Assembly (NCBI GenBank): GCA_963924555.1
Contig: OZ004585.1
Location: 7,022,556-7,086,555 of the forward strand
Length of the DNA: 64,000 nt
Direction: 5' to 3'
Source of the DNA: Crambe crambe
Lineage: Eukaryota > Porifera > Demospongiae > Poecilosclerida > Crambeidae
The position numbers were made by a program, and so were the translations under genes. The notes beneath the pieces are model-generated. The model did not search any database. It saw only the letters and a program-made list of their open reading frames with translations, and was not told the DNA's origin. Positions 1-64,000 of the stretch are shown here, one piece after another (the stretch's first letter is position 1; the number at the start of each line of letters is the position of its first letter).

Positions 1-144
1 GTAGTATCACAACTAGGGTGATATTTTACCATATCACGTAGTCATATCGCGTAGTCATATTACGTCCCCCTGGGCAATCTTTGCATAATGATTTATTTTA
101 TAGCCATGATAATATATGAAAGGAAAAAAATTTATGCTAAATAA
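1..144. repeat. Short tandem CATATC(G/A)CGTAGT motif and flank
   Basis: A 12-bp motif is repeated about three times around 33-66 (CATATCACGTAGT / CATATCGCGTAGT / CATATTACGT). Nothing else is recognised before the first MITE. Confidence 0.4.
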
Positions 145-494
145 GGCCACAATTTTTATAGAATCCTGGTTTCCTGTCCAAGAAGACATCCACAAGTGCT
201 GCGGGCGGGCGGTTATTATAATTATTCTATTACTGCTTCGTTGTTTGTCTCAAGGGTCCTGTCTTCATCATTCACTAGTCTTGCAGCCCGTGAGACTACT
301 CATTCACCACTCTACGGTGCATGGGCTTTCCCAAAAAGAGCTGCATGTATATGTGAAGCCAAATGTGCGCTCTCTACTGCGCGCATGAGCAATGGCAGGT
401 GCATGCTAGGCCGGCAGTAATAATATCTTTTGATGCGGTGATATTTCAATACGCGGGTGGTGGACAGGAAACAATCCTTCTATTAATAGTGGCC
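145..494. mobile_element. MITE, family 1 copy A (inverted relative to 40847-41161)
   Basis: The ends form an imperfect inverted repeat of about 35 bp: GGCCAC...ATAGAA...GTTTCCTGTCCA on the left, its complement TGGACAGGAAAC...TATTAATAGTGGCC on the right. The interior (Cys/Gly-type GC-rich stretch, 'GGGCGGGCGG', 'GGGCTTTCCCAAAAAGAG') recurs in opposite orientation at 40847-41161. The short ORFs crossing it are not credible genes. Presence of two diverged copies with matching ends supports a non-autonomous DNA transposon. Confidence 0.75.
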
Positions 495-524
495 TAAAAA
501 GGCCGTGTAGGGTTAGCCTGTACT

Positions 525-700
525 TTAACAATTTCTGTCAACAAAAATCAAAATAATGCTGCCTTCAATAATAATCCCTACATCACTGCCTCCCACCAAA
601 CTGCTTTAATTGTTCTTGTCAGTATAAAAGTGTTCTGCTTGGTTTAGTAGGGATTATTATTGAAGGCATTATTTTTATTTTTGTTGACAGAAATTGTTAA
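525..700. mobile_element. Fold-back MITE
   Basis: Arms of about 58 bp (TTAACAATTTCTGTCAACAA... near 525 and its complement ending at 700) enclose about 60 bp. The inner arm edge carries the AATAATAATCCCTAC / GTAGGGATTATTATT motif seen in other fold-backs of this window. Confidence 0.8.
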
Positions 701-920
701 GGTTACGGTATAGGATTTGCTCATGAATAATTCATGAATTAATGAGGCAAGTAGTTGCACCCGCTATGAGATGCTACAGTTGAAAACTACAGTTTCATAC
801 TGACTAGCACTTCCTACTCTACAACTGAGGGCAAACCAGACACTCGAGACTACTACCGCCCCAGAGAAACTCAACTGCTAAGCAGCCATACCTCGATCAC
901 TGCCAATTTCCAACTACAGC

Positions 921-1878
921 CATGTGCTGACCGTATTTTGTACTTATTCTTATTATATGAGGTAGTGGGCAGGGCCAGTCAGAGAAATTTTGAAAAGAAG
1001 CCACTGTATGCGAGAGCTATGGTCTAAATCTATGGATCGATCGCTCGATCGACGGCTAAAAGCGATCAAAATTCAGGAGTGTTGGCTTTTCTGGCTAAAA
1101 TCTCTCTGACTGGCCCTGCCCACTGGTTCATATAATCATAGATACATATTAGCCTTACGGGGATTGGAAACTCAATACTAGCGCGTGCCAATTTTTGACC
1201 CCATCCGTGTTGTCGAAGGAGCGGGTTTCTGCCATTGGGGGGGTTGCTAAGGAAAATTCATGTAGTGTCAAAATGGAAGAGCGATAATTTTAGCAAGGCA
1301 AATAAGCTGTTAGCTAAGGGATGTTTTAATTTTGTGGTGATTAAAAAAAACTACAGTTATAGCCAGATAATGGAAGTAATAGGCATATTTTTTACTCTTG
1401 GGCCCCTTTTTTGGCTCACTGGATATATTAAAAACCTGATAAAATACACCAAAATATCACCGATAAGTTATAGTGTGCTATAAAGTGAAAAATTATACCT
1501 GCCTGGTTGCTTGTAAGAGATACAATCACTGAAATAGTGGTATTCAAGGAGCATTCGTTGGGCCCCTTTCCTGACTTACCACTTTGAGTGTTGCAGTCTT
1601 CTTCCATGCTAACAGCTACATCATAGGCTGTAGTGTGCTAATGTTTAGAACTTCTTGCATTTACTGCAAGTATAATAAGGAAACTTGAGGTGTGAAATAG
1701 ACACTGCATGGATATATCAATGTTTCATAGTACAAGCCAATTGTAGACACGCGTGCCATTGCCCACGCACCGACAACATGGATGTTGTTATTTCTAAAGT
1801 ACGGAGTTTCCAATCCCCGTAAGGCTAATATGTATCTATGATATAATAAAAATAAGTACAAAATACAGTCAGTACATG
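921..1878. mobile_element. Terminal-inverted-repeat element, ~0.96 kb, family 2
   Basis: About 78-bp arms: the left arm begins CATGTGCTGACCGTATTTTG (921) and resumes after a nested insertion as TCATAGATACATATTAGCCT-type sequence to about 1183. The right arm is its complement, 1799-1878. The inner part 'ACGGGGATTGGAAA' is shared with the element at 48586-49587. No convincing ORF is inside, so it is probably non-autonomous. Confidence 0.7.
958..1130. mobile_element. Nested MITE with TATA target duplication
   Basis: Ends TGAGGTAGTGGGCAGGGCC... and ...GGCCCTGCCCACTGGTTCA are inverted repeats of about 28 bp. TATA flanks both sides (954-957 and 1131-1134). It interrupts the left arm of the 921-1878 element, so it is the younger insertion. 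Confidence 0.75.
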
Positions 1879-3435
1879 CAGTCGATCCGATCCGCCAATG
1901 AGCAGCTCACGTGAATTTTATTTTTAAATGACGTAATGTTTGGAGCCTTTTCTGCCAAGATGGCGCTAAAAGACAGAGGCTCGTACTTCTTACTCTTCAC
2001 AAGGAACTTAGTTTCATTCGCTCTGAGACCAGCCTTGTGTTTACTGCTGATGTTGACCGTGACCGTGACAATTTCGCTCTAATAGTAGGCGAGTAAAAGA
2101 TTTGGGAGCTAATTTCTACCTGTCTTCTACAATGTGAACTAATGCTATGAATATGATCGTCTCTAGCACCTACAGAAAGTAAGAGAACAACTTTATATGT
2201 GTATATGTTGTAGAGTAAGTTTCATTTTACATCTGTATCAGTGTTCCATTGTATGAAATTTGTCAGAAAAAATTTTCTGATAGGATAAGGTAGGCAGGGG
2301 TATCTCCAGACATGGGGTAACTTCGGACTTTCGACTTTTTTCAGAAGCTACAAAGATTGAGAGGCAATCTTTATACCTGGAGTAACTATAACTGCTACTT
2401 GTTTAAATGCATGCTTAGCTAAACTCTTTTCCACCGTTCTGGACTGCATCGTGCCCCGAAATCTATAATCGTTGAACTGAAACTTTATGTCACAATCTTG
2501 TGCATTTCAAGCAGGCCTGGTTGAACATCAAGAGAGTGCAGAAAAAAAGTGCATGTGTATCGGATAAACCAAGGTCATATCTCTCTAAAATTTTTCATGT
2601 TGGGTTGCTAGCTAGCTCTATCAGAGATTTCTACCAGTAGTGTCCGGAGTTATCCCAAGCCGTGATTTTATACTAGCTATGAATTTTGCCTGATAACTTC
2701 ACAAGAGTAAGTACTATCAGAGAGTGCGGTAGCACTCTCTATGTAGGGATGACTCGGACGGCCGCGCGCGCCGCCTATAGACTAATACTAAAGTGAAATT
2801 CTAGTTCCCCCACTTAGACCTAACAAAAGCTACTGTGAATGATTATCCAGCCTACTAGAGCCTACTACAATGTGCAGACCAAGTTTCAGGACCAGGGAGC
2901 TTACCGTTTCAGAAATACGGCAAGCAGGTAAATCGCTGGATTCTTCTTCTTCTCTATTATTATTAGCTATTATTCTTCTTAGACAACCATATCTCTCAAA
3001 CCACTCAAGCTACAGCTATGATTTCTCCACTCCAAATTCTATGAACTACGATCTTTTCTACTCGTTGATCCTCGAAAGAGTCGATGAAAAAGGAGACACT
3101 ACGGAGCACAGTATGCACTCGACTAATTCAATTAGGAAGCCATCTTTTCTATAATACGCATGCGCATGAATTTGATATCTAATTATTCGAAATTATGATA
3201 TTACTCAGCTATAGCTAGCTAGCTAGCTAGATAAGGCCACAGCAACTGACAATGTTGTTTCACGGGTATTCTGCCTTCAAAAAGGGACCGGTAGACAGGC
3301 TTATATTTATAAATCACCTATGAATATCATTATAAAATATAGGAAACCAGCAAAAAATCAGTATAACACAAAGTTTACACAAAAAGTATATATGAGTATA
3401 TAAAAGATGTATATAGCATTGAACACTGCATGATA
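1879..3435. other. Intergenic, no supported gene
   Basis: A 40-codon ORF starts at 1961 in a GCCAAGATGGCG context and encodes a hydrophobic C-terminal half, but nothing downstream continues it. A palindrome GAGAGTGCGGTAGCACTCTC sits at 2720-2739. A (TAGC)n run lies near 3209-3232. The ORF at 2870-3154 looks like chance. Confidence 0.4.
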
Positions 3436-6400
3436 TTACTCTTTCCTCCTTTTCTTGTTTGCATTTGAAGTAGCTCCCCACGTACTAGGTTCTTTTCCTT
3501 CTGATCTGCACAAAAAGCAGATAGGCCGAACAACTTGCTTTCTCTGTTTAAGGTCTCGAACTAACTCATCTTCTACAAGGGACTCTTCTGGGCCACCACA
3601 ATGACAACAAACAGGAGGAAACTTGACTAGGGTAGCACTGTAATATTGAGACTCTATGACATCAGCACATGATAAGTTAACCCGAGTTACGATAGAAGAG
3701 TGATACTCAGAGGACGAGGGGAAAAGAATACTTCCACATGTGTAATCTGGTTCAAGTTCAATCAACAGTCCTTTCTCAATATCACTTAATGATGTGTCGG
3801 AAAATACACAACGTGGTTTAAAGCAATCACCACAAGATAATACAGCTCGCACCTTTCCACTCTGAGAGAGTAACCTTCGATTTACTTTATCCAACTCTTC
3901 ACCTTCAGGATATTTTGTCTGTTTTTGAGAGGGCCTGTCCTTTTCATTCGGCATACGACCATAGAGTTGTGTGAATGGCTGGTAATGATCTTTGCTTTCA
4001 TCCAAAAGTGGCAATGGTAAAAGCTTATTGATTTGTACTGCTCACATGACAATTTTATTGGATGAGAAGAACAATACTGGCATGATTCAAGCAAACACTT
4101 ACGCACTTGGAAGGAATACTTGGAAATATGGCAGTGTTCTTTCTTGAATCTTTTCAGTGATTCAGATCTCTTCAAATCAGCTTTAGTTAGTTCATTCTTC
4201 TGAAGTGTTGAATCAATGTTGAGGAGAACTTCATCGAACATTTCATCTATTTCTGGTTGTGTTGCTACATGACCACTCTTAAAGTATCGATCTTTCAACT
4301 TTAGCTGTTGAAATCGATGATCAAGAAAATCAATTACAGGTTGTACAGCATGATTTATGCCATCCCCAAGACTTGGATGAGCCTCAATTTCAGCTCTCAC
4401 AGCTTTCATGCTATTTTTATTCTTTACCAGGATTTCAAGGTCACTGGACATTTCTTCTCTCTGAAGGGATGTATTCTGTAGAGCCAAATTTAGCACAGAC
4501 ATAACTCTTTCGGCGGGATTAGTCCAACTTTGATATGGACATGTAGACAAAGCAATTAAGATGTCACAGTTTAGACAGAAGAAGAGACACAATAGACCTA
4601 TTTGAACAGAGCCATAAGATAACCTGTGATCAGGGCCACCATCACTCATTATCATCAAAATAGGCTTTCCTAAACTTAATGATTGTTCTGCACAGCCCTC
4701 CTTCAAAATAATTTTACTCAACTCCACAGAGTGGCGCAGTGCATGGGATGGTTGGGTGACTTTGTTCTTGTTGGTCACATATACCTGACCACGATGGAAG
4801 GAATCACAAGCAGAGTCTGGTATGTCAATAACCAAAGCTACTGATGGCACCACACCATGAATATGGAAATCATGGTCTAATGCTCCCATAATGCTATCCG
4901 ATGAAGGTACCAGAGATCTGCGTCCCCTGGTTCCTGTACTAATGGGCAAGCCTGGTTCACCAACTGGTATGGTGGTCTTGTCATCCACTGAAATGAAGAC
5001 TAAATGTTTGGACAAAAGAAGTGCATATTCTTTAGCATACTTCAATATGACCATCACATACTTTGAATCTGGGTGTGACTTGCGCAACTGCCTCTTTTGA
5101 ACAGCATATTTCACTTCATATCTGCCAGTATATCGAAGTGAATTTGAAGCATAAGGATTGCAAGGTGAAAACTGAAGCCTAACCCACTCCTTAGAAGGAA
5201 TGTCAACATCCTCGCTATACTTAGACTTCAATCGCTCTTCGATAATGTCACAAAGATTTCTAACAGAAATTGCTATGGGCATGTGTAAAATATTTCCATG
5301 TCTTCGGTCATCACAAGCTGGATTAATTTCTAATAGATAGAGATCCAATTCTTCCCAGAATTTATCAAACATAGTTGATTTAGGCTTTTTCATACGTCTC
5401 ATATCAAGAAAAATTTCAGGCTCATCAAGCTCAAAGATTTCCTCGGCTATAGTGGCTACCCTTCGATCCACAGCCTTTTCAGTTACACTCCGAGATGAAG
5501 AAAAATCATCAGTAAGAGAGCGATAAAGATGCCTAAGAACAGCTTTCTGTGACGTCTTCAGCATACGAGTATAACGGTCAATATAGTCACGATGCATTTG
5601 CCTTGTAGAAAACACTTTCTGTCTAGCATTTAAATCTGTGACAATCCTGGCATTGGTGGTTGCTTCAGCACCACTAGCAGGTGTTTTCCAGATAAATGAT
5701 AAGGTTCCCAAGCTATTACCATGCATGAACCTGTAGATCATGCAAGGCATTGATAATTTTAGCCCAGTGAATCAGTTTTTTCTGCTAAACCGGTCCTCAG
5801 GAGCAAAATCATTAGCAAAAATAGGATCATAGTCTTCTTTCAGCAGTAGCACTTCTTCGACTGTTTCATAAGCTGCCTTACATTTGGTTACAACCGGAAT
5901 AGGTAAAAGTTCTAAGCTCTCACTGAGTGTTCTAGCAGGTGTCAAGGACTTTTGATTCATCTTAACAGAACTATTTTGCTGTTTTAGATAGTCTCGATAC
6001 TTGCTAAAGCTTTCAGCCAGGGAATTAAGAACTCGGAGATCTTTGAAAGATGAAGCAAAGATCCAGGGTTGCTGTAGAATACCTGAAAGCTTTTCAAGAT
6101 GAAAGCTCAACCCATCATATGAAAGCTGTGGCTTTTTAAGCTTTTTCTGTCTCCAATTATTATATCCCTGAAATTTTGAGAAAACTTCAGGAAATGGGAT
6201 ACTTCTATCTTGAAATTGCTTATGACATGAATCCACATACCATAGGCAACCAGTTATAACTTTTACACATCGCTCACCAATTGTAGATACCACATCACGT
6301 GTCCAGCCTATATTCATAAAGTCTATTCGCGTTCACCTTGGCCCCGGAAGTAGCTGTGGTATAGTAAGCTTACGTAAGAACGCGTGTTAATCCAATTAGC

Positions 6401-7588
6401 CACATAGTTATGGCTAGAGGTATGCGCGGGTAATTGGAGGCAAGCCACGTGTTATCAGTTTAGATAAAGTTCTTTTCTCGTTTCTTTTCTCGTTTTTGCA
6501 TGACTTTCTCTCATGCCTGCTATGACTCTCCCTGGACTTCTGCCCTGTCTTCTACTGGACAATCCCCAGAGAGGTAGGGTGGTTTAGCTGACATCTCAAG
6601 CCTGCTCCTTCCTTTCCTGATCCCAGCAACTCCTGGAGGGTTTAGCAATGATTATTCTGTATGTTCTGTATAAGCTAAACTGCCGGGAAGTTTAGCAGTG
6701 ATTCGAATATTGTAGTTAACTTGATAATGTGACTTCTCATTGATTCTATCGATCTAGTTAGCTAAAAGATTCTGTGATTCAGTTTTCTAGTTAGCTAAAC
6801 TATTCTATAATTCATATTTCTTAGTTTTAACCAGCAGTTACTCGCGTAAGCTAGCTAACTTGAGAATCAGTAGCACCTGGCAGCCATTGTTTTGCTCTAT
6901 CGCGCGCAATGCGCGCGCACTACATTCCTTGTGGTGAATGGCAGCTCCATACTTTGCTTATGGGACATACAGCTAACTTCTTACTGGTAAGGAATGAGTC
7001 CTTATAAAAAGCATCATCATAAATCTCAGATAATTAGCTAGCTGCTGGTATTTAAAATTTTGAAATTGGTCAAGAATTGAGCAAGTTATCGCGGATATAA
7101 GAAGGTCAAGGTGAACGCGAATAGACTTTAGCTGACAAGACCTTAAGGAGATCATTAAATAACTTTTGATTTCCACGGATATTATCTCCTGTAATTTTGC
7201 AAGGCAGATGCTTTTCATACCGAGAAGCCATCAGAACAGTAGAAGCATTACGTGGAGCTGATGATGCTTCTGGCTCTACTGCAATTAGGCAGTATGATAT
7301 GAAAATTGTGTACACACCTGTAGCAAGATAAATATCTGATCACACACTCTTAAGGACATAGCAAACATACTATACCTGAAAAACAGGAGCATTCAAAGGC
7401 ACAGAATGAGTCACTTTGTTCATAGTCGATGATATCAAGGTTTTGTCTACAGTTTCATGCTGAAAGTCTTTACAAACTCTTCCAAGCAATGATCCAAACG
7501 TATCATCAGGACTGACACTTACAATAGTAGCAGGATGTAACACCTTAGCAGCCCTTTTCACTTCAACGCTTGCCCAAAACTCAGCCAT
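3436..7588 (-). pseudogene. Decayed DDE-type transposase-like gene with C-terminal zinc-binding region
   Basis: Read on the minus strand. The first exon (7588-7376) starts MAEFWASVEVKRAAK and ends at a CAG|GTATAG donor. A second segment (about 7300-7131) continues across the inserted element at 6319-7128 into the block 6317-5772. A single in-frame TGA at 5774-5772 precedes an 622-codon open block (5750-3882), and a one-base shift near 4020 leads into the last 192 codons (to 3436). The large block shows candidate catalytic acidic residues: ISVDDKTT, then IMSDGGPDHR, then NPAERVMSVLN, spaced as in RNase-H-fold (DDE) transposases. The tail has CGDC...C, CCHCGG and CFLC pairs suggestive of zinc binding. 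I cannot name the superfamily. The junction from exon 1 to the second segment was not resolved. Stop, frameshift and insertion together argue for an inactive copy of a multi-copy element gene. Confidence 0.65.
6319..7128. mobile_element. Non-autonomous TA-flanked element interrupting the DDE-like gene
   Basis: Ends AAGTCTATTCGCGTTCACCTTG (6319) and the exact complement ending at 7128 are inverted repeats of 22 bp (about 26 bp with one mismatch). TA duplications lie at 6317-6318 and 7129-7130. Collapsing the element and one TA leaves the surrounding reading frame open, which fits precise insertion into coding DNA. TA target and length (810 bp) fit a Tc1/mariner-mobilised element. No ORF of its own is supported. 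Confidence 0.8.
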
Positions 7589-7759
7589 TATTTAATTTAG
7601 CACGTACGTGAAAATTGGGTGGCACGTGTCAAAAATTAATGGTGATGTAAATTTTATGATGTCATTATTATGACATCATTGATTTATGAATATAAATAAA
7701 ATGTAGAAATTTTTGGAACGGTTTACTCGTGAAACAACATTGTAAGTTGGCATGGCCTA
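7589..7759. promoter_or_regulatory. Divergent intergenic region
   Basis: This 171-bp AT-rich gap lies between the minus-strand start at 7588 and a plus-strand ATG at 7760. A shared promoter is an inference; no specific element is recognised. Confidence 0.25.
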
Positions 7760-7933
7760 ATGGACTACACTATCGATTCGGGGATTTTAGATTCACCAAT
7801 CCAGCTACCGGTAGACGCTATTTCAGCATCTTCGACCTCCAAGTATAGCTCAACAATAACACAACACCTTGACTCGTTGCTATGCTATTGGAGAACTATT
7901 CTTCTTCCATCTGTCCCCTGCATAGAAGAATGA
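7760..7933 (+). CDS. Small ORF, possible first exon (57 aa)
   Basis: Starts MDYTIDSGILDSP and ends at TGA 7931-7933. It sits divergently from the DDE-like gene and just before the fold-back MITE at 7981. I do not recognise it. It could be a truncated first exon of a partner ORF of the same old element, or chance. Confidence 0.2.
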   Translation: MDYTIDSGILDSPIQLPVDAISASSTSKYSSTITQHLDSLLCYWRTILLPSVPCIEE

Positions 7934-7980
7934 ACTCTATACATAGCTAAAACCATTAAAGAGAGAAAAAAAGACCAGGA

Positions 7981-8295
7981 ACAAGTAAGGGAAAAAGCAT
8001 TTCGTGAAATGAAAAAAGATGTAGGGATGACCACTGTTCAAAAAAGTAAGGAAACAAGAAGGATGGAAATGGGATCAATCTTTGTTCTGTATATCCAGCC
8101 AACAATCCCTACATATACGTCGGGTAACTTCAGATTATAGTGTAGTAATGTACGTATATGTAGGGATTGTTGGCTGGATATACAGAACAAAGATTGATCC
8201 CATTTCCATCCTTCTTGTTTCCTTACTTTTTTGAGCAGTGGTCATCCCTACATCTTTTTTTTTTCATTTCACGAAATGCTTTTTCCCTTACTTGT
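7981..8295. mobile_element. Fold-back MITE, family 3 copy A
   Basis: Long nearly perfect arms (about 135 bp) running from ACAAGTAAGGGAAAAAGC at 7981 to its complement ending at 8295, with a spacer of about 45 bp. Core segments GATGTAGGGATGACCACTG and TCCAGCCAACAATCCCTAC recur at 41684-41835 and 61675-61850. Confidence 0.85.
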
Positions 8296-8650
8296 AATAA
8301 TAACACTTGGGGCCTTGATAGATGGAGAGTTCAGCTTCTTTTTGAACTTTGCTGCTCGATCATAGCTGCTTCCTTCCCAATTGAAATTTCGTCCAGAGTT
8401 CCCCCCGCCTACCATAATATAGTTGGAAGTAATTAAAAAGAATAGCTACATAACATCAATTTCACTGTCAGATTTGTATGATCCAAAATGTTGTCCATTA
8501 TATTTTTGGTCGTACTTTCTGTGCTAGATTGTGCACATCATCCAAAAATACTGTCCATTATCTCTTCAGTGGCACTGTCTGCACTATCTTATTATTTTCT
8601 TCCAGTTCGAGGGCATCAAGCCGGGAAGACTCTGAGAGTCTAAAATGAGT

Positions 8651-8785
8651 TAGACACCTCGGCCAATAGAATCTACAGTTTTAGAAACCTTCAGGCCCTT
8701 GGGTAGATACCTCGCTTCGCTCGGCCTCTACAGCCCAAGGGCCTTCAGGTTTCTAAATCCCGTAGATTCATGGCCTTGGTGTCTA
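8651..8785. mobile_element. Fold-back element
   Basis: TAGACACC.CGGCCA...GAATCTAC on the left pairs with GTAGATTC.TGGCCTTGGTGTCTA on the right. An inner pair, AGAAACCTTCAGGCCCTTGGG / CCCAAGGGCCTTCAGGTTTCT, extends the stem. Confidence 0.7.
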
Positions 8786-8834
8786 TTATCTAATGTTTCA
8801 TTCCATTATGAGTTAATACTTCAAGTTAGAACTG

Positions 8835-9010
8835 AAACTGCATGCAAGAGAGTGAATTTAGTGAAGTGACCCTTACCCATCATCAAGTACAAGATACTAT
8901 TCCTACTTCACTCCCATGATCAAGGGCCAAGGGAGTGAAGTAGGAATAGTATCTCGTACTTGATGATGGGTAAGGGTCACTTCACTAAATTCACTCTCTT
9001 GCATGCAGTT
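8835..9010. mobile_element. Near-perfect hairpin MITE
   Basis: Arms of about 79 bp starting AACTGCATGCAAGAGAGTG differ at about one position. The spacer is only about 18 bp (ATGATCAAGGGCCAAG). Confidence 0.8.
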
Positions 9011-9187
9011 ATAATACATATTCCAGCTAGATTTTTGGGCCATACTGCTTCGATGCTGCAGTACTTGGTTTTCATAATGAAGCTGCAGTTATAATAGCAT
9101 CCCTACTTCACATTTTTATTTCGGAGGGAAAGAGTCATGGCTGCTGAATGGTGTTTTATTCTTCATCTTTGTATTCATTTCCTTTAG

Positions 9188-9253
9188 CTACTCACCCTGA
9201 ACCTTCCCCTCCTCTTTCTGCCTCCTCCAGCCCTCCTCCTTCTGGTGACAGTG
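9188..9253 (+). CDS. Candidate isolated coding exon, Pro/Ser-rich
   Basis: Flanked by TTTCCTTTAG and a GTAAGTTG donor, and open in one phase-1 to phase-1 frame (THPEPSPPLSASSSPPPSG). Linker exons of this phase occur in the ZU5/Death-type genes further right. No neighbouring exons could be linked with confidence. Confidence 0.25.
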
Positions 9254-9475
9254 GTAAGTTGTGGCTATTATGTGCTCTAATATATTCATTTTTTGAGTCC
9301 ACCTTTCAGTGGCCAGTATATGGGCGTGATACAGGGGGCAGGACTTCAAAAGTGGGTGTAGTTTGTGGTAGAATTTAGTGTCCCTGAACTATGATATCTC
9401 ACAGATCAAGAGTCACTCAAGTTCTCTGGAAACAGTTGACCATTTCTAGGTGCCTTCATTACTTGAAGTGATATG

Positions 9476-9805
9476 AGAGTAAAAACATTTCTTCTAAATG
9501 AAAGAGTGATGTAGGCTCGAATACATGACTATAAAAAGTACGGAAACAAGGTGCTGGTATGTACTTCATAAGCTCTACAGAATTGACAAACCCTACAATT
9601 GACATAAACCCTACATCACTGCTGCCATATTATCCTTTTGGCTACACCTTGCAGCAATGTAGGGGTTTATGTCAATTGTAGGGTTTGTCAATTCTGTAGA
9701 GTTTATGAAGTAGCTATATACCAGCACCTTGTTTCCGTACTTTTTATAGTCATGTATTCAAGCCTACATCACTCTTTCATTTAGAAGAAATGTTTTTACT
9801 CTCAC
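9476..9805. mobile_element. Fold-back MITE
   Basis: GAGAGTAAAAACATTTCTTC at the left end pairs with its complement at about 9785-9805. The arms (about 140 bp each, with small indels) include GGAAACAAGGTGCTGGTA and CCCTACAATTGACATAAACC. Confidence 0.8.
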
Positions 9806-9839
9806 TTATTTGCATACTTTTTCAAGGGACGTGGCTAAG

Positions 9840-10310
9840 GCTGTCAAGAACAACCCTTTACCAAATAAGCTTATCACGCCCACCGCAACTCAGCAAGACA
9901 GTTTTTTCTCAGTGTATATTGCTAACTGTGTCTACGAAGCGTTCTAGCATTCTAATGTTGTCTACGTAGCATCTACGAAGTGTATAAACTAACTGTGCTG
10001 TCTACGAAGCGTTCAAGCGTCCATGAAGGCATTCGAACGGCAATTGACAGTTAGGACTTGAGCTGTACTTCAATTTGTGATTCCTTACCTGAGGTGTAGA
10101 GCTTCAAGATGGTACCAAGATCATAGATATAGGATGAAGCAGTCGGGAGTTATGGCTGTCAAGCTTCCACGAAGGCATTCGGACGGCAATTGACAGCTAG
10201 GACTTGAGCTTTACTTTAATTAAAACAAGACCATTCCTTAGATCAGGTGTAGAGCTTCAATATGGTACCAAGTTCATAGATATAGGATGAAGAGTTATGG
10301 CTGTCAAGGA
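9840..10310. repeat. Tandem duplication, ~146-bp unit, with TCTACGAAGCGTTC submotifs
   Basis: TCCATGAAGGCATTCGAACGG at 10020 recurs at 10166 (TCCACGAAGGCATTCGGACGG), and both units continue through GACAG.TAGGACTTGAGCT and TCATAGATATAGGATGAAG. Upstream, 9937-10015 holds several CTACGAAGC / CTACGTAGC motifs. Confidence 0.7.
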
Positions 10311-10366
10311 GAAGATTATTATTATTATATTAATGAGCGTGGGCATTTTGCGTGTCAAGCCTACAT

Positions 10367-10388
10367 AGAGAGTGCTACTGCACTCTCT
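10367..10388. repeat. Dispersed AGAGAGTGC...GCACTCTCT palindrome
   Basis: Stand-alone copy of a palindrome also found at 2720, 24920, 53539 and 61635. In the composite repeat it forms one terminus. Confidence 0.6.
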
Positions 10389-10409
10389 GATAATTGGGAA
10401 TGCTAGCTA

Positions 10410-10801
10410 CCGTACAGCGGGTTTTTTTTCGGTGGGGATAAAAATTTGGTAATTTTGCTATCTATCGAAAAAAAATTTTTTCCAAATAAAGCCACCGTTT
10501 AGACGTTCAGCGGCACTATACGAACTTACCTAACCTTCTGGTCCACTTTCTTCTTAGCTAGCTTGATTCCATCAATTAAGAAGTCGTCACGATTGCAAAG
10601 AGGGCTATACCTGAAGAAATGAAGGCCAAAAAATAGTATGCAAGCCCAGCTGTGAAGCAAAGTCCTTAGATATTGTTCCACATGTGCTAAAATAACCATA
10701 CCGTATGCGTACCGAATAAAAGACTACTGTAATTCTTCATCTGTATTGTCCTTTGATGAATTAACGAAATATTTTATCTCCGAAAAAAACCCGCTGTACG
10801 G
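10410..10801. mobile_element. Mariner-type MITE, 392 bp
   Basis: Ends CCGTACAGCGGGTTTTTTTTCGG and CCGAAAAAAACCCGCTGTACGG are inverted, with TA on each side (10408-10409, 10802-10803). No coding capacity. Confidence 0.8.
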
Positions 10802-10803
10802 TA

Positions 10804-13222
10804 TACTCAGCAGTTATTTAATACTCACTTGTATACTGACTTGTAATAACTTGTATAACTCTACTCTACGTATGTCTAATAGATATTACTTCTGAAGCCA
10901 CAAGGAAAAGAATTTTCTCTCATCAACCAGCAAAGGTGTGTTTTAAGCAGCTTACAGGGTCTAGGAATTTAATTTGGGGTAGAACACAGTGCACAAAAAG
11001 CAGAGTCTGGGGGCATGCTCTCCCCAGGAAAAAAATAATTGATACTGTAAGACTGTGTGCACGCTCAGTACAGCATGAGATAACTCCGTAAGATATAGGT
11101 AGTTATCTCATACTTGGGTCCAGGCAACCTATCTAAAAGAGGGTCTTGTATTAATTGTTCGCATTAACACACTCATCGTGGAAAATGGCAAGTCATCTTA
11201 CTCGTAGGCTGTATTTCCACTTGCCTTCGGCTTGTGAAAATATGACTGCCTTACTTGTGAAATAACTGATCACCATATTCCACTCTGACTCATTTAATGT
11301 TAGACTTTCAGTATGTTGTGACAGTCGTTATGCCAGCGGAACCGGAAATCATAGGGCCCCATACAATTTTATTTGGACCGGAAAATCTTCATTTGGAATA
11401 ATTATTTTTAGTTTAACTTATAATTCCTGCTATAACTCTTACACTGTATACGTATAGTAAGTAAAACACTTCACACAAACAGATCACACATTAACTATGT
11501 GGATTACTTCCAGATACACGAGCTCATGATCACTTGGAAACGAGTGCCTTGACGGTAGAGGTGCAACTGGATTTTCTTTAAGTGGTCACGACTTAAATAC
11601 TGCACCATCTTTGAGACCATGAACTGAAGTTACATTATGCAAAATACATTTTGTTCCCAACGTTAGAAATGTGCTATACATGCTACAATTTCAGCTGCTA
11701 TCAATTAAGGCAGCTAGTTGCAGTAGACTAGACCTTTTTTGTATAAATATCCATACCTGACCACAAGGCAAATCAGTTGTTGATAATGAATTATTAAAAG
11801 AGTCAATATAGATTATGAGTAGAGATACAAGGCAAATATGTAGTAGCTATCACAGCCACACATCAACACAGAGATAATAGGTATGTGAGCCAGCTTGGGA
11901 GTATGCCCTATCTCTCCAGTTGCCTCTTGATGCAGCCATCTACTGGCCCTGTAGGGTGGATATCAATAAAGTTATGAATATGCCAACATAATATACCCGA
12001 AGGTGGGCTCATCGGGTTAGTGTACCCCAGCCACAAAAATGAATCCTCAAGCATAGCTAGAGTATACAGAGCAATAGATGTACCTTCACCAACCCCCATG
12101 TGCAAGCCACACTACCATATGGTGTATAAACACCAGTATGGACTGTATATGGCAAGAAATAATGCCACAGGCTTTGCTAATGTATCACCGACAGCCCATT
12201 TAGAAAGCCAAAATCAACATTCTGAATAGTTAGAGATATGACAAAACACCTGGCTACGCCCTCAGATGACATTGGCAAAGAACATGTGGCAATAAGCTGA
12301 CCAAATTCTATGATTCTGGAACCACTAGTTAATCATGGGTGGGAAGTAAAGCTTACCATTGCAAGGGACAGGTCCAGTTCACTGGCCTCTTGCTGGGTGT
12401 TATCATCAGAGGGGAATAGAGATTGTCACAATTTTGGCACTGGCACCCTTCGCCACACTGGGTCTGTTTCCTGAGGCAGTTGCAGCATCTGGTGGAGCAG
12501 CCTGATGCATTTGTAACCACTCAGAAGAAGTCATGCACATGATATTTGGTAATCTGGAGTTGCATGCAAATGAGTTCAATTCAGAGCTAGCTGATGGTGG
12601 ACAAATTTTCTGTTTTCTCCTAGGTTATGAAACTTGGTAGTTACAGTCTTTACTCACATCTCCATTATAATATCCAATTTAGAGTTGTTCTGTCCAGTCA
12701 ATGCTGCATAGCATCCTCTTCTGTTCAATCATCTTTGTTACTAATTGTAGCACATCTGCAAAAACTAGTACTTAGGAAAGGCTTAGTTCTGGTATCTAAA
12801 ACTGGTGATAAAAGATAGAAAGCTTCCTTCAAAGGAGCTACAAACTATCCAAATAATCGTAGCAATAAGCATCACACCAACAAACAGACACTTTTCCACT
12901 CGGTCGAATAGCCTTTTTTAATAAAATTATGATGTAATCGTGCAAATAAAAGTGGGCATGAATTACCGCTGGCGTAACGACTGGTGATTCACAAAATTAA
13001 TGTTTCTTCAATTTTTGTGATCTACTTTTTTTTTTTCAAGTTTGCCAAACTGTTCAGGCTCTGAATCAGATGAGTCATGGATCTCGGAATGAGCATTTTT
13101 TGCTATTCATTTTCTGATCATGAACTAGCTATACTGCAGAAATTAATATTCAGTATTGTACTTATCCAAGGGACCATATTATTTGTTTTATTTATTTTTA
13201 TTTTTTACTTTACTTACTGTAG
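10804..13222. other. No supported gene
   Basis: AT-rich spacer. ORFs at 11908-12105 (minus), 12020-12229 and 12627-12818 overlap on opposite strands or lack splice-linked neighbours, so they are not called. Nothing else is recognised. Confidence 0.4.
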
Positions 13223-13259
13223 CTACTAACAGATGATGGTGAATCACAGTCTCAGTCAA
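13223..13259 (+). CDS. Candidate small exon (37 nt)
   Basis: A pyrimidine-rich tract ending ACTGTAG precedes it and GTAAGTACC follows. The frame LLTDDGESQSQS is open, phase 0 to 1. It might be an upstream exon of the ZU5 gene at 14921, but a composite repeat lies between them. Confidence 0.25.
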
Positions 13260-13260
13260 G

Positions 13261-14219
13261 TAAGTACCTGGTGAGCATGTGGACAATAATGGACAAATAG
13301 AAAGAACAACTGCTTACTTCATCCTTACTATGCACTTGCATAGAGTAATTTCACTACCATGTTAAAAATAATTCGTGTAAAAAATGTTCATGTTAAATTA
13401 ATTTGGTACAATAAGCGTAAAAAAATTTCATGGTCTAAAATCTATAGCTGGGCAGCCTCTATGAAAACAATCCCTACATTAATTTTACATCCACTGCCTA
13501 TAGCTAGCTATGACTTATAGACTATGGACTGTCACCCGGATTCGCTTCGCGTGTGAATGGTACCAACCCGGATTCCAATCCGGGCATATCATTGGAATCC
13601 GGATTGAATCTCAACCCGCATGTGTAAACATGGCTATAGAAAACTATAGTAACAATCATGGTAACACAATTCAGCCAATCAGGATCCTGCTGCATTGAAT
13701 ATTGCAGCTTGGCTGTTCATAGTTCTCTAGCTCTACTACTGATCAACTAGAACTAGTGTGATCTCTCTAATAGCTATCTCCAACTTTAACAGGTACTAGC
13801 TAGCAGTCATCTGTAAGCTACAACATGGAAGTAACTGATCTTCCAGCCATTTCTCCCTCTTTGTTGAAGTGCATTAAAGGCTCAAGAAGGTTTGAAACTT
13901 CCCAAGCATATAGCTAATCTTCCTGCCGTTTCTCCTTCTTTATTGAAGCAAATTAAACCTCCAGAAGAAGGTTGGAAACCCCCAAACACATTGGCAAGTA
14001 GACCTGTAGCTATAGCTTTTTCTCACTCTTCGAATATTGACAGAATATTGACGATTATTACGTGTGATAGCTGTTATAAAAGGAGCCAGAGAGCTCCTCA
14101 CACTCACCTTCTAGTGCGCAGGCTAGCTATTTTTGCGCAGCCATTGGAGGTATCTAACCACCTGCAAGAAGGTATCTATTGGTTTTTAAGTACCTCATTA
14201 TAGCTTGAACTTCAAAGCA
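13261..14219. other. Spacer with duplicated short coding-like motif
   Basis: 13455-13515 is a fragment of the TATGAAAACAATCCCTAC fold-back family. 13540-13620 has internal GGATTCCAATCC palindromes. Two neighbouring stretches (ATG at 13825 and about 13895) both encode LPA(I/V)SPSLLK.IK, a local duplication, possibly old exons. The longer frame reaches 14203 without a good splice context. Confidence 0.35.
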
Positions 14220-14830
14220 TATTTGCATACCATGCATAGTCTAATAAGTTTTACAGCAACAGCAATGTAAATGACATGTGCATGGCATGAGCTGACTACA
14301 CTACAGCCGTATTGGCTATAATAATTACTATTGGATGAACATCTATACTGCAATGCAGCAAGGAGTGACTGACCAGATAAGAATTAATAGCTAGCTAAAC
14401 AATTAAACTGAAGACCTAGCTTAGCTAAACTTAAGAGCTACTGAACTGAAGCTTATCGCTATTAGGCTGTACTGTAGCCACATGTGCACTTATATGTGGC
14501 CCCGCCCCCCTACCGCACTGCACTTCAAAATGGCATAGAAGATTAGCTAGTGTTCTGAGTGCTATCGATATCAATGATTTGTGAAGTAGAGCCTTAGTCA
14601 AAACTAATAGAAAAAGATCAGCCTCTAGGTACCACTCATATCGTTTTTTTTCTTATGTCAGTGAATGTTTTTGAACATTCTCCTTTCTTCTTTGTAGATA
14701 TAATAATTCACTGTAGCCTTCTGAGAACCTGTAGAATAAGGGTAGAAGAGAAAGAAGAGTTTTTAGTTTATACAGTCTTATGACCTTTGACCTGCTATCC
14801 CTACTTAGAGAATCCTAACACACTCTCATA
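14220..14830 (-). repeat. Composite dispersed repeat, copy 1 (inverted)
   Basis: Matches 24915-25620 in reverse orientation over about 600 bp, including AACTGAAGACCTAGCTTA, CCATTTTGAAGTGCA-type and TTCTGAGAACCTGTAGA segments. The end at about 14825 carries a degenerate CTTAGAGA...CACTCTC terminus. Confidence 0.75.
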
Positions 14831-14920
14831 ATAATTTCGTACATGTACAAGTATACGAAAATATTCTAACAACGAAATTACTTACAGCATGTAAAATTAA
14901 TAATCAATAGTTCTGTGCAG

Positions 14921-17311
14921 AGATCAAAGAATTCCTGGAGCAGTCTTTATCAAAGATCAGAGAATTCTTGAAAAGATTTCAAGTGCAGGAAAGAACATTG
15001 ACCATGAAAGTGATGCTGGAATAAGTATAGACATTCCTGAAGGCTCTATCTTACCTGATGAATCAGTGGACCTGTTGATTCAGCCAAGCTTTAGTGGATC
15101 CTTCGAAATACCTGAAGATATGGAGCCAGCTAGTCCAGCCTATCTCATTGAAACAAGTGAACAGATAGTATTGAAAAAGCCCCTGATGATGAAGATGCAA
15201 CACTCTTTCAAACTTCGAAGCCAAGAAGATTGCAAGAATATAATGTTCCTGAGAGCTAGTTCTGATCCAGAGTACAGGGGATCCAATCCAGTTTATGTCT
15301 TCAAGGAGGTAGAGGATATCAGGGGAACATTTACTATCAAAAGTCAATTTGGTGAAGTAGCACTTACAAATTTCAGTTGGTGGGGGGCATTTATCAAGAA
15401 AGGAAGAATAATAGGTAGGTAGCTAGCTAATTGTTTCTTCTTAAATAATAATACTGTGTATTATAGGTCAAATTTTGTATTCTGCAAGACTCTATCGATC
15501 ATTGAGTGCTGCAGCTGAAGTTTCTGCTGTATTTTGTATGTGTCCTCATCACATATTTTATACACAGGTAGCTATAATAGCTACAGGTAACTAACTAACT
15601 ACAGATACTTCAGCATCTTAGCTTCCTATGTTTTAGTCAGTGAATCGTTAGCTACATAATGCATTGTTGACTTATAGTTTTGTGATAAGAGCATCCATGA
15701 AGAATACTCTGGAATATCAGAGAAAGCTGAAGGCCGCATTGTCTATAATACATTGGGTATAACAAGTGATGAAGTTTCTCTTAAAGTCCATGATACAACC
15801 GAGTGCATAATGGATAAGCCAAAAGTAATAGCCTGTAGCTATATTAGTATGTGAACTATTTCATGGTATTTCATCTGGTTCAGATTTCAAAGGCTGAAAT
15901 TGACTTTCCAGAGACTAAGTTTGAAGACCTTTCAAAAATACCTGACTACCCACCCAGAATCAGCATCACTTGCACCACCACTGTTAGATTTCTGACACTG
16001 TCCGTGGAGGGGCTGGACAAAGAGTGTACTTTTACAATTATTCCTCCTGCAAGTATGTAAAATACCACCTTTCCAACATGAAATCACTGTTGGAAATTCT
16101 TCATTATTAGATATTCATTTTTTCCACTATGTACTTCTTGGTCACTTTGGCTACTAGATTTATGTGTTAATTTGGTAGTTCAAGCATTAGCTATAGAACA
16201 CATGATGGAAGTTTTAGGAATGATTAAACTTATTATCCCTTGGACTGTAACATTATTTCCATTTCTTCATCAGAAAGAGTTGTACCAATGAACCCACTGC
16301 AAGAACCAACACACTCAAAGGTTTGTGTTTATTCAATTGTGGGTTATAAGTATATCCATCCTTTATTGCAGTCTAACAGCTCTGAATGGCCAGAAGAGAG
16401 ACACACAAGTAAACCTCAAACAGCAAGTGAGTATAATTTATCTGGTTCAGTTTTCAAAGGCTGAAATCGACTTTCCAGAGACTATAAATTTAAAGACCCT
16501 TCAAAAATACTACTTGACTACCCTCCCAGAATCAGTCTGTGGAGGGACTGGAAAAAAGAGTGTACTTTTACAATAATTATTCCTCCTGCAAGTATGTATA
16601 ATTATAACATTTCCAGTATGTACAGACCACACACAAAAAAACATTAGTGAATTGTGCTGTGATCACTGTCGAGAACTTCATTATGTAGCATGGAGTACAT
16701 TTGTACTTTGGCTGCTAGATTTAAATTTTGGTTCAGAGATAGTTCAAGCATTATAGAATATATGACAGAAGTTTGGGATAATTTTCGGAGGAATGTTATA
16801 ATCCCTTGGACTGTAACATTATATTTCCATTCCTCCATTAGATAAAGCAGTACCACCAACACACACAAAGGTTTGTGTTTATAATAGGTCAATATTAATG
16901 TGGACTACAAGTATCCATCCTTTCAGTCTACTTTAGCCACTCTAGAGATGAATGACCATTCTCAAGTCTGTGAAATAATCAAAGATTTAGACAGAGAGGA
17001 GTCGATAAACTTGGGGGGAGTTCTTGGACTGTCTTACATCAAACTGAAAAAGATGAATACAATTCCTGAAGACATGATTGCTGCATGGTTAAGGGGCGAT
17101 GACAACGTCATCGAAACAAGTGGTCCTCCTAGCTGGGAAAGTCTGGCTAAAGCACTCAACAAAACTGGTCACACAGAGATAGCCAATACCATCAAGAGAA
17201 GTAAGTGTGTGGATTGATGTTTGAGAAGTGGAACTCATCAATGTCTCTCTACTCACTTAGAAAAACAGCATAATATGGTCATTACTAATCCTTTCCCTGA
17301 ACATAAAACAG
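14921..17311 (+). CDS. ZU5 - UPA-like - Death domain protein (5' end not found)
   Basis: Exons placed by splice motifs with matching phases: 14921-15414, 15467-15567, 15678-15824, 15884-16052, 16274-16320, 16372-16426, perhaps 16844-16872, 16927-17200, 17261-17311. The first holds a ZU5-type region (GISIDIPEGSILPDE, then IMFLRASSDPEY, GEVALTNFSWWGAF). ZU5 domains occur in UNC5, PIDD and ankyrins. 15467-16052 follows where UPA lies in those proteins (FCDKSIHEEYSG, ISKAEIDFPETKFE). 16927-17200 is a six-helix Death domain by pattern (LGLSYIKLKKM, AAWLRGDD, PPSWESLAKALNKTGHTEIA). By family knowledge such proteins relay apoptotic or immune signals through Death-Death contacts in the cytoplasm. Family members usually begin further upstream, so start and perhaps C-terminus are missing. 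A degenerate copy of the 15884-16052 exon sits at 16449-16595. Confidence 0.75.
15860..16880 (+). repeat. Internal tandem duplication of a gene segment
   Basis: 15870-16320 and 16435-16872 align through the UPA-like exon, its intron (CTTGGACTGTAACATTAT) and the small exon ending ACACAAAG|GTTTGTG. The second UPA-like exon is shortened and frameshifted, while its small exon keeps good splice sites. Confidence 0.7.
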
Positions 17312-18984
17312 GTTAGTCCCTCAAATAGGCATAATATCATGTAATTGAAGTGATTGTGATGAGGTTTTGACAAAATTGTAGGAATTTACATAAGGTTCAT
17401 TTTACTACCTCACAATAGGTCAGTACTGAGCTTTCTGCCAAACTTTAGATAATTATTATTGCATGGAATAATGAAGAAAAGTGCATTTATGACAGTATTT
17501 ATTTCCTTCATCACATTCTGTCCATCAGTGCTTGACATGATCATTATCATTTTCAAACCAACCTACATACCCATCAGTCAGCATATTTTCGCCCGAGCAA
17601 CATAGTATGGCCAATATTTTTACATATCTTCCACTCCACTAGACCTCTCTCTTCTTGAAGGTTCTCCTCCACCTGCCCAAAGAACCACATGCTGCTCAAT
17701 ATTTTGTTGTTAGTGATTGCAGAAGGAAATAATTATCACTATTCAAACCACAACTTGACTATGGTGCCCCACCCCTGTATCCTGTCATAATTTCTGTATC
17801 ATGCTTATTAAAAATGGTGATATAATAGCATAGAAAAACAACAGAATGTGATGTGCTTAAGTTTAAATTTCCAGAAGAAAAAAAATAACAAGTAGCTATT
17901 GTACTGTGTGATCAAGAAAAAAAATAAGTAGCTACTGAAGACAAAAATAATGTGCCATCAATACAAAGGGGAAAATCAGAGTTCATTAAATTAATGAAAA
18001 AATATAACCCTGCAAAAGCAGCATAAACAATAACAAAAACAACAACAAAAGCAGCACTATGGTAACAGGATTGCCATGGTTGTCAGGAACCGATATCACC
18101 ATGGTAATAAGACAAAGTAGGTGTTAGCTATGGATTGTCATGGTTACTATGTATTGCCAAAGAGTTGGATGCCAGAGTCTGTGGTAATGGTACTGTTCTG
18201 AGGGGGAGGTTGGAGAGTTGGCATCATAGTCCCCAAGGAAGGAGGAATGTTGAAGAAGATGTCTCCTATCTGCTGGTTGGTTTGAGGGTAGGAGAGAGGA
18301 CCTCCATTTGGAGGGCGTTGGAGGGGTGATCCACAGCACAGGGGGAGAGAGATTCAGGCTAAGGGAGAGAAAAAAAGGTTGATAGAATTTAGAGTAATGC
18401 AATGCAATGCAGGACTGCATAGGGGGGGGGGGGGGGGGGGGGGGGGGACAAAATAGCCGCTTCAGTATTTTTGGGGCCTATTTGTATCCTGCAATGGGAC
18501 ACAGAAAAGTGTCCTGATTAAAAGGTATCCTGCAATGGGTGAATTGTCTGTCCTATTAGAGGTTTTTGTATCTCACAGTCCACATTGAGAAATAGTGAAT
18601 CATGAAAACGTTTTTCACTTACTCTCTCCTGTTTTATTTGGAGTTTCAAGAAATCCATATTAGGACTGTTCGTAAGATATCACTCAGATCGTCCGTACGA
18701 ATATGTTGACGGGAGCACTCCTGGGAGATTTGCTACAAGGGGTCTGCTGCCTCAGCAAGTTTTACAGTCTCTGGGTTGAGGGAAGGGGTGGTGATTTGGT
18801 GGGCACAGGCAGTGAGTTCCAACTCCTGTAAGTAGAATAGAGGGAGTAACCGAACCCTGTAACCACACCTACTCACACCACCTACAATTCATGACTGCAC
18901 ACTCCATTACCCTGGCCCCTTATGACCACACCCACCTGTAAGCTGAATTCCATTTAATGCTCATTTCAATGGCAGTATATAGGG
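17312..18984. other. Spacer; no supported gene
   Basis: Ends of the ZU5 gene may lie here but no further exon is convincing. 18124-18420 is open in two directions over low-complexity sequence and is not called. A 26-base G run sits at 18422-18447. Confidence 0.4.
18422..18447. repeat. Poly-G tract (26 G)
   Basis: Uninterrupted G run. Three similar tracts occur at 23363, 44656 and 44983. Confidence 0.95.
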
Positions 18985-19550
18985 GGCGATTTTTTAATTT
19001 GGAAATAGTTTCTGGGGTCAAAGGTCACCAGGCCGCGCATGCTCAAAAAACTTAGAAAATCTCAGATGCCAGATTCCAGCAACTTTTGTTTTGAAGTTTT
19101 GCAAGGTCAGTATCTCAGATGCCAGATTCCAGCAACTTTATTTTGTTTTGAAGTTTTGCAAGGTCAGTATCTCAGATGCCAGATTCCAGCAACTTTTGTT
19201 TTGAAGTTTTGCAAGGTCAGTATTGACTTTTCGGCACCTCCTTTATCTATTCATAGTCTCAAAAGCCTTCTGTTTGCAGGTTAAGCTTGGAACTTGATGG
19301 TGTCAGAATTTTTAGCAACAGGTCAAAGGTCACGACTCTAGCGTGCCAATCAAGTTCCAAGCTTCACCTGCAAACAGAGACTATGAACAGATAAAGAAGG
19401 TGCTGAGCAGTCAATACTTAGCTTACTAGACTTCAAGACAAAGTTACAGGAATCTGGCATCAGAGATTTTCCAAGTTTTTTGAGCATGCGCGACTTGGTG
19501 ACACGTACCGACCTTTGACCCCAGAAACAATTCCCAAATTAAAAAATGGC
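18985..19550. mobile_element. Large imperfect palindromic element
   Basis: Left arm GATTTTTTAATTTGGAAATAG...TTCTGGGGTCAAAGGTC is complemented at 19500-19548. Inner arm CTTGGAACTTGAT / ATCAAGTTCCAAG meets near 19320. The left half is enlarged by a three-unit minisatellite (19058-19224). Confidence 0.7.
19058..19224. repeat. Minisatellite, three ~54-57-bp units
   Basis: Unit ATCTCAGATGCCAGATTCCA...GAAGTTTTGCAAGGTCAGT is repeated three times; the middle unit has a 3-bp extra. The right arm of the palindrome has only one unit, so the expansion came after the palindrome formed. Confidence 0.85.
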
Positions 19551-19945
19551 CAGTAGGGGCGCCTCGTAGTCCATCCTCTCGTTCAGTGAGCGGTTGGCCC
19601 AGGGCTAGTCGTTTGATCCGTCATCGTCACCCCGAGGTGCATGAATAGTCCAGTCAATTTATAGTTTGACCCATAAGTAATTGCAACACAAGGTTTCTCA
19701 ACTGTCTCCTACACAGAAAAATGTGCTCTCTAACGTACTAAAAGTCTTAAGGAATCTTATGAGGGGAAAGCACAGAAAATGGGTCACACGTTGATCAAAA
19801 TATGCAAAAATGGCAATAATTGCAACAAATGGTTTCTTACACAGAAAAATATACTTTGTAACATAGAAAACACAGAAATGGGGTCATGCATTGCAAAAAA
19901 AAGTTAGTTATCATATCCTTGGTTCATTAATTTTAGTTATTCTAT

Positions 19946-22101
19946 TTACTCAACAACAACATCATCAGTATTATCGTCATCGCTATCATCTTCATTTGGG
20001 GATGAGTTCATACAGCCTGACCCTTTGCAGTTTCCACACACAATAGAGCATCTAATGGCATGCTTTCTGCAGGTACATCTCATAGTACCACAATCTGTTT
20101 GACAGTTGCAGCGGATGATGCGCAAAAGATCATCAGGAGCAGGCATTAAATCAGTTGTAATTGGGACAAGTCTTTTTTCACTCTCTCTCCAACCCCATTC
20201 TTCAGGCAAAAATCTGTCCCCTGTTCCTTTCCACTGCAGTATTTGGTAGTAAACATGCAGGCTGTGAAACTTTGCTGCAGCTGATGTTGGTGGTAAAGTC
20301 TGTGGTTGAATATGCGATTTGCTGGTGGCCACTTTCTCACAAAAGCTCTTATACCGTATGAAATCAAGAGACTCCCCAGGTTCCCATTATACATGGTAAC
20401 CAAGACTTGCTCCCCCACAGCTGAAATTTCTTCAATAGAAGCTGATGGCAAGTTAAAGACTTCAGCGTGACTACGGAAGTGATTATTTTCCCTAAATTTC
20501 TTCAGAGCTTTACCTTTTCCAATGCTGTAAAGTTGGGATGTTGTATCACATCCAAGAATCGCATGTAGAAAAAGGATATGAGTACAAACCTCAGGGCCTA
20601 GGTGTTCTTTGACTGCCTGTATATTCCAAATACGGAAATTCTTAGTGTTTCGTTTTGGCTCAGGTTTAAAAAACAAGCTACAAGATTCCAAGCTTGCATG
20701 GTAGATTAGAAGAATGAGCAAATCTGTATCATCACCAATCAATACAGTGTTCATAGTTGAGGCTGACTCCACTGCTTTCTGCACTATTAGGAGATCAGCA
20801 TCTCCTGTAGCATGATAAGTCCCGCAATTCTTTTCCATGAGCTTTGCACTAAGCAAATTGATAAACTGTTGCTTGTTATCCTTGTTTGCAAGAAACTGAG
20901 CCTTACTCATGGTAAGATGCATGCTTTCTGTAAAGGTAACAGTAGCTCCCATTTTCCCCTTGGTTCGTCTCTGATGTGTCATGTCTTTGGTGGATTTGGA
21001 TTGATAACCATCAAAAATAACAACTGCATTCCCATATTTCCTTGTGACATACTCAGTATACACTGCGATGTGCAAATTTCCTTATAGGTGGCTCCTTTGG
21101 TCCATGGGATTCGCTGAAGTAGTGCTCCTCCATCCAACACATACTGGAGCTCACTAGATAATCCAGGAATGCTTTGAGGCAAAAGAGTCCAGATTGCATT
21201 TGCTAGCACAGGCTTTTGTGCGTCCCGAAGAAATTGTGGACCACTAAATAAAGCTGGTGGATAACTGCACAATTCATACTTAAAAATAACTTCCAGGTTG
21301 TCTTGAGATTTCGCAGCAAGAGTGAGTCGCTGAAAAAGTAGCTGTGGGTCAATCTGAATAACATCACCATCTATTCTCACTGCAGCCTTAGTGCCCAGTG
21401 TGACAGCTTGTTTTGCTCATTTGAATACATACTCAGCTACAGCTTTTCCTTCCATATCCAGAATAATGCTTCCAACAGCCTTTGCCTTGTCTACATAGAC
21501 CATGGCATGTGCATGTACACCAGTGACAATATTCCTTAGGTTGGTGTCAGATGTGAAAGGGCTGTTATCCTGAAGAAAACCAAGAATTGTGTGTGTGTCT
21601 TTCCAATCCCGAGCCTGCCTCGCTTTGGTCATGTCTTTGTTCTGCTCACTTGTGTTAAAATTCACTCCAGTCAACTCCTGCATTGCCTTGTTTACTTCAG
21701 CACAAACTGGCATGGACAGTACCCACATTAGACGTTGTTGCTCTGTCATTCCTCGCCCTCTTGTTAATCCACCACTAGTCTTGATGCTCCTCATGAGCAC
21801 TTGTTCAATAACAAGATCTGTAGACAGCCCAGCCCATTGACGATCACTTCTTCGGACGACATGTAGGCCTTCTTGAAATTGTTGATAAGTATCTGGATGG
21901 TCATTCTTCAGCTTTGACATTCGTTGAAGATACACCCAGGCAGATTTTGCATAATGGTTATGTCCAGACGCAGCCAGGTAAGGAAGCATTTTAGAAATGG
22001 TTTCAAGATGCAACGCCCAATTGCCAGTACGTTCAGCTCGTATATACAGGCGAAGTATATTGATCATATCCATATACTGAAGCCAGAGTGTGGCAGTCCT
22101 A
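19946..22101 (-). pseudogene. Broken XPG/PIN-like nuclease-type gene with Cys-rich C-terminus
   Basis: Reading 22101 to 19946 on the minus strand. An acceptor-like CTTCTAG precedes a block starting RTATLWLQYMDMINILR, with HYAKSAWVYLQRM and STDLVIEQVLMRS. An in-frame TGA lies at 21419-21417, a one-base shift near 21075, and another between about 20290 and 20330. The middle carries acidic motifs typical of FEN1/XPG-like PIN folds: VIFDGYQSKSTKD, ATGDADLLIV, LIGDDTDLLILL, and ILGCDTTS. The end (CNCQTDCGTMRCTCRK, CGNCKGSGC) is Cys-rich and is followed by an acidic tail ending at 19946. Such genes are multi-copy in invertebrate genomes and may belong to transposons; XPG-like domains are known in Academ elements. 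The specific superfamily is not established here. The N-terminal part is missing. Confidence 0.6.
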
Positions 22102-24332
22102 GAAGGTCAGTGGATATTTGGTCCAAATAATATTCATTATTATTGAAGAACAAAATATCACAGATAATTTGATTTTCAATTTTTTGAAAATTAAATTTTG
22201 AAAAATAACCCATTTTTTTTATGGATTTAATTTGTGAAAATCAACTGAAATCTTTTAAGATCACATTTTTTTTTCATTTTTAATATTGTAGCTTGATTCC
22301 ACTAACGCCACAGTACCATGTATTTTTTATTTTCTCGTCTTTTGATTACACTGATGCCGCAGTACATGTGATTCGGTACAGTATCACCAAAACTGTAGGC
22401 CTACATTATATGCATACAATCTCTGTCACTAATACCCTTTACCACAAACTACATGGACCACACTAACTTCGAGTTCCAGTACCTGCCATCTTCTGATACA
22501 TATCTTCTATTTGAGTGAGGCATACCCTTTAGCTACATACTGTGATGAAGCAGCAACTATGGAAGAAGCGTCCCCAAGTACTTCACAGCTTTCTAGTGAA
22601 CTATTTTTAATAGCAGTGTTGGCAAGTGAGCTACAGCTGACTGCATGTTTGAAGATGGTCGAAAGAAAACAACCCAAGGTGATCGATCATACAGCCTGTG
22701 ATGTTGCTGTTTCTTACAAGTGGTACTGTTTGGCAACACTAGCTGTATAGCTACCAGTCTAAGCACTTCCTCTAACTACCAGCAAACATTTCTCTTGCAT
22801 ACTAAACTTAAGTCAATTCTTATCACACCTTCTATAGCACTCATTGATCATAGAGCCTGTGATATTGCTGTTTTTTTACAAGTAGTACTATATTTGGCAA
22901 CACTAGCCATATATAGCTACCAGTCTAACCACCTCCTCCAACTACAAAAGCCCAGCAAACATTTCTCCTGTGTGAGATTACTGAACTTAATTCCTAGCAC
23001 ACTTTCTGTAGCACTCATTCAACCCTTTACCCCAAAAAGTTACATAGCATCACAATTACTATTTTAAAAATTCATCATGATGTTAAAAAGTAAAGTGTTC
23101 CAAATGAAACTTCGATGCTGGCTTTCTGTCTTGCCACCTGAAAGAAACAAACAAATAATAGTTATCAAATTATCACTCTGGAGTATAGTAATTGGCATGT
23201 GCATTCAATACTACTGAGTCCATGTTCTCATTTTGCATGTATGGAGAACTGCACAGATATGATTAAACATGCAGGTATAAAAACAGTACCACCTAGACCT
23301 GTCACTTAAAAACACTCCGGCTGGGTATGCTGTTGCTCTACACTAGTCCACAGACACAATAAGGGGGGGGGGGGGGGGGGGGGGGGGGTTCCCTGGCTAA
23401 AAAATCTGCACTAAAAAATATTGGATTACTCATTAACCATAATGTGTATTCGCATAAAATATTGGATTACTCATTAACCATAATGTGTATTCGCATGAAA
23501 TTAAGTATGCTATTTCAATGATAGTTGGAGTACATACGAACCAAAAAGTGGGTGTGGCTTAAGAATTGAGGCCCCAAAATATTGTGTTCAAGCAAAAAAT
23601 GAAGACCACTGTTAGGGACAGTAATAACTCAGGATAAAATTTCATCACTTTACACATTATGTAGGACTACAAAATGCGGCTTTCCTTTTTCCGTAGCAAC
23701 ACACACAAAATTTTTAAATCATCTTTTAAGTGATTCACTAATGTTTTAAAGTACCTTTCAGTACTTTAAGTCATTTAACGTGGATTACAGTGCCTATATA
23801 GAGAGCCACATTTTGTAGAGCTTCTAAAGAAGATTCAAATGATATCTTAAATTTTTAAATTAAGTTATCATTGTCCCAAGAAGCAAATTTTTAACTCTTT
23901 AGGGTATACAGCTACTCTCATAGTGCCTTCATAAGTGGTCATTAAAAAAAAAAATGAATTAAAAATTGTTAATCATGTGATAGAGGCTTCAAATTTGGCT
24001 TGGACTTAGCTATAGCATGAAACTAAGCAATGAATTTTTTTATCTGGGTTATACGGACATTGGTATGGAGGAAGGGAAGGGCTAAGACAGGAAGTAAAAA
24101 AGTGGGCGGAGTCACACTAATACATTTGTAAAGTGGCGAGTTTTGGACCCAAGGAACCCCTCTTAAGTCTTGTGCCTTTCAGATAGAGTAGGTAAATGGT
24201 CAGCAGCACTGAGTGTGCATTATATGGAGTATATTATAATACAGAGCTGGAAATCTTGCCCTTTTCACTGGAGAGTATTGCCTAGACATTGTTATGGCTG
24301 AATTCTAATTGCTACTGGGAGTGTGGTGGAAT

Positions 24333-24335
<3 letters not shown>
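22102..24335. other. Repeat-rich spacer
   Basis: 22681-23020 is a diverged tandem pair of about 170 bp (GCCTGTGATGTTGCTGTTT / GCCTGTGATATTGCTGTTT). 23416-23498 is a 42-bp unit twice (AAATATTGGATTACTCATTA...GTATTCGCAT). 24185-24280 recurs at 61225-61330 (GAGTGTGCATTATATGGAGTAT). No gene is supported. Confidence 0.5.
23363..23388. repeat. Poly-G tract (26 G)
   Basis: Uninterrupted G run in non-coding DNA. Confidence 0.95.

Positions 24336-24409
<74 letters not shown>
24336..24409. repeat. (CA)n microsatellite
   Basis: About 37 CA units without interruption. Confidence 0.97.
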
Positions 24410-24411
<2 letters not shown>

Positions 24412-24914
24412 GAGTACTGTAACCTTTTGCTGATGGTTAAATAACCCAAACCAGCTGACTCCACCCAGATTGCTGAATTAATACAGGGAATGAACACCTA
24501 TGACATACAATTTAAAGTGGCTATGGGGATTCAGGAACATTGTGGAAATGAAGTGGAATCAACTAGAAAGAGTTTTAGTATCGGAAGTACAACAGGCAAG
24601 TTTAAGGAACTGTGTGTATGTATATTGTCAATCTGGAGTACTTTAGTCCACTGGATCTCTCCATTGGACTCTTTTTTCAAACTGATATACTTTACCAAGG
24701 TGATAGCTAGTTTGTCATGAAGAAACTGCTATGCTTGGTTACTAATGGTAAAAATCCCAGTGTACTTGAATAGATGTTGAGCTGAGAGCCTGAATGGCTT
24801 TGAACAGTTAGCTCTTTTTAAAGCATAGCTTTCTCAGTGGATGTAAATGATATTTTCATACAAGGCCAGCAAGATTTATAAATAACATGAAGAATTTTTT
24901 TTTTCTGCTCATTA
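24410..24914. other. Spacer, nothing recognised
   Basis: One 76-codon ORF (24490-24720) lacks family signals or splice context. Confidence 0.4.
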
Positions 24915-26010
24915 ATATCGAGAGTGCGTTAGCACTCTCTAAGTAGGGATGGCGGGTCAAAGGTCATAAAGACTGTATAAACTAAAAACTCTTCTTCTCT
25001 TCTACCCTTACTCTACAGGTTCTCAGAAGGCTACAGTGAATTATTACATCTACAAAGAAGAGAGGAGAATGTTCAAAAGCCAAAAATTCATTCGCTAACA
25101 TAAGAAAAAAACAAGTTCTAAAATTGACCTTTCGTTCTTTTTCTTTATAATAATAAGGATAATAATAATAATCAGATCGACGTACCGACTTACTGGCTAT
25201 AGTCATCAAAATTCTGCTTTGGCCATCTGTTAGAGCGGCACCTAGAGGCTGATCTTTTGCTATTAGCTTTAACTAAAGTGCTACTTCACAAATCAGTGAT
25301 ATCGATAGCACTCTGCTAATCTTTCTATGCCATTTTGAAGCGCAAGTCGGTAGGGGGCAGAGCGTGTGGGCGTGGCCACGTATAAGTGTACAGTGCAGCC
25401 TAATCCTCTTAAGTTTAGTAAGCTAGGTCTTCAGTTTAATCGTTTAGCTAGCTATTTATTCTTATCTGATGATCTTCCTGACACTCCTTGCTGCATTGCA
25501 GTACAGATGCTCATCCTATAGAGCCAGTACTTGGCTGTAGTGTATAGTCAGCTCACTTTACCATGCCATGCACATGTCATTTACATTGCTGTTGCTGTAA
25601 AGTTTTATATTAAATAGACAAAACTAACTTAAATAGCTACCAGAGACTGTGTATGTGCCTACAAAAGATAGGTTTATGTAGAGCTGGCTTTGTACTGTAG
25701 CCTAATAATCACTGCATACTCTCAGTTGAAGTGACGATCAATACTGCCACCCTCAATTCTTCAACTTCAAGCATAAAAAAGGATAGAAACAAGTGAACGC
25801 AGAAAATTCTTCTAAATAAAAAGTTAAGTAGGGATAGCCTCTGTATAATGTACTGCAGCCTCGTATGAAAACAATCCCTACTTTTACAACGGCCTATAGC
25901 TAGCTATAGGCAGTGAATGTAAATGTAGGGATTGTTTTCATACGAGGCTGCAGTACATTATACAGAGGCTATCCCTACTTAACTTTTTATTTAGAAGAAT
26001 TTTTTTGCGT
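24915..26010 (+). repeat. Composite dispersed repeat, longest copy, with fold-back end
   Basis: Begins with GAGAGTGCGTTAGCACTCTCTAAGTAGGGAT and ends with a fold-back (about 25800-26010) whose arms include AAGTTAAGTAGGGATAGCC and TATGAAAACAATCCCTAC. Parts recur at 14220-14830 (inverted), 61440-61660 (inverted) and 63010-63500 (same strand). The unit is probably a non-autonomous transposon of about 1.1 kb. Confidence 0.75.
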
Positions 26011-28114
26011 TTATAATTAGGAACATGCTTGTTAGCAAACCACCATGCAACAATTTAGGGGTGGAGTGGGGATGCAAAGCAGATAGGCCTTGGCAAAAAA
26101 TTGGCTATTATGCTATTCATGTCATTATGCTCATGTGCACTGGTATTGTTGACCTTTAACCTCAGTAATCTGATCCTGGGTTTGTAGTAATTGTGTTCAC
26201 GGCTTATGATCAGCAATACTGGAAGAGTTTTTTCAATGCTAAAAAGACATTTTACAAGCAAGACTGTGGAATTGAGTGTCATATGCTATTAAATAGCTAT
26301 TCAAAATGAATTTTTGGAAATGAGACGATTATGCTTGCCTTACAAATCAATGTTATTATGCTCAGAATTATGCTGGCATAATGTACCAAGGCCTAAAAGC
26401 AGAAGCAGTGTGCAGTTGCTTTAGTAAAACTTGCAACAGCCAGTGGTTAACCCAAAACTCTGGCTACATCAATGAAATGTGGTAACCTATGTAGTATAGC
26501 ATACTAAAAAAAATCTGTTGCAAATACAACCTACTTCTGAACTACTGTAGATTTCAGGATGGTTGTCCATAAGGAATGAGAAATAGGTAAGAAACCTGAT
26601 CCCATGCAGTTGTATCTACCTATTCCCCAAACCTCCTGACAACCAACCTGCAATGGACTGTACTAAGATTTTGCTGAACCATCAAAGAAACCACAACCAG
26701 ACTCTGGATGGACATCACATACCCACAACAGCTGTGCAGTGCATGTTTTAGTTTCAAATTGTCAATGAAAACAGCAAGCAAAGGTTATTCATGATGCTGT
26801 GTAAATGGTAAGCAGTGCTAAAGCACGCTATTGTGCTCATTAATATGGCAGGGTTTCATCCACCAGATAATGACCAACCACAAATAAATAACTTCCTTGC
26901 CCATAGTATCAAAAACAAAACAAGAACAAATATAAATCTTTCAGCAGATAGGTGAAGATTGATCAAAGCACACCACAGAGCAGACTAGGAGGTTCCAGAT
27001 TGAATGGTAGGTGGACCCATAGTGCCTGGTGTTTATCTGGCTGTCTGAAAGGGTGTTAATTAAGCAAAATCTGTGCAGACTTGGTCAAGGTCTCAATCCA
27101 CCATTGCAGGTTGGTTGTTAGGAAAGTTAGGGGAATAGGTGTCCTATGGTTTACACAAATGCATGGATTGCATAGGACTCCTCACATCTAGGGACTGGCA
27201 TAGTTTTGGGAACCATAATGCTGGCTACACTAGCCAACTTACACTAGCTAACTTGGCTTGACCAAACTTGTCTGCAAGTGAGATAATTTATGTAGTCTTT
27301 CATCATCAGCTAGGAGCATAGTCACATCCATAGGATGTTACATAGAAAATTTAATTCCTACAATAGCATTTTTGTGGCTAAATTCCCAAAGGGTCTGTCT
27401 CCATCACTAACTTAGTAAACACTTGGTGAGCAATAGGCATGGGGCTAATATGCTCTTTTTTGGCCTATTCTGCAGTGCTCCTCCAGCAGACCCATTATTC
27501 TTTTCATAGTAACCTATTATTCTCAACAAAAATGTCCTGAAAGAGTACATTAACTGTGTGTAGCATTTAACAGTTTTCCTGCTGATTCCCAAAAGGATGT
27601 AAAAATTTTTTTGCTCAGAATGCAATATTAGCACTCAAAAGCACCCATGTGTAGGCAAGGGAGTGAGCTATAACAATGACTGAAGCCTATTATTCTGGTT
27701 TTTTAGCCTATTATGCTGCTATTCCAGTGAGGCCCTATTATTCCCATTATTATGCCAGCATATTAGCCCCATGCCTAGTGAGCAACCATACTAGACACAT
27801 AACCCCTCCCATTAGGCCACACCAATTTGATTATATGTTTTGCAGGGCCCTACCCAATTGATGATAGTTTAGGGTCAAAGGTTAACCCTGGCCCCTGTCA
27901 CCCAAAATGGCAAATATAGCTTGGCTCCTTAAGTGAGGAAAACAACCTTCCACTAGGCAGGTGAACAATTTGGCAAACTTGCTACGCTACCACCAAGGAG
28001 TAACCACAAAACATAGGTATGGCATTTGATAACCAGCCTGCATCCCAGATCTTTAGTCATCTCCCTCACATAGACTGTCATTCACACAGTACAGATACAT
28101 ACATGTATGCTGAA
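26011..28114. other. Spacer with two inverted-repeat pairs
   Basis: CTATTCCCC...GACAACCAACCTGCAATGG (26621-26658) is complemented at 27094-27138. GGTGAGCAATAGGCATGGGG (about 27424) is complemented near 27752-27782. Both may mark decayed fold-back elements. No gene is supported. Confidence 0.45.
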
Positions 28115-28815
28115 CCATAGACTATATAGGTTCCTACATGGACTGGAAACGCCTATTAAATTAATATTAACAAGCACTTCCGGTCGTGTTGCGCCTATTG
28201 CGCTGCAGCTGTATCTCCATGAACAGGAAAGATCACTTTAGTGGTTAACCGTACAAGCTTGTAAGTGGCTATGAAGAGGCTGAACTCTGCCAGGGAGACT
28301 ATACTACAAGATGCCAAGACCCTGGGATTATTGTCAGAGCAAAACTCGAGTTAAAGTGTGCTCTAGCAGTTAAAATTGCATATAAATACTTTGTGTAATT
28401 TTATCTCCTGAAGTAGTTCTATCATCCATAGTTAATGTGGTTGAGGACTTGAAGTACATGTTAGTAAATTGTTTTAAAAGATACATATCAACTTTCTACT
28501 ACATTGTTACTAACTACTACACCTTTCTTTGTCAAATAGTATACCTGCTTTGCGTAATTTTCTAGGACCAAGTTTAACCAATCCAGCTCATACTGTAATA
28601 TAAGCAGTTCATATAAAGTTTGCAGTGTTGCATGGTATTGTTTTTATCCATTTGGGGTACATATTTGGTTGTAGAAATTCACTAGACAGTTAATTGATGG
28701 AAACAGCCGGCCCAGTATACAATATCCGGTAAGTATTGCCATAAATATACGGAACACCGCAAGGCGGATGTAATTAATCATTTCCAGTCCATTCTGGAAC
28801 CTCTATAGTCTATGG
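28115..28815. mobile_element. TIR element, 701 bp, CTGAA target duplication
   Basis: CCATAGACTATATAGGTTCC... and ...GGAACCTCTATAGTCTATGG are inverted (about 36 bp, few mismatches). CTGAA stands on both sides (28110-28114 and 28816-28820). No ORF is supported. Confidence 0.75.
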
Positions 28816-29135
28816 CTGAACACAGAACTTACATGTCACATGCTGACTCAGCAGTTCCACATCATCGTATGGCCATTCGTATCCTACAAAAAGTTAGTGA
28901 CTAGAACGCCCAGCTGGAAACCCTCACATTCAGAAGCCACCCAGCTAACAACAAACTGAAGAACTCAACAAGCTAGCTAGCTAGCTCCTCGCTCGCTGCA
29001 CGTGATGTATCACGCGCCATGCGTGTGATACGTAAAGGGCAAAGATCAAACGTAAGATGCATGGGCAATGGCCAAATCTTGTTGCACACAAATAATTGTA
29101 AATTGTTAAAGAGGGAATTCAAAAACTGGAAGTTA
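28816..29135. other. Spacer, 3' flank of the RING gene
   Basis: A (TAGC)n stretch lies near 28972-28987 and a short palindromic patch GTGATGTATCACGCG...CGTGTGATACG near 29002-29034. No gene is seen. Confidence 0.4.
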
Positions 29136-30776
29136 TCACTCAGCACCATCAGTAGTAATAATCTTGATTACACCGTTCAAAAACTCGTCTATCCCATGGA
29201 CACGGCAAGTATCAGCATAAGCCCTCTCACTCCTGCACTGAGGACAATTTTTGGACATTCCTCCTTCTCCCCTGTACAAAGTATCAATGCAGGCTTCACA
29301 TCCTAAGAGGCGTTTACAGCACTTCGCAAATATTATAGGTGGAGTCATAACACTATGGCATATAATACATTTGAAGTTCTCCAGCAACAACTTCCTGAGT
29401 GCAAGAGGAATCTTCAAAATAGTCTGTACACTAACAAGGGAGTCTACTTGATTTCTGAGTCCTTGAATGTTCTTATCCAGTGCCATAAACTCAACACTGC
29501 TCATCTTGGCAATCTTTCTCGGTGGTCGTTCCATCTCACTGTCGGAAGAAGAAGAGTCAGCAGCATGATGAATCCTTTTGAGGTCAGAAGAAGATACTGC
29601 AAATATTTTGCGACTTCCCACTTTCCAGAACTTTAGCCCTAAATGGGAAACAAATTCTCAAGTCTATTGTAGTAGCTATCAAGTGATAAATTAAAGTAGA
29701 AACTACTATAATAATTATGCAGAAATCCTAATAGGCTATAAACTACATTGGAACCTGTTTATAATGGTCACTGTACATAAGCAGGGGACAAGTCCCAAAT
29801 GACCCTATAGTGTCTGTGCTGTCTATCCGCCCCAAGGGTGACTGTTGTGGAACCCCTAGCTAAATTGTATAATATTGACACCCTGGTATCATGACACCTT
29901 GTCTAATCAGGACACTTTCTCAGTATAGGGCTGCCTATAATAATGACCAAGTCAAATTTGAAGCTCAAACTTGTGATAAAATTAAATAAAGTGTGTATTA
30001 ATTTCAAACTCAAGCTCAGATATTTTGATGAGAAACCTCAAGTGCAGTTTGAGAGGGCTTACCTTGGGTGCCTGAACCATCCTCAATCCTCATTCCATCT
30101 GCAGTGATCAAAACATAGTCAGCACCCCACTTTTCTTTTATAATGTGACTCAAGTACATCACATTAGCTGTCGACTCAGTGATATCAACAAATGCTTGAC
30201 TCAATGGCTTGAAGTCAGGTCGTCCCCCACTGGCACTCTTCTTTACTGAAGCTTGAACAATTTTTACACTAATGGAATTCTTCTTGTTTCCGACTGGGAC
30301 CACAGTAGATGGAGGTCTTTGACTTCCAATAATTGAGGAAGAAGAAAATATGCGATTACTGCTTCCACTAGCTGCCGAACCTTCAACTGTCAGCCTTTGA
30401 ATTAAAAACCCAACATCTGCTGAGAAATCAAAATGTCTGTTCCGATTATCTGGGAAAAATGATGCTCGCCCTCCACCCGCACCCGACTCCCGCAACCACA
30501 CACTGTCCAAGCTTAGCTGCAACAACAGAAACAACAGAATCATGCTGTATAAAATAACTTGCTATAACACGTCAGCTATTATAAACACAACTAGACGTCT
30601 AGCTAGACATCCAAAGCTAGCATACTTACTGAAAATATCCTAGCAACTACAGTAGGAGTGATCTGCTCCACCTGCAAGCATACACTATCATGGCCATCCC
30701 TACATAGGGTGACCAAGTCTTGGGATCTGGGTGGCGAAGGGATCCCACTAGTACCTTCTAAGGGATCGAGACTCAT
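29136..30776 (-). CDS. RING-finger protein, three exons, ~367 aa
   Basis: Exons 30776-30630, 30516-30063 and 29638-29136 join in phase (0, then 1) with donors TCA|GTAAGT and CAAG|GTAAGC. The start is MSLDPLEGTSGIP at 30776. The last exon has a Ser-rich acidic stretch (about residue 220) and a RING-type array near the C-terminus: CIICHSVM, AKCCKRLLGCEAC, then NCPQCRSE. RING domains usually act as E3 ubiquitin ligases; here that role is inference. The middle exon contains WLRESGAGGGRASFF and a Ser/Lys-rich region with no recognised fold. The gene stands head to head with the integrase-like gene, 178 bp from its ATG. No stop or frameshift is visible, so it may be functional. It could be a host gene or the partner gene of an integrase-carrying element. 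Confidence 0.75.
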
Positions 30777-30954
30777 TCCGGTCCTCTCCACACACACACA
30801 GATGAAGAAGTAGCTATAAATAACAGAGATAACGCAACAAAATAGCAGAAGTGAGCTTTTTGCTATTACCGGCAGATGCAGAGATAGAGCCGCTCGTGCT
30901 GCAGAAAAGTTTTGCGCATGTGCAGGCACACCGTGACTGGCGACGAGAAGTGGA
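30777..30954. promoter_or_regulatory. Putative bidirectional promoter
   Basis: 178 bp separate the ATG codons of the RING gene (minus) and the integrase-like gene (plus). The interval must hold both 5' ends unless there are upstream non-coding exons. No specific motif is claimed. Confidence 0.4.
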
Positions 30955-31211
30955 ATGGCTGTCTTGGAGGCAATTCCTGCTGCAACACTTATCATTAGAA
31001 AGCTGATAGTCGAAGAGCGACGCAGTCACCAAGATGTGAGCGTAATCTTGAAGGAAAAGTTCCCCTATCTATCCCAAGGGCTGAGCTCTAGAACTGTGAG
31101 GAGATTTTGCAAAACTCACAACATCCATAGGACATCAAGATTAGAAGGTGGTGCAGTGGACAGAATTGTCAGAACAGCTATACAGAAGGTAAGAACAATG
31201 TGACTAGATCT

Positions 31212-31250
<39 letters not shown>

Positions 31251-34200
31251 GACTGGATTGCAGTGGGCCATTGAATGTTGATCAGTAGCTAAATAATGCA
31301 TGCACTCAGAAGGTACTAGACTTGTTGATGTGTGGTGCTCTAGTACTCTATGAACATTAGCATAAAGTTAGTTTGCTCATTGCTATACAAGGCCACCCAT
31401 GGAACAGTACCAAATTCCTAGTCTGGCGCGCGCGACCCCCCGAAAAAAAATCGGGAGGGTCTGGTGACCCGTATATACACGTTTGGTGATCCTGGAATGT
31501 AATTACTACCACTTACCGTGATCTGGTTTGTTTACATTCCAGAACTAATTAGCAACTAAAACTTTGCGCGATGGAATGTTTGCGCAATTGCTGCATGCTA
31601 CTGCTTAGTTAGCTATAGGCTACTGGTTATCTTCTACCATGATGGTGGAGGCTAGATCAGTTCCAGATTTAAAAGCAGTTATCCATGAAGTAGCCTCTTC
31701 TCTAGGATACAAACTAAAGTTGCAGCAAGAAGAAAGCATACTTCAATTTGCAAGAGGGAATGATGTTTTTGTTTCCCTCCCCACAGGGTTTGGTAAATCT
31801 CTGTGCTACACCCTGCTTCCAAGAGTGTTTGATTATCTTCGTGGGGTAGAGAAGAAATCAATGATATTAGTGATATCTCCATTGATTGCCCTCATGGAGG
31901 AACAAGTTGGGTCAATACAGTCATTGGGCATTTCAGCTGTATATGTTAGTGATACAAAGTCAAGAGATAAGCAACAGATCCGAAATGGAATGTACCAAGT
32001 GATATTCATGAGCCCTGAAGCACTATTCTGCAGCACAGAATGGAAGCAAATCCTTTCAACCGATCTGTACAGGCTAAACCTGGTTGCCATGATAGTGGAT
32101 GAAGCCCACTGTGTAAAGACATGGTAAAATTAGTGTTCAATTTTAGCTAAGAGTCTATAATAATATACTATCATTTAGGGGTGCTGCCTTTAGGAAAGAA
32201 TTTTCCCATCTAAGTGAAGTTAGGAGTATAGTGCCTGACACCGTCCATGTCATGGCACTCACTGCCACTGCCACCCTGGCCACAAGGAAGCATATCATCA
32301 CTAACTTGTGCATGCAGAGGCCATCTATTGTGTATGTACCACCTGTGAAAGGTAAACATCACATACTATGTAGGAGATAAGCCTAAGGGTGGAATAAATG
32401 CTGCTTTTCAGCCCATTTCTAAGGCCTTAATCGAGGATAAAAATATGGGTAGGACATTGATATTTTGTCGCAGTTACAATGACGTCATCAAAGTGCATCA
32501 ACACTTCAGAGCTGCCTTAGGATACAGATATTTGGAACCACCTGGATCCCCTGATTATGTCAAATATAGAGTTGTTGATATGTTTACACACTGTACACAT
32601 AGTACAGTGAAAAAAAAAATAATTGAACAGTTCACAACGGAGTCACCACTGAGAGTCATTATTGCAACGATAGCTTTCGGCATGGGTATGAACTGTCCCG
32701 ATATTCGACAGATAATACACTGGGGTGTTCCACAAGATGCAGAAGCATATGTGCAAGAGAGTGGGCGGGCAGGCAGAGATTATAAACATTCCATAGCTAT
32801 TATTCTAAAGAAAGCACGTGATCTGGATAAGCGTTACACGTCTGAACAGATGATAGAATACTGCCAAAGCAAATCACTTTGTAGGCAGTCAATTTTGTAT
32901 CGTGATTTTCCAGGCTGTGACACTGTCCCACCACAAGGGTGCCTATGCTGTGATATATGTAGCACTTCCTGCAAGTGTGGAAAATGTGATTCATATAACC
33001 TATTATTTCATTTGCCTATCATGCAGTCTGACTAATCATTCACTATTATACTAATCAGTCACTTTTTAATATTCAATAGCATATCAAATAATTATAGTGC
33101 CGATATAAATTTTTCAATCATCCATGCTTTCATTTTTCCTTCTTTTAGTTTCTTGATAACATTTTTCTTCATGCTTGTGAATGATTTGTGGATTTCAGTT
33201 GTATCGGAGTTGAAAATTGGCTGTTGTAGAAGTTCCTCAATGATTTTAATCAAGTCTCTATGCAGACTCTTTTGTGAATGCTTACCACTACTTGAGGACA
33301 CACTAACTTCCTTATCAAAAGACTGGGTGATCATAGCAAGCAAGCCTATTGCCTTCCCAGCTCTGGTGATAGCTTGTTTACTTTTATTTGCTCCCAAACC
33401 CTCAATAGCTGTTTTCACCAGGCGATTCAGGTGCTCCATATGGAGATCGCAACTAATGTTATGGCCAGGCAGGCCATGCACATTAACAAATCTGGACCAT
33501 TTAAGCTGTTCAGCTAGGTTTGGTGGCAAGATAAGGTGGTATTGGGAAAGAAGGGTGAATGCCTCAATTGCATAGTTCTTATGTCCTGTAGCCTTCCATA
33601 TTAACATCAAATACTTCCACATTAGCAAGATTCTGTCCCCATCTCCTTCACGTACAGCATCCTTAAAATTGAGATAAAGCAGACCTAGGCTGATGACTTC
33701 ACATGTGTAGTCGTACACAGTGCCCTTCTCCCGTACAGCATTGTTAGCTGTGCCACCACCAGACTCCTCGCTCAATGATGGGTCTTCAAAAACTGAAGCC
33801 AGATCAACATACTCATCTACAATGTGCCCAGAAATTCTTTGAAGTAGTGAGGCTCTGACCATATCATCTTGCCACCATATATCTTCTGCGACAATATTTG
33901 GATCTGGTACATCTTCAAGTGATGTCATGCTTAGGTAAGCCATGATAGCAGCAATGATGTAGCCAACAACTACAATTTCTAAGAAATCCTCAGCTGCGTT
34001 GACATCAGATTTTGGCTTAGAAGTCACATTCCTTCGGTTGATTAAGTTTCTAATCTGGTAAAGTGTTCCCCGTTCCATTGACGAATTTGTTTTGAACAAA
34101 CGTTTCCAAATTGCCTATAATTATAAAAACATAACTGAATGTTGACAGGGGAGTTAAAATTATGACACTTACTTCCAGTAGGCAAACTTTAGCATGCCAG

Positions 34201-37200
34201 TCCTCCGAAACTGGCAACAATCCTTTTAGACGATCTTCCTGTAGCTCACTCCCACTTCTAATATATATGGCACCTCTTGCTCGCACTGCTGATAAAAGAT
34301 CTCCTCCAACAAGAGTGGTGATGAATACTTTCTCTTCCTTCAAGTCAGTTCCAGGTACCTGTTCCTTCATATCAACAAATCTTGATGGTACATATTTTTG
34401 CAGTGTTTCTAAAATTCGAATCATCCCTTCATAAGAGGTTTCATTTTCATCCAATACTCCAAGTGGTACCTGAATGGAAAAAATTAGCACAGCACTGTGA
34501 TAGCAACACATTGGAAATGGCAGAGTGAACCATGTGTACGTAAAAACGAAGTCTTAATGTACTAGCATACTAGGTCACCTCTGTACAATGGAGTTTAATT
34601 TCATGCTGACATGCCTTGCATAGCTGGCAGTCAGAGGTGTCTACCATAATCTAGTTACAACATTAGCACTCACCACTTCAGATTTCTTGCACATTTCATG
34701 ACTATACTTGTGAGGAATATGTTTCACAACCAAGTTCTCAAAATCTTTGCCAAAGAATGGCACGTAAGCATGTATAATGCGTGAAATCAAAATAGTGAAA
34801 TCTTTCTTCAGCAAATCATAATCGTCTGAACTGGGCAGAATGCCATATAGATTTAATTCTGTTTGTATTTGAGAACTAAGGGAAGAGTAATTAACCCTAT
34901 CCTTAACTCCATACATCTGTACATAGTGCAATGACTGGGTCTGGGAATCCGATCTCATATAACGGGGTTTCACGTTCTTGTCAATATTATCAAATACCAA
35001 CTTATATCCAGAATTCAATGATCCAGGTTGCTCAACTTGCTGATTAATTGGATTGATTTGGGGATTAAATAAATCTGGAGAGGTTGACAGAAGTACTGTT
35101 TCCTCTGATGGTTCAGGAAAATCATCACTTTGCAGTTGGGATATATCGAGACTGGGCAGGGAACAGCTGTCATATGATTCTCCAGATATATTAGAGGGAG
35201 CTGAATCAGATGACTCCTGTTGATGAAGGGGAGTAGATGAACGCAGGGCTGAATGTCCCTGTTGACTCAAATTCTGTTGTTCAGGGACTGTTGTTATGCA
35301 TTGCTGGTCAACATCACTGTTCACCTGAAAATAGGCAGGTAAGCAGCTACAATGTGTGAATGCTATAGACATGACTGCTCATTGGTGATTAACACTACTG
35401 AAGTTCCCTGCTATTGTATAGGCTACTGATGAGTGGTGATTAGAGATACACCTGTGGGAGTGTCTCCTTTAGGCCATGAGTTGACTCTTACCTCAAAGTC
35501 ACTGTATTGATCATCCCACTGGTCCCAGCGATCATTCCAGTCCTCAAGTGAACTGCACGATCGATCACCCGACATCAGGATGGATCCTGCCTGAATCATG
35601 TCCTGCATCCACTCCGTGAAAGGGTGGTAGCTTATTTTTCCAAGCAGCACCTTGATACTCCACCTAATAATAACGTATATGTATAGCTAAGGCTACTATA
35701 ATAATACTATGAATTATGAATATTAACATACGTACACTGAGAGAAGAAGTGACAAAAACATCTTCAGCAGTAGTTTTCCACTGTTTGACAACAGAGTCAT
35801 ACTGGTCTCCAAGCAGATCAATTAGTTTAATGGTTCTGGAATGTGATAAACATAGTCCAAGCTTTTGGAGCCGTTGATACACCTAGAAAATATTTATGAA
35901 GTGTAAACCCAAAAAATTTTATATTATAAATACCTGTTTGCTGGAATGTCCTGTGTACAAGACTAATGACACTATTCTCTGTAATTGACACACAGAAGCT
36001 TTACGGTGCTTGCACATCATGGAGGTGATAATGGCTATGATGAGATTTGTATTCCCTCGGGCCTGTCTTGTTTTCAAGGTCCACCTCAATAGCCAGAGGA
36101 GAGTAGGTGCTCTGGCTTCCATCTCACAAATGAAGCGATTGACCATACCACTAAAATCCACAAGGATGTTCTTAGGACTCTGTGCCAACACTGATTTGAA
36201 CTTTGTTGAACAGAGGGATGCTACCTCTTTTTGCAACATCTGACCCAGAACAGTAAGCACGGCCTTCTTAGCAGAATGATTCTTCATCGTGGTAGTTGCA
36301 AAAGATCGGTAATTACTCCTAACTAGCGGTTTACAAATTTTTCTTCGGGTTGGTGTAACAACATACGATCTTGGCTTTCCAGATCGGTAGAGCACTCGTG
36401 CCTACAATAAGAATAACATTTCCACTCAGTGTGATATTATTATCAAGAACCCACAGTTGGAAAGAAAATAGTAGCTACCCAGGCTTCATCCTGATTATGC
36501 TAAGTAGCATAAACTTACTACAACTACTGGTGATTCATTGTGTGCAGCTGCTGCTACTCCTGATCCTGCAGTATGTGTATGTTGAATCCTTGGAATTGGT
36601 TTAGAAGTTACTGGGGAATTTTCACTTGCTGCAGCCAATGAGGGTAGTCTTGGAATTGCAGTCTTTATCTTGTCACTTATTTGCTGGTGGAGACTTTCAT
36701 ACCGTTCCAGTAATCCAGCACAGCTTCTGCAAACATAGCCAGTATGTAATCTGGACACATCAATAGCACTTTGCTCTTCAGATGCAAAAGTGATCAAGAT
36801 CCCCAAGCCTCCTTTTAAATCAGGACTGGAGAGTGGCCGCCTCCTCTTCTTCTTCTCACCGTTAGAGAGATCATCCCCACAACAGTAGCAAATCTCCATA
36901 GCCTCTTGTGCTGAAGTACAATTCGCGCGCTGCATTGCGCTAACATTTATCACTGCCCACGCTATTAATGAAAACCACAGTCATTTCATAAGCAGTACAT
37001 AATTTATATGCTTACCCATGAATCATGGGTAAGGTCACCAAACGTGTATATACGGGTCACCAGACCCTCCCGATTTTTTTTCGGGGGGTCGCGCGCGCCA
37101 GACTACCAAATTCCCATGTAAAAAGGAAAAGAGTCTGGCTAACCAATTTTTTTTTTTTTTTTCATTGTTAAGGTTGGTCCAACATATGGTCGCAAGACCA

Positions 37201-38557
37201 TGACTGGTTTACTGGCTGCTGATGGTTTCAAGGTTGCTGAAAAACGAGTGGGAGTTTCTCTCAAGAAAGTGTGTTCTGCTTACCATAATAGGAGAGTAGC
37301 ATCTACACAGTCTTTGATTAATCCTATTCCTTATTCTGCTAAATATTTTGGCGAGAAACTACACATTGATCAAAACGAGAAAATGGTCCAATTTGGTGTA
37401 ACTCATGTCTGTGCCGTGGATGGCTTTAGTGGCATGATTGTTGGCTTCGTCACCATGCCAATCAAGAACAACAGAATTATATATGAATCCCTATACATGT
37501 GAGTGGTTACTTTTAGGGCTTATTGATCACAAGTTTAAATGTGGTTATTCTTTGATGACTAGTTTTGATTGAGTGTACATAATTTTAGTGGTGAAATTGA
37601 TTTAACTATCGTTTCTATGTAGCATATTATTACTCCATAGGAATGAAAATAATAGTTTCAAGATCACCATACAGTTCAATATAATTAACTTATTGTACCT
37701 AGGAAAGTTATATCCCAGTTTGGAATGTGGGACCAAATTCGTGTGGACTATGGGCGGGAATGGTTCTTGATGTTGTCAGTACAACAGGCACTTGCTGGAT
37801 TAAGGAATAATGTAGCAAAAACACCATATATTCAAACTTCATCAAAGAAGGTTAGTATCAGTACTGTTTCCAAACTATTTCAACAAACAGGATTTATTTG
37901 CAGAACCATATAGTTGAAAGGATGTGGAGCGAAATTAATGTTAGAGTGAACTACCCAATTAAATCCATTCTAGTGGATCTGGTTGACAAAGGTGAAATCA
38001 ATCCAGATTATTCTCTTCATTATTTTTGCATTTCCTGGTTATGTACAAGAGTTTCTTTTGTTGGAATTGAGTTATTTATCAAGTCTTGGAACAATCATCC
38101 TATCCCAGGTAAGTTGAACTGTGAGTGTGAGAATATAAAGACAATGCTTATTATAGCTGGGTATAGAGTCCATTTGCCTTGAGGAAATGGTATACCTGTC
38201 AGCTTGTCATGTTCATCTGCAGGTAGGAGGAAGGGTAGAATGCCAGCTCATATCCCAGTGCAAGTTATGAGAGTGAACAATAAAGCTTCAGTAATTAACG
38301 CTGACCTCATTCTGCATCCACAGCAAGCTATCGATCAGTACCGATTGAAAGGTGGCAGTATCACAGATCCAGAACAGCACATTCAGGATCCGTTATTTGA
38401 TGACCCCTCAAAAATGGATATTCGTCTCGTTTCATTTAATAAAAGATTTCCATCAATTGATGCCATTTTTCATGGTGTGGTTAATGGAAATGCTACCATG
38501 TTTATTGATGCTCTCAAATTTTTTATTGATGTTACTTTTAGACTCTCTCATAGCTAA
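30955..38557 (+). CDS. Integrase-like (rve-type) protein, five exons, 415 aa, intron 1 holds a transposon
   Basis: Exons 30955-31188, 37173-37498, 37703-37850, 37904-38108 and 38223-38557 join with phases 0, 2, 0, 1 and end at TAG/TAA near 38557. Exon 1 reads as a helix-turn-helix-like segment (SHQDVSVILKEKFPYLS, SSRTVRRFCKTHNI). Exons 2-4 give an integrase-type catalytic core: LHIDQNEKMVQFGVTHV with CAVDGFSG, then RVDYGREW, then HIVERMWSEINVRVNYP. These provide plausible D, D and E residues. All exons are intact, which for a mobile-element gene suggests recent activity or domestication. Intron 1 would be about 0.3 kb without the 5,687-bp insertion. The exact superfamily is unknown to me; similar cores are found in uncharacterised multi-copy animal proteins. 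Confidence 0.75.
31218..31247. repeat. Poly-T tract (30 T)
   Basis: Uninterrupted T run in integrase-gene intron 1. Confidence 0.95.
31419..31489. repeat. Left 71-bp TIR of the 5.7-kb transposon
   Basis: Identical, base for base, to the complement of 37035-37105, including an 8-A run. Includes a further short palindromic patch CCCGAAAA...TCGGG. Confidence 0.95.
31639..33035 (+). CDS. RecQ-like superfamily 2 helicase (two exons, one apparent 1-base frameshift)
   Basis: Exon 1 is 31639-32123 and exon 2 starts at 32179; the joined codon is Trp (phase 2). Motifs in order: Walker A SLPTGFGKSLC, SPLIALMEEQ (Ia), VDEAHC (II), HVMALTATAT (III), GRTLIFC (IV), RVIIATIAFGMGMN (V), QESGRAGRD (VI). The C-terminus has Cys pairs (GCLCCDICSTSCKC) where RecQ proteins bind zinc. 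The total is about 446 codons. One extra A in the AAA at 32354-32356 breaks the frame between motifs III and IV; dropping one base makes the reading continuous and the total length divisible by three. This may be a real mutation or a sequencing error. RecQ proteins are 3'-5' DNA helicases; here it probably assists transposition. It lies inside the 5.7-kb transposon. Confidence 0.85.
33092..36953 (-). CDS. Seven-exon transposase-like protein, ~1,059 aa (DUF6589-like)
   Basis: Exons on the minus strand: 36953-36519, 36401-35934, 35882-35736, 35650-35492, 35324-34674, 34469-34173, 34114-33092. All junctions are phase 0 with GT-AG ends, and no stop or shift occurs. Exon 1 has a putative zinc finger (CYCCGDD ... 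YVCRSCAGLLERY). Exon 5 holds LVFDNIDKNVKPRYMR, exon 6 GGDLLSAVRARGAIYIRSG and SEDWHAKVCLLE, exon 7 SCDLHMEHLNRLVK and LGANKSKQAITRAGKAIG. This pattern resembles DUF6589 proteins, which I associate from memory with transposase-like RNase-H-fold enzymes. D in VFDN, D in GGD and E in MEHLN are the obvious catalytic candidates. The true start may be any of three Met in the first 19 residues. Convergent with the helicase, within the same TIR-bounded element. Confidence 0.82.
37035..37105. repeat. Right 71-bp TIR of the 5.7-kb transposon
   Basis: Perfect inverted copy of 31419-31489, followed directly by the CCAAATTCC duplication at 37106-37114. Confidence 0.95.
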
Positions 38558-38829
38558 GCTTTATTGATGATAATTTTTTTCCCTCGTTGGCAATTTCAGT
38601 ATAGCTGCTGGGTTATTAATTCAAGTGTCCAGAAAAACAGTTATGGTAGTAGCTATAGCAGCTATCATACAATCACTTAATCTAGTTCTGAAGACAAAGC
38701 GACATACATCATGCCAGACCCTGAAGAATAAAGATTATTGTTGTGAAGAATGAAGACATTCAGCGACTTACAGCCCCTTGTGAAGATTGCCTTGATTGAA
38801 GAGACATGCGTACATGCATGCAATCACTG
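38558..38829. other. 3' flank of the integrase-like gene
   Basis: No feature recognised; no terminal inverted repeat matching the 5' side of the RING gene was found here. Confidence 0.35.
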
Positions 38830-39420
38830 CATTTGGGGAGTGAGAGATGCTATCGTTCCAGTGCATGCAGGTGGAGAGTGAGGCATGCAATCATTCCAGT
38901 TCCTGCATGTGAGGAGTGAGACATGCAATTGTTCCAGTTCTGCATGCATGTGGAGAGTGAGGCATGCAAGTGTTCCAGTTCCTGTGCATGTGGGGAGTGA
39001 GGCATGCACAGTTCTGCATCCAAGTGGAGAGTGAGTCGTTCCAGTTCCTGCATGTAGGAAGTGAGACATGCAATTGTTCCAGTTCTGCATGCATGTGGAG
39101 ATTGAGTCATTCCAGTTCCTGCATGTGGGGAGTGAGACATGCAATTGTTCCAGTTCCTGCTGGCATGTAGAGAGTGAGGCATGCAAGTGTTCCAGTTCCT
39201 GTGCATGTGGGGAGTGAGGCATGCACAGTTCTGCATCCGTGTGGAGAGTGAGTCGTTCCAGTTCCTGCATGTAGGAAGTGAGACATGCAATTGTTCCAGT
39301 TCTGCATGCATGTGGAGAGTGAGTCATTCCAGTTCCTGCATGTGGGGAGTGAGACATGCAATCATTCCAGTTCCTGCTGGCATGTAGAGAGTGAGACATG
39401 CAATCGTTCCAGTTGAGTCA
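38830..39420. repeat. Minisatellite with ~217-bp higher-order period
   Basis: Units of 45-55 bp built on GTTCCAGTTCCTGCATGTGGGGAGTGAG-type sequence. A block starting GGCATGCAAGTGTTCC at 38961 recurs at 39178. Several frames stay open on both strands because the unit lacks stops; these are artefacts rather than genes. Degenerate units continue to about 39560. Confidence 0.9.
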
Positions 39421-39603
39421 GATATGCAATCACTCCTGTTCCTGCATGCAGAGAGAAGAGTAGAGGGATGCAATCACTCCAGAGAGAAGGAAAGGGGGGA
39501 GGGACATGCCAATCCTTGAATACATGCAACCCTACATTGTAGCTACATACTGCCTGCAGTCCCTGCGTGCATGAAGAGTAGCTAATCACTCCAGTCCCTT
39601 TCT

Positions 39604-39690
39604 AGAGAGTGAAGATATTCCAATCATTCATAGAGTAGCTAATCACTCCAGTCCTTTCCGGAGAGTGAAGATATTCCAATCATTCCAGCC
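39604..39690. repeat. Two-copy tandem repeat, ~60 bp
   Basis: TAGCTAATCACTCCAGTCC...GAGAGTGAAGATATTCCAATCATTC occurs twice, in line with decayed minisatellite units to its left. Confidence 0.75.
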
Positions 39691-39699
39691 CAGTCCCTG

Positions 39700-40480
39700 A
39701 AGACATGCATGCATGCATGCATGCAACGGCTCCAGTCCCATGCAGTTAAGGTGGAGCCGATTATGCTCAAGTCATATTATTATTCTCCTTTTCTTCTCCT
39801 TCAAAGCCATGCCCAAGTTTTGGAGCCTGCATATTGTGTGTGAATATAATGATACTGAAAGACCAATGAATTTCAGGCTATGGGCTAGGAGTAGCTATAT
39901 GATCAAATCGTATGTCTTGCCCTGTCTATAGTAATAAGTATTATCACACGCCCCATGCATGGTTGCTACATTCCTTGAGGGGGTGCTAGGTGTCCAATCC
40001 CCTAGGACAGCTGAAGATGAATTATATAAATATACCCCTGGGTGACTGATTCTTGCTGACAAGTCAACTCCCTTCATTTTTCCATGGAATTCTACTGTTC
40101 AGCAGTATATAGATATGATAGGTTTAAAACATAAATGGAGGACATAATTATGTGATCCTGTTTCATTTGCTATATAAATTATAGTCATTGCTGTCATACA
40201 AAAAAGGAAAGGAAAGGAGCAGGCATGCTAGTCTTGCAAGTAGAGGATCCTAGATCCAAATTTCTTGAGGGATGCTAGGGGTTCTGTGATACCGGGGCCT
40301 TAGAGCATGCTTATTTGTGCTAACTAGATGAATGCTGTGTGGGGACCAGATTTTAGGAAAAAACAATCTCAGCAGCCTACTCATCTGTAGCTAGGGACCA
40401 TAAGGCTAATACTATACTTTCTTCTTCAACATTCCGATCAGGTAAAGTTCACAAGGTGCATAAGCTAGCTTAGCTTATCA
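39700..40480. other. Spacer, nothing recognised
   Basis: A (CATG)n patch lies near 39704-39724. No ORF or element ends are supported. Confidence 0.4.
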
Positions 40481-40487
40481 CATTGCG

Positions 40488-40557
40488 ATAGTCTGGTGGC
40501 GTCGACCTTTTACCTCATTTTCCTTAGGTAAAGGGTCAAGGCCGCCAGGTTGCACCT
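40488..40557. repeat. Degenerate hairpin with TAGTCTGG end
   Basis: TAGTCTGGTGGCGTCGACCTTTTACCT pairs imperfectly with AGGTAAAGGGTCAAGGCCGCCAGG. Similar in sequence to the hairpin at 46575 and to the termini of the elements at 31419 and 58872. Confidence 0.55.
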
Positions 40558-40673
40558 GGTAATAGTCGTCAATTTTTAATTTTCAATTTTCTATTCGTAT
40601 TAAAATGCAAAGCATGAAGCAAAACTGCAGTATCATACAGGCTATTAAATAAGAGTGTGCTACTATGCTATTA

Positions 40674-40740
40674 ATCAATAATCATGAAGGATGCGCCGAG
40701 CCGCCTGCGGCGGCTCGGCGCATCCTTCATGATTATTGAT
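40674..40740. repeat. Perfect 67-bp palindrome
   Basis: Arms of 32 bp (ATCAATAATCATGAAGGATG...GCCGCC) without mismatch around a 3-base centre; flanking ATGCTAT/ATAGCAT extends the symmetry. The GC-rich core contrasts with the AT-rich surroundings. Confidence 0.9.
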
Positions 40741-40846
40741 ATAGCATTGGCCCAAATATCCACTGACCGGGCCTGACTGGCCTGACCTGTTCCACCGCCT
40801 ATGTAAAGGTGCTGCTTCTTTTGAACTATAGAATGTTTCTCTCTTA

Positions 40847-41161
40847 GGCCACTATTAATAGAATGATTGTTTCCTGTCCACCGCCCGCGTATTGAAAATG
40901 TTACCGCATCAAAAAATATTATTACTGCCTAGCGCCCGCCATTGCTCGTGTGCAGTATATAGAGCGCGCACATTTGGCTTCACATGCAGGCTCTTTTTGG
41001 GAAAGCCCGTGGTGAATGAGGGTCGGCCCGCGAGACTAGATGAAGACAGGACCCTTGAGATAAACAACGAAGCAGTAATAGAATAATTATAATAACTGCC
41101 CGCCCGCAGCACTTGTGTATATCTTCTTGGACAGGAAACTAGGATTCTATAAATAGTGTCC
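40847..41161. mobile_element. MITE, family 1 copy B
   Basis: Inverted partner of 145-494. Ends GGCCACTATTAATAGAA and TTCTATAAATAGTGTCC. Interior contains GGTCGGCCCGCGAGACTA, a half-match to the terminus of the element at 58872-59443. The ORFs across it are not credible genes. Confidence 0.75.
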
Positions 41162-41373
41162 TTATCTAGAATTATCTTTTTATTAATAAGGGTAAACTCT
41201 TTTGCAATGCATACAGAGAATTCCTGTCCCTAAAACAACAATTTTATGGATAAACAAGCATCCTCACTGCAAGACTATAATATAGAAACATCTGTCATAT
41301 TATACAATATAACAGCACAACATGATTTTACTATGTCACAAACACTATAGAATTTGATGGAATAATCACAGGT

Positions 41374-41675
41374 TTGGGGGGAATTTTGAGAATAAAAGAA
41401 TAGAAGAAATGGCAGGGCCTAGAAATAATATTTCACCTAGTACAGGAGTTGCTGAATGGTTATCATCAAACGCAGTGACACGAGGGATATAGCTGAGCTG
41501 TAATGTGACAACAATCTCTTCATCTGAGTGGTGCAAACTTAAAGAAGACAAGATGCTTAGCCAATTATTGAGTCAATAATTAAATTCAGCAAGTGAATTT
41601 TCAGAGACAGAAAGAACCTGGCAAAAGATTCTGACCCAGTTCCTTTACCTGTGGAAGAGTCTGAACCAGTCTGAA
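41374..41675 (+). pseudogene. Decayed fragment of the receptor GTPase gene
   Basis: Aligns with 51020-51330 of the GTPase exon: AATATTTCACCTAGTAC, GGAGTTGCTGAAT, GAAGACAAGATGCTTAGCCA and TCAGCAAGTGA.TTTTCAGAGA appear in the same order, but frames are lost by indels. A family-3 MITE follows immediately at 41684. Confidence 0.7.
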
Positions 41676-41683
41676 CTGAAAAA

Positions 41684-41835
41684 AAGATGTAGGTACGTAT
41701 AGGGATGACCATAGCTTAAAAACGTAAGGTAGCTAACAAGGGTAGGGACAAAGGGATTAATCTTTGTTCTGTATACCCAGCCAACAATCCCTACATAGCT
41801 ATATGTCGGGTAGCTTCGAATTATAGTGCAGTAGC
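41684..41835. mobile_element. Fold-back MITE family 3, partial copy
   Basis: One arm and the loop of the 7981-8295 element are recognisable (CAGCCAACAATCCCTACATA, TTCGAATTATAGTGCAGTAG); the second arm is lost. Confidence 0.65.
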
Positions 41836-42097
41836 TATAATACTGCATATAGTGCAGTATAGTGTACTGTGGCACATGCCGCCGTCTGCATCATCCCTAT
41901 ACATACTGCTCTCTCTGCTAACTCGCTTCGGGGATTTCTTTATGAGTTTTGTAATCTCATACACTGTATCAAGTGTATTCCTAACTGTACTCCAGACATG
42001 CATGTTCAGTTGTAACACCTTCAAAGAATTTTCAAAGCCATGATACTAAGAAGTTCATTTTGAATATCTGGAGACGTAAAGCTTGTCTTGATCTTCT

Positions 42098-42367
42098 TCA
42101 GCATGGGAACTGTATGAAGTTAGAATCGAGTTCTTCTCTTCCCTCACCACTTTTATACTTACCATGCAGTGCTTGTCCCTGCCGACCAAGAATGTGAGTG
42201 ATATCACTATGCAATTCCCCTACATCTTTATGGGTAGCTACTTGGAATGGTTTGGATAACAGACATTCAATGTTTGAAAGTGCTTTTCCAGTTAGAGAAA
42301 CCAGTATGTGAGAAAATATTACCCTTATGGAAGATGCTGTAGATCTGCTACATGACAGTAAAAACAT
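42098..42367 (-). pseudogene. GTPase-gene fragment with THKD-type motif
   Basis: The minus-strand frame contains PFQVATHKDVGEL, matching the position of ALFVGTHLDG in the intact GTPase exon near 51765 (guanine-specificity motif). Preceded by LVSLTGKALSNIECL. No full domain remains. Confidence 0.4.
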
Positions 42368-43021
42368 AAACCATTGCCACTAGCTACCTTCCTGATAGTG
42401 TAGTCAATGCATGATATGGCTTCCTAAATGCACACTCTGGAAAGGACATGATTGGTTGGTGACTATCTGGTTGTGGTACACTCCCATTGAAATCCTAATA
42501 ATCTACAAAGCTTGTTCATCTTCAGAGTCTGCTAATCAACCTCTGTCATCAATAGAAGACTATCAGTTCAAAGATATCATTAGTTGGTAGCTGTGAATCA
42601 TCCTGATTGTAAGTCTGACTGATCATTTATAGTAATTTAGTTTGGAGTCTTGGTCTAAATTAACTACCCCTAAATTGCACTAGCTAGAAGCAAACTCAGA
42701 AAAAAAATTCTGAGAGAGGGCCTCTGGACCCCCTGTTTAGCATGTACCCTATAATAACCTTAGCCCCTCCCCCCCCCACCTCCCTTAGAAATTATTGTCA
42801 TAATTATGGCTGCCCATATTTGATCCCAGTGAGGCTATGTACACAACACATAACTGAGCTTCAAAACTTAACTGAAGCCTACAAGTTATTAGGGGTTTGG
42901 GTTGCTTGGCACACTTTATAGCTGTCATGGTAACCTGGTATCAGAGTGTACCACATATTTGCCAGTATAGTGATATGAGGGTAAGTAAACAGTGGTCAGT
43001 CACCTACAGTAGTATGAATGT

Positions 43022-43374
43022 CTATATGAGGTTAACGAAAGTGCAAGTCACTCTATTATAATAGCTAGACTGATTTGCGGTATTTAGAAACCTGTGCACC
43101 CAATTTTTTTTTATCGGACAAGTGACTCTCCCATGAGCATTGATCTCATTCACCTTACTAATGAGGATGTTGGGATCACAGAATATGACTTCCTTGGCAC
43201 ACTCTGGGAAGTATTGGATGAGATTGAGGCAATCGAGGTGATGAATGGCAGCTCTTGAGTGAAATGAAGGGAATCTTTGGCCACATACAAACATTCCTTC
43301 AAGCTAAGGATGCTTGCTTCCTGATTTTCAAGCTCAAGCTCAAGTGCACAGTAATTCAATGCCAACTCGTCCAA
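43022..43374 (-). pseudogene. COR-like fragment of a receptor GTPase gene, frameshifted
   Basis: Two overlapping minus frames each hold part: ELENQEASILSLKECLYVAKD and HHLDCLNLIQYFPECAKEVI with FCDPNILISKVNEI. The second resembles the 'LHHCMGLVLYYPEV...' segment after the GTPase core at about 52130. Shifted and isolated, so a remnant. Confidence 0.45.
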
Positions 43375-43404
43375 AAATTCTCATCTTGGGCACTCATTGT
43401 GATC

Positions 43405-43525
43405 TAGAAAGCAAGTTTAAAGGTGTTATCATGTAATGAGATGGTGAAGGAGGATTGAAGAAAAACTGGCAACCCAAGTGACCCCGCAACCCACCATCTC
43501 ATTACATGATAACACCTTTAAACAT
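43405..43525. repeat. Hairpin, 32-bp arms
   Basis: GTTTAAAGGTGTTATCATGT... (43409) is complemented by ...ACATGATAACACCTTTAAAC ending near 43523. Confidence 0.75.
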
Positions 43526-43748
43526 GCCTAGATGAGAGATAACCATCGTTTTAGAAAGCAAGTGTTTTGAAACACGTACTCATAAAGATAAAATCCTCAG
43601 AAATATCTCATAACAAGGAGAGAAACCCAAGTCTTCTATCTCTGATGACTTGATCTACTATGGAGATCAGTGCATCTTTCCTTCGAATCCTAAATTGCCA
43701 GAGAAAGAGGATAAAGAAATCATCAGTATATTCGAGCTAATGTCATAC

Positions 43749-43910
43749 GCCTTCTCCAGTGCATTCCTTCTTGATGACTTCCATACTTTCTCGGATCAAT
43801 GAAAGAGCGATATCAAAGAGTTGAGACAGGAAAGAGGACTTGCCAACTCCAGCTGCCCCCACAATCAGGACTTTGATGATGCTAATCTCAACATGATCAA
43901 TTTTCATTAA
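43749..43910 (-). pseudogene. P-loop NTPase fragment
   Basis: Minus frame starting MKIDHVEISIIKVLIVG with Walker A GAAGVGKSSFLSQLFD, closing at a TGA after 54 codons. It lies upstream (in minus sense) of the COR-like remnant and may be from the same lost gene, although the THKD fragment is out of expected order. Confidence 0.5.
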
Positions 43911-44630
43911 ACTAAAAGATTACAAGTCTAGCTAGTTGATTGAGAAAAGCTATAGCTCGGAGGAAAAAATGAGGCATACTCTCAGCAAGGATATAGCTAA
44001 ACAACATCAACTAAAATAGGCCTGATCCTCTCTCTTTTTTTTTTTTCAGGGTATGCTCCTTGGGACTTTTTTCTTCCTCTGTTGCCTTCTTCACTTTGAC
44101 TAATAACCCTGCAGTGGCCTTCTCCATGGAAGTTCTTGTTTGAAAACGACCAGCTCTTTAGGAATATTTTGATGTCAATTCTGTCAAGATCACTCTCATT
44201 GACCGCTCTTCCCACTTTGAGCTTCACATGCAGTTGGAAGATACAGCCATGATTCTTGATGTCTATCAGTTAAAGAGGCCATTGATTACTCGTTTATGCT
44301 CTTTCTATCTCTTTTCAAAGCTCTAAATGTGACAACCACCTTCTCCACAAAAATCTCATCCAGAGGAACTATAAGTGAGTTTTCAACTTCTTTTAAGCAC
44401 TGCTTCACATAAAAAGGATTATCTGTCTTTATGACAAATCAGACAAACCAAGAGCCTCTGCAAGGTCATCCCATTCCTTTTTATGCCCTGCAGTGCTTAA
44501 TTGATTCTCATATCACGACAACCTTTATAAAGGAGAGTTTTGTATTAGCCACAGCAACTATAGCTAGTTAGGTCTGTAGATCAATGGTTCAAGGGAAAAG
44601 GGAGTGAGTTATCATCATACGTACGTAACA
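43911..44630. other. Spacer, possible coding remnants
   Basis: A minus frame at 43997-44227 contains AVNESDLDRIDIKIFLKSWSF but has no recognisable family. Nothing else is seen. Confidence 0.3.
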
Positions 44631-45045
44631 GGGGTGGCTGAGGACCCCAAAAAGTGGGGGGGGGGGGGGGGGGGGGGGCTCAAAATTGCGCACTCCCGAT
44701 GAGTTGTAATGATATTCATGAAGGTTTTGATTCTATACATGTTGTGGCCAAACAACAATGCAGTCAATAATGTACAACATCATTAGTGACTTGAAACAAT
44801 GCATGCAGTCACTAATGTGCAACATCATTTGTGACTTGAAACAATGCAGTCACTAATGTGCAACATCATTTGTGACTTGAAACAATGCAGTCACTAATGT
44901 GCAACATCATTTGTGACTTGAAACAATGCAGTCACTAATATGCAACATCATTAGTGACTATAGACAAATGGGTCAAAAAAGTGGGGGGGGGGGGGGGGGG
45001 GGGGGGGGGAGGGAGGCTCTAGCCCCACCCTCAGCCGCCACTGCG
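44631..45045. mobile_element. Element with poly-G tracts and internal 41-bp tandem array
   Basis: GGTGGCTGAGG (44633) and CCTCAGCCGCC (45029) are inverted ends. Just inside each end lies a G run (44656-44678, 23 G; 44983-45009, 27 G). Between them about five copies of ACAATGCAGTCACTAATGTG... (41 bp) occupy 44753-44960. Confidence 0.65.
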
Positions 45046-46076
45046 TAGGCCAGTAGAACTTCAGTATTTCATGTCAGCTCTACATGTATTTTTCCTTTTT
45101 TTAATTTTCACTGAAATCTCATCCACTGGCAATATTTATGGTAATTAATGGTCATTAGTAACCAGCTAGCTAATTACATAGCACATCATATATACAGTTA
45201 GCTAAGTAAATTTAAGAATGTATCTCTGGAAAGTTACAAGTCATAACATATCCCAGTCTGGGGGGTTGTATAACTGTCACTGATGTAGTGTTTGGTGATT
45301 TAGCTATAACTATTATAGTCAAATTACTGGTAATCATTATTCATAGTTGCAATAAATATGGTCTAGTCACATGACTCCTGTTTATTTTTTATCTCTTAGT
45401 CTAGCAGCTAGCTAATAGACATCAATCTACAAATTCTTCATAAGCAACATTAATTGTTGTTAGCTATAGCTATCTTGACACTGATCTAATTTTTTGGTAA
45501 AAATTATTGCCAGTGGTCATTATCATGTAAGTTTTAGCTAGCTAGAGCTATAGCTAGTTGAAATCATACTCACTCCTTTGTTATCAGTATCAGTGACCGT
45601 GTTTTCCAGTATGGCCATGCATGCTTGAATGGATTGCTCAGATCTCTGCTATAACTTTAGAATCTCATAACATCATAGCTATAATACTACTATCTACAAC
45701 AATAACATGTAGCTACAACAATAATGAGTTATCTAAGTCCATTTATAGATAGCTATATATAGCTACAACTGAAATATAGAGAGTAAGGGGTATATCCACA
45801 GAATTTTGAGTGGCCCGGTGTGCTTGTGTGTATGTGGGATCACCATGTCCACTTTATCCTTCACCCACTATCAGAAGGAGTTTCGCTATACTAATGTGAT
45901 CATGATTCTTGAAGGTCATGGTCCTTCACTTAGCTAACTGCAGGCATAGGATAAAATTATATTAAATAAATTGTCTGGTGAAAACCGGACCAGTGGATAC
46001 ACCCCTGGCTAGTGTAGCTATAGCCACATCGTTGAGGTTTTTTTGTTTTTTGTTTTATTACGACTCATTTTCGCAG
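45046..46076. other. Upstream spacer of the 2A-ankyrin-GTPase-Death gene
   Basis: No gene seen; promoter or non-coding first exon of the following gene could lie here. The stretch ends in a T-rich tract and TTTTCGCAG acceptor at 46076. Confidence 0.35.
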
Positions 46077-49000
46077 AATGATGAGATCTCATGATGTGTC
46101 ACATTGCTCCTACATCTATTACACTCTCCAAAGTGACTATAAACTTCCTTCTGCAAATTATGCACCATTGGAAGAGTGTTGGAGATATCTACAAAGAGGA
46201 GAAGTCTATGGTGTCCATTGTAGTGATAGTCAAGTGGTCATCCCCTTGTTACTGATACTGGCTGGTGACATTGAAGTCAACCCAGGACCTGGTGAGAATT
46301 ATCATATGCATGACCACACAGTAAGAAACATATACTGTAAAACCAGATGAATGATTTAACCCAGTTTGGTCATCTCATGGAGTTGCAAGCATTTAGCTCT
46401 TTAGCTAGCTAGACTATAGTGCAATTCCTGTCACTAGCTAATCATCCAGAAATTATCATTCAAATTGTTTACAGTTTGGAATGTAGAGCAGCTTCCTTGA
46501 AATCAATGGTGCGTTTTTGATCAAACCGGAAGTCGTGCGTGTGCGCGTGCGGAGCTTGGTACGTACGTACGTACGTCTGGCGTAGCGGCGACCCTTACCA
46601 ACCAAAGGTTGGTAAAGGTCGCCGCTACGCCAGACTAAGTTATTACATACCAAAAATGAAGAGTGCCTGATGAATTTCATAGATGCTACAACAGATTTCA
46701 TTCTCAAGGTAATTTTCGTTGCATCTCAAAGACCGCTTGGATTCTATGGCTAATTTTTGCTATGAAGCTTCCTATACATATTTCTATCAAAATTACGATG
46801 AGTTTTTGTTGATTCATATTTTACTTTTCTACATATCCACACAGGGCCATGCATTCTGGAAAATCTAGAATAGATATGAACTAAAATAAATCGTAACTTT
46901 TTAGACCTTACCTCATAGTTATTGTATACAAAATATTGGCTCATTCCCATGCTTGGTTCCTGAGTTGCCGTGATTTGTTTTTTAATCGTGCTAGCATGGA
47001 TTTTAGATGTGCCAGAGCAGCTGCTACTATTGTGGTTTACTATCTGTTATTTTAGCGTGGTAGTGTTTGTGGTTAATTAGTGCTTATAGTAGCACATGCC
47101 TCAGTTACTATGTATTGGCACCCGGGATCCGGGAGAGTGTGTGTGCAAGAAATGACGATCCGCAAGTTCTTGATAAGCTGCAGCTGTTCGAAAAGAAGTT
47201 GTTCACAGGGATAAAAAATATCAGCACTATATTCTGTCATTATGCACTATGTACATTTCTTACAAAAATAATGTCGTAGCTAATTGCATGATCTAAAAAT
47301 TTTATGAATGGATGAAAACTCAACACATATTCTTTACCCCTATCTATGACAGAGTTTCATCTAGGAATTTCACTTTGGGGGGGAAGCTCACAGTAGTTGT
47401 AGCTAGAGCTGTCATAAAAACTGAGAGTTGATACTATCTGTACATAACTATATAGATTTGTCGACAAAGGATCACAAATCTTTCTTCACAGCAGCTGCTG
47501 AAGGAGATCTGAAAACTATGAAACAATTTATTTGTAATAAAGTTGATGTAAATATTGTGGATGAAGAGGGAAGCACTGCTTTGATGATAGCAAGTAAAAA
47601 AGATCACGCTGATATTGTCATATTACTACTTGATAATGGTGCTTCAGTCAATATGCAAGATAAGAATGGATGGTCTGCTCTGATACATGCAAGTTATGTG
47701 GGAAGCACTGATGTGATCAAAGTATTACTTGAAAGAAATGCAGATGTAAATCTGCAAAATAGTAGGAAATGGTCTGCTTTATTGAACGCTTGTCATTGGA
47801 GAAATGTTGAAGCAGCCAGATTATTGCTTGAGAAAGGTGCTCAAGTAGATGAACAAAATATTAAGGGGATGTCTCCTTTGATGGATGCAAGTGAACAAAA
47901 TCACATTGAAATTGTTGAATTACTACTTGAGAAGAAGGCTCAGGTGAACCTGCAAAGTTCAAGTACGGGAAAATCTGCTTTAATCTTTGCTAGTAATAGA
48001 GGCTACCATGAAGTGGTTGGATTACTACTCCAACATGGCGCTGAAGTGGATCTGTCAGACAAGAACGGGTGGACAGCTTTATTGAATGCATGTCACAGTG
48101 GACACATCGAAGTGGCCAAATTATTGCTCGAAAGTGGCACTCAGGTGAATCTTGCAAACAGTTTGGAGTATTCCCCTTTGATGGCTGCAAGCTCAAAAGG
48201 ATTCACCGAATTAGTGATATTATTACTCAAGAATGATGCAAAAGTTAATCTGATGAACAAGAATGGAGAATCTGCTTTAGACCTTGCAAGACGTAATAAA
48301 CACACTGAAATGGTTGATTTATTACTCAACAAAGGTAAATTGGGCATATATACTTCTTGGATTGGTAGCTAGCTCATGTTAATATTTGCGAGCCTAATAA
48401 TAATCAGGGATATATGATGCGGTTTATGGATATACTAGAGTACTGTATACACCACTATGTACTAATGTATTTTTGTCTGTGAGCCACCCTAAGCTGAAAG
48501 ATCAGCCAGCCCGAATCTTTAGCCTATTCCCCCAAGAATATTGTCCCTAGGACAAATCTCACTACGCATCATAGGTAGCTATAATCATAGATAGTATATT
48601 ACCCGCCCCGGGATTGGAAATGGTAGCATAGGCTAATTGAAAATTCCGCGGGCACTCCGTGTTATGGTTTGCGACCAAGAAACTTACCTAGTTACGTGGG
48701 TAGCAATGGGCTGAAGTGGTCCATTAGGAGGCGTGTAGCTGCTCTATCACAGGGGAACTGCAAGCGGCGGTTAGTATTTATAATTTGCATGCACAATTTG
48801 AATTATTCCTACTAGTATAATGGCTAAATTCCACACTTTAGCGATATAGGAAACTATGTCGGGGGAATGGTAGTCTTCATAACTTAGGTTTGTGCTTATT
48901 ATCTAGTTTTGTGAGTAGAATCATCCTTCTTTTATAGAATGAGTGGCATTAGATGCATGTTACTGCATTAATGGTGAAATATAAACCAATTACTTATAGC

Positions 49001-52000
49001 ATTCATGGGAGGAAGGAAGCATCGGCTATGTACAAGAAAGTAATGGTCACATAACCTCTACTGCTGCACTCCATTCCAGATATCCTGGTCACTCCACAGT
49101 TCATGCCGGTATTAAATGTCAATATCATTTATAGACTGCACTAAAAATTGTTCCGGCATTGCAGCTCCTGTGTCTCTCTAGTAACTGTGCCGGATTGATT
49201 CCTGCAAAATTGTGTTGGTAACTCTGATGACTGCATCTTGGCATTGAAGTTCATTGACAATTTTGATCAGCAATTCTGCATCAATTTTTGTGATCACTTA
49301 CTTGTACATGCAAATCTATCTGAGCCGGAGTATATTTATACTTGCTCATAATTATTATATTGTGTAGCATAATTATTGTGTAGTAGCCTCCTCGGATCGG
49401 CTGATGAATAAGGAGAGGAAGAAGAGTCCATCACATCACTAGTAGCATGCACTGTATGTATTGCACATTATCACTGTTGTATGTACTGTAATATTAGATT
49501 TTAAGCGCGCGCGATAACTTCATAACACGGATTGCCCGTGGAATTGCTTCCGTTTCCAATCCCGGGGCGGTAATATACTATCTATGGTATAATGACCACT
49601 AATGCAGTTCTTATGAATCTCATTACTAAATTTATAGCTAAAATTCATTGATGTTTTTTGCGTGCTAGCTGCATGATTTCGTGCATGGACTTTATAAGAA
49701 GATTCATAGTTGTTATCATAATCATTTGTAGCTGTCCACTATATACTATACTATATTATGCATGCAGGATTGTCAGCTGAGGATCATGAATTATTCTTCA
49801 GAGCAGCTGCTAAAGGAAATCTGAAAGCTATAAAGCAACTAATTATTCGTAATAAAGTTGACGTAAACATTATAAATGAAGAGGGAACGACTGCTTTAAT
49901 GATAGCATGTAGAGAGGATCATGCTGATATTGTTGAACTACTACTTGATAATGGTGCTTCAGTTGATATGCAAGACAAGAATGGACGGTCTGCTCTGATA
50001 CATGCAAGTCGTGTGGGGAATACTGATGTGATCAAAGCATTACTTGAAAGAAATGCAAGAGTAAATCTGGTGAACTATGTGAAATGGTCTGCTTTATTTA
50101 TCGCTTGTAATTGGAGAAAAGTTGAAGCAGCCAGATTACTGCTTGAGAAAGGTGCTCAAGTAGATGAACAAAATAATAAGGGAATGTCTCCTTTGATGGA
50201 TGCAAGTAAACAAGATCATCGTGAAGTTGTTGAATTACTACTTGAGAAGAATGCCAATGTGAATCTTCAAAGTATAAGTTCAGGAAAATCTGCTTTAATC
50301 TTTGCTAGTGATAGAGGCTGCCATGGAGTGGTTGAATTACTACTCCAACATGGAGCTCAAGTGGATCTGCCAGACAAGAATGGGTGTACAGCTTTACTGA
50401 ATGCATGTCAGAGTGGACATATCAAAGTGGCCAAATTATTGCTCGAAAAAGGCGCTGGAGTGGATCTTATGAATAATGGAGGGTATTCTCCTTTGATGGC
50501 TGCAAGCTCAAAAGGATTCACTGAAGTTGTGAAATTATTACTCAAGAATGGTGCAAAAGTTGAGCTGCTGAACAAGAATGAAGAATCTGCTTTAATCCTT
50601 GCAAGACACAATAAACACACTGAAGTGGTCCATTTATTACTCAACAAAGGTGATTTTTATAGTTTGCTGTAGGCTGCTCCAAGGCTCATCGACCCATAAG
50701 TGTACCCTAGTATACAGTAGCTAGTTACTGTATAAGACTTGCATAATGCAAGGGTCAATCTTCTTTACTGTTAATATTGATGTTTGATTATATAAATGTT
50801 GCACTTCTATATATAGGTGATACTTGGCCAGACCAAGATGATACTCAACGCCAAGATACTACTCAATACCAAGATGATATTCGACACAGAGAAGTTTATT
50901 ATAAAGCCATCAAAGAGAAGATTTCATTGAAAATAAAGATGGCTAGGCTCGTTCATGCTGGCCTTCCTCGATCAGGAAAGTCATCCACGATAAAGCGTTT
51001 GATGGGAGAGATTAAGAATCTCCTGGAGGAGGAAAAGAGGGGAAATATTTCACCTAGTACGGGAGTTGCTGAATATGCAGGGCAGGTTATCATCAAGCAT
51101 AGTGACATAAGGGATATAAGTTCTGATATAACAACGATCTCATCAAGTGATTCAAGTTCATCCGAGTGGTCCCAACTTAAAGGCTTCATCAACGAAGACA
51201 AGATGCTTAGCCAGCTATTGAATCAATTAGTCCAAAAGAATTCAGCAAGTGAGTCTTCAGAGATAGAAGAACCTGCATCTTCACTGACGAAAGATTCCGA
51301 ACCAGCTCCTTTACTAGCAGAAGTTTCTGAACCAGCTTCTTTGCAACATACTGTGGCTATAAAACAAGAGGAAATCAAAAAAATGTTTGCAGATACCCGA
51401 ATGAGTGAGGATCTTGTAGAGATCCAATTCCTACTGAATGATCTCAATCGCCTTATCCTTCTGATCAATACCGACACTGGAGGCCATCCTGAATTTCTGG
51501 ATATGCTATCTGCCCTCGTCATGGGTCCTTCCCTTTACCTTCTCTACCACCGACTAATTGATTCACTGGATAAACCTTTCAAGATAACTTTTACCTATCC
51601 TGATGGTGAGTGTACAGATGAAGATGAATCCACTATTACTGTTGAGGAAATCCTGTTTCAAATTCTTGCAAGCATTGCTTGCTTCAGCAACCCTGAACAA
51701 GAACAATCAACTAAAAGCATGCCTGAGAAATATCATATTTGTTCAAGAGCCCTCTTTGTGGGGACCCACCTGGATGGGATAAAAAATAAAGAATTATCAG
51801 AAAAGCAAAAATTCCTACGAGACAGAATTAAAAACACTAGTTTTAATAAAGGCATACTACTATCTGTTCGAAAAGATGAGCCAATTTTAACAGTGGATAA
51901 TTATGAAGGTGATGATAATGACAGAAAGGAGACACAAAAGGTGTTGGAGGAAGTAATCAGAGAAAACTTTAAAGAAATTGAGATCCCAGCAGCCTGGCTT

Positions 52001-55000
52001 ATATTGAGTCTGTATTTGCGCAAGGATATTGATAGTAGCCCAAGAAAGCGTATCATGTCTCTAGACGATTGTGAGAAACAAGCAATAAAGCTTGGAATTG
52101 ACTCGACAGAATTACAGAGTGCTCTTAGGTTCCTGCATCACTGCATGGGACTAGTCTTGTATTATCCTGAAGTGAAAGAAATAAAAAATAAAGTCTTTTG
52201 CGATGTGCAGGTCATATTTGACAGTATCTCACAGCTGATCATACACACTTTCACTAACACAAGAAAAGTTAGTCAAGGCATAACAGAAAAATTCAAGAAA
52301 AAAGGAATGTTTACAAATAAAGACCTTCATCGTGCCATACAACCTAGTGGTGATGAATCAAATCAACTCCCTTTAAATGAATTAGTGAAGCTCCTTGAAT
52401 ACGTCAAGATTTTAGCTATGATCTCTGATTCTACTGGTGAAACCTATTTTATGCCCTGCATTCTGAAACATGCAGCAGCTGGTCAACTGAAGGCTGCATT
52501 GCAGGAAGTTGAATACCCAGCCCCTTTGATGATACATTATGATTGTGGTTTTGTGCCTGTGGGTATATTTTCCCACATGATCACTGACATCGCCTCAGAC
52601 TGGAAGCCAGCTGACAATGAAATTTGGAAGAATATGATAAAATTTTTTGTGAAGGATAATGAAGTTATTCTTATATCACATCCGACACATATTACAATTG
52701 CTTTTTCACGACATCCTCGTTCCAGAACATCACATGAGCAAGAATGTCCCACCATAGTCGAGAAGATTAAGTCTTCCTTGGAGAGAGTAACTGAACGTAT
52801 GCCTTATAAGTCTAATGCACGGTATAAGTTTGGATTCGAGTGCAAGCATGCCACCAGCCCTGTCTCACAAGCCAGCTGCAGTTGCTTCAGTCTGTGCTGC
52901 CCTCCTGCCAGTCCTCCTCCATTGAAGGACCATCTCTGTCTGCGCGAGGGGGAAGACGATTTCATGAGGTGTCAGTTGGATCAAAAGCATGTAGTTCATT
53001 TAGAACCCTCTCAAAGTGTTTGGTTTTCAAAGGTTAGCCACATGATACTTATGATTACCTTTTTACAGTAATGAATTTCCCTATAGAGTCCATCTGGTGG
53101 TAAACAGAGTGATGGTAAGTAGTAATTTAATGCATATCAACGTTTGAAGTGAGGCCAACCTGACTGTTATGCACTATGTCTAGGTGATGTGTACCAGCAT
53201 CAATCCCAACCCCAACAGCGAACGCAGCCACAAGTACCACACCAACAACCACATATGATACCACAGTCATACATGCCTGCACAGCAACAACCTGGACAAC
53301 CCAGTGTTCCAAGTATGCATAGTGCATAATGAAGTTTTCTATGTGCTGAAGGGCATAGTTATATGTCCTCATATACATGTATAGTGCTGTGTTTACGAGT
53401 GTATACTGACTGTATCTAGGTGATGTATACCAGCAACAATCCCAACCCTTACTTGAACCTTGCAGAACGCAGCCACAAGTACCATCCCAACAACCACTTG
53501 GGGGGGAGGGGGGAGGGGCTCATTTTGCTCGTGAATTAGAGAGTGCAGTAGCACTCTATATGCTAACATCTGGTGATTTTACACTGTTAGGTAATAGTCG
53601 TGATTCATGAAGTAAAAACAACAAATTGCTACATGGAAAATTTATGGGATATTGATAACAGCTAGTGTACCTTATATTGACTCTTATGCACTATATAGGG
53701 AACATAATATACCAGCAGCAATCCCAACCCCAGTATACGATCCAGTCACACCAAGAAGTCCAAGGAATGCTTATGACGCCACAGGTATCATACATGAACA
53801 TGCCTGGACAGATACCTCCACAACAACCCTTGTCTTATGCCCAGTTGGGACAACCTGAAGTTCAAGGTAGATATTGTATAACTAGAGTGGGCTATCTTAT
53901 GTTAGTATCCACAAATGCAAGCTCAGCTTGGGTATTAGTAACATTCCCCCTTCAAGCTGATTGATGGAGAGTGGTTTAAATACCTCTTACGTAGCTACCA
54001 TAATTAGGGAGACTACAAAATAGTACCAGTACCTTAAAACATCTGAGTTTAGCATCAAACCATACTTGGCGTAACCCACTTCTTGTTGTGTGTGTATGTG
54101 TTGACTGTATTAAACTATGATTGTATAAAGCTGATAAATTTTCTTTTGTTGCTACTATCTGGCTGCAGGCCCTAGCAGGACAGCTGCATATGCATCAGGA
54201 GAATCTATCCAGACTATGGCTCCTTCTCAGCCACAAGCAAACAACCAAACTGCAGAGCCCAATGTTAGTGCCCAGTACTTCATTGATACAAACTAGGTGG
54301 TATGTTCATTGTGATGAACATAATTATTTCATTATGACGATACAAATCTCAATTCACTAGTCAATTATCGGCTAGCTATATATTCACCTACCGTAAATCT
54401 GGAAATTTTCGCTGTTAAAAATAATTCGCAGTTGGCTCAAACAATGAAAATTAAACATGTGAAATATTTTCTACAACAGATTGTTAAAACATTGAAAATA
54501 TACGGTATAGGAAGCACATTGCGTACTAGCTAGCTAGCTTGCAGTCTCTCCTCAAGTATTTGAAGCAGAAGGATGGTCTTCTAGATCCAAAGGGATCTCT
54601 GTCCTGTTCCTTCTCAGGCTATTGCTCGAGCGAATTGTGAAGTGGAGGCAGAGTTAGTTAGTTCAAGATATTCTTTTGACCACATATCCTACAATCGTAC
54701 CCGATTTCTTCACTGCCACCGCGTACCTGTCATATGTTGGCTCCCTCACACTGGCATCCCACATGTCACGGTACACATGGTAGCCACGAACACAATAAGT
54801 GGTCTGGAACTCTGCGCTAGCAATTGCCGCCATTTTTTCTCCAGCTGGATTTAGTAGCGAAATTTCATTGTTGAAAATAATTTGCGGGTGATTCAAAAAA
54901 CGAATAATAAACGCATTGAAAAAATAAAACGCGAAGATATTTTACGCAAAAATTCCCGATTTACGGTATTTTGCTATCCCACTATTAAATCTGCTAGGTG

Positions 55001-56013
55001 TCATGGTGTCATTATGGTATAGTCGGTTGATACACACTAAACTTTGACCTTATGGTAATAGCTAAGGTTATACTTAAAGTTATAGCTAGCATTTTTTTTT
55101 CCTCATCCAGTCATTGATGCTCAACCAGAAGCTATATATATCTATACATGGCTCAATGGCCAACTATGATGGTGTATAGTGGGGAAGCTATAATAATTAT
55201 GCCTATTCCAAATCAAAAGACTGGTAGCTATCATAAAATCCATGCATATCAGCCTTTCTCTCCCATATCAAAATGGTATACCTTCTTTATGTAGGCATCA
55301 GTAACACCTCAAATATGTCAGAAATCTGCTAGGAGAATAGCTCCAAACTGTCCTGTCTTAGGTGAGTATCATATGCATGAACATATAGCTAACTTAAGAG
55401 TGACTGGTTCACTACTAGGTATGTTCCTTGGGTTAGTTAAAAATTAATTAAAACAGTATTGATGGCTACATTAACTACAGGAAAGGAAATATCTCTACAA
55501 GGGATGACACTACTTAAGTGGACAGATAGTTCTGGTCAGAGTCAAGAGCTAAGACTTGAAAATCAAATGTCTCTCAAGTGGAAAGGGATAGGACAACTTC
55601 TTGGCATCTGTTGGGAAGAACTGGAAATCTGGGAAAGAACGTACAATTGTAATCCCATTGAGTGCTTGAGACAGGTGATTCAAACATGGAAGCAAAGAAA
55701 CTCAGAAAAGGTGAGAGATTTAGAATGAATGAATAAATTGACTGCAATTGTTGTCTAGTCCAGTTTGTATCTATAGCTAGCTACTGTAATACTATGACCA
55801 ATATAATGGCAAGCACCCACCCAGAACATTATGGATAATAATTATGTCAATGCTGATATAATTATATTCAAATGCAACATCTCGCCAATCACAATAACCT
55901 CTCCCATATGTTATCTTGAGCAATTTTCAGGGTCCAACATCAAGTGCATCCTAGTAACGTCATGGCTAATCACCAGGGGGCTATATTATAGTTTTAGTCT
56001 AGCCTCATTCCAG

Positions 56014-56055
<42 letters not shown>

Positions 56056-56734
56056 CGGGGAGGGGAAAAATATAGGGCTTGCACACTGATTGCACATGCA
56101 CTAAAATGCCCCAGCACTACAGGGCCTCCGCATACTACATTGTATCTCGCTAACCAGACGTCGGGAAGAGTCTGTGCTACCAAGTACTTCCCTTCTTGGC
56201 TTCCTGGCTGGCTGGCTGGCTGGCTGGCTGACTTGCTTCCTGGCTGGCAGTCAGAAGACCAGTGCTGTGCTGGTAGTGTCTCCACTCATCACTCTGATGG
56301 TTGACAGAGCGGCTTAAGACCCGAGCCTTTGCACTGAAGTATGATCCTGAAGCCCTCTTCGCATCTAGGTAGAGGGATGCAAATGCTCTTGACAAGCCTG
56401 CTGTGTCAGTATTCATTACTACGTCATAATAACCACATGGCTCTCATTATGACGACGTGTATGCGCAATTTTAATGGGCCTGGGAACGAAGCTAGTTTTA
56501 GTCTAGAGCCACTGGAAATGTTAATACCAGCTAGCTATTACATAGTTATAGCAGAACTGACTGTTTGTTTGTTTGTTTGTTTGTTTGTTTGTTTGTTTGT
56601 TTGTTTGTTTATTATAATGATTTATGCAGTACCCAATCAAATGGGAAGGTCTCCTTAAGTTACTGGATGATGTCCAACTGAACACAATAGCAGATAAACT
56701 GGAAGAAGCAGCTTTGGCTGGAGCTGATTTATGA
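46077..56734 (+). CDS. 2A - ankyrin repeats - P-loop GTPase - Death domain receptor-like gene
   Basis: Exons by splice motif and phase: 46077-46291, 47456-48334, 49768-50649, 50817-53032, 53087-53114, 53184-53312, 53699-53866, 54169 to about 54263, 55295-55361, 55481-55710, 56630-56734. Exon 1 (ATG 46078) ends in LLLILAGDIEVNPGPG, a 2A-like ribosome-skipping signal. Exons 2 and 3 each encode about nine ankyrin repeats and are duplicates. The large exon has Walker A HAGLPRSGKSST, TDTGGHPEF and FVGTHLD, then a COR-like part (LHHCMGLVLYYPEV). Short Gln/Pro-rich exons follow. The Death domain is split: KWKGIGQLLGICWEELEIWE in one exon, YPIKWEGLLKLLDDVQ in the last. The architecture suits a cytoplasmic sensor: ankyrin binding, GTPase switch, Death output. 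Ligand and partners are unknown. The border at 54263 is the least certain; a TAG at 54293 could be an alternative end. Confidence 0.75.
46267..46290 (+). other. 2A-like ribosome-skipping core in gene A
   Basis: Codons for DIEVNPGP, preceded by LLLILAG, match the D(V/I)ExNPGP consensus at which the ribosome skips one peptide bond before the last Pro. The exon donor falls in the very next codon. Such peptides are known from RNA viruses, some retrotransposons, and N-termini of NLR-like proteins in marine invertebrates. Confidence 0.85.
46575..46635. repeat. GC-rich hairpin, 29-bp arms
   Basis: GTCTGGCGTAGCGGCGACCC... pairs with its complement ending GCCAGAC with one mismatch and a 3-base loop. 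It lies in intron 1 of gene A next to a (GTAC)n run. Confidence 0.85.
48586..49587. mobile_element. TIR element, ~1.0 kb, family 2, in the intron between ankyrin exons
   Basis: CATAGATAGTATATTACCCG...CCCGGGATTGGAAA is complemented at 49549-49586. TATAAT flanks both sides. The terminus resembles that of 921-1878. No ORF of its own. Confidence 0.75.
53420..53503 (+). pseudogene. Decayed duplicate of a Gln/Pro-rich linker exon
   Basis: TCTAG acceptor followed by GTGATGTATACCAGCAACAATC... repeats the exon at 53184 but has lost its frame and donor, ending in a G-rich patch. Confidence 0.6.
53539..53558. repeat. Dispersed AGAGAGTGC...GCACTCT palindrome
   Basis: Isolated copy of the same palindrome as at 2720 and 10367, here in an intron of gene A. 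Confidence 0.6.
54391..54966. mobile_element. TA-flanked TIR element carrying a gene fragment
   Basis: CCGTAAATCTGGAAATTTT and its complement AAAATTCCCGATTTACGG are the ends, with TA at 54389-54390 and 54967-54968. It encloses the HIRAN-like fragment at 54663-54833. Located in an intron of gene A. Confidence 0.65.
54663..54833 (-). pseudogene. HIRAN-like domain fragment
   Basis: Minus ORF from an ATG at 54833 with TYCVRGYHVYRDMW, then YDRYAVAVKKSGTIVGYV, ending at a stop. The order CVRGYHVY..W / YAVAV...G.IVG resembles HIRAN-type DNA-end-binding domains that occur in multi-copy sponge and cnidarian proteins. The middle of the domain is shortened. Probably captured or relic sequence. Confidence 0.4.
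55989..56506 (-). mobile_element. Retroposon-like insertion with 14-bp direct repeats
   Basis: TAGTTTTAGTCTAG flanks both ends (55989-56002 and 56493-56506). A 39-T run at 56017-56055 would be a poly-A tract on the minus strand. Inner ends GCCTCATTCCAGGCC / GGGCCTGGGAACGAAGC are also inverted, so a MITE is an alternative. It also holds (CTGG)n at about 56205-56228. It splits the Death-domain intron. Confidence 0.5.
56562..56610. repeat. (GTTT)n microsatellite
   Basis: About twelve GTTT units, shortly before the last exon of gene A. Confidence 0.95.
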
Positions 56735-58871
56735 TAACAATACACTGCACTGCACTTAATTCAAAGTAGTTAGCTACACCTAGCACACAATACATGAAAT
56801 TGACAGCTTTTGAACTTATAATTATAACTATCTGTTTAACTATCCATATTTTGTACAAGTTTGTCTCATATAGAGCTATCCCAACTAGACCTGTTGTCAT
56901 TTTAAAATTCTTACTCTCTCTCTCTCTCTCTCTCTCAATGCGTGGTAATATCTACCTCTTGGGTAAATTTTAATGGTTTTTGTGGATTTGAACAGGTAAT
57001 ACACAATGCATGGTTCACACCACCTCACCTCCTGCACCAGTAGGCAGTAAGAAAGTTCTCCCACACTGCATGGATTCTCCAATAGAACAGTCGCTGCAAA
57101 CTTCTCCCCCACACTGCTCCTCAGCCTGGACCCAGGAAACATCATAAAGTTTACGAACGCGAAAAGGGAGATGTTGATAGGGACAGATGGTACCTACATC
57201 TTGAGTGATGCTCCATTTAGTCCTTTAATCTGTAGCATCAAAATTAGTTCTTGATTAATCTAATGTGTTTCTTACCTTATGGTGGCCATTTTGATACAGT
57301 AAACCTGTTACAGTGACCACCAGGAAGAATGACCAAGTGGCCATAAGTAACATAACACTTCTTAATAGAGAGGTAGTCTCATTGTACATGGATAGTTAGC
57401 TAATTTACTTGATATAGTTATTGCAGTGGTGGAATAACTGGTCAGGTTAGTCAGGTTTCTACCTGACCCCTGAATGGCCTTAAAATTTAATTTGCCAATC
57501 TAAGCCCTAGTAAATCCAATATCAAACTTTCTGGGAGGGCATACCCCTACTGTGCAGTCACTATGATACCTGACCACTTCTCTGCCCCTCTATTGTGGCT
57601 CAGTTGAAAGTGTAGAAACACAGAAATTCAAACCTCCCCACCAAGTGAAAATATCCAAGGCATGTCTCCTCTTTCAGGAGTGGTTGGTTATGGAGGTGCT
57701 TTTACATGTATTGCAGGTGTACAGAATTAGAATGGGGTTGGTATGGAAATGGAACTTCCCCGCCAAGTGAAAAATGTTCAAATTAAATAGCTACTCTTTC
57801 AGAATTGGCCTGTTTACCACCACAAGAAGGTGACTCAGAAGTTCTTGAGTATAATTAATACATCCACATACTTAGCACAGTGGAAAGGTGTCCACACAAT
57901 AATCAACAGTAAATTTGATGGAAAAAAATTAAACTACCTATACATAGCTAAAGAGATGAAAAAATAAAATAGCTAATAATATCATTGGAGGCAGTTACAG
58001 CTCTAGAGGAGGAAGCAGCTGAGAGATACTTGATTAGTCTGACGATTCATGTTGTGTGGTATGATGCATTAGCAGACGCTTTGTATCTCTACGCGCATGC
58101 GCAAAGGTTTGGGGGGTGGATCATGGATTGGCGTAGCCGGCCACACCCCGAGCGAAGCGCGCGCGAGGGGTGTGGCTGGGGATCCTTCTAGCTATTATAG
58201 AGCAAGAGTTGACTTGCGGCTGGCTGTGACCTTCTTTACGGTTAGGCCCAAAAGCGAATAATTTATAAGCTTGACTTCTGACCTTGACCTAAATTTTTTT
58301 GTAGTGTCAGATTGTGGGAGGATGATCAGGACTGACTTGTGGAAATCTCGGGTCCAGTATCTGAGACAGTATTACTTTTTCCAAGGCCACAAGCCAAAAC
58401 AGAGAAGCTACTCGGCCATTTCCTGCCATATCTGGTTCATTCCTTTCATATTGACCTTATGGTGGTTGTTGATAGCAGTCATCTTTTTGTATGCTCTCAA
58501 GATGGAGCATTTATTGAATTCAGGTAGGAATTGCAGTTTAGTTTAGTTCTTATCTAGCTCTAAGTATTTTAATGTGCCTACACGAGAATGATTCTACTAG
58601 GGCAATGTGCAACATTTGACAGTCTTTAGAAGATTTGTTTATATGTAATAAAGTACTTAGATAAGCCTAGAGCCTCTACAACTACTACTATGGCAATGTG
58701 CAGCACTGGACTGAGCAAGTGAGCAATCAAAGTAGCTATAGGCTCCAGTGCTGTCAGAGACAAGAGTCATGTTAATGGTTATTCCAACCTGAGAAAGCTG
58801 TAAGTGCTTACCACAAGCACTTAGATAAGCCAAGCGCCTACAATCCACTTAGATAAGCCTACCGTCTCTAT
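56735..58871. other. Spacer with one uncertain exon-like ORF
   Basis: A (CT)n run lies at 56912-56936. At about 58336-58526 a frame ending FVCSQDGAFIEFR with a GTAGGAAT donor looks protein-like but could not be joined to other exons. 58140-58180 is a short hairpin (GGCCACACCCC / GGGGTGTGGC). Confidence 0.3.
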
Positions 58872-59443
58872 ATAGTCTCGCGGGCCGACCCTTTACCAAC
58901 CCAAGGGAAGGGAAAGGAACTCGCGTGAGCATTTCGTTCTGCACACTCAGCAAAATAGAAAGTGCTAATGATTTGCGTGCATCACATTATTGTGCGCATG
59001 GAATAGATATATGCTGTATGCAGGTTAAAGAGCTTCTCTTCCACTTTCTGAGTTTGATCAGGCCCTGGTGCCATGGATTTCAGCTAGCACTCACAGCTCG
59101 AGCACAAGCACGATCTCTGCTGGGCTTTCCAAAGGCGCAGTAGGTGCTGTGTAGTCTCACAGCCGACCCTTCAGCGGCACAACTAGCTCCATGCAACTTC
59201 TTATGGCTTAGTAACTAGAGCCAGCAGTTGCTCTCTCCGGCAGCTCGCTCTCGATCGATCGCTACCTTATGTCTGAATGACTAAACTTACATGCTAATTT
59301 ATTCTTAACATTATTCATAGCTTTGAGGTTATTTTACACTGAATTAATTATCGGTCCAAGAAATTCCTGGACCAGTAGAACGAAACACTGATGCGAGTTT
59401 GACCAGACCCCTTGGGTTGGTAAAGGGTCGGCCCGTGAGACTA
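58872..59443. mobile_element. Non-autonomous TIR element with TAGTCTCG ends
   Basis: TAGTCTCGCGGGCCGACCCT...CCCAAGGG and its complement ending GTGAGACTA are inverted over about 35 bp. CCGTCTCTAT stands on both sides (58862-58871, 59444-59453). Terminal TAGTCT and the 9-10-bp duplication match the 5.7-kb transposon at 31419. Confidence 0.75.
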
Positions 59444-59453
59444 CCGTCTCTAT

Positions 59454-60108
59454 GACAAAAGGCTGTAGAAAACAATCTAGCTCAATTACAATTGGAACAT
59501 GCGCATTATGCATGCACAGCGCTTACTAATTCAGGACACGTACCATACGTACCATACGTACGCCTGGGGCATTTTGGAGTGTAGACCTAGATATATATAC
59601 AATTTCAATGAGTCATGACCTGAGAGTCAGCTCGTTCGCTCGCTGCAATAATGCTCAAGGTGAATGTAATGCACGAGTCAAAGGCAAGTGCAATACATCA
59701 GGCCAATGTGATTAGATCCATTGTTTCCTGTCTACCACCCCCATACTCAGGCCAATTCATTGTTTTTTGTCTACAGCTACTCGGTTATGTTTATTATTAA
59801 GTATCCAGCATGTTTGTTCTACAGCAATCAATTGTATCTACAAGTGCTTTTGGTAAACATCTCGTTTGCTGTCAAATAATTATTGCACATTGCCCTAGCC
59901 TCCTCCCTATTTGAGCAAGGTATTGAGTCATGTTGGCCTCACCGAGATCATTCAGGTGCCACCATGCACATGGAGCTAGCTAGATAATTTAAAGGACACT
60001 TTTCAGATCTGATTGGTCACAAGTCATGTGACCAGCACTAAGTTGTAGCTAGCTAGCTATGATCTGCTTGCTGGCTGTATCATAACACTTTTAACACTGT
60101 GTTTGTAG
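59454..60108. other. Upstream spacer of gene B
   Basis: No gene recognised. A TTTGTAG acceptor-like site at 60108 precedes the first coding exon, so a non-coding first exon is possible. Confidence 0.35.
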
Positions 60109-60174
60109 GTGAACTTCTGAGATACGTGCTTTATTTGAACTACTTGCTGATAGTATTGTGGTGGAAGCTTGCAA

Positions 60175-63100
60175 TGACTGAGTCTGAAGGGACGACCAAG
60201 ACTCGCTTTCGTAATGGCCCACACTGCTCGTGTTCCATGTGTACTAATCACCCAAATGGCTGCACTATCACAAATGGAAATATTTCCGCTGTGATATTAC
60301 CTCTTAGGGATAACTGGAAGTGTTATCGAAGGAGAAGAGTTCTTCACACTGTTCATTATTCTGATCATCAAGTGGTGACTTCCTTGTTATTGATATTGGC
60401 TGGTGATGTTGAAACTAATCCTGGCCCTGGTGAGTAGTTATATTTCTGATTAAGTGGATGATTTCTTGAGGTTGAAACTGTACACAGAAGTTATAATTAT
60501 TATTCTTTCTCTCTCTTGCAGGTGTTGATGCAGATAATACTACCATTTTGGGTAGGTGGGACAAGTACCTCAGTAGCTCTGTATAGCCCTATATATATCA
60601 CAGTGAGGCCGGCCTGTGTCACCTGTATGAGCTTAAAATTTCCTTTAGATGAATACTCACTTCTATCTCTCCATGGTCCTTTTATCCTTTATACAACAAG
60701 CGGAGCGGGATTTACTCCCTGATCATGCCTAGTGACAAAAGTTGGGTATAGTGAGCCTTGGTAATTGAAATACGAGGATGAGAATTTTTCATTTCCATCT
60801 CTCCAATATGCCAATACAGATTTGGATAATATCGGTGACATAATGGATGAGTTGAAGAATGTCCTAGCACGTTACTATGAAATAGGTGGGAGGCTCAACC
60901 TGCCTAAAGACAAGCTAAAAGAAATTCGTGGACATAATTCTGGTGAAGCAGATGCTATGATTATGGTTATTGTGGAGTGGCTAAAAAAGAACTATGATGC
61001 TGATAAATTTGGACCCCCAACTTGGAAGGCTCTGGTTGATGCTGTTAAACACCGTGCTGGAGGGAATAACAGAGCTGAAGCTGAAAGGATAGGAAGCAGA
61101 CATAAAAAAAATGGTAGGTGCTAGATGAATAATATTTGCACATGATATGAAATTCCGCTATTAATCACATCTAAGGTCAATTCGCAAGGTTATTAGCAAG
61201 TTTCTACATCTCACCTTGTAGTATAGCCTAGATGAAGTAGGTAATGGTCGGCAGCACAGAGTGTGCATTATATGGAGTATAAGCTATATAGTACACAGCT
61301 GGAATCGTGCCTTTTTTCTGGAGTAAAGCCTTTTTAGTTTTAACAAATAGCAAAAAGGCACGCCTGGAAGTAGCGCTAGAGTAGATTGCAACAATTTCAA
61401 TGTCATACCTGCAGCCAGTAAGTCAGTACGCTGATCTGTTAATTATTATTATTATTATGAACAAAAGACAATGTCGTTATGTTAGCGAATGAATTTTAGG
61501 TTTTTGAACACTTTCCTCTCTTCTTTGTAGATGTAATGATTCACTGTAGCCTTCTGAGAACCTGTAGAGCAAGGGTAGAAGAGAGAGTTTTTAGTTTATA
61601 CAGTCCTATCAACTTTGACCTGCCATCCCTACTTAGAGAGTGCTAGCACACTCTCTGATAAGCATTTCATGAAATCAAAAGAAATGTAGGGATGACCACT
61701 GCTCAAAAAAGTAAGGAAACAAGAAGGATGGAAATATATATATGTTGGGTAGCTTCAGATTATAGTGTAGTAATGTATGTATATGTAGGGATTGTTGGCT
61801 GGATATACAGAACAAAGATTGATCCCATTTCCATCCTTCTTGTGCCTGAAAGTATAGCAAATCCCCTTAATTTAGGGGATAGGAGTGCATGCGCATGCAA
61901 TCGATACCAGGCCCTTCGCTTTTCCACCGAATATGACTAGTGTGTGAGCTTGCTTTGCTTGCCCAACTAGCTATTATAACCTCATAGTAACCAAGTGGTC
62001 ACAAAAGAACTCAATAAATTTCCGGTGTGATGCAAAGGGTTTCAGTGAAACCATACAAAGTAGCTACTTTGCCTATCCAGAAATGATTAATAAAAATAAA
62101 TAACATGAAACAAGTGTCCCTGGTGCATGCAACATGAAACAAGAGCTGAATGGATGAGATTAAGCAAGGATAATACCACCCAGATTCGACTTTATCCTTG
62201 CATAATCTCATCCATCTCATCCATTCAACTCTTGTTCCAACTCTTTTTTGACCAGTTAACTATTCATCCCTACATCACCTTCATTTATTAGAATAAGTGT
62301 ACTTGTTTCTTTTATTTTTAAAAAATTGAATTATTTTGCAGCACTGCATCTATTTTGTGATGCTGTTTTATACAACTGTGACGATAAACTGCAAAGACAA
62401 TGACCCACACCACTACATGATGCACAAGGAATACTTCTTTGTATATTTACCACCTGTTATGTATTATTCTTCATGCCACTAAAATATTAATGGGAACTAA
62501 AATGGGGAAACAGTTAATCCCATCACATTGCTATGAGATGTCTTATTCTTTAGTTCAGTGATCTCTTCTTGATTGGCTATAGAGTATCAGATGGTAGCTA
62601 ACATTTAAAATTTAAATGGTGTGCTATGCTTTTTATTCCACTCCATAGGGCCACTTTGTGTTTCATTAGTTTCTCATTACTACTACAGATGGTTTTGCTC
62701 AGACTGATGCAGGTGACCCATTATTAAATTTTTGATAGTTCGTTTCAGTCATTTTCTTGGAAAACCACATGATTTGATACATTTCCCCAAGGAAAAAAAT
62801 GTAAAATGACTACTGCTAAACTTGTAGTTACATAACCTCAAAACTATTTTTGAACTTCAATTTTTGAGATTGGTTATTAAATATTATCATGTCACAATAA
62901 ACGAACTCTTTCCATGGTTTTGATTTGCTTTCTTCATGGCTGAAGTACCATTACATAATAATTATGCTCTTATAAAGTGGTTAACCTACTAACTCATAAT
63001 AATTATTTGAAGGAATCTTTCTACGCCATTTTGAAGCGCACGTCGGTAGGGGGCAGGGCCTATGGGCGGAGCCACGAAAAATTCAAACTGTTCAGTAGCT

Positions 63101-64000
63101 CTGCTAGCTAGGCTTAGGTCTTCCGTTTAATCGTTTAGCTAGCTATTTATTCTTATCTGATGATGTTCCAGTCACTCCTTTCTCAGTTGAAGTGACGGTC
63201 AATGCAAGCATTAAGAAAAAGGATGGAAACAAGTGAGCACAAAAAATTTCTTCTAAATAAAAAGGTTAAGTAGGGATAGCCTTAAATCTAGCTGGGCTAT
63301 GTAATGTACTGCAGCCTAGCTCGTATGAAAACAATCCCTACTTTTACAACTGCCATAGCTAGCTATAGGTAGTGGATGTAATGTAGGGATTGTTTTCATA
63401 CGAGCTAGGCTGCAGTACATTACATAGCCCAGCTAGATTTAAGGCTATCCCTACTTAACCTTTTTATTTAGAAGAAATTTTTTGTGCTCACTTGTTATTA
63501 TTAGCGATAACACTTTTTAAGATGATGATGTCACTAGTCAAGTTATAGCTGTCAGGTGGCAGTTCCATATTGAATGAACTGCTGGTGTTTTCAAATTTGG
63601 TCAAGGATTGGTACATATTAAATTAATAAAGTAATAAATCAGGCAATAGCAAGATGTACTCCAGGTCAGTTGGAAGAATATTAAGGATGGACTTCATTAA
63701 ATTTTATCGTGTTGCCTGACAAGAGCTGACACATCAACTTGTATACACTACTTTGAATTCAGTGTTTGATATTGCAGATTCACCAACAGAAACAACCAAA
63801 CATACATATCTAGAAGTGGATACTCGACACCTCAGGGTAATTAAAACAGTTAGCTATGTATAATGAAATAGTTAATAGTGTGGCTGTTTTAGGTGGCCAA
63901 AGCTTCATTGGAGAACCAGTTAATTGGAAGGAAGGATACTCCTGTACTAATCAGTGTCAAGAAGATGATTGATATCATGAACAATATTGAAACACTCGTT
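60175..64000 (+). CDS. 2A - Death domain gene, 3' part beyond the window
   Basis: Exons: ATG at 60174-60176 to 60429, 60522-60551, 60820-61113, 62689-62712, 63778-63836, 63893 onward. Phases agree (mostly 1). Exon 1 has Cys pairs (HCSCSMCTNHPNGC) and ends WKCYRRRRVLHTVHYSDHQ... then LLLILAGDVETNPGPG, a 2A-like signal paralogous to that of gene A. Exon 3 is a Death domain by pattern (LKDKLKEIRGHN-like turn, MVIVEWLKKNYD, PPTWKALVDAVKHRAGG). The later exons (YLEVDTRHLRVAKASLENQL) are unrecognised and may open a further domain. By family, Death domains recruit adaptors in immune or apoptotic signalling. An upstream start in frame with a hydrophobic stretch (YVLYLNYLLIVLWW) at 60109-60173 cannot be excluded. 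Confidence 0.7.
60405..60428 (+). other. 2A-like ribosome-skipping core in gene B
   Basis: Codons for DVETNPGP after LLLILAG; the exon donor again interrupts the next codon, exactly as in gene A. Confidence 0.85.
61225..61330. repeat. Dispersed repeat, second copy
   Basis: Direct match to 24185-24280 (AGTAGGTAA.TGGTC.GCAGCAC, GAGTGTGCATTATATGGAGTAT). Lies in an intron of gene B. Confidence 0.6.
61440..61660 (-). repeat. Composite dispersed repeat, truncated copy
   Basis: Matches 14640-14830 in the same orientation (GATTCACTGTAGCCTTCTGAG), ending in the AGAGAGTGCTAGCACACTCTCT palindrome at 61635-61656. Confidence 0.7.
61675..61850. mobile_element. Fold-back MITE family 3, copy with deleted arm
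   Basis: Shares ATGTAGGGATGACCACTGCT and GATTGTTGGCTGGATATACA with 7981-8295, but the left arm has lost about 60 bp, so it can no longer fold fully. Confidence 0.75.
62138..62237. repeat. Hairpin
   Basis: ACAAGAGCTGAATGGATGAGATTA...GCAAGGATA pairs with TATCCTTGCATAATCTCATCC...CATTCAACTCTTGT; a 9-bp internal duplication (CATCTCATC) lengthens the right arm. Confidence 0.7.
63010..63500 (+). repeat. Composite dispersed repeat, 3' half with fold-back
   Basis: Same order as 25310-26010: CCATTTTGAAGCGCA.GTCGGTAGG, then CAGTTGAAGTGACG, then the fold-back (63250-63480) with TATGAAAACAATCCCTAC arms. The internal part between them is shortened. Confidence 0.75.

What the first reader, a model, noticed from the sequence alone, without database searches (positions are those of the whole stretch)
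31419..37105. Structurally complete transposon pairing a RecQ-like helicase with a seven-exon DUF6589-like transposase
Perfect 71-bp inverted termini, a clean 9-bp duplication (CCAAATTCC), and two convergent genes filling the element. All seven transposase exons join in phase 0 without a stop, about 1,059 residues. Helicase-carrying cut-and-paste elements are uncommon, and a 9-bp duplication is not what I would expect for helicase-bearing Academ elements. It may represent an undescribed lineage or superfamily.
Basis: partly seen in the sequence, partly recalled or inferred. Interest (0 to 1): 0.92.

Follow-up and report, generated by a model that had tools for sequence, protein, structure and literature searches.

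The report
AcademH DNA transposon with RecQ helicase
This is a recently inserted cut-and-paste DNA transposon carrying a transposase and a helicase; it fits a transposon lineage already described, AcademH, so it is a well preserved new family of a known kind and not a new superfamily.

Summary
31419-37105 is one element: perfect 71-bp inverted termini, 9-bp duplication CCAAATTCC, and three paralogous empty sites with one CCAAATTCC each. The transposase joins in phase over seven exons (1053 aa) and matches DUF6589 (8.5e-58). The RecQ-like helicase is frameshifted near 32350, so "structurally complete" is too strong. Of 76 transposase loci in the genome 45 have a helicase within 3 kb, all 45 convergent (30 of 32 long ones). 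Eleven copies with both genes, in three families, show 8-9-bp duplications.

Possibly new: palindromes in the termini whose arms change together between families (0 of 100,000 arm permutations as good) and a second palindrome at near-constant distance inside (12 of 15 ends). Their function is inferred only.

The parts
31410..31418 (.). Target-site duplication, left copy CCAAATTCC
   Evidence: single copy in three empty paralogous sites
31419..31489 (+). Left (helicase-side) terminal inverted repeat, 71 bp, tip TAGTCTGG
   Evidence: 29 genome-wide matches
31434..31461 (.). Palindrome 1 inside the TIR (GACCCCCCGA ... TCGGGAGGGTC), ending in an inner GTCTGG that repeats the tip motif
   Evidence: arms covary between families, though not individually significant in this copy
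31492..31542 (.). Palindrome 2 just inside the left TIR (CTGGAATGTAA, 29-nt loop, TTACATTCCAG)
31639..32123 (+). RecQ-like helicase, exon 1 (DEAD domain, DEAHC motif)
32179..32351 (+). RecQ-like helicase, exon 2; frame breaks at its 3' end near 32350
32349..33035 (+). RecQ-like helicase, remainder (Helicase_C, cysteine cluster like RecQ zinc-binding), in another frame
33092..34114 (-). Transposase exon 7 (C-terminal part of DUF6589, conserved DLHMEHLN motif with the candidate third catalytic residue)
34173..34469 (-). Transposase exon 6 (LVGGD, candidate second catalytic Asp; EDWH)
34674..35324 (-). Transposase exon 5 (linker, then FDNID, candidate first catalytic Asp)
35492..35650 (-). Transposase exon 4 (borders uncertain)
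35736..35882 (-). Transposase exon 3 (3' border uncertain)
35934..36401 (-). Transposase exon 2
36519..36935 (-). Transposase exon 1 (CxxC ... CxxC zinc-finger-like N-terminus)
37011..37033 (.). Palindrome 2 just inside the right TIR (CTTACCCATG, 3-nt loop, CATGGGTAAG); sequence unlike the left one, nearly the same distance from the inner motif (26 against 27 nt)
37035..37105 (-). Right (transposase-side) terminal inverted repeat, 71 bp
37106..37114 (.). Target-site duplication, right copy CCAAATTCC

Best explanation
A recently inserted family of AcademH, the helicase-carrying branch of the Academ superfamily of DDE cut-and-paste transposons. Shown: one discrete element, precise insertion with a 9-bp duplication, two convergent genes that recur together across the genome, and DUF6589 proteins shared by helicase-bearing (8-9-bp) and nuclease-like (4-bp) elements. 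Inferred: the DUF6589 protein is a DDE transposase with an RNase H-like core interrupted by a helical insertion domain (probable residues D509 or D512, D671, E940 of the 1053-aa product) that binds the TIRs, cuts the element out and joins it at two points staggered by 9 bp; host repair fills the gaps and makes the duplication. The RecQ-like helicase probably opens the ends or the strand-transfer product; which of these is not known. The window copy has an open transposase but a frameshifted helicase, so it would need helicase from another copy.
Confidence: 0.9

Rival explanations
1. A new superfamily of helicase-bearing transposons unrelated to Academ.
For: Pfam calls the transposase a family of unknown function; no paper in the held library contains 'DUF6589'.
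Against: Helicase plus 9-10-bp duplications is the published description of AcademH; a DUF6589 element with a nuclease-like part and a 4-bp TSD in the same genome fits its sister lineage AcademX.
Confidence: 0.05
2. Chance nest: two unrelated genes trapped between one pair of TIRs.
For: 31 of 76 transposase loci lack a helicase match within 3 kb, and 24 of 69 helicase loci are unpaired; 29 of those 31 transposase loci are shorter than 800 bp.
Against: 45 pairs, all 45 convergent; 30 of 32 long transposase loci paired; pairs at about 60% and 39-40% amino-acid identity keep the same layout, and copies of families B and C share the tip motif and 8-9-bp duplications.
Confidence: 0.01
3. A KolobokH-type element (Kolobok with RecQ helicase) or a hAT element, since one shares the helicase and the other the fold.
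For: KolobokH encodes a RecQ helicase (PMC9587614, passages); the model of a homologue resembles Hermes, a hAT transposase.
Against: The transposase matches only DUF6589 in Pfam at E <= 1; duplications are 8-9 bp of varied sequence, not the TTAA that I recall for Kolobok.
Confidence: 0.03

Closest known systems
AcademH (Kojima 2020, Mob DNA 11:15; known here only through citing passages)
   Same: Helicase beside the transposase and 9-bp duplications; its title places it in animals and fungi (reference seen).
   Different: New family in an apparently sponge genome; some copies have 8-bp duplications; palindromes in the ends, which I could not check against the original paper.
AcademX
   Same: Shares the DUF6589 transposase region, judged from the nuclease-like element in the same genome.
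   Different: AcademX has a nuclease and 3-4-bp duplications; here a separate helicase gene and 9 bp.
KolobokH and Kolobok-1_CCri
   Same: RecQ helicase in a DDD/E transposon; in Kolobok-1_CCri on the complementary strand.
   Different: Other transposase family and, by recall, another target duplication.
hAT (Hermes) and RAG1 transposases
   Same: Overall arrangement of the model: core with helical insertion.
   Different: Pfam shows no hAT or RAG1 family in the protein; the helicase gene has no counterpart there (recalled).

Membership tests
AcademH | Helicase encoded in the element | tested here: met
   relatives. The window's own copy is frameshifted
AcademH | 9- or 10-bp target-site duplication | tested here: met
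   9 bp in the window copy with empty sites; 9 of 11 copies with both genes have 9 bp (one with a mismatch), 2 of 11 have 8 bp
AcademH | Transposase homologous to Academ transposases | tested here: inconclusive
   No named Academ sequence was available; indirect support from sharing DUF6589 with a nuclease-like, 4-bp-TSD element
AcademH | No nuclease of the AcademX kind in the element | tested here: inconclusive
   No nuclease family in the three protein pieces scanned, and XPG_I has 3 matches genome-wide, none here; but these models also miss the nuclease-like part of the comparison element
AcademX | 3-4-bp duplication and nuclease | tested here: not met
   9-bp duplication and helicase
KolobokH | Kolobok transposase and TTAA target (recalled) | tested here: not met
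   CCAAATTCC and other varied duplications; Pfam gives DUF6589 only
hAT | hAT transposase sequence and 8-bp duplication (recalled) | tested here: not met
   No hAT family in Pfam at E <= 1; mostly 9-bp duplications; only the modelled fold is similar
DDE transposases in general | RNase H-like fold with conserved D, D, E | tested here: inconclusive
   Model resembles Hermes and RAG1, conserved acidic residues; coordinates not inspected, Foldseek not significant

The most novel reading that the evidence does not exclude
The ends of these elements are recognised or processed by shape as well as by sequence. The TIR reads tip - palindrome - inner copy of the tip motif, and the palindrome's arms change together from family to family; a second palindrome of unrelated sequence sits at a near-constant distance inside the helicase-side end (in the window element, at both ends). 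The RecQ-like helicase could extrude, unwind or resolve these hairpins during excision, which would explain why helicase and transposase travel together and why this branch differs from AcademX.
Probability: 0.15. Interest if true: 0.7.

Novelty: new member of a known kind. Interest (0 to 1): 0.35.

Why it matters
It gives a likely identity (Academ-type transposase, with a modelled Hermes/RAG1-like fold) to a Pfam family of unknown function, and shows helicase-type and nuclease-like elements sharing that transposase region, with 9-bp and 4-bp duplications, in one genome and even in one nest. The covarying palindromes in the ends offer a concrete, testable reason for carrying a RecQ helicase.

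Tried and rejected
Chance nest: rejected by convergent pairing and empty sites. New superfamily: rejected in favour of AcademH. The XPG_I search of the genome gave only 3 matches, so it did not find the nuclease-like part of the AcademX-like elements; phmmer, profile and Pfam searches of that C-terminus and a profile comparison with two host XPG-family exons (E 0.086 over 14 columns) were also negative or weak, so 'nuclease-like' rests on recalled motifs. Of six further long-frame loci fetched five went into the alignment with L121; L126 was left out because its frame is split, and so is that of L127, which was kept in part. Foldseek against PDB gave nothing at E <= 0.001; Hermes and RAG1 appeared only in the second-look aligner. 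Phages by tblastn: no match. Rfam at gathering scores: no match in the window. The original AcademH paper is not held; seven held papers contain the word AcademH, none of them its description. Paper searches for DUF6589, Academ-H, Academ with sponge and a six-term search with palindrome, hairpin and RecQ found no paper; AcademX is in one.

Against the palindrome reading: the window's own palindrome 1 is not individually significant (z -1.56; p 0.53); only 5 of 15 ends are at p < 0.05 for palindrome 1 and 4 of 15 for palindrome 2; the 20-29 start bin was set. One search looked at 16 ends of families B and C: no palindrome 2 was seen on the eight transposase-side ends, but only about 55 nt inside the inner motif were held, and for 7 of the 8 family-C ends the script took the tip for the inner motif, so these were judged by eye; one helicase-side end of B (C13) has lost it too. 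Families were picked as follows: one search required an inner motif; one search scanned 20 loci, of which 7 showed a usable tip, picked by eye (two of the 7 repeat families already held), and 13 were dropped. L109, whose inner end is undefined, was but dropped, where the second end of the window element took its place (15 ends, 14 families).

Full report
What is there. The window lies in an unnamed 143-Mb genome of 119 contigs, at C8:7022556-7086555. The transposase homologues whose names tell an organism are from sponges (Ephydatia muelleri, Amphimedon queenslandica, Halichondria panicea; about 8,000 candidates scored in each), so the host is probably a sponge (inference). The element at 31419-37105 has 71-bp perfect inverted termini flanked by CCAAATTCC. 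The flanks belong to a multicopy host repeat: joined without the element they match six other places over all 300 nt at 90-99% identity. Three of the six were fetched and each has one CCAAATTCC and no insertion. This fixes the borders and the 9-bp duplication.

Genes. On the minus strand seven exons join in phase 0 into 1053 aa. The only Pfam match at E <= 1 is DUF6589, 8.5e-58, residues 559-992. On the plus strand a helicase runs toward it: DEAD 1.3e-23, Helicase_C 1.2e-14, best solved relative 1oyw (E. coli RecQ by recall); a profile of relatives finds RecQ, BLM and WRN, and two relatives pass NCBIfam's recQ_fam cut-off. An intron at VKTW|G is supported by relatives whose frames begin close to it. 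The helicase frame shifts once near 32350; relatives and copies of families B and C read through that place.

Pairing. A six-frame search found 95 matches to transposase exon 7 and 77 to the helicase C-terminal part (lower bounds). Merged by place, 45 of 76 transposase loci have a helicase within 3 kb and all 45 are convergent; 45 of 69 helicase loci are paired; of transposase loci of at least 800 bp, 30 of 32 are paired. The pairs include families at about 60% (B) and 39-40% (C) amino-acid identity to the window.

Termini and duplications. I read 23 pairs of ends. Exact 9 bp: 11. Nine bp with one mismatch: 2. Exact 8 bp: 2. No clear duplication: 5 (one pair is 21 kb apart and probably not one element; one has a degenerate left end). 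The last 3, on contig C1, share the same flanks and count as one insertion; with the right end reset, two of the three show GACAATGGT, 9 bp, and the script failed on the third. Among the 11 copies with both genes (window, six B, four C): eight exact 9 bp, one 9 bp with a mismatch, two 8 bp. Most ends begin TAGTCT; a few begin TAGCCT or TAGTCA.

The nest on contig C5. A family-C short element, 9-bp duplication GGTGTCACG, sits in the terminus of a family-B copy. Inside that short element sits a 6,616-bp element with 16-bp TIRs CAGTCGTTACGCAACC and a 4-bp duplication TTGT. It holds one 1,861-aa frame with DUF6589 at 1.8e-15 and a C-terminal region whose conserved motifs (NAEEADTR, SPDTDVY, GCDYxSFFSGIGKATF, with variants) look to me like XPG/FEN nucleases; that comparison is from memory, and searches did not confirm it. 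Other long DUF6589 frames occur in the genome (110 matches in all).

Comparison with what is known. The passage in PMC10045372 says that AcademH makes 9- or 10-bp and AcademX 3- or 4-bp duplications, a difference that it relates to helicase and nuclease. PMC10799480 (passages) reports AcademH as low-copy elements in fungi. PMC9587614 (passages) lists Academ among DDD/E superfamilies and describes KolobokH with RecQ. PMC12730594 was seen in outline and abstract only; PMC12210899 and PMC9970103 in passages that only cite AcademH. The original AcademH paper was not read (not held). On these grounds I file the element as AcademH, with the direct homology test still open.

A possible new feature. 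In 15 terminus families the tip is followed by an inverted repeat and, in nearly all, an inner copy of the tip motif. Swapping arms between families lowers their complementarity: mean score 8.7 within against 6.0 across, 0 of 100,000 permutations as high. Taken singly, 5 of 15 ends reach p < 0.05, and the window's own does not. A second palindrome begins 20-29 nt inside the inner motif in 12 of 15 ends (14 families, the window element twice), against a shuffle mean of 2.5 and maximum of 7 in 300 rounds, and 0-5 of 15 in seven control windows (the bin was chosen). In families B and C I see it only on the helicase side, within the short stretch held; the window element has it on both sides with unrelated sequences. 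A promoter or protein-binding palindrome is an equally ordinary reading.

Mechanism. Shown: discrete insertion, duplication length, recurring gene pair. Inferred: DDE excision and staggered insertion by the DUF6589 protein, and strand opening by the helicase.

Noticed in passing
window 20149-21081 (-) and 21420-22106 (-): Two frames that resemble, by eye, a second Academ-type element: a nuclease-like GDDTDLL...GCDTTS...GKGKA stretch and a region like the C-terminal part of the 1861-aa AcademX-like protein. Pfam gave no supporting match and the pairwise comparison of the first was weak (E 0.009).
   Followed up: partly
window 30937-31203 and 37143-37502 (+): The element sits in what looks like an intron of a multicopy repeat coding for an integrase-core-like protein (weak match, E 0.05); six copies without the element exist.
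   Followed up: partly
L121 (G000:C5:6045150-6052350): Three-level nest: AcademX-like element (4-bp duplication) in a family-C short element (9-bp) in the terminus of a family-B element.
   Followed up: yes
G000:C5 6755394-6755727, 4430768-4431129, 3551635-3551989: Short non-autonomous copies (334-362 bp) with family-C termini; the terminus search had 211 candidates, of which 40 were scored. One of the three shows no clear duplication.
   Followed up: partly
window 38824-39417 (-): Long frame that looks like a tandem repeat (HSPHAGTGMTHSPHACRTGT-like units).
   Followed up: no
window 47425-53071 (+): Two frames that look like ankyrin repeats, followed by a 774-aa frame with a P-loop-like stretch (GLPRSGKSST) (by eye).
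   Followed up: no
window 3436-6332 (-): Three long frames (201, 629 and 186 aa) of unknown kind, possibly another multicopy protein.
   Followed up: no
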